Shown here: positions 1-28,368 of the stretch, in pieces
How the letters are laid out: every line of letters starts with the position of its first letter
Numbering within the stretch: the first letter of the stretch is position 1
Source: a virus
DNA: 28,368 nt
IMG/VR virus record: IMGVR_UViG_3300020200_000138
Location: 1 to 28,368 of that record
Reading direction: 5' to 3' (one strand)
Notes under the pieces: model-generated
What the model saw: only the letters and a program-made list of their open reading frames with translations
Told to the model about the DNA's origin: nothing
The model's database searches: none
Program-made: the position numbers and the translations under genes

Positions 1-845
1 GCATAGGCCCGCCGCTGTTCCTCCGTCGCGGTCCCGTTGCGGATTGAATCGGTAAGCCGATGGATGATGTTGAGCGCGCTGCCGGTCGTGCCGCTGCCGA
101 ACAAAGGCTTGTCCAGGCTGCGAGCGCCCGGCTGCCCGATCGCCTGGCCGCGCGGGACCATTATCGTCTGAGCTGGATTGTTCGGGTCCACGATCTCGAC
201 CAGCGTCTGGTCAGCCATGGACCCGCCGATCTTCCGGCTCGCCCCCGTGATCTTGTTGATCTGCCACAGCGTCCTGCGTCCCTGGTCGTCGAAGCCCTCT
301 TTGGTTTCCCAGGCATCCTCTCGCAGCATGGAGCCCGTCATCCTCGCCTGGATGTCGGCGATCAGCGCGTTGCGCGCGATCGGGTTCTCGACGCTTCGTG
401 CCGCCTCCATCGCTCCGGCGAAGCGGTCGGGACCGACCCCGCCAGGGGCCGGCGCCGCGCCGCCGGGACTATCCGCTCCACTGGTGGGTAAGGCTTCCCC
501 GTCGACGACCCAGTGACCGAAGGTCATTTTTCGCGGTTCGGTCAATTGCTGCGGACGCATGGACTGAAGCACGGCCCCCAATCCCTTCGCGTAAGCATCC
601 GATGCCGCCGCAGCGTCGTCCATCGCCGACCGCTGGGCCATCATGCCGAGATAGGCCGTTGCAGGTCTGGTGAACAGCTCGATGGGCGAACCGATCGGCG
701 CCGTGTTGAGCGACGCGCCTTTCAAGGCGCGGCCCATCTCGATCCGGCTGCGGATTTTAGGGTCCTGCAGAACGCGCGGATTGACCCCGCCGTCGGGAAC
801 GGTCGTCGAGCGATCATACCAGCCGGCGAGGAGGTTGTTTGCCAT
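1..845 (-). CDS. Virion-associated protein, N-terminal part (runs off left edge)
   Basis: An open frame runs from an ATG at 845 to the left edge without a stop, giving the first 281 residues. It starts MANNLLAGWYDR. GAGG lies about 9 bases upstream of the ATG, and the stop of the fibre gene is only 3 bases away, so it continues the same operon. The visible part is soluble and helix-rich, with an Ala/Gly/Pro-rich linker around residues 120-140 and a later segment with QTLVEIVDPNNP and MVPRGQAIG. I do not recognise a catalytic motif. Large proteins at this place in short-tailed phages are often internal virion or ejection proteins. That role is inferred from position only. The C-terminal part lies outside the window. 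Confidence 0.75.
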   Translation of the reverse strand, partial: MANNLLAGWYDRSTTVPDGGVNPRVLQDPKIRSRIEMGRALKGASLNTAPIGSPIELFTRPATAYLGMMAQRSAMDDAAAASDAYAKGLGAVLQSMRPQQLTEPRKMTFGHWVVDGEALPTSGADSPGGAAPAPGGVGPDRFAGAMEAARSVENPIARNALIADIQARMTGSMLREDAWETKEGFDDQGRRTLWQINKITGASRKIGGSMADQTLVEIVDPNNPAQTIMVPRGQAIGQPGARSLDKPLFGSGTTGSALNIIHRLTDSIRNGTATEEQRRAY

Positions 846-848
846 GGC

Positions 849-2576
849 TCAAGCCTCGTAAGCAGCGGGGCCGGTCTTGCGGCCTTCGAGCGTCTTCAAT
901 CGCCGCGCGATCTCTTTCGTCGCGGCGAGATTGGCGTAGGTCAGATCGGCCAGAGGAATCCGGGTTCCGTCGCCGATGCCCATCCGATCCCTGACATCCT
1001 CGGCCATCGGCCCGACATGGTCGGCCTGATCGAGCCCGGTTTCCTCGCGATAGGACCAGCGCTCGATCGGCAGACCTTCGATGGCTTCGAGCATGACGCC
1101 CGGATCGGGGATGCCCTTGCGGTGCTTCAGGTCCTTGCTGGAGTAAGCCATGATCCCCGCCGCGCCCAACCCGGCCAGCGCGCCGAGTCCGGCATTGGCC
1201 GCCTGGTTGCGCGCGTTGTAGGCCGCGAGCTGGCCGGAATAGGCCGTGTTCTGTGGCCCGACCACGTCGATGTTCGCCGGGCTCATGATCGGCGGAGCGC
1301 CGACCTGGGGACCGCCCATCAATGCGGCGAGCTCGTTGAAGTTGACCTGACGCTGGGCCAGCTGGTTCGCCAGCATCTGCTGTTGGGCCTGGTTGCCGAG
1401 GCCGGCCGCACCCATCGCCTGGGCGAATTTCTGCTGCTGCGCCGCGTTGGCGAGCTGTGCGTTGGCGACCGCCTGGGCGAATTTCTGCTGTTGGGCCTGG
1501 TTGCCGAGGCCGGCCGCACCCATCGCCTGGGCGAATTTCTGCTGCTGCGCCGCGTTGGCGAGCTGTGCGTTGGCGACCGCCTGGGCGAATCGCTGGTCCT
1601 GCACGCGGTTGAACAGATCCGTCTCGGTCATCGCCTCGCCGAACTCGGTGCCCCTCACCTGGTTGGCGATGCCGACATTCTGGAAGCTCTCGCCCGACCG
1701 CGCCGCTCTCGCCTGGTTGGCCAGGTTGGTGTCGGTCAGATTCTCCTGGAAGCCCTGGCCTCGAAGTGCGGCGCCCAATTGGGCCAGCCTCGATTGCTCG
1801 GCCGACCCCGCTCCGACGGCGGTGTAGGCTGCGTTCTCCAGCCGCTCGCCCTGGCTGCGATCGAGCTGATCGATAGCGGCCTTGTATGCCTCCGAGCCGA
1901 TGGGGATGCCGCGGTCGGCGAGCGTCTGCACCAGCCGGGACCGCTCAAGTTCCATTGAGGGCCGCATCAGGTTCATCGCACGGGCGAAAGCAGCAGTCTG
2001 GTGTCGCGCCGTGTCGATGCCGAAATCGTCGATCGAGGGCAGCGCCTGCAGGCCGCGCCGGTTGACCGCGGTCGTGTAGTCGCCGAGCGCCGAGAGGTCG
2101 ACACCCCTGACATAGTCGGCGCCGATCCTGGACCGGTCGATCTGGTCGCGCAACGGCCCGCCATCGACCGAGGTGACGAGCCCATCGTCCATCACACGCC
2201 TGACGCGACCGGAGCCGGTGGCGAGCTGCGGCAGGTTGATGTTCGAACTGACGGGCAGATTGTCGAGCTGCGTCCGCGCCCGTCCCACCATCGAATTAGC
2301 GAGCGCCTCCGCCCCGGTGCGGAACTGCGTCTGCCCCGGGGTTTCCTGCACCTGCATGGACGCCTGGTCAGGCTCCATCTCGAAGCGGTAGCGCTGATCC
2401 CATGGCGCCGCCGCCCATTGCTCGTCGGTCATGCCCGCGGGCCTGGCGTTGGCGACCATCTTGCCGAAGAGCTGGTTGCCCATGGGCGAGAACAGGTTGA
2501 CCCGGTTCACCTTTGCCTGGGCCGCCGCTGTCGCGGTCGGATCGGGCGCGGCCGGCGCGGAGCCTCTACCTTTCAT
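849..2576 (-). CDS. Tail fibre/spike-like protein with C-terminal S74 intramolecular chaperone
   Basis: The product has 575 residues. Residues about 478-567 look like the peptidase S74 (endosialidase-type) chaperone: the nucleophile region reads SSKDLKHRKG, followed by PIERWSYREE, DHVGPMAEDV and GDGTRIPLADL. In this family the domain drives trimer folding of the preceding fibre and then cleaves itself off. The middle (about 329-400) is a Gln/Ala-rich repeat with units such as QQQKFAQAVANAQLANAA, encoded by a perfect DNA duplication. An Ala/Gly-rich hydrophobic stretch sits just before the chaperone. The ATG overlaps the stop of the acetyltransferase gene (ATGA), and the next gene starts 3 bases after its stop. 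The receptor-binding part is not recognisable, so fibre versus internal virion protein remains inference. Confidence 0.75.
   Translation of the reverse strand: MKGRGSAPAAPDPTATAAAQAKVNRVNLFSPMGNQLFGKMVANARPAGMTDEQWAAAPWDQRYRFEMEPDQASMQVQETPGQTQFRTGAEALANSMVGRARTQLDNLPVSSNINLPQLATGSGRVRRVMDDGLVTSVDGGPLRDQIDRSRIGADYVRGVDLSALGDYTTAVNRRGLQALPSIDDFGIDTARHQTAAFARAMNLMRPSMELERSRLVQTLADRGIPIGSEAYKAAIDQLDRSQGERLENAAYTAVGAGSAEQSRLAQLGAALRGQGFQENLTDTNLANQARAARSGESFQNVGIANQVRGTEFGEAMTETDLFNRVQDQRFAQAVANAQLANAAQQQKFAQAMGAAGLGNQAQQQKFAQAVANAQLANAAQQQKFAQAMGAAGLGNQAQQQMLANQLAQRQVNFNELAALMGGPQVGAPPIMSPANIDVVGPQNTAYSGQLAAYNARNQAANAGLGALAGLGAAGIMAYSSKDLKHRKGIPDPGVMLEAIEGLPIERWSYREETGLDQADHVGPMAEDVRDRMGIGDGTRIPLADLTYANLAATKEIARRLKTLEGRKTGPAAYEA
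1376..1590. repeat. Perfect tandem duplication of 107 bp (period 108 bp) in the fibre gene
   Basis: Bases 1376-1482 and 1484-1590 are identical over 107 positions at a 108-bp period, so the repeat adds 36 residues in frame. Shorter copies of GCCTGGGCGAATTTCTGCTG-like units occur inside each copy, giving a nested repeat. Identity at third codon positions shows the duplication is recent or kept homogeneous. Confidence 0.95.
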
Positions 2577-3034
2577 GCCGCCTTCTCCTTCTCAATCCAC
2601 CGGCACCTGTCCGGGAACATCGCATAGATGCACGCCGCGTCGACCACGGCCTTATCACCGGATCGCGCCGCCCATCCTCGTCTCAAAGTGCCTTCGAGCT
2701 GAAAGCCCAAGCGAACGACGAATTTCCTGGCCCGCTTGTTGCGCCGGGCGATGATCGCCGTCACCCTGCGGGCCTTGAGCTGGTTGAACGGATAGCCGAA
2801 CAGGGCTGACAGAACGCCCCTGGTACACCACCTCGGATTGGTGGACGCGATCGTCATCTCGATATGGGGCGAGGGAATCGCCTCGTGGTCCAGCCGGTGA
2901 TAGAGCACGCCCGCCACCGGCCTGCCCTGCCCGTCGACCACGCCGATCGCCGTGCACGGTCTCAACGTCGTCTCGGGCAATAGCCGCCTTACCCACTCGG
3001 CAACGGCCTCATGGGAGTCCAGGATCAGGATCAC
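2573..3034 (-). CDS. GNAT-family N-acetyltransferase
   Basis: This 153-residue protein has the pattern of GNAT acetyltransferases, which move an acetyl group from acetyl-CoA to an amine. An early beta strand (TAIGVVDGQGRPVAGVLYH) leads into a loop, then RGVLSALFGYPF in the place of the CoA-binding helix, then RVTAIIARRNKRARKFVVRL and GFQLEGTLRRGW, the usual late helix plus 'LGF..EG..R' strand. The start is a GTG that overlaps the stop of the ADP-ribosyltransferase gene (GTGA), and its own stop overlaps the next ATG (ATGA), so translation is probably coupled both ways. GNAT proteins occur between tail genes in many podoviruses, but the substrate is unknown. It could modify a virion or a host protein. 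Confidence 0.8.
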   Translation of the reverse strand: MILILDSHEAVAEWVRRLLPETTLRPCTAIGVVDGQGRPVAGVLYHRLDHEAIPSPHIEMTIASTNPRWCTRGVLSALFGYPFNQLKARRVTAIIARRNKRARKFVVRLGFQLEGTLRRGWAARSGDKAVVDAACIYAMFPDRCRWIEKEKAA

Positions 3035-5097
3035 GGCGCCATGCTGAAAGTGCCGGCCGCGTAAATTCGCCGAAGCTCTTCCATCATCTCCGGCGAAAGC
3101 TCATCGGCCGGCATCGCCTTGAGGGCGCGTCCGATCATTTGCGGCGCAATGTCTGCTTGCGCTTCGCCCGGCTGCATCGCGGCAGCACCCAGGCCGGCGG
3201 CAGGCAGCAGGCCGAACTTGCGCAGTATCTCGACCGTCCGCGCGGGGTCGAACATGACATAGTTGTGCGTGCCATCGCCTGCAGCACGGGAACCTTGATC
3301 GAGGTAGCGGATGCCGGGGATGCCGGCAGAATTCAACAATTCAGAAGCGGAAGCGTCTGCGCGGTAGCCCTTGGGTGGCATTCCGCCACTAAATCTTTCA
3401 ACTAAAGCCCTTTGCTGTAAGGCGGTTAGGGCCTCTTGACCAGTTAGCTTCAGAGCACTTTCATTAAGTGGATAACCATATTCTGCCGCGCCAGTTGCAA
3501 TACGATAAGCCTCGGCCGCACGCGGCTGCACCCTTAGCGGCTTATCCCAATCAAGGAACTCCTCCGGGCGCGCGTGGATGTTTACTTCGTAGAGACGGCC
3601 CAGAGGCTTTTGTACCTCTTTGGCTTCGCGAATGACCTGTTCTAGATTCGAGGGAACAACACCCTTGTAACGATCCCCAACGACGTAGGCAATCTCCTGG
3701 ACGCGCGCCGATGGGAACTCAGCCATCGTCTTGTTAATGAGATCGGCCAAATCCTCGGGGTGATGCGTTTCCAGTTGCGCCGGGTTGACCTGCGCGGGCG
3801 ACAAATCCGACAGCTTATCGCGATAATCCTGCGCTACCCCTCGTCTTTCCCCGAGATACGCCCCATGCCCGTATGCCTGCGCGCCTTCGCCCGAGCCCAT
3901 CTTGCCCAGGTCGAACCGCCCGAGCGGGAAGTCATGCACCACGGTCGCGCCCTCGGGCACGTCCGGCAGCACGTCGGGGCGACCCTTGATCGTCTGCAAT
4001 TCACCGGACGGCATCCGCACCAGCCGCTCAGCGGGGAAGTCATGCGGCGAGCCGTGCCAGCCGTGAAGCGGATTCGTTATGCGGCGCAGCGCGCCCACAA
4101 GCTTGTCAACCGGCCCCGCCTCGGCCTCGCCCGGCGCGGCCAGCGCGCCGGCAGCAGCGGCGATCGGCGCGGCGCTCGCAAGGATATCGCTGCTTTCTTT
4201 CTGAGCCGGGTCAAACTTGGCAAACGGCGACCGGATGTTCTTGCCGTCGAAAACAACCACGGAATCGTTCATCCGGCCAAATGTGTTGTCCGTCAGCCTG
4301 ACTGCCGGCCAGTGGCTTAATTCCCTCAAAACTGCATTTTGGAATCGAAGGCTGTTCCCGTATTCCCACATCCGGCCGCCGGTAACGACGTTGACAAAAT
4401 CATCGAAATTGTCGAATCCCCAATCTTTCCCGATGCTCCGATATACCTTCTTTAATTCTTTGTGCCCCTGCGGCCCCATCCCCTCAAGGGTGATATCTAG
4501 TTGCTTTTTCGGACCAAATGCGGGGATCATCCCGCTCCCTTCGTCAAATCCCGCATACTGCCTGCTCGGTACATACTCGGCCGCGATATGCGGATCATTG
4601 GAAAACCAAGCGGCCCCGACGCTGTGATGTTTCCCGCCGATATAGTCCGGCGTGAATTCCGTTTGCGTATCTATGCGCGGCTGCCCGCGGTAAAGCGTTT
4701 CATCCGGGTTGAGCCCCATCTTTCTTGCCCGCGCCATCCGCGACGCCACGTCCATCGGCAGCACGCGGCGCAGAGCCTCGACGAGCTTGTTCACCGGCCC
4801 CGCCTCGGCCTCGACCGGCTGCATCGCCTCAAGCGCGCCATAGCCCGCAAGCGCAGCCTTCACCGGCACACGCAAGAGCGGCGCGGCCATGAGCGCAACA
4901 TCAGCTGGCCCATGCGGCACTAGAAAATCATATGCCAGATCGCCGGCCAGCTTCGCGTTCTCCGGCGTCGGAGACTTGCCGGAAAGAATGCCCATCGTCG
5001 AGTTTATTGGGATTTGCGTGTCATCCCACGAATCCCCAACCGCCGCGCCCATGCGCCTCAGATATGCCCCTAGCTGTCGGCCGAAGTTCGTGTCCAT
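3031..5097 (-). CDS. Virion-region protein with two ADP-ribosyltransferase-like domains
   Basis: The protein has 688 residues. Domain 1 (about 134-296) opens with LYRGQP, continues with GAAWFSNDPHIAAEYV and ends with IRSPFAKFDP, a pattern of phage-borne ADP-ribosyltransferases (ART). Domain 2 (about 345-625) has GWHGSPHDF, GSGEGAQAYGHGAYLGE, GIPGIRYLDQGSR and HNYVMFDPARTVEILRKFG. This closely matches the ART domain of polyvalent proteins, where His, Tyr and Glu/Asp positions bind NAD. Three related segments punctuate the chain: about 88-115, 316-343 and 633-662. Each is an Ala/Gly-rich hydrophobic run, then EAEAGPV or EAQAD, then an amphipathic LVxALRR-like helix. Parts of the ART coding DNA are near 50% GC, against about 65% in the flanks. 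It probably enters the cell with the DNA and modifies host proteins, as T4 Alt does, but that is inference. Confidence 0.75.
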   Translation of the reverse strand: MDTNFGRQLGAYLRRMGAAVGDSWDDTQIPINSTMGILSGKSPTPENAKLAGDLAYDFLVPHGPADVALMAAPLLRVPVKAALAGYGALEAMQPVEAEAGPVNKLVEALRRVLPMDVASRMARARKMGLNPDETLYRGQPRIDTQTEFTPDYIGGKHHSVGAAWFSNDPHIAAEYVPSRQYAGFDEGSGMIPAFGPKKQLDITLEGMGPQGHKELKKVYRSIGKDWGFDNFDDFVNVVTGGRMWEYGNSLRFQNAVLRELSHWPAVRLTDNTFGRMNDSVVVFDGKNIRSPFAKFDPAQKESSDILASAAPIAAAAGALAAPGEAEAGPVDKLVGALRRITNPLHGWHGSPHDFPAERLVRMPSGELQTIKGRPDVLPDVPEGATVVHDFPLGRFDLGKMGSGEGAQAYGHGAYLGERRGVAQDYRDKLSDLSPAQVNPAQLETHHPEDLADLINKTMAEFPSARVQEIAYVVGDRYKGVVPSNLEQVIREAKEVQKPLGRLYEVNIHARPEEFLDWDKPLRVQPRAAEAYRIATGAAEYGYPLNESALKLTGQEALTALQQRALVERFSGGMPPKGYRADASASELLNSAGIPGIRYLDQGSRAAGDGTHNYVMFDPARTVEILRKFGLLPAAGLGAAAMQPGEAQADIAPQMIGRALKAMPADELSPEMMEELRRIYAAGTFSMAP

Positions 5098-5098
5098 C

Positions 5099-6721
5099 TC
5101 ACAGCACCCCGCCGGGCTCGAACATGAACCCGAACGAACGCAAGGCCACCGACTGACTCGACGTCGCGACCCTCAGCTCGAGCGCGGCCGTGTAGCCAAG
5201 CCCCCCGGCCGAGGCCCAAACCGAATGGACGACCGTATCGGCACCCCACTCGGCGACGTCCCAGATACCCGAATCCCATACTCCACCGGCCACCTCGACC
5301 TGCGTCGGCGAGCTCCAAGAAGGTTCTCTCGGATCGTAGTCGCAGGACAGCGCCAGTTCGTATTCGAGAGCCCCGCCCGCCTCGATCACGGGACGGACCA
5401 TGGTGAAGCGCTTGTTCAGCGTGTCGGCGCCCATGCCGAAATGCTTGGATGTCAACCGGCCGACGATATCCGCCGTCGTCACGTTGCCATTAGAATCGAG
5501 CGCGACATCCGAAGCCCCGCTGTCGAGCAGGATCAATAGGCCGGAGGCCCAGGACGCGACGTCCCAAATACCCTGATTCCAGATCGCGCCCTCGGTCAGC
5601 CCGCCGGCATAGAGCAGGTCGTTGTAGATCCCGAGGCATCTCAGATCGAGACCGGTGAACTTGACCCACGCCCCGGTGTCGGTGTTCATCACCAGTTGAT
5701 AGGTGTCGGGCTGTGATGTGTCCGCCATCGTGACCGGCACGTTGCACACCAGCATCGGCCCGCGCGGATAGTGAATCAGTTGCCAGCCCGCGTTGTCCTC
5801 ATAGCTCTCCACCGCCTCGTGGAAGGCACCGGAGATCCTGTCGGTCAGCGCGGCGTAGCGTTTCGTCCCGCCCAAGGGCAGAACCGTCTCGAGCGACAGG
5901 ATGCCGTCCTTCGAGACGTAGACCACATCGCCGGCCAGCTTGACGATGGCGTGGCGGGAAATCGGCGCCGCGACCGGGAAGACGCCGATCTTGCTCCAGT
6001 TGGATGCGTCGCCAGGGTTCGAGCCCTCATAGACGATCGCCTCGCCCTGGCTCATGAAGAACACGGCGAGATCGTCTGTCCCAGACCCGCCGTCTCTGGT
6101 CCATGACGCAATCGCAACCAGGTTGCCGCCCTTGATGCCTTGCTGGGCCAAATCGAACTTGGTCAGCGTGCCGGAGATCGTTTCGGTCCCGCCGTACCAG
6201 AACCACGGCTTGGCCGCTTCCCAGGCAAAGAGCCTTGTCCTATGTGCCGTCGCCGCCACGAGGTTGGAAGCGGTCAACCCCGTTCCCGAGAAGCTGTTGG
6301 CCGCCCAAGTGGTGCCGTCGTACTTCTGCGGCGTGTCCGCTCCGTTGAAGCAGAGCAGATACTCCTTGAACATCAGCCAGGACCAGCGGTCCTCGGTGAA
6401 CCCGGTGCCGAGCGTGGTCCCAACTCCGGCATCGGAGATGCTGACGGTCGTCCCCGCCCCGGCGACCACCATCTTGCGGGTGGCCTGGCTCATGAACTCC
6501 ATGATCGTCTCGACCGGAGTCGGCAATGCACGGCTGTGGACGGCGGAACCTTTGCGAAGCGACACCTTGCTCGGGTGCGGAAAGAAGTTCTCCAGCCTCG
6601 ATGCCTCGAGGTCGTCGATCTGGTCGACCTGATCCCTGGCGTTCCAGCCCTTGACCGGAGCTGGATAGGTCTTGATCCGCGCCGTCGGTCTCCGGGCCGG
6701 GCGTCGCAGCGCCATCGACAT
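5099..6721 (-). CDS. Tail nozzle/hub-like structural protein
   Basis: From the ATG at 6721 the product has 540 residues. The frame is open further upstream to 6898, but that part overlaps the adaptor gene and reads as Arg/Gly-rich nonsense, so I chose the ATG 2 bases after the adaptor stop. The N-terminus (PVKGWNARDQ, LEASRLENFFPHP, LRKGSAVHS) is typical of a large family of podovirus tail proteins found just after the adaptor. The body is beta-rich with repeated hydrophobic strands, as in a beta-propeller. Near the C-terminus a GIWDVA-W motif occurs twice (NQGIWDVASW and DSGIWDVAEW). By position it should be the counterpart of T7 gp12 or P22 gp10, which extend and close the tail channel. That equivalence is inferred. 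Confidence 0.7.
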   Translation of the reverse strand: MSMALRRPARRPTARIKTYPAPVKGWNARDQVDQIDDLEASRLENFFPHPSKVSLRKGSAVHSRALPTPVETIMEFMSQATRKMVVAGAGTTVSISDAGVGTTLGTGFTEDRWSWLMFKEYLLCFNGADTPQKYDGTTWAANSFSGTGLTASNLVAATAHRTRLFAWEAAKPWFWYGGTETISGTLTKFDLAQQGIKGGNLVAIASWTRDGGSGTDDLAVFFMSQGEAIVYEGSNPGDASNWSKIGVFPVAAPISRHAIVKLAGDVVYVSKDGILSLETVLPLGGTKRYAALTDRISGAFHEAVESYEDNAGWQLIHYPRGPMLVCNVPVTMADTSQPDTYQLVMNTDTGAWVKFTGLDLRCLGIYNDLLYAGGLTEGAIWNQGIWDVASWASGLLILLDSGASDVALDSNGNVTTADIVGRLTSKHFGMGADTLNKRFTMVRPVIEAGGALEYELALSCDYDPREPSWSSPTQVEVAGGVWDSGIWDVAEWGADTVVHSVWASAGGLGYTAALELRVATSSQSVALRSFGFMFEPGGVL

Positions 6722-6723
6722 GG

Positions 6724-7572
6724 CTACAGATTCCAGTTGCCGTGTTTGGTCACTGCGAAGGGCACGCCGACATCCTCGTTGCCGCCCATGATGATGATGT
6801 CGCGGCCCGCCTCCCTGCCGGCATACTTTGCGATCTCGCGTTGCGCCTCGGCTTGCTCCTCGTCGTAGGACATGCCCTTGCTCCGCAGGAAACGCCACTT
6901 CGCCTCGAGCTCGACCAGGAACTCCGGCAGCTTGACGAGATCGGTATCCGCCGCGAAGGACTGATAGCCGGCATCCTGGAAGGTCCAGGTCACGCTGCCA
7001 TCGGATGCAGAACCGGAGGTGTGGGTCGGCGCCGTTGCGCCCGAGGTTCCCGCTGCTGAGGCGGTGTAGCGGATGAAGCGGTTCGACACCGATTCATTCG
7101 CAGAGTAGGCGGTCCCCGTCACCCATTGCTTGGAGATGCACCACCTGTTGGTGATGTACTCGAAGGCGAAGGTCTGAACCGCCGTCGGCGTTGGCGTCAC
7201 GAAGAACCGCCCGCCCTTGACGCGGAATCCCTTGCCCGTGAGCAGAGAGGCAGAACCGGATTTCTCGTATTGCCAGCCCGACGGGCTCAACGGCCCCATC
7301 AAGGGCAGGATGTCGCCGCGGTTGTACTCGGTCGCCGGGAGCAGCCGGTCGAAATCCGATGGCAGGTCGTAGCTGTCCGTGCTGGCCGCGGTCGAGAAGG
7401 TATGCTCGCGATTGAGCGCTTCCCACGCCGTCACCTTGGCGATCAGTTGCCCCGCCCGGTTGATGTGCCGGAGCAACTGCTTGATGGTCTTGTCGGTCGA
7501 CGTGTAGACGGCGGTCGGGCTGCCGAGGTCGAGCTCGCCGAGGATCGACTGCGCGATGGTCAGCAGCGTCAT
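6724..7572 (-). CDS. Head-to-tail adaptor protein
   Basis: This 282-residue protein has the arrangement of podovirus adaptors (T7 gp11 / P22 gp4 role), which form a ring under the portal. The N-terminal helices carry LLRHINRAGQLIAKVTAWE, followed by STDSYDLPSDFDRLLP, GKGFRVKGGRFFVTPTPT and TFAFEYITNRWC. The C-terminus carries LPEFLVELEAKWRFLRSKG and DEEQAEAQREIAKYAGR. Residues about 151-199 are an inserted beta module (TAYSANE, RYTASAAGTSGATAPTHTSG, DGSVTWTF) of a type often found in tail fibres. GGAGGG stands 7-8 bases before the ATG. The downstream gene starts 2 bases after its stop. Confidence 0.8.
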   Translation of the reverse strand: MTLLTIAQSILGELDLGSPTAVYTSTDKTIKQLLRHINRAGQLIAKVTAWEALNREHTFSTAASTDSYDLPSDFDRLLPATEYNRGDILPLMGPLSPSGWQYEKSGSASLLTGKGFRVKGGRFFVTPTPTAVQTFAFEYITNRWCISKQWVTGTAYSANESVSNRFIRYTASAAGTSGATAPTHTSGSASDGSVTWTFQDAGYQSFAADTDLVKLPEFLVELEAKWRFLRSKGMSYDEEQAEAQREIAKYAGREAGRDIIIMGGNEDVGVPFAVTKHGNWNL

Positions 7573-7603
7573 TCCAGCCCTCCACCCCCACGAGACGAAT
7601 GCG

Positions 7604-8485
7604 CTAGGCCGCCTTCTTCCTGCCGCTCAGCCGGCGGGCGGGGGCGGGGATGGCATCCTTCGCCTCCTCGGCGAATTCGGGATCGACTCTCTTCGCTTCA
7701 GGCGCGGCGCCGGTGCCGATATCGTCCTTGTCGCCTGCGTCCCCGCCTTCGTCGCGGATCGCCGCGTTGAGCTTCGCGCCGTCGATCGCCGACTTGCCGG
7801 CATTGACGCGGATCAGGACATGCGCCGGGTCGATGTCTTCCTTGGCCGTCTTGCCCAGCGCCTTGTTGGCCGCGGCCAGTTGCTCGGCCAGAAGGATCGC
7901 CGCGTCGTGGCTCTTCTGGCGATCGTCGAAGCTGATCCTGAGATCGGTCGCGTCCTCGGAGAGTTTCTTCACCTGCATCTGCAGGGAGGCGATCTGCGCC
8001 GCCTGGTCGGACATCACCTTGGATGCTCCGCCGGGGTTGGTCTGGGCGTCGAGCCACGCCTTGGCGCGGATCTTGTTCTTCATACCCTCGACACCGAGCT
8101 TGTGCGCGACGTGATCGGGCAGGCCGGCCAGTTGCTCGATGGTGAAAAGGTTCGAACGGTTCAGCTCCTCGACCTGCTCGACCGAGAGCGCGCCCCAATT
8201 CTCCAAGAGCGTCCCGGTCCTGACGTTCTCGCCGGTCTCGATGAACTTCGCCCACTCCGCAGGCCAGATTTCGTCGTCGCGGATCTTGGCGTCAGAGGGC
8301 GCCCACTTGCCGGCCACTGCCCGGCGGACCATCTTGTAGTGCTGATCGCCCGGCTTCTTGATCGTGATGTAGGGCACCATCTCCTCGATAGGATTGCCGG
8401 CCGCGTCGCGCTTGCTGGGGTTCGGCCGGCGCTCCCACTTGAAGGTCGGGTAGGCGTCGGTCGCGAACTTCTGGGCCTCGATCAT
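7604..8485 (-). CDS. Hypothetical head-region protein with coiled coil
   Basis: The 293-residue product is hydrophilic. Residues about 1-80 include FKWERRPNPSKRD and PYITIKKPGDQHYKMVRRA. Residues about 100-140 hold a helix-hairpin-like stretch (LSVEQVEELNRSNLFTIEQL). Residues about 150-210 should form a coiled coil (ASLQMQVKKLSEDATDLR onward), and the tail is charged and ends GRKKAA. AGGAG lies 6 bases before the ATG, which also overlaps the stop of the MptE-like gene (ATGA). Its place between capsid and adaptor genes suggests a head or assembly role. I do not recognise the family. Confidence 0.7.
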   Translation of the reverse strand: MIEAQKFATDAYPTFKWERRPNPSKRDAAGNPIEEMVPYITIKKPGDQHYKMVRRAVAGKWAPSDAKIRDDEIWPAEWAKFIETGENVRTGTLLENWGALSVEQVEELNRSNLFTIEQLAGLPDHVAHKLGVEGMKNKIRAKAWLDAQTNPGGASKVMSDQAAQIASLQMQVKKLSEDATDLRISFDDRQKSHDAAILLAEQLAAANKALGKTAKEDIDPAHVLIRVNAGKSAIDGAKLNAAIRDEGGDAGDKDDIGTGAAPEAKRVDPEFAEEAKDAIPAPARRLSGRKKAA

Positions 8486-9435
8486 GAAAACTCCTGGTTT
8501 GAGATGTCATCCGAGAAAGAAAGGTCGAAATCGCCACTATCCGCGAACAGGTCGAAGCCCGATCGCCGGTGCGACAAGGCCCACCCCTTGGGATGCGCCA
8601 TGACCTGTTGATAGGTGTGGGCCAGCAGCCCGTCGCCGACGAAGATCAGCCGGGCGGTATGCTCGCGCCAGCGCTCCAGGGTTTCGACGAAGCGTATCTG
8701 CTGGTTGGCCAGCGCGTGGTTAACCTTGAAGGTCCGCCCCGCACACCAGACGTCGAAGATGCGGGCATCAAACTGCTGCGGGACATTCGCGTGATGCGTC
8801 CCATCCTCGCGGATGCAGCCATCGAAGCCCACGAGATAGAGCGGATCGAGGCCCATCGCGTAGGCAAGGCGGATGGTTCTCAGCCCCGTGGTCGTGCCGC
8901 CAGCCACCACGAGATGGTCCTGCCCCTTGGGGACCAGGTCGAACAGATCGGCGCTGTCCGGCCAGGAATGCCAGAGCCTGACGTCGCGCTTCAGTTCGAT
9001 GAGCCGGTCGAACATCGCGGGGTGGCACATCGATCCGAGCAGGTATTCGGTCCCCGCTGGAGGATTGTCGAGATAGGCGAGCTGATGAGACTGGCCGTCG
9101 ACGAAGACCGCGTAGTCCGCGATCACGTCATGCCTGGCCAGCACATTTACCGCGTCCTTGCAGGCAAGAACGGGAATCTCCATCCCCTTCATCGCGCGGA
9201 CCAGCTCGATATGATCGGAAAGCGATGGCCCCAGAGCGCACACCACGGCCGCGCCCCGATCGTGCCCGACGGACACGTTGGGCAGACCGCGCGCAATCGC
9301 GTGCTCCATATGCTGGCGCACGGCGTCGTCGGTCACATTGAGGCGCCCGCCCGGCTCGACCGAGCGGGTTCCACAAGGTGGAACGAGTGCCGGCGCTCCC
9401 GATCGCTCGAGCGCGCCGGCCATCGTCGTCGTCAT
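8482..9435 (-). CDS. DUF115 / MptE-like protein (sialyltransferase-like fold)
   Basis: The 317-residue protein matches the DUF115 family, annotated as MptE-like 6-hydroxymethylpterin diphosphokinase and also seen in flagellin-glycosylation (Maf) proteins. Visible marks are VVCALGPSLSDH (residues about 64-75), the strand and acidic turn ADYAVFVDGQSHQ (about 106-118), VAGGTTTGLRTIRLAYAMGLD (about 177-196, a nucleotide-loop-like Gly/Thr cluster) and LYLVGFDG (about 198-205). In Maf proteins this fold binds activated sugars. In a capsid operon it could decorate virion proteins with sugar, but no substrate can be read from the sequence. The first ATG (9435) follows the decoration gene by 10 bases. 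An ATG at 9423 is an alternative start. Its stop overlaps the next ATG. Confidence 0.7.
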   Translation of the reverse strand: MTTTMAGALERSGAPALVPPCGTRSVEPGGRLNVTDDAVRQHMEHAIARGLPNVSVGHDRGAAVVCALGPSLSDHIELVRAMKGMEIPVLACKDAVNVLARHDVIADYAVFVDGQSHQLAYLDNPPAGTEYLLGSMCHPAMFDRLIELKRDVRLWHSWPDSADLFDLVPKGQDHLVVAGGTTTGLRTIRLAYAMGLDPLYLVGFDGCIREDGTHHANVPQQFDARIFDVWCAGRTFKVNHALANQQIRFVETLERWREHTARLIFVGDGLLAHTYQQVMAHPKGWALSHRRSGFDLFADSGDFDLSFSDDISNQEFS

Positions 9436-9445
9436 GACCCGCGGC

Positions 9446-9928
9446 TTACGGCACCGCGTGCGGGTAGTCGGTCAGCATGACCGCGCCGCTGGTCTGATTG
9501 TTGGGCTGCGATGCGTCGCCGATCGCACCCTCGATCTTCTCGAAGGTCGTGCCGGAGCCGGACGCCGCGTCGTCGAGCACGCCATCGACCGCCGAGGTAT
9601 AGAGCGCGGCGTTGTCGGCCGACAGAGCCGCCAATGCTGCCGTCGTCAGGCCGAGCACCTGGACCCAGCCATGGGACGAGGCAGCGATCGCGGCGCTGTT
9701 CGCGACGCCGATCGCGTTCGCCTGCCGGGCGTTCGACTTGGTCAGATGAGCGGCAGCCGCGAAGGTGCTGTCGATCGCCACCCAATAGTATTGGGTGATC
9801 GCCGAGCCGGCCTTGACGTATAGGAACTCGCTGCCGTCGGCTCCGCGTGCGCGCGTGCCGACCTCGTACTGGGCGTCGGTGTGCGTGTCGGAGAGCCGCA
9901 CATTGTGCGGAGTGTAGATCTTGGGCAT
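9446..9928 (-). CDS. Capsid decoration-like protein
   Basis: The product has 160 residues, is rich in Ala, Ser and Thr, and lacks membrane segments. It begins MPKIYTPHNVRLSD, continues with YEVGTRARGADGSEFLYVKAG and a strand around QYYWVAIDSTF, and ends AVMLTDYPHAVP. This mix of short beta strands and small residues, directly downstream of the major capsid gene, is usual for head decoration or cement proteins. AGGAG stands 8 bases before the ATG. A strong hairpin lies between it and the capsid gene. The function is inferred from position and composition. No specific family is claimed. Confidence 0.65.
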   Translation of the reverse strand: MPKIYTPHNVRLSDTHTDAQYEVGTRARGADGSEFLYVKAGSAITQYYWVAIDSTFAAAAHLTKSNARQANAIGVANSAAIAASSHGWVQVLGLTTAALAALSADNAALYTSAVDGVLDDAASGSGTTFEKIEGAIGDASQPNNQTSGAVMLTDYPHAVP

Positions 9929-9949
9929 TGCAATTCTCCTGGAATCGAG

Positions 9950-9979
9950 CGGGCCGCCCGATCGCCTCGGTGCGGCCCG
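9950..9979 (-). promoter_or_regulatory. GC-rich hairpin between capsid and decoration genes
   Basis: Arms 9950-9957 and 9972-9979 pair perfectly (8 bp). An inner CCGA/TCGG stem (9958-9961 with 9967-9970) extends this to 12 bp with a 5-base loop and one bulged base. No T run follows on either strand, so it is not a standard intrinsic terminator. It may stabilise or mark cleavage of the capsid mRNA, or set the capsid to decoration ratio. Confidence 0.5.
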
Positions 9980-10027
9980 TTCGCGTCAGATGGATGGTAG
10001 AGTGCGTGTCTCGCCGTCGGCTCTCGC

Positions 10028-10990
10028 CTAGGCGATCATCACCCCCTGGAGGGAGCGGTTGGTGCACACCAGGTTGCCCATGAACCAAATCGGCACCGTC
10101 TCGGCGTCCTGGTTCGAGGGCTTCAGGGTGTCGCCGACCTCGAAGTCCGCGTCCTTGTGCGTCACGAACTTCATGTATTCCGTGTTCAGGAAATACATGC
10201 GCGTCGCGCTGAGAGTGCTGCGGCTGTCGAAAAACACCGAGGCGCCCTTGAACTTGAGCGTCTCGAAGCCCGCCTCGGCCATCTTGGTGTCCGAGAAGCG
10301 TTGCAGGTCCTGCAGGCTCTCCTCGTAGTACCCGCCGTAGGTGTCGCCGGCGAGCACCAGGTCGGGATGATCGTTGCCGCGCGACGTGCGCAGATAGAGC
10401 AGGATCATCGCCTGGCGGATGGTCGACTTGGAGATCGTGATGCTCTCGGTCGAGAGATCCACGATTTTCGAGCGCCACCAGGTGTTGGTGCTCTGGTTGA
10501 TGCCGAGCACGGTCGAGGACGCGGTCGGATCGTCGGGCACGAGATGCTGCAGCCCGCCGATCTGGTTCGACGCCGAGCCATCGGAATAAAGATCGTCGCC
10601 GATGTTGTTCTCGAGCGTCTTGATCGCGTTCTTGACCTTTGCGGTCACGAAGTTGACCACGCGCGTCTTGCCCGAGGCGTTGATGCGGCGCTCACGGCCG
10701 GAGAAGGTGGCGAGAGCCGCCGCCTGCATCCAGTTCGCGGTCGCCGAGGTAAGGACGTCGGCGCCGGAGACGTCGAGCACCTGGCCGCCGGAGTACCGCT
10801 GGAACACGCCCTCGGCGTATTCGAGCGGCAGGACGATGTCGGTGCCGCCGTCTTCGCGCAGCAGGTTGCCCCGCCGACGCATCATGAACAAAAAGATATT
10901 GCCCTGGCTCACGTTGTCGGCAAGCGTTCCGCCCTGCAGATAGAGCCGGAGCGTGGTGGAGACGAGTTCGGAAAGGTTGGGCGATGCCAT
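10028..10990 (-). CDS. Major capsid protein
   Basis: The 320-residue product fits a widespread phage major capsid family with the HK97-type fold. The N-terminal arm reads LVSTTLRLYLQGGTLADNV, then LREDGGTDIVLPLEYAEG, FQRYSGGQVLDVSGADVLT, ANWMQAAALATFSGRERRIN, and AIKTLENNIGDDLYSDGSA. The C-terminal half has DLVLAGDTYGGYYEE, AEAGFETLKFKGASVFFD and MYFLNTEYMKFVTHKD. AGGAG stands 7 bases before the ATG. The scaffold-like gene lies immediately upstream, as usual. No protease gene is seen between portal and capsid, so maturation is probably without prohead proteolysis, as in P22-type heads. The gene has hairpins on both sides. Confidence 0.88.
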   Translation of the reverse strand: MASPNLSELVSTTLRLYLQGGTLADNVSQGNIFLFMMRRRGNLLREDGGTDIVLPLEYAEGVFQRYSGGQVLDVSGADVLTSATANWMQAAALATFSGRERRINASGKTRVVNFVTAKVKNAIKTLENNIGDDLYSDGSASNQIGGLQHLVPDDPTASSTVLGINQSTNTWWRSKIVDLSTESITISKSTIRQAMILLYLRTSRGNDHPDLVLAGDTYGGYYEESLQDLQRFSDTKMAEAGFETLKFKGASVFFDSRSTLSATRMYFLNTEYMKFVTHKDADFEVGDTLKPSNQDAETVPIWFMGNLVCTNRSLQGVMIA

Positions 10991-11009
10991 GGTTGGCTCC
11001 TATGGGTAA

Positions 11010-11035
11010 GCGCGCGTTCCGGTGGGTACGCGCGC
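11010..11035 (-). promoter_or_regulatory. GC-rich hairpin upstream of the capsid gene
   Basis: Arms 11010-11017 and 11028-11035 pair perfectly over 8 bp around a 10-base loop, about 20 bases upstream of the capsid ATG and near its AGGAG site. A GGGTA-N-GCGCGCG motif is also directly repeated here (from 11004 and 11024). No T run follows, so leader stabilisation or processing is more likely than termination. Confidence 0.45.
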
Positions 11036-11078
11036 GGAGGAGCCGAACTTGTAGAACCGTGCTCTTTGGGCCTCCGGT

Positions 11079-12365
11079 CTACCGGCCAGCCATGAGCTGG
11101 TCGTAGGCCATGGAGGCCGCATCACCAATGGACTTTGGGCGCTGGGTCGTGCTCTGGGTCTGCGGCTGCGGCGAAAGGCGTCCGGCCTTGCGTGCAGCCT
11201 CGACGGCCGCTCGCTCCCGGCGCTCCTTCTCCTCGCGCTTCGCTTTTGCCTCGGCTTCCTCGCGCGCGCGTCGGTCGGCGTCGACCTTCGCGCGAATCGC
11301 CGGATGCGCGTTGACCGCCATTTCATAGGCTTCATCCAGCGATCTGGCGTGACCGTCTTCCATCAGCGAGCCCATCACCTTGGACACTTCGGCGAAGTGC
11401 GGATGCTTGGGCTGGCCCTGTTCGTCGGTCGCGTCCCTGAAATCGTGGATGGCCTGGTTCAGAGCGGCGTCATGCCGCTCCCGGGCAGTCTGCGTCTGCT
11501 GGTCGATGTGGCCGGTGACCCGGTTCACGATCTGACGCAGCTCGGTGATATCCTTGTCCTTCTGGGCGAGCGTGGTTCTCAGTTCGGCAATCTGGGGATC
11601 GACATAGCCGTCGGTCCCCGGTTGACTGGTTTCGGCTGCGGGAGCTGTGCCCGCGGCCTTGGTGGCGAATTTCCCCAGGTCGATGCCATAGGCTCGGCAG
11701 ATCGCTGGCAGCGCCTTTTCCGGGTCCTGGACGAGTCCGAGATGGGCGCGATAGAGGCGTCCCACCGCTTCGGCCTCGCCGATCCCGTCGGCTTCGGCGT
11801 CCCGCTTGATCGCATCGAGGAGCGGTCGCATCGGCTCGATGCGCTGCCTGTCCCGGGCGACGTCCTGGAATTTCTGGGTAAACCCGGACTCCAGCGATTT
11901 GACGAACTTCATCGCCAGAGGCTTGGCCCCGGCGGGAAGTGCATCGAATGCCTCTTTGTCCTGGGCCGACCAGTGCTGCGGCGGCTTGGCGTCGGTCGAC
12001 GCCGCCTTCGCATCCTTGGTCTCAGTTTTGGTCTCGGTCTTCTTGGCGGCCTTGTCCTCGGGCTTGTCGCCCTTGGTCTCGTCCGCCTCGTTGCCTTCGT
12101 CGGCCTCGGCCTCGCCCGAGACAAAGCGGCCCTGCGCATCGCGCTTGGGCTTGTCGTCGGCCTTGGCCTGCAGCTCGTCGAAGGCTTTCGACGCCGCCTC
12201 CTCGAGCGTCATCCGCTTAGCGCCACCCTTGCCGGTGTCTGCTGCGGCCTCGCTCTTCTCCTGAGGCTTCGTCGAGGTCGTCTCCGCCGCCGGATCGGCA
12301 GCGGTCACGTCGTCAGCTTGGGCTTGGCCAGAATCCTGGCCGCCCGCGCCGCTTGCGTCGGTCAA
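11079..12365 (-). CDS. Scaffold-like head assembly protein
   Basis: From the TTG at 12365 the product has 428 residues. I chose this TTG because AGGAG lies about 8 bases upstream. A TTG at 12398 would add 11 residues but lacks such a site. The N-terminal third is low complexity, rich in Ala, Asp, Glu, Lys and Thr. A central part contains PPQHWSAQDKEAFDALPAGAK, a helical motif common in phage scaffolds, and FTQKFQDVARDRQRIEPM. The C-terminal part has long charged helices (RREEAEAKAKREEKERRE-like) and ends DAASMAYDQLMAGR. Length, charge and position just upstream of the capsid gene all fit a scaffold that guides shell assembly. Confidence 0.75.
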   Translation of the reverse strand: MTDASGAGGQDSGQAQADDVTAADPAAETTSTKPQEKSEAAADTGKGGAKRMTLEEAASKAFDELQAKADDKPKRDAQGRFVSGEAEADEGNEADETKGDKPEDKAAKKTETKTETKDAKAASTDAKPPQHWSAQDKEAFDALPAGAKPLAMKFVKSLESGFTQKFQDVARDRQRIEPMRPLLDAIKRDAEADGIGEAEAVGRLYRAHLGLVQDPEKALPAICRAYGIDLGKFATKAAGTAPAAETSQPGTDGYVDPQIAELRTTLAQKDKDITELRQIVNRVTGHIDQQTQTARERHDAALNQAIHDFRDATDEQGQPKHPHFAEVSKVMGSLMEDGHARSLDEAYEMAVNAHPAIRAKVDADRRAREEAEAKAKREEKERRERAAVEAARKAGRLSPQPQTQSTTQRPKSIGDAASMAYDQLMAGR

Positions 12366-12418
12366 ATCGGTTACTCCTGCTCTGGAAGGCCGCCCCAATC
12401 AGGGCTTGGCCGGATAGA

Positions 12419-12664
12419 TCAGCTCTGCTGCTGCCTCAGCCGTTCGCGCCGACGGGCACCGATCACGGACCCGAACTCGCGCGCGTCGATGACGTCATGG
12501 CGTTTCATGTGCTCGCGCCGCTGTGCCCGACCGCGGATCACGCTGTTGTCGATGGGCGAGACGTGGTCGGGATAGTCGCCCTGCAGATGGATGCGCGGGG
12601 CAATGCGCGCGGCCTCGGTCTTCTCGATGATCCTGCCGCCGCGCGCGACGTAGGTGGTTCTCAC
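12419..12664 (-). CDS. Small conserved phage protein near the portal
   Basis: This 81-residue basic protein begins with a GTG that overlaps the stop of the preceding gene (GTGA). The core HVSPIDNSVIRGRAQRREHM followed by KRHDVIDAREFG resembles a short family often found in head modules of alphaproteobacterial phages, with the pattern 'D-x-vI-x-R-x-xHrEHlrrH'. I know of no function for it. High charge and position suggest a minor head component or assembly factor, which is inference. Confidence 0.7.
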   Translation of the reverse strand: MRTTYVARGGRIIEKTEAARIAPRIHLQGDYPDHVSPIDNSVIRGRAQRREHMKRHDVIDAREFGSVIGARRRERLRQQQS

Positions 12665-13353
12665 GCAGCACTCCGTTTCAAGGCCAGGCCGAGCGCCTTC
12701 GGATCGAAATCTCCGGCGTTGAGCCGGCGGAAATTGGCCTGACCGATCTTCTTCATCGCCTCGGGGCGAAGCACGCCCTCGCCCTCGTGCACGGTTGCCC
12801 GGCGGGCTTCCATCCTGCGGTCGCCGTCGCTCGGCACGATACCGCCGCGGCGGAAGTTTTCCGCGTCGTCTCTGCCCGGGGCTGCCGTATCAGCGGTGTT
12901 GGTGTCGAGATCTGGATTTGTCCCGGGCGCGCCGCCGATCGATGCGGGACCGCCCCATCCGGCTTGGTTCGTGCCTTGGATGCCGACGTTGCCGGTCCGC
13001 CCCTCGGCCAAACCAGCCATTTCGCGATCGAGATCAGCCTTGTTTACTCGATCGTCGTACATACGGCCAAGCGCGTAGCCCATGAGCGCCCCGCCTGGAA
13101 CCGGCGCTGCAAGCCCGGCGATCGTGCCGACGGTGCGGCCAACCGTCGACGGTCCTCGCCCCATGCCTGTGTAGCCGCCGAGATCTCCCTCTTCGAGTAA
13201 ACTAGACATGCTACCCTCGAAGCCGCCGGGAAAATTGAGCGGCGCCACGACGGCGGGCGCGACGGCGGGCGCGACGGCGGGCGCGACGGCGGACGCGGGA
13301 TAGCGCGGTCCATAGACCTGCATCGGCGGGATGTAGGGTAGGCCAAAGGGCAT
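12661..13353 (-). CDS. Hypothetical Gly/Ala/Pro-rich head-region protein
   Basis: The 230-residue product starts MPFGLPYIPPM one base after the portal stop. Residues about 20-38 are repeats of APAV encoded by four 12-bp DNA repeats. A glycine-rich hydrophobic segment (TVGTIAGLAAPVPGGALMGYAL, shown here in part) follows at about 75-95. The C-terminus carries ATVHEGEGVLRPEAMKKIG then RRLNAGDFD, a motif seen at the end of other phage proteins of unknown role. Its stop overlaps the start of the next small gene. A minor virion protein is plausible, given the repeat and the glycine-rich segment. Confidence 0.65.
   Translation of the reverse strand: MPFGLPYIPPMQVYGPRYPASAVAPAVAPAVAPAVVAPLNFPGGFEGSMSSLLEEGDLGGYTGMGRGPSTVGRTVGTIAGLAAPVPGGALMGYALGRMYDDRVNKADLDREMAGLAEGRTGNVGIQGTNQAGWGGPASIGGAPGTNPDLDTNTADTAAPGRDDAENFRRGGIVPSDGDRRMEARRATVHEGEGVLRPEAMKKIGQANFRRLNAGDFDPKALGLALKRSAA
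13249..13296. repeat. Four tandem 12-bp repeats (GACGGCGGGCGC)
   Basis: Three exact units and a fourth with one change stand head to tail, encoding repeated Ala-Pro-Ala-Val in the gene at 12661-13353. Twelve bases keep the frame, so copy number can change without breaking the gene. Confidence 0.9.
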
Positions 13354-13354
13354 G

Positions 13355-15277
13355 TCACATCACCATCTGTGGGGTGGCGCCGGGAACGGGCGGCATAGAG
13401 ACCGCCAGCGGATCGGCCGGCATCGGCTGGGCCGCGGCGGGATCGAGCGCCGGGCCGCCGTTGTAGCCGATACCGGGCGCCGGCGATTGCGTGGATTGCG
13501 CCGGCTGGCCGATCTGGTTAACCGCGTCTTCCACTTCACGCCCGAGCTTCGCTCTCCGCACCACGGCCAGCAGCATGGCCTTGGCCGCCTCGAGCGGAAC
13601 GGCACCGCTGGCGACAACAGGACCAATGCCATTGATGAACTCGACGATGCCGGTCAGGAGATCCCTCAGCGCCTTCATGTCCTGCGCCTCGCTCTCGGCC
13701 ACCGTGCTGTCGGTTTCCACGTCGATGCGGTAGTTGCGCATCTGGTCGGAGCGCATGACCTGCATGATCTCTTCCCAGGACGGCTTGTCGGCGAAGGCTA
13801 CGATCTCCGCAGGGATCGCAGCACCCATCGCGCGCTCGGCGGCCATCCTGGCCTTGATCTGCTCGGCCTCCGCCCGGGTCATGGGAAAGTCGAGCCCGGT
13901 CATCTCGGCCAGCACTTCGGGCGAGCAGTGCTCGGCGATCAGCTCGGCCATGATCCTGAGCACGTCGCGAGCGAATCTCTGGACCTGCTTCTGCCGCCGC
14001 TGGATGCGCAACCCGCCCCAGGCCGTCTTGATCCTTTGAGCCCCCAGCGTCTCGTCCGCTTTGGTCGATCCCCGCATGATGTCGGCCAGCCCGATCGCTT
14101 CGAAGATCACCTGCTTGATCTGGTCGCGATTCTGGTAGAGCTGGGTGACCGCGACGACGATCTCGGCGATGGGCAGGAACTGCAGAGCCCCCTTGAACCC
14201 GCCGCCCTCGGCGAATTGCGGCCAGTTGTCAAGCCCGACCAGCGTGTTGTCGTCGCTCGTCAGGATGCGCTTGACGTCGTCGCCGAGCTGCCTGTCGTAA
14301 GCGCCGGCAACCTTGATCTGGCGCACCATGCGGATGATGCGCTTGGACACCGCGTCGAGCTCGTCGGCCTGCTCCCGGTAGGTGTCAAACGGGGGAACCG
14401 GAACGATGGTGTCGGTCGTGCGCACCGCTTCCAACGGCCTCGGCAGCGGCACGAAGTCCTTGAGCTTGAGCAGATCGCCCTCGATCATCGCCGGCTCGTC
14501 CATGCCCTCGGCGAGCAGCACGACCTTGCGCGCCCTGCGGTCCCAGATCTGCCACAGCTCGGCGCGCTTCAAGACTTCCTGATCATCCTTGGACAGACGG
14601 ATCGATCCGCCATCCTCCTTGACGAAGTTGAGCGGCACCTTCTCGGCGATCTCCGCCCCGACCATGTCGACCAGCTCGACCTTGTCCGGCGTTAATCTCC
14701 GGGCGACCCACGGGGCAAGGCCGATGTCCTTGCACGGCCCGTAGCGCAGATCCTCCCAGGCGACATATTCCGGCATCACGGTCTGCCACAGGATGCGCTC
14801 GACCGGCTGGCCGTTCTCGCCCTGCACCTGTCCGGTCTGCGGCCGATAGGCGATCCAGCATGCCCCGCGCCCCGGCAAGAGCATGTCGTCGATCGCCGAT
14901 TCCATGATGCGGTCAAAGTCGCAGCAGTCGATGGAATACGAAAGCGCGCGCTCCATCACCTCGGCGACCCAGCGGCTGAGCTGGTCGCTGTCGCGATACC
15001 GACGCCTGACATCGGGCCGAGGCGTGGCCGAGTAGAGCGCCGGGCGCTCGGTCTCCACGTTGCTGAACAGGATATTGAATGCGGCTTTCTTCGATGCGAG
15101 CCCGCTGCGGGCCTTGACTTGTTCAGAGCGGTAGATCTCGACGATCTCGCGGCCACGCTTGCGCCACTCGGCTTCGCGGGCATGAGAGGCTGCAAGCTCA
15201 GCCCGCCAATAGCGGGCAACCGCCTTCGAGTCCTCGCCGAACTCGGCAGGACTGTCGGCGGTCGTCTTGTCGACCAT
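13355..15277 (-). CDS. Portal protein
   Basis: The 640-residue protein matches podovirus-type portals, the dodecameric ring through which DNA is packaged and to which the tail binds. Marks include NILFSNVETERPALYSATPRP (about 69-89), the helical WVAEVMERALSYSIDCCDFD, VMPEYVAWEDLRYGPCKDIG, the long central helix region ELDAVSKRIIRMVRQIKVAG, and the DQIKQVIFEAIGLADIMRG to ETLGAQRIKTAWGGLR stretch typical of this family. The C-terminus is Pro/Ala-rich (YNGGPALDPAAAQPMP). The gene follows the small beta-rich gene by 4 bases. It is the longest gene of the head module and has the expected length. Confidence 0.9.
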   Translation of the reverse strand: MVDKTTADSPAEFGEDSKAVARYWRAELAASHAREAEWRKRGREIVEIYRSEQVKARSGLASKKAAFNILFSNVETERPALYSATPRPDVRRRYRDSDQLSRWVAEVMERALSYSIDCCDFDRIMESAIDDMLLPGRGACWIAYRPQTGQVQGENGQPVERILWQTVMPEYVAWEDLRYGPCKDIGLAPWVARRLTPDKVELVDMVGAEIAEKVPLNFVKEDGGSIRLSKDDQEVLKRAELWQIWDRRARKVVLLAEGMDEPAMIEGDLLKLKDFVPLPRPLEAVRTTDTIVPVPPFDTYREQADELDAVSKRIIRMVRQIKVAGAYDRQLGDDVKRILTSDDNTLVGLDNWPQFAEGGGFKGALQFLPIAEIVVAVTQLYQNRDQIKQVIFEAIGLADIMRGSTKADETLGAQRIKTAWGGLRIQRRQKQVQRFARDVLRIMAELIAEHCSPEVLAEMTGLDFPMTRAEAEQIKARMAAERAMGAAIPAEIVAFADKPSWEEIMQVMRSDQMRNYRIDVETDSTVAESEAQDMKALRDLLTGIVEFINGIGPVVASGAVPLEAAKAMLLAVVRRAKLGREVEDAVNQIGQPAQSTQSPAPGIGYNGGPALDPAAAQPMPADPLAVSMPPVPGATPQMVM

Positions 15278-15281
15278 CGTT

Positions 15282-15671
15282 CTATCTGCTGACCGAGTAG
15301 GCGATCGACACGGTTTGCTCGGTGTTGGCCGCGCCGGCGCCGGCGAACTCGAGCGTCATCGCCGTATTCTGCGAGCCCATGATGTTGAGGCCGGACAGGT
15401 GCAGGCGGGCCGACGTATTGGCGACGCAGGCGATCTTGCCGGTCCACAGAACCGTTCCCGCCCCCGTGGCGCCGTCGCGAAGATTGACCGTCATGATGCC
15501 AGACGCGGTTGCCGCGGCCGCGATGGTCGCGTCGATGGCGTGGCAGCGATACCGGCTCCCAACCATGTTGTCGGTCGAGCTACGCGCGGCGAGCGTGATG
15601 GTCGCCTGGGTCGCGGCGGCCGGAACGTGGGTCGAGGTGAGCATGCCCGGCGGGCTGACTTCGGTGGTCAT
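15282..15671 (-). CDS. Small beta-rich virion-region protein
   Basis: From the ATG at 15671 (GGAGG about 9 bases upstream) the product has 129 residues. The open frame extends further upstream but overlaps the terminase, so the later ATG is preferred. It is rich in Ala and Thr with alternating hydrophobic residues (QATITLAARSSTDNMVG, IMTVNLRDGATGAGTVLW, NTAMTLEFAGAG, VSIAYSVSR), as in small beta-sandwich decoration or fibre-base proteins. It lies 5 bases after the terminase stop and 4 bases before the portal. I do not recognise the family. Confidence 0.7.
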   Translation of the reverse strand: MTTEVSPPGMLTSTHVPAAATQATITLAARSSTDNMVGSRYRCHAIDATIAAAATASGIMTVNLRDGATGAGTVLWTGKIACVANTSARLHLSGLNIMGSQNTAMTLEFAGAGAANTEQTVSIAYSVSR

Positions 15672-15676
15672 GTTCT

Positions 15677-20655: not shown

Positions 20656-21707
20656 GCCCGCCTCCACACCCGCCACTCCGCCGCTGGCCATGACTTCGCC
20701 GGCAGGATCATATCCCTCAGCCGCGCCGGGGTCAGCGTCTCGGCGTAGAAGGCATGGTCGGCCAAAGCCCAGCCCGCGCGCGCGAAGATCGGCTCGGCCT
20801 CGGCGACCTTCCGGCCGATCCACATATCCCATGAATCGGGGACGTTCGTCTCGAAGATCCAGCGCACGTCGGCGTCACGGAATTGCTCGAGCAAGCGTCG
20901 CAAGTGCTCATCATCCATGCAGCCCGTGACACGGAACATGGTCACGACGTCGATCGGCGGCGTGGGCAGGATCTCGCGCCAGGGCGTAGCGCCGCACTGG
21001 TACACGTCGTCGGCATTGCCCAGCCCGGCAAGGTCCAGACACCGCCGCGTCGCGTCGACGCGCGCCGGTAGTGCGTCGCAGGCGAAAATGTCGAGACCTG
21101 GATATTGACCCTCGAGCCAAGTCGCCATCTCCCCGTAGCCGCAGCCGAAGTCGAGGATCGTCTTGAGGCTGCGGTGCGCGATCAATGTCTGCAACCGATG
21201 GAGCGCCGGGCAATCCTCGTGCTCGACCGCCCACTTCCTGGCACCCTCGATCAATTCCTGGTCGCTGCGCCCGCGCGTTACGGCCGAGTTGCTCGCCCAT
21301 GCCCCGGGGACCTTCGCCGGATCTCCCGGCCATGCATCACGCCATACATGGTAGAGCGGGTTCAGCGCATGCCAGATCGGATGCCCGGCATCGGGTCCGG
21401 ATTGGATCAACCTTCCTAACCCAGACCATGGCTCCACACCTTCGAGCAATGCCGCCGCGGCGAATATGCCGCTTTCCTCGGGACTGCCCAAGCCGGCCGC
21501 CTCGATTGCGCGGCGCCAGGGTGCGGGGGCATGTTCGGCAGCGTCGAGCAGAGCCATCGTCGTTTCGGCCGGCACGGTGCGGCTATCGGCCATCAGCCGA
21601 GCTAGGCGGAAGGCCGCCACGTAGCACGCCGCAGGGCCACGCTCGGCCAGCATCTTCTTGGCCTGGCGTGTCAGGCGGCGGAAGTCCGATTTTACGATCT
21701 GCGTCAC
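20652..21707 (-). CDS. Class I SAM-dependent methyltransferase
   Basis: I start it at a GTG (21707) that overlaps the preceding stop (GTGA) and follows GGAGG. The longer frame upstream overlaps the previous gene and is Arg/Gly-rich. The product has 351 residues. The first 170 or so are helical (IVKSDFRRLTRQAKKMLAER onward) with no known motif. The rest is a Rossmann methyltransferase: motif I TILDFGCGYGEMATWL, the acidic turn LDIFACDALPARVDATRR, motif IV-like PIDVVTMFRVTGCMDD and a late strand region WALADHAFYAETLTPARL. FETNVPDSWDMWIGRK follows motif IV. It does not look like a DNA base methylase. The substrate could be a small molecule, glycan or protein. Confidence 0.75.
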   Translation of the reverse strand: MTQIVKSDFRRLTRQAKKMLAERGPAACYVAAFRLARLMADSRTVPAETTMALLDAAEHAPAPWRRAIEAAGLGSPEESGIFAAAALLEGVEPWSGLGRLIQSGPDAGHPIWHALNPLYHVWRDAWPGDPAKVPGAWASNSAVTRGRSDQELIEGARKWAVEHEDCPALHRLQTLIAHRSLKTILDFGCGYGEMATWLEGQYPGLDIFACDALPARVDATRRCLDLAGLGNADDVYQCGATPWREILPTPPIDVVTMFRVTGCMDDEHLRRLLEQFRDADVRWIFETNVPDSWDMWIGRKVAEAEPIFARAGWALADHAFYAETLTPARLRDMILPAKSWPAAEWRVWRRA

Positions 21708-22432
21708 CTCCCGCCTCCCCGCCGGTTCAGCCGGCGCTCGTAGAGCTCGAGCCCCCGGCGCACGATCGCCGCCACCCTGACATGCCCCATCCCTCTCTCC
21801 GCGGCGATCGAGGCCAGCGAACGACCGTCGATCACCACGTCGATCACCACCGGCAGGGATAGCCGCTTTCGCTGCATTTCCTTTGTCCACGGCAGGTAGA
21901 CCTCGTGGTGCAGTCGGGCGAGCTTCTCGGGAATTGCGGCCCTGCCGCCGCCCGATCCGCGGAGCAGCGAGGCCGGCCGGGCGAACAGCCCAGCCGTGAC
22001 CGCCTCAAAAACCCGGCGCAGGGATTCGGCCGCCACCTTCAGGTGATCGTCGAGCTTCATCGCCGCGATCGGGTCGCGCCGCGCCGGATGGGCTGCCTGC
22101 ACCACGGCTTCCGGCGTCGGCCCGTAATCGTCCCTTTCGCTCGGCAGCCGCTTCGTCTTGCCGTATCGCTCCAGGAGCTGGTCGATATCGACCAGCCTGC
22201 GCTTTACTTCCGCGATGCGCTGGCCGATTCGCCGGAGAACGTCCGTGGTATCGGCTCTCGGCTGGTGCAGACGCTCGCCCTTGAGACGGAGATCCTTGGC
22301 CATGTCGCGCAGCTCCTGCGCCGCCGCCCGCCGCAAGTCTCGCAATCTGGTCAGCGCCCCCGGCTGGCAACGCGCGAGCCCGGCCTCGATCACCACCAGC
22401 GCTCCCGTCCAACCCTCGGCCGATCTCGCCAT
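21704..22432 (-). CDS. Helical protein with possible C-terminal HTH
   Basis: The ATG at 22432 (AGGCGG 7 bases upstream) gives 242 residues. A GTG two codons earlier is an alternative. The N-terminal half is helical and should coil (LRDLRRAAAQELRDMAKDLR, RIGQRIAEVKRRLVDIDQLL). A middle part has KLDDHLKVAAESLRRVFEAV. The end has RSLASIAAERGMGHVRVAAI and VRRGLELYERRL, which reads like a sigma-region-4 or resolvase-type HTH. It may be a transcription factor acting on later genes. That is inference from the HTH-like end and its place late in the early operon. Confidence 0.55.
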   Translation of the reverse strand: MARSAEGWTGALVVIEAGLARCQPGALTRLRDLRRAAAQELRDMAKDLRLKGERLHQPRADTTDVLRRIGQRIAEVKRRLVDIDQLLERYGKTKRLPSERDDYGPTPEAVVQAAHPARRDPIAAMKLDDHLKVAAESLRRVFEAVTAGLFARPASLLRGSGGGRAAIPEKLARLHHEVYLPWTKEMQRKRLSLPVVIDVVIDGRSLASIAAERGMGHVRVAAIVRRGLELYERRLNRRGGGR

Positions 22433-22443
22433 GGTCACGCCGC

Positions 22444-23418
22444 CTACTTGCCCCGTGGAGGGGAACCATCGTCAAGGCCGAACTCGGCCAGCAGCGCGGC
22501 GTCGATCCGGCAGTCCGGGCTGCCGGGCGGTGCCCCGCGGAAGTTGGGCCACGTCGCCGGGTCGGTCTTGAACCGTTCGAGATCGCGCCGCAGTCTTGCG
22601 AGATATTGAGGGGTTGGCTCCGGTTTTTTGTGCCTCGGATTCTTCGCGTCGATAGCGCCGCCGATTGCCGCGCGCAGCGCGTTGCGGTCCCACGCCCGGG
22701 CGGTTCCGTCCGCCAGAATGGTGCGGATTTCCTCAGCGGTCAGGCTTTTCAGGGCACCATCGATCAGCGCCCCTGCGGTGTCGTCACCGAGCTTGAACGA
22801 CTTGGCGAGCCTGATGAGCCGCTGTCGTTGTTCGCCGGCGTCCCTGAGCAACCAAATCGGAATCTTTTCGTCGTCGTCGTCGCGCGCGGATGAAGGAATA
22901 GACGACGACGATGTATTATCTATATGACTATGAGATATGACGCCCGCGCGCTCGCGCGCGCGAGGGCCACCATCAGGAGATTGATGTGTTTGAATTTGTT
23001 CCGCGATTTTTCCGACATTGCCCGATGATTGCCCGATCATCGCCCGATCATCGCCCGATGATTGGTCAATGATCGGGCAATCATCGGCCGATGATTGCCC
23101 GATCTTCCCAGGCATCGGCTCCTCCTGGGCGGCTTTTGCCATCTCGATTTCCATTCGCTTCTGGGTGATCCAGCCGTCGGTGGTGACGGCCAACTTGCCC
23201 TTGGTGAACAGCTCGCCGAGAATGCGCCGGAGTGTCCTCGGATTGGCCAGCGCGAGGTCGCGGCACAGGTTCTGTTCGTCCATCTTCAGACGCGCGTCGC
23301 GGTCCTGCATGAGCATGATGATGTCCCAATAGATACCCCTGGCCTCGGGCGACAGGACGCGCGTGCCGGTGAGCCAGTCCCGGGCGTAGGCTTTCAGATA
23401 CGGCCGGCGAGTGCTCAT
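22444..23418 (-). CDS. DUF1376-type replication protein with internal origin repeats
   Basis: The ATG at 23418 gives 324 residues. The upstream extension of the frame overlaps the preceding gene and is discarded. Residues 2-95 fit DUF1376: RPYLKAYARDWLTGTRVLSP, ARGIYWDIIMLMQDRD, then NPRTLRRILGELFTKGKL and DGWITQKRMEIEM. Such proteins are the winged-helix N-terminal part of phage replisome organisers. A linker (about 104-137) repeats GQSSxDD-like units and is encoded by the 11-bp iteron array. A charged stretch, then IPIWLLRDAGEQRQRLIRLA and a helical C-terminal domain (ALKSLTAEEIRTILADG) follow. It probably binds its own internal repeats and loads the host helicase, like lambda O. That is inference. 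Confidence 0.7.
   Translation of the reverse strand: MSTRRPYLKAYARDWLTGTRVLSPEARGIYWDIIMLMQDRDARLKMDEQNLCRDLALANPRTLRRILGELFTKGKLAVTTDGWITQKRMEIEMAKAAQEEPMPGKIGQSSADDCPIIDQSSGDDRAMIGQSSGNVGKIAEQIQTHQSPDGGPRARERAGVISHSHIDNTSSSSIPSSARDDDDEKIPIWLLRDAGEQRQRLIRLAKSFKLGDDTAGALIDGALKSLTAEEIRTILADGTARAWDRNALRAAIGGAIDAKNPRHKKPEPTPQYLARLRRDLERFKTDPATWPNFRGAPPGSPDCRIDAALLAEFGLDDGSPPRGK
23012..23104. other. Iteron array with 34-bp perfect palindrome: candidate replication origin
   Basis: Eight units of consensus CGAT(G/C)AT(T/C)GCC stand at exact 11-bp spacing from 23012 to 23099. Units 6 and 7 are in the opposite orientation. Bases 23071-23104 form a perfect 17+17 bp palindrome with no spacer, starting and ending with GATC. 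Four GATC sites fall in the array. An AT-rich run (22981-23010) lies directly beside it and another at 22908-22940, as expected for an unwinding element. Confidence 0.65.
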
Positions 23419-23443
23419 TGTCTCTGCGGTGCCCCGTTCGTCA

Positions 23444-23884
23444 TCACGCTGTCCTCCAAAACCGGACCCCGAACAGATCGCCCTCGCAGACCGACCGCGC
23501 GACGAACTCGCGGCCCAGCTTGCGCGCCACAGCGCGATAGCTGACATCCGACACCAGGACGCCGGGAACGAAGAAGCTGTCGCCGACCTCGAGTAGTCGC
23601 CAGGGGTAGGTATATTTCGGCTTGCGCGGCCCTGTACGGCCGCTCCTGGCGGGCGGGATGGGGATGCCCTTGGCGATCGGGAAGATGGCCCCAGGCGGCA
23701 ATTTCGGGCTGGCCAAGGCCGCCCGTCGAGGGGGCGACCTGTGGTAGTTGTGGGCCTGGCCCATCACCGTGAGGCGCGCGATCAGTGCCGGGGTGGTCGG
23801 CGGATGCGCGGCGATCCGCGCCCTCTGTTGCTCGGCCTGGTCGGGTCGGCGGGAGACCGGGCGTGTTTCGAGATGGCACGCCAC
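23444..23884 (-). CDS. Conserved small phage protein (YPWRxLEVGDSFFVP)
   Basis: A GTG at 23884 gives 146 residues. It lies 3 bases after the stop of the MazG-like frame. The C-terminal 60 residues (KYTYPWRLLEVGDSFFVPG, then VARKLGREFVARSVCEGD, ending LFGVRFWRT) match a family of small phage proteins of unknown role that often sit in replication modules. The N-terminal part is helical, then Pro-rich (LPPGAIFPIAKGIPIPPARS). A strand-rich C-terminal domain with a conserved GDSFF turn is likely. Its own function is unknown. The replication gene follows 25 bases after its stop. Confidence 0.7.
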   Translation of the reverse strand: MACHLETRPVSRRPDQAEQQRARIAAHPPTTPALIARLTVMGQAHNYHRSPPRRAALASPKLPPGAIFPIAKGIPIPPARSGRTGPRKPKYTYPWRLLEVGDSFFVPGVLVSDVSYRAVARKLGREFVARSVCEGDLFGVRFWRTA

Positions 23885-23887
23885 GGG

Positions 23888-24207
23888 TTATCCACATCCG
23901 CTACGCTTACGGAACGCCGCACTTGGCCCACGCGCTTGAGCCAATAGCCGCGCCGCAACAGCACTCAATTGGCACGCCTCTTTTGCTATTGCGACCATGT
24001 CGTTGGCGTGGATCGCGGCGCGAAGTTCGTCCCATTCCTCACTCAGCACGCCGAGAGCCTCATGCGTGCTGGTGAAAGAGCCGAACTTGCTTTCTGCCCG
24101 CGCCGCCTCGTCGCGCTCGTCAGCAAGGCGTCGCTGACACCATATTGGGCTGCGACGAATGCCTTCACCCTAGCGATCGATGGCGGCACGGCCGATTGGA
24201 TTGTCAC
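23888..24207 (-). pseudogene. MazG-like protein gene, split by an apparent frameshift
   Basis: A GTG at 24207 with GGAGG 4 bases upstream opens MTIQSAVPPSIARVKAFVAA and QYGVSDALLTSATRR, but this frame stops at 24043. A second frame, open from 24169 to its stop at 23888, encodes RRLADERDEAARAESKFGS, then HEALGVLSEEWDELRAAI and ANDMVAIAKEACQLSAVAAR. This is a MazG-like nucleotide pyrophosphohydrolase pattern, with EEWDE matching EExxE. The second frame has no good start codon of its own. So either one base has been gained or lost, or ribosomes shift by -1 (no classic slippery heptamer seen). The first frame resembles a short DnaA-like HTH, so two overlapping genes are also possible. Confidence 0.55.
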
Positions 24208-24251
24208 GCTTCCTCCTTCTGCTGCTTGGCTTGGTCAGATAGAGAAGGAGG

Positions 24252-25148
24252 TCATTGGGCCGCGCTCCCCATCACGAATTTTTCCTGACGATCGAGCGCA
24301 TCCAGATATCTCACCGCTTGGCGGAAATACGAATCCTTCAACTCCACGCCGATAAAGCGCCGCCCGAGCTTGAGCGCGCAGTGTCCTTCGCTGCCGATAC
24401 CCATGAACGGCGATAGCACTACATCGTCTGGGTTGCTCCACATGATGAGCGCGCGGTCGATCACGTCGAGCTGCAACGGGCACAGGTGGCGCTCATCGTG
24501 GGCATCGCGCGCCGCCTTGACATTCAGCACATTGGTCTGGTTGACCGTCATCCACACGGGCGATGCCCACTCTTGCCATTGATCGAGCGGGAAGTCCTCA
24601 GGCGTATGTGCGATAGGCTCCGAATTCTCGCCCGGCTTGATGAAGGTCATCAGGTAGTCCGGCATTCCGCCGCGCGACTTGCTGCTGTCCTTGCGGAGTT
24701 GCTTGTAAAGCAAACCGACATGCTTGGTGCGCGTCATTTCAACGACTGGGTCGCGCCAGATCGTGCGCCTCCCGTGGTAAATCCATCCGGCCCTAGTGTG
24801 AATATTGATGATCTGGCCGCTGAAATCTTTGATGCCGACCGCGCCGTCTTTCCATTTGGTCTGAGGCAAATCCGAGCAATGTACGACGGTCAAACGACCA
24901 GCTTTCGTCACGCGAAGTTTCTCGGCAACCATAAAAGCGTAGTGTCGCGCGAACTCGTCGTCATCGGCGCTGTTGCCCATATCGGCCGCCGATTCGCTGT
25001 AGACAAACAACGACCCGAAGGGGGGGGAGTAGACTGAAAAGTCGATGCTATTGGCCGGCAGGTAGCGCAACACGTCACAGCAATCGCCGTGGTAGGCCGA
25101 CCAATTCTTACCGTGCGCCTCGTCCAAGCACTTCACTTTGCCAGCCAT
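24252..25148 (-). CDS. Beta-class DNA methyltransferase (probably N4-cytosine or N6-adenine)
   Basis: The 298-residue protein has the motif order of beta-class amino-methyltransferases. Catalytic motif IV is SPPFGS (41-46) near the N-terminus, and the SAM-binding motif I is VLSPFMGIGSEGHCALKLGR (about 244-263), followed by RFIGVELKDSYF. SPP rather than DPP favours N4-cytosine. Between them lies a variable part (KHVGLLYKQLRKDSSKSRGG) that may read the target site. No restriction enzyme is nearby, so it likely protects phage DNA or alters regulation. Its start overlaps the helicase gene by 16 bases. The codons for SPP contain a run of eight C. GC content is below that of the flanking genes. Confidence 0.87.
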   Translation of the reverse strand: MAGKVKCLDEAHGKNWSAYHGDCCDVLRYLPANSIDFSVYSPPFGSLFVYSESAADMGNSADDDEFARHYAFMVAEKLRVTKAGRLTVVHCSDLPQTKWKDGAVGIKDFSGQIINIHTRAGWIYHGRRTIWRDPVVEMTRTKHVGLLYKQLRKDSSKSRGGMPDYLMTFIKPGENSEPIAHTPEDFPLDQWQEWASPVWMTVNQTNVLNVKAARDAHDERHLCPLQLDVIDRALIMWSNPDDVVLSPFMGIGSEGHCALKLGRRFIGVELKDSYFRQAVRYLDALDRQEKFVMGSAAQ

Positions 25149-26509
25149 GTCGGTAGCCTTCCCTCATGTTTAGGCAGATATGGAACCTTGATGCGGGACG
25201 CCATGCCGTTGGCGCGCAGCATCGCCGCGCGCATCGCCATCTTCATTTTCTCGTGTTCAGATTCCTTGCGCTCGATTACGCGGCCGATCTGGTCTTCGCC
25301 TTCGGCAACGATGATATCGACCATTACCGGCCGCTTTTGTCCGAAACGCCAGAACCGGCGCACGGCCTGGAACCACAATTCATAGCTGAACGATCGACCG
25401 ACGAAGATGGTCCGATTGCAGAATTGTAAATTGAGCCCATGGCCGGCAATGCGCGGCTTGGTCAGCAGTATGCGTGCTTGGCGCATCAGGAAAGCGTCAA
25501 TATTTTCCTCTTTTTCGTCAATCGACATGCCGCCGCGAATCTCGACGCAATCGCCAACGGCGGCGCGCACGGTATCCGCCTCATAGTCGGTATCGACCCA
25601 AAGCACGAACGGTTCATGCGGCTCGGCATGGACAAGAGCGGCGGCTTTGTCTGCTCGCGCCCCGCTTGTCTGCCGCTTGATATCGTGAATGTTCGTCGCG
25701 CTGGCATCAAAAGAAAAAAGACCGTCCGTTAAATTGATGTGCTGCCCCGCCAGCTTGTGGCGGTTGACCTTGAGCGGCGGCAAAATATAGTCAGCATCGT
25801 CATACCCGAGATCGCTTGGCAATGTCGCCATACGGGACCACGACGCCATCCAATCCCAAAATGCCTCGACGGCGTGGCCCTTCAAGCGCCACTCCTGGCT
25901 GGCCTTGGACGTGTCATTGATGAAAAAACGCGACAGCATTTCGTTTGATGTCATCACAGACAAAAAGTCAGCCTGCTGGCCTAATTCCATATGGTCATTG
26001 GGCGCTGGCGTGGCACTGGCCGCCATCTTGAATGGATGCGCTGAGAAGATGTCCCGCAGGGCGCGCGACGTTGCGCCGGTCAATGCTTTAAGAATGGAGC
26101 TTTCGTCCAAGCTGACCGCGCTGAACCAATCTGGATCGATCTTATCCAGCCGGTCGTAGTTACAAATATTGATGCCGTCGCGCGCTTCGCATTGGCTGCG
26201 AATGACGCGCACGTTGTAGCCAAGCGCCAAGCCCTCACGCTCGGATTGCCGAGCGACGGCAAGTGGTGTCAACATCAAGGCGCGATCATTGCTGGCATCG
26301 GCGGCGTGCTTCAAAAACTCAAGTTGGCATCGCGTTTTACCGAGGCCGGTCGATAAATACAGGCCGGCGCGACCCTGGCGCAAAGCGAACCGGACGCAAT
26401 CGGCCTGGAATGGCTTGAGATGCGACGGCATCTCTGGCGGATTGACAATACCTGTTGCGTTCGCGCCAATCGCTTTCGTCGCAAGAAACGCCGCATATTC
26501 CGGTTTCAT
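25133..26509 (-). CDS. SNF2-like DEAD/DEAH-box helicase/ATPase
   Basis: The 458-residue protein shows superfamily 2 motifs in order: a Q-like start HLKPFQADCVRFAL (30-43), Walker A YLSTGLGKTRCQ (51-62), a TPLAVARQSERE stretch (motif Ia), motif II SLDESS (133-138, DES in place of DEAH), motif III ASATPAPND (164-172) and motif VI QAVRRFWRFGQKRPV (381-395). It most resembles short SNF2-type phage helicases. The start ATG overlaps the preceding stop (ATGA) with GAGGG upstream. It overlaps the methyltransferase gene, a pairing seen in other phages. It may remodel replication forks or help the methylase reach its sites. Its GC content is clearly lower than that of the neighbours, which suggests transfer as a unit. 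Confidence 0.85.
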   Translation of the reverse strand: MKPEYAAFLATKAIGANATGIVNPPEMPSHLKPFQADCVRFALRQGRAGLYLSTGLGKTRCQLEFLKHAADASNDRALMLTPLAVARQSEREGLALGYNVRVIRSQCEARDGINICNYDRLDKIDPDWFSAVSLDESSILKALTGATSRALRDIFSAHPFKMAASATPAPNDHMELGQQADFLSVMTSNEMLSRFFINDTSKASQEWRLKGHAVEAFWDWMASWSRMATLPSDLGYDDADYILPPLKVNRHKLAGQHINLTDGLFSFDASATNIHDIKRQTSGARADKAAALVHAEPHEPFVLWVDTDYEADTVRAAVGDCVEIRGGMSIDEKEENIDAFLMRQARILLTKPRIAGHGLNLQFCNRTIFVGRSFSYELWFQAVRRFWRFGQKRPVMVDIIVAEGEDQIGRVIERKESEHEKMKMAMRAAMLRANGMASRIKVPYLPKHEGRLPTWLAK

Positions 26510-26661
26510 TTTGCCCTCATGCCCCCGAGCGCCGCCAGGACGACGATATCCACGGGTTCATCGTCACGAGGCATGGACTCAAGGTCGCGCACGCGCATAA
26601 GCCGGATGGCCGCGATGGCCTGGGTGTAGATCAGCTCGGTGTTGTCGGCGGATTCGGTCAT
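26506..26661 (-). CDS. Small hypothetical protein (51 residues)
   Basis: The ATG at 26661 overlaps the preceding stop (ATGA), and its own stop overlaps the helicase ATG in the same way. GAGGCGGGG is directly upstream. The product is helical and acidic: MTESADNTELIYTQAIAAIR, ending VVLAALGGMRAK. Tight coupling on both sides supports a real gene. The family is not recognised. Confidence 0.6.
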   Translation of the reverse strand: MTESADNTELIYTQAIAAIRLMRVRDLESMPRDDEPVDIVVLAALGGMRAK

Positions 26662-26831
26662 CCCCGCCTCGCCTTCTTGCGCTTCTTCGGGCATTCCCTG
26701 GCGAGCATGGCGTGGACATGCTTGCGGGTTTCCGCCTGACGGACGCGCTTCTGTCCGTGCGGTGCGAAGGCTTGGCGCATGATCAGAGCGTCGAGCTTGC
26801 GCGCGTCGGCCAACTGGGCGAGGTCGGTCAT
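26658..26831 (-). CDS. Small basic hypothetical protein (57 residues)
   Basis: It starts at an ATG overlapping the RusA stop and ends overlapping the next ATG, both as ATGA. The sequence begins MTDLAQLADARKLDALIMRQ, continues RVRQAETRKHVHAMLARE and ends in a Lys/Arg cluster (KKRKKARRG). The basic tail suggests nucleic acid contact. The N-terminal helix could pair with a partner. No family is recognised. Confidence 0.6.
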   Translation of the reverse strand: MTDLAQLADARKLDALIMRQAFAPHGQKRVRQAETRKHVHAMLARECPKKRKKARRG

Positions 26832-27205
26832 GCAGCCACCTTGGTTTCCGCAGCGAGCGGGCTGACCGTCACCACGCACATTTCGATTCCATCCCCAGGC
26901 TCGATGGTGACGCGGCCGACGTGCTTCATGTTGTCGCCGACGATCACCTTGAGGTGGGCCAGAAGATCGATGATCGGCTTGAGGTAGTTGTCGCAGTCCC
27001 GTCTGTTGTTGCGCGGCACACGAATGTCGATCTGAACGCCCGACAAGTGATACGGCGGCAGGGGCACGCCGCGACCGCGCGCCGCACCGAGAAGGTGGGT
27101 GCATTCGGCGATCCAATCCTTGTACTCGCGCGTCTTGAACCGCCGGCCCCGATAAAGGTTGTTCGTGCTCGGTGGCGGAAAAACGCGGCAGGTCCAGGGT
27201 TGCAT
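26828..27205 (-). CDS. rusA: RusA-type Holliday junction resolvase
   Basis: From the ATG at 27205 the product has 125 residues, the normal RusA length. FPPPSTNNLYRGRRFKTREY is the usual RusA start. The catalytic acidic set is seen in VPRNNRRDCDNYLKPIIDLL (Asp70, Asp72 and Asp80 here) and VIVGDNMKH (Asp91), at the spacing of Asp70, Asp72 and Asp91 of E. coli RusA. RusA dimers cut four-way junctions and clear recombination or replication intermediates before packaging. AGGGTGG lies 7 bases before this ATG. A GTG one codon earlier overlaps the preceding stop and could also serve. Confidence 0.9.
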   Translation of the reverse strand: MQPWTCRVFPPPSTNNLYRGRRFKTREYKDWIAECTHLLGAARGRGVPLPPYHLSGVQIDIRVPRNNRRDCDNYLKPIIDLLAHLKVIVGDNMKHVGRVTIEPGDGIEMCVVTVSPLAAETKVAA

Positions 27206-27516
27206 CACGCGGCCACCCTGCGCAGTAGATCGGTCATATCGTCTGCGCCGTAATCCCGCCCCATCGCACAGATCGCCGCGGAGAACCTGGCGTCGTCATT
27301 TGGGGAGATCGCAATCGGGTGGTCTGAATCAGACCATGCCTTGAGCCGATCACCGCGGGCCTTCCGCAATCTGGTGAGCGCGTTGTAGACGGTCTTCGCC
27401 GGGCACCCCAGGTGTTGGGCTATCCAGCCGGAGGTCCGCCGTTCGTCTGCCAGGGCGAGGATGGCCCTGTCGCGCTCGAGCCGCTCGGCGTCGGGAAGGC
27501 GGCAGCGGTCGGTCAT
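27205..27516 (-). CDS. HTH-domain protein
   Basis: An ATG at 27516 shares its last base with the preceding stop (TGATG) and gives 103 residues. Residues about 14-52 (RLERDRAILALADERRTSG, WIAQHLGCPAKTVYNALTRL) form a clear helix-turn-helix of the sigma-region-4 or MarR-like kind. GCPAKTVYNAL is the turn and recognition helix. The C-terminal half (SPNDDARFSAAICAMGRDY) is helical. A DNA-binding regulator is likely, and its place upstream of rusA in a coupled series points to control of early genes. The longer upstream frame is not believed. Confidence 0.75.
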   Translation of the reverse strand: MTDRCRLPDAERLERDRAILALADERRTSGWIAQHLGCPAKTVYNALTRLRKARGDRLKAWSDSDHPIAISPNDDARFSAAICAMGRDYGADDMTDLLRRVAA

Positions 27517-27713
27517 CACCGCCCCTTGAGTGTTGCCGGGGGCGTCTTGGGCACGACCTGGACATGCTCGGCGGGAATCCCGGTCAGCTCGGGGATCACA
27601 TCGTCGGGATATCCCCTCGCCCGGTATCTGTGGACGACGGACTCGTGCTGCTGGACCACCTGCTGGGTGCGATGGTCGAACCATGGGAAGCCGATGGCGG
27701 GGCGGGCGGTCAT
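27516..27713 (-). CDS. Small hypothetical protein (65 residues)
   Basis: The ATG at 27713 overlaps the stop of the membrane peptide gene (ATGA). The sequence has FPWFDHRTQQVVQQHESVV, then YRARGYPDDVIPELTGIPAE and ends VPKTPPATLKGR. The segment GYPDDVIPELTGIPAEHVQ could be a short HTH of the 'AP-endonuclease/terminase-like' type, but this is weak. The ribosome site is poor, so expression likely relies on coupling. Confidence 0.55.
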   Translation of the reverse strand: MTARPAIGFPWFDHRTQQVVQQHESVVHRYRARGYPDDVIPELTGIPAEHVQVVPKTPPATLKGR

Positions 27714-27835
27714 TCAAGCACCCACAGCCACGCCTTGGCAGCCAGGGCTGCCGCGCCCAGCACGCAGGCAGCAAGAATCGCAAGGGCAGCCCACTTCGCC
27801 GCGCGCGCGATCGTCTCGTCTTTCGGCTGCCCCAT
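27710..27835 (-). CDS. Small single-helix membrane peptide (41 residues)
   Basis: An ATG at 27835 with GGGGGG about 7 bases upstream gives 41 residues. After a charged start (MGQPKDETIARAAK) comes one membrane helix, WAALAILAACVLGAAALAAK, and a short WLWVLE end. The stop overlaps the next ATG as ATGA. Such peptides in early phage operons may block superinfection or act on the host membrane. No homology is claimed. Confidence 0.6.
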   Translation of the reverse strand: MGQPKDETIARAAKWAALAILAACVLGAAALAAKAWLWVLE

Positions 27836-27852
27836 CAGCACCCCCCAGCGGT

Positions 27853-28191
27853 TTAGAATTTCGTCTCGATCTGTCTCAGGGCTTCGCGTAGCAAGGCCGC
27901 TGGCGTCGGCGCGGGCTCAACCACCTCGCCGTACACCTCGCGCAGAAATCCAATGTCCCCGGCCGAGCGGAATGCCCTGGCCAGTTCGTAAAGCAGCAGG
28001 GCCAATGCCTCTTGCTGGCCGTTGAACACGCGCTCGACCGTGTCGGGGCTGGCTCCGATCGCTCCGGCAAGTTGTTTGATCGCCCAAGGCCCTCGCGGAT
28101 GAAGGCGTCGCGCGAGTGCCGCCTTGAGGCGGTCGCGTAGTTCGTCGCGTGCCGCAGATTTGCGGTACGTGGGTGCTGATCTGCGAGGCAT
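27853..28191 (-). CDS. HTH regulator at the head of the early operon
   Basis: The ATG at 28191 gives 112 residues. The longer frame to 28314 crosses the inverted repeat and is not believed. The N-terminus is basic (MPRRSAPTYRKSAARDELRD). Residues about 35-60 (PWAIKQLAGAIGASPDTVER) form a helix-turn-helix with GASPDTVE as turn and recognition helix. The C-terminal half is helical (ALALLLYELARAFRSAGDI). Its first codon lies 4 bases from an 11+11 bp inverted repeat, so self-regulation is likely. It is the first gene of the minus-strand early series. It could be a repressor or a lysogeny activator of CII type. The sequence cannot decide this. Confidence 0.75.
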   Translation of the reverse strand: MPRRSAPTYRKSAARDELRDRLKAALARRLHPRGPWAIKQLAGAIGASPDTVERVFNGQQEALALLLYELARAFRSAGDIGFLREVYGEVVEPAPTPAALLREALRQIETKF

Positions 28192-28194
28192 GAT

Positions 28195-28223
28195 GGCTCC
28201 ATGATTGGTTCCATCATGGAGCC
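28195..28223. promoter_or_regulatory. Operator-like inverted repeat at the start of the early operon
   Basis: GGCTCCATGAT (28195-28205) and ATCATGGAGCC (28213-28223) are perfect 11-bp inverted arms around a 7-base spacer. The spacer plus right arm also carries a near direct copy of the left half (TGGTTCCATCA). It covers the expected start region of the 28191 gene. No good promoter boxes were found beside it (best: TTGTCC-N17-TGATGG on the minus strand). Confidence 0.6.
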
Positions 28224-28368
28224 GAACAGCAAAGGACAAATTGATAGCAGCAGCAGAGACGACGATCGCTCCGTCGCGTTGGCGCGCAGCGGAGCACGGG
28301 ACGCCAAGGTTCAATGGCGTAGAGGATTGCGACCTCTCGGCGAAGTGCTTGGCCGATTGGTCGAGGCG
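28201..28368 (+). CDS. Possible divergent ORF, N-terminal part (runs off right edge)
   Basis: A rightward frame from an ATG at 28201 (or 28216) stays open to the window edge for 56 codons, starting MIGSIMEPNSKGQIDSSS and continuing RRGLRPLGEVLGRLVEA. It would be divergent from the HTH gene, as in a phage switch. There is no convincing ribosome site, the inverted repeat lies across its start and late codons are not typical of the neighbours, so it may be chance. Confidence 0.25.
   Translation, partial: MIGSIMEPNSKGQIDSSSRDDDRSVALARSGARDAKVQWRRGLRPLGEVLGRLVEA

Follow-up and report, generated by a model that had tools for sequence, protein, structure and literature searches.

Introduction

What does an array of evenly spaced 11-bp repeats do inside a protein-coding gene of a phage, and is it kept as DNA or through the peptide that it encodes? 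The question is raised by the virus record IMGVR_UViG_3300020200_000138 of IMG/VR, analysed here over its whole length of 28,368 bases (hereafter the window), which by eye has a tailed-phage-like gene set with terminase-, portal- and tail-like genes. The array lies in a gene for a DUF1376 protein. DUF1376 is still catalogued as having 'unknown function', yet it is widespread in phages and prophages of alpha- and gammaproteobacteria, including the Rac prophage of Escherichia coli.

The DUF1376 gene and its protein

The start of the protein was set by homology, replacing a mechanical open reading frame start at 23547 (Table 1). The DUF1376 profile scores 32.6 bits in the long reading frame and 33.0 bits in the homology-trimmed coding sequence, against a curated cut-off of 30.1, and is the sole Pfam family matched by the protein at E ≤ 0.01. 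The PHROG label is 'primosomal protein' (1.7e-13). NCBIfam has no match for the protein, and a search of the sequences of solved structures gave one match (E = 0.061) that was taken as irrelevant. By tblastn the window protein found no phage record at 1e-5; six, the best at 7e-6, were matched when the protein was trimmed by homology and the limit relaxed. No close comparison is possible, because the subfamily of the window protein holds just one other contig, which is near-identical. This 12,163-base contig (IMGVR_UViG_3300020193_001210, VGYC01000213.1; L002, L018) has five mismatches to the window; VGYC01000213.1 is filed in a Planctomycetota MAG from the sample 'Offshore_120m', which may be a binning error or a hint of the host.

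Residues 100–187, between the two predicted domains of Table 1, are predicted by AlphaFold2 to be disordered, which agrees with an earlier reading of the window, made from sequence only, that had put the repeats in a linker of the DUF1376 protein. Foldseek with the winged helix returned nothing at E ≤ 0.001. The VIA-align matches of this domain were 4pql (Z 9.0, rmsd 2.4, 75 residues aligned), 4pt7 (8.8) and 5kbj (8.7), with ORC2 and LexA tied; the domain of the phiLM21 type matched 4pql with Z 8.0. The best Z values of the two comparisons, 9.0 and 8.4, are little above background. The match of the modelled winged helix to the N-domains of pSK41-type initiators is a hint only.

Table 1. Features in and around the DUF1376 gene (positions in the window; a dot marks features without strand)
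Feature	Position	Strand	Remarks
DUF1376 protein coding sequence, proposed replication initiator	22444..23418	-	324 aa; Pfam PF07120; start by homology
Winged-helix domain, residues 12-99	23122..23385	-	AlphaFold2 pLDDT ~94-97 over most; initiator winged helices among VIA-align matches
C-terminal helical domain, residues 188-285	22564..22857	-	AlphaFold2, moderate confidence
Array of eight 11-bp units, proposed initiator-binding iterons	23017..23104	-	encodes residues ~105-134, in disordered linker
Degenerate ninth unit, array end	23006..23016	-	in register, 11-bp spacing
Perfect 34-bp palindrome from units 1-3 (gene direction)	23071..23104	.	longest in window; next 20 and 14 bp
A-rich low-stability DNA, possible unwinding element	22980..23012	-	directly adjoins array
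AT-rich segment, possible unwinding element	22898..22938	-	second least stable 41-mer, 64% GC window
Perfect 14-bp GC palindrome CTCGCGCGCGCGAG between unstable segments	22951..22964	.	tied third-longest in window

The 11-bp array

Each unit is a 10-bp quasi-palindrome, ATYGSSCRAT, with one spacer base (S), and the units start at 23017, 23028, 23039, 23050, 23061, 23072, 23083 and 23094, at a spacing of exactly 11 bp. The consensus was derived from the array itself; it is exact in seven of the eight units, and that at 23061 has one mismatch. Since ATYGSSCRAT is its own reverse complement, a single scan covers both strands, and no exact copy occurs outside the array in the 28,368 bases. With up to three mismatches allowed, the pattern search gave seven matches, all within the array, compared with a mean of 0.55 and a maximum of three over 100 dinucleotide-shuffled sequences. 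Tandem Repeats Finder and a repeat search agree on the array, with periods of 11, 22 and 33, and its dyad symmetry is above that of column-permuted arrays (p = 0.005). Eight 11-bp iterons at exact spacing within the gene had been claimed for 23012–23104; they are real, with 23017 as their proper first position.

In Rfam the array has matches (MIR4387, MIR2600 and others) that fall far short of the gathering scores; these arise from its inverted repeats and were rejected. A search of viral contigs with the window-unit pattern gave nine stretches, one of them in the near-identical contig and seven of them single matches that were taken for chance. The ninth is at L008:47-80, where three window-type units (GATCGCCCGATCATCGCCCGATCATCGCCCGATC) stand in apparently non-coding DNA near one end of another viral locus. 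Elsewhere in the window, two perfect copies of a 108-bp repeat (1376-1590) lie in a probable tail or appendage gene (849-2576).

Selection on DNA or on peptide

The array was scored against a synonymous null, in which codons were permuted with the protein and the codon usage kept (4000 draws). The period-11 score of 38.5 was reached in none of the permutations, the top null value being 22.5. A repeated peptide could give rise to the period-33 score, and four of the 4000 permutations attained it. The units fall in all three reading frames, as the sequence-only reading had stated for successive units. The encoded peptide also repeats, every 11 residues (GQSSADD, DQSSGDD, GQSSGNV), and this would be expected if the peptide were selected and the DNA repeat a by-product. 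Such an explanation is already contradicted and has practically no probability: the DNA repeats at 11 bp over three frames, no synonymous permutation attains the score, the linker is predicted to be disordered, and the DNA units of relatives encode unrelated peptides or stand in shifted frames. The first unit is in other than the usual frame in five of the 34 genes with units of the TGCNNNNGCA type (see below), L055 being the clearest case. The array is genuine, and selection acts on it as DNA; the peptide is the by-product, as had been proposed. Relatives that keep the peptide repeat without the DNA repeat had been named as counter-evidence, and the opposite was found, namely an 11-bp DNA period that is kept while units and peptides differ.

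Arrays in related DUF1376 genes

The first lead was phiLM21, in which another unit forms an 11-bp array at this place in the gene. DUF1376 genes were drawn from IMG/VR and from named phage records, giving 93 genes after dereplication, in which 72 genes were reduced to 57 and 22 of 80 gammaproteobacterial loci were retained. Eleven short genes without room for a linker (<480 nt; L087, L089, L093–L101), the window duplicate L092 and L123 (279 nt) were dropped before the counts; L093–L101 (~140 aa) end ahead of the linker, so that an embedded array is impossible in them. In L035, L085 and L090, which are short DUF1376 genes without a linker array, the later part is by eye HNH nuclease-like.

Period-11 DNA is above the gene's own synonymous null at p ≤ 0.01 in 35 of the 93 genes, which are related to each other and so do not make 35 independent events, and in none of 75 control reading frames (dereplicated other reading frames of the same loci). 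Three of ten named phage genes pass at this level (Mcat18, PfDIW6 and the Plectonema phage). Periods 8 and 9 are found in none of the 93 genes; periods 5, 6, 7, 10, 12 and 14 are also raised, which is read as due to 5–7-bp repeats just downstream. Arrays start mostly at gene nt 353–408, just behind the winged helix. By the unit definition no array is recognisable in 31 of the 93 genes, including E. coli ydaU, in which there are only degenerate GTTC/GTTG-type sites, spaced mostly by 33, 12 and 11 bp. A design in which the DUF1376 gene contains an origin-like array of iterons is widespread, and the window array is an example of it. Since the repeats of relatives differ while spacing and place are the same, the gene probably encodes both a protein that starts replication and the site at which it starts.

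In three related genes (L080, L082, L084) a 23-bp period stands ahead of the array, at gene nt 260–295.

Unstable DNA and palindromes

AT-rich DNA next to the array had been noted from the letters, and the stability profile of the window confirms it: duplex instability reaches the 99.4th percentile at 22980–23020, and a second such segment follows at 22898–22938 (Table 1). In relatives the gene is at its least stable 30–60 nt past the first unit, where mean instability percentiles are 89–96 in 27 genes with A-type units and 83–93 in 34 genes with T-type units. The unstable stretch of relatives holds repeats of 5–7 bp (CCAGAAG, GATACA, AGAAG and others), and behind these a perfect hairpin with a C(TNNC)G loop is present in 23 of the 93 genes (codon-shuffled mean 0.02); the window has a GC-alternating hairpin instead. 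Two features of an iteron-type theta origin are present, spaced copies of one site within a candidate initiator gene and adjoining DNA of low stability.

In L116, L119 and L120 (nt ~330–490) repeats seemingly flank an A-rich tract, CAAAGTGRCGA-like upstream and AATGC-type downstream, which is perhaps a two-array origin. Downstream of its units, L066 has a hairpin whose stem is 13 bp long and perfect (gene nt ~396–510).

The 34-bp palindrome consists of three consecutive units, one forward, one self-complementary and one reverse, and the single-strand DNA fold of 23012–23104 has z = -6.5. The same interval holds four GATC sites (23035, 23046, 23071, 23101). The sequence-only reading had counted the palindrome, with possible cruciform extrusion, and the GATC sites as parts of the system. 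The palindrome is perfect and the sites are there, but neither is a general feature: at gene nt 320–420 a palindrome longer than 18 bp occurs in no other of the 93 DUF1376 genes, and any GATC in just seven of them. Because relatives have no such palindrome and mostly no GATC, ideas of a cruciform or of Dam-like control concern this phage at most, and palindrome, cruciform and GATC were rejected as conserved functional elements. A check of GC skew, which had also been suggested, gave no clear turn at the array. A 20-bp perfect palindrome (22177-22196) lies in the gene at 21704-22438, downstream of the DUF1376 gene.

Replication genes beside DUF1376 genes

A gene for a DnaB-type helicase adjoins the DUF1376 gene in Pkon1, phiLM21, an Azospirillum plasmid and Acinetobacter and Plectonema phages. 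The neighbour is a DnaC-like or helicase-loader gene in E. coli phage 683R6, PfDIW6 and AH02, and a gene for a DnaA-like protein in phiLM21 and RHph_TM3_3_3. Among 59 members searched at E ≤ 0.01, all of which match the DUF1376 profile, six have the Pfam DnaT domain (best 3.7e-16). In the window no DnaB- or DnaC-like gene was recognised among ten proteins scanned, and the downstream gene (21704–22438) has no family match.

These neighbours bear on two further explanations. The units may be operator sites for the DUF1376 protein or for another phage regulator, controlling transcription of the replication operon and not initiation. Arrays of quasi-palindromes suit regulators too, winged-helix proteins are often repressors, the structure matches include LexA and MntR types, and one protein may serve as both regulator and initiator. 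The sites, however, are in the middle of the gene, ~310–400 nt past its start codon, and a search of 22300–24300 gave neither promoter-like nor terminator-like sites. Initiation also agrees better with the helicase, loader and DnaT features of the neighbourhood and with the unstable DNA that adjoins the array in 61 genes. Control of transcription is held to be an unlikely function. Alternatively, another kind of DNA signal, such as a partition, packaging or recombination site, may just happen to sit in a DUF1376 gene, given that iterated sites also act as centromeres and that the 34-bp palindrome could extrude a cruciform. This we regard as extremely improbable, since in many different phages the site goes along with a gene of replication type, beside helicase or loader genes, and no ParA/ParB-like gene was recognised beside the array in the window.

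Unit types, peptide motifs and cassette exchange

Units could be typed in 62 of the 93 genes (27 A, 34 T and one W, the window), and the types have a common design, a 10-bp dyad plus one base. The A-type unit, AACGNNCGTT plus C, is found in the phiLM21 group, a Moraxella phage, and Pseudomonas-type and other gammaproteobacterial prophages; the T-type unit, TGCNNNNGCA plus A, in most alphaproteobacterial members. Dyad symmetry is above that of column-permuted arrays in some relatives and shows no excess in L054, L064, L157, L166 and Pkon1; a combined p value was not used, because it treats related genes as independent.

The unit type goes with the peptide just after the winged helix, which is of the AG[KRI]xSAxx type with AACGNNCGTT units and xxRW with TGCNNNNGCA units. 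Among the classified genes of the tree set the match of unit type and motif is complete (27 of 27 and 31 of 31). The unit types (A, T, W) and the widened pattern for the motif were defined after the sequences were seen; the stricter first pattern gave a table of 23/0/0/34, with four A-type genes unmatched. On a tree of the first 90 residues, made without seven rows (L035, L073, L077, L081, L085, L086, L090), each of the two labels needs four changes, and a sign test is powerless, since there is just one independent pair on starred branches. In the domain model of the phiLM21 type the motif is placed, with low confidence, on a helix that continues from the winged helix.

This coupling also bears on the origin of the repeats. 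A functionless minisatellite could be imagined, with slippage having multiplied an 11-bp unit where the linker accepts any peptide, as linkers are permissive and some of the downstream 5–7-bp repeats (GATACA, AGAAG) look slippage-like. It is nonetheless very unlikely, since the 11-bp spacing is constant while the unit sequence changes wholly between subfamilies, the units are dyad-symmetric and constant in their place in the gene, the 75 control reading frames are without period 11, and unit type is coupled to peptide motif.

The winged helix does not decide the unit type, as L031 and L041 are 96% identical in this domain and of opposite type. At the DNA level L031 and L037 are 73–97% identical up to nt 298, ~45% between nt 298 and 387, and 83–100% from there through nt 447, and L083 has the cassette of L030 (90–100%) in an L039-like body (70–100% before it, 80–100% from nt 420). 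By these comparisons, a block of ~90 bp with both motif and units has moved between genes that are otherwise homologous. As the two lie side by side in the DNA, their joint exchange could be plain linkage without function. In E. coli, among the 30 of 1492 records listed, matches to ydaU break at nt 495/497 and also near nt 601; at nt 495/497 the first part is found with another C-domain and the second with another N-domain, and these breaks are in line with a module made of N-domain and origin.

A broader proposal, which we hold to stand evenly between right and wrong, concerns the DUF1376/YdaU genes found in proteobacterial phages. In these genes a stretch of ~90 bp would act as a portable specificity cassette, encoding a short basic helix (AG[KRI]xSAxx or xxRW type) beside the 11-bp iterons that it reads. 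One recombination would then re-key initiator and origin together and give a new compatibility group, with the winged helix, the 5–7-bp melting repeats and the helicase-recruiting C-domain unchanged; the window would have a third key, so far unique.

A proposed mechanism and its meaning

The array is, we infer, likely to be the iteron set of a phage replication origin embedded in the gene of its own putative initiator. The binding sites of the DUF1376 protein would be the 10-bp quasi-palindromic units, which come once per helical turn and so all face the same side of the DNA. Once assembled, the complex might melt the unstable DNA just downstream, at 22980–23012 and/or 22898–22938, and the C-terminal domain could bring in a helicase or helicase loader. 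The linker peptide would be whatever the origin happens to encode.

If this is true, the initiator is named and the origin pinpointed for a large set of phages from sequence alone, and a predictor is gained, consisting of an 11-bp dyad array in the linker together with unstable DNA. There would also be a natural system in which binding specificity and its target are swapped as one short block, and the co-evolution of initiator and origin could be addressed through swaps of ~90 bp.

Comparison with known systems

A DUF1376 gene of a well-known prophage is ydaU of Rac in E. coli K-12, at 1421119-1421976 in MG1655. It adjoins ydaV, the counterpart of which in phage 683R6 is annotated as DnaC-like. 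Rac has been reported to have an active origin, oriJ (PMC3945230). Unlike the window array, the repeats of ydaU are degenerate. In the library searched, DUF1376 is named once in each of five papers, and ydaU together with replication in nine; the single paper found by combining these names with iterons and initiators mentions neither of them.

In phage lambda the origin consists of iterons and an AT-rich tract in the middle of gene O, and in lambda and Stx phages the number of iterons varies between relatives and alters the length of the O protein (PMC7466680). The window resembles lambda in having iterons in the middle of the coding sequence of a putative initiator, with AT-rich DNA alongside, and the likeness to the lambda origin, with different units, that the first reading had drawn holds as an analogy. 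No sequence homology to lambda O was found, the window protein matching in Pfam only DUF1376 at E ≤ 0.01. The iterons of lambda are ~18–19 bp, whereas those of the window are 10-bp quasi-palindromes at 11-bp spacing, and in DUF1376 genes the specificity peptide and the iterons are encoded within ~90 bp. No helicase-loader gene is recognised next to the window gene, unlike in lambda, and loader, DnaB and DnaA-like neighbours occur in relatives.

The N-domain encoded by rep of plasmid pSK41 is a winged helix that binds four Rep boxes located centrally in the gene; the origin encodes the linker between it and a distinct C-domain, and in the chimera pPR9 N-domain and origin were swapped against the C-domain (PMC5703833). 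Iterons of RepA_N systems are described as semi-palindromic direct repeats (PMC7145576). Like pSK41 rep, the window gene has a predicted winged-helix N-domain, a central array of candidate sites, a linker, here predicted to be disordered, and a separate C-domain, and pSK41-type N-domains are among the best VIA-align matches to the DUF1376 winged helix, tied with ORC2 and LexA. It differs from RepA_N systems in that none of 59 DUF1376 members has a Pfam RepA_N match at E ≤ 0.01, and in that exchange in DUF1376 genes can involve only the motif behind the winged helix and the iterons, not the winged helix. By analogy, the window system is best read as one that works like lambda O/ori and pSK41 rep and is by sequence a member of neither.
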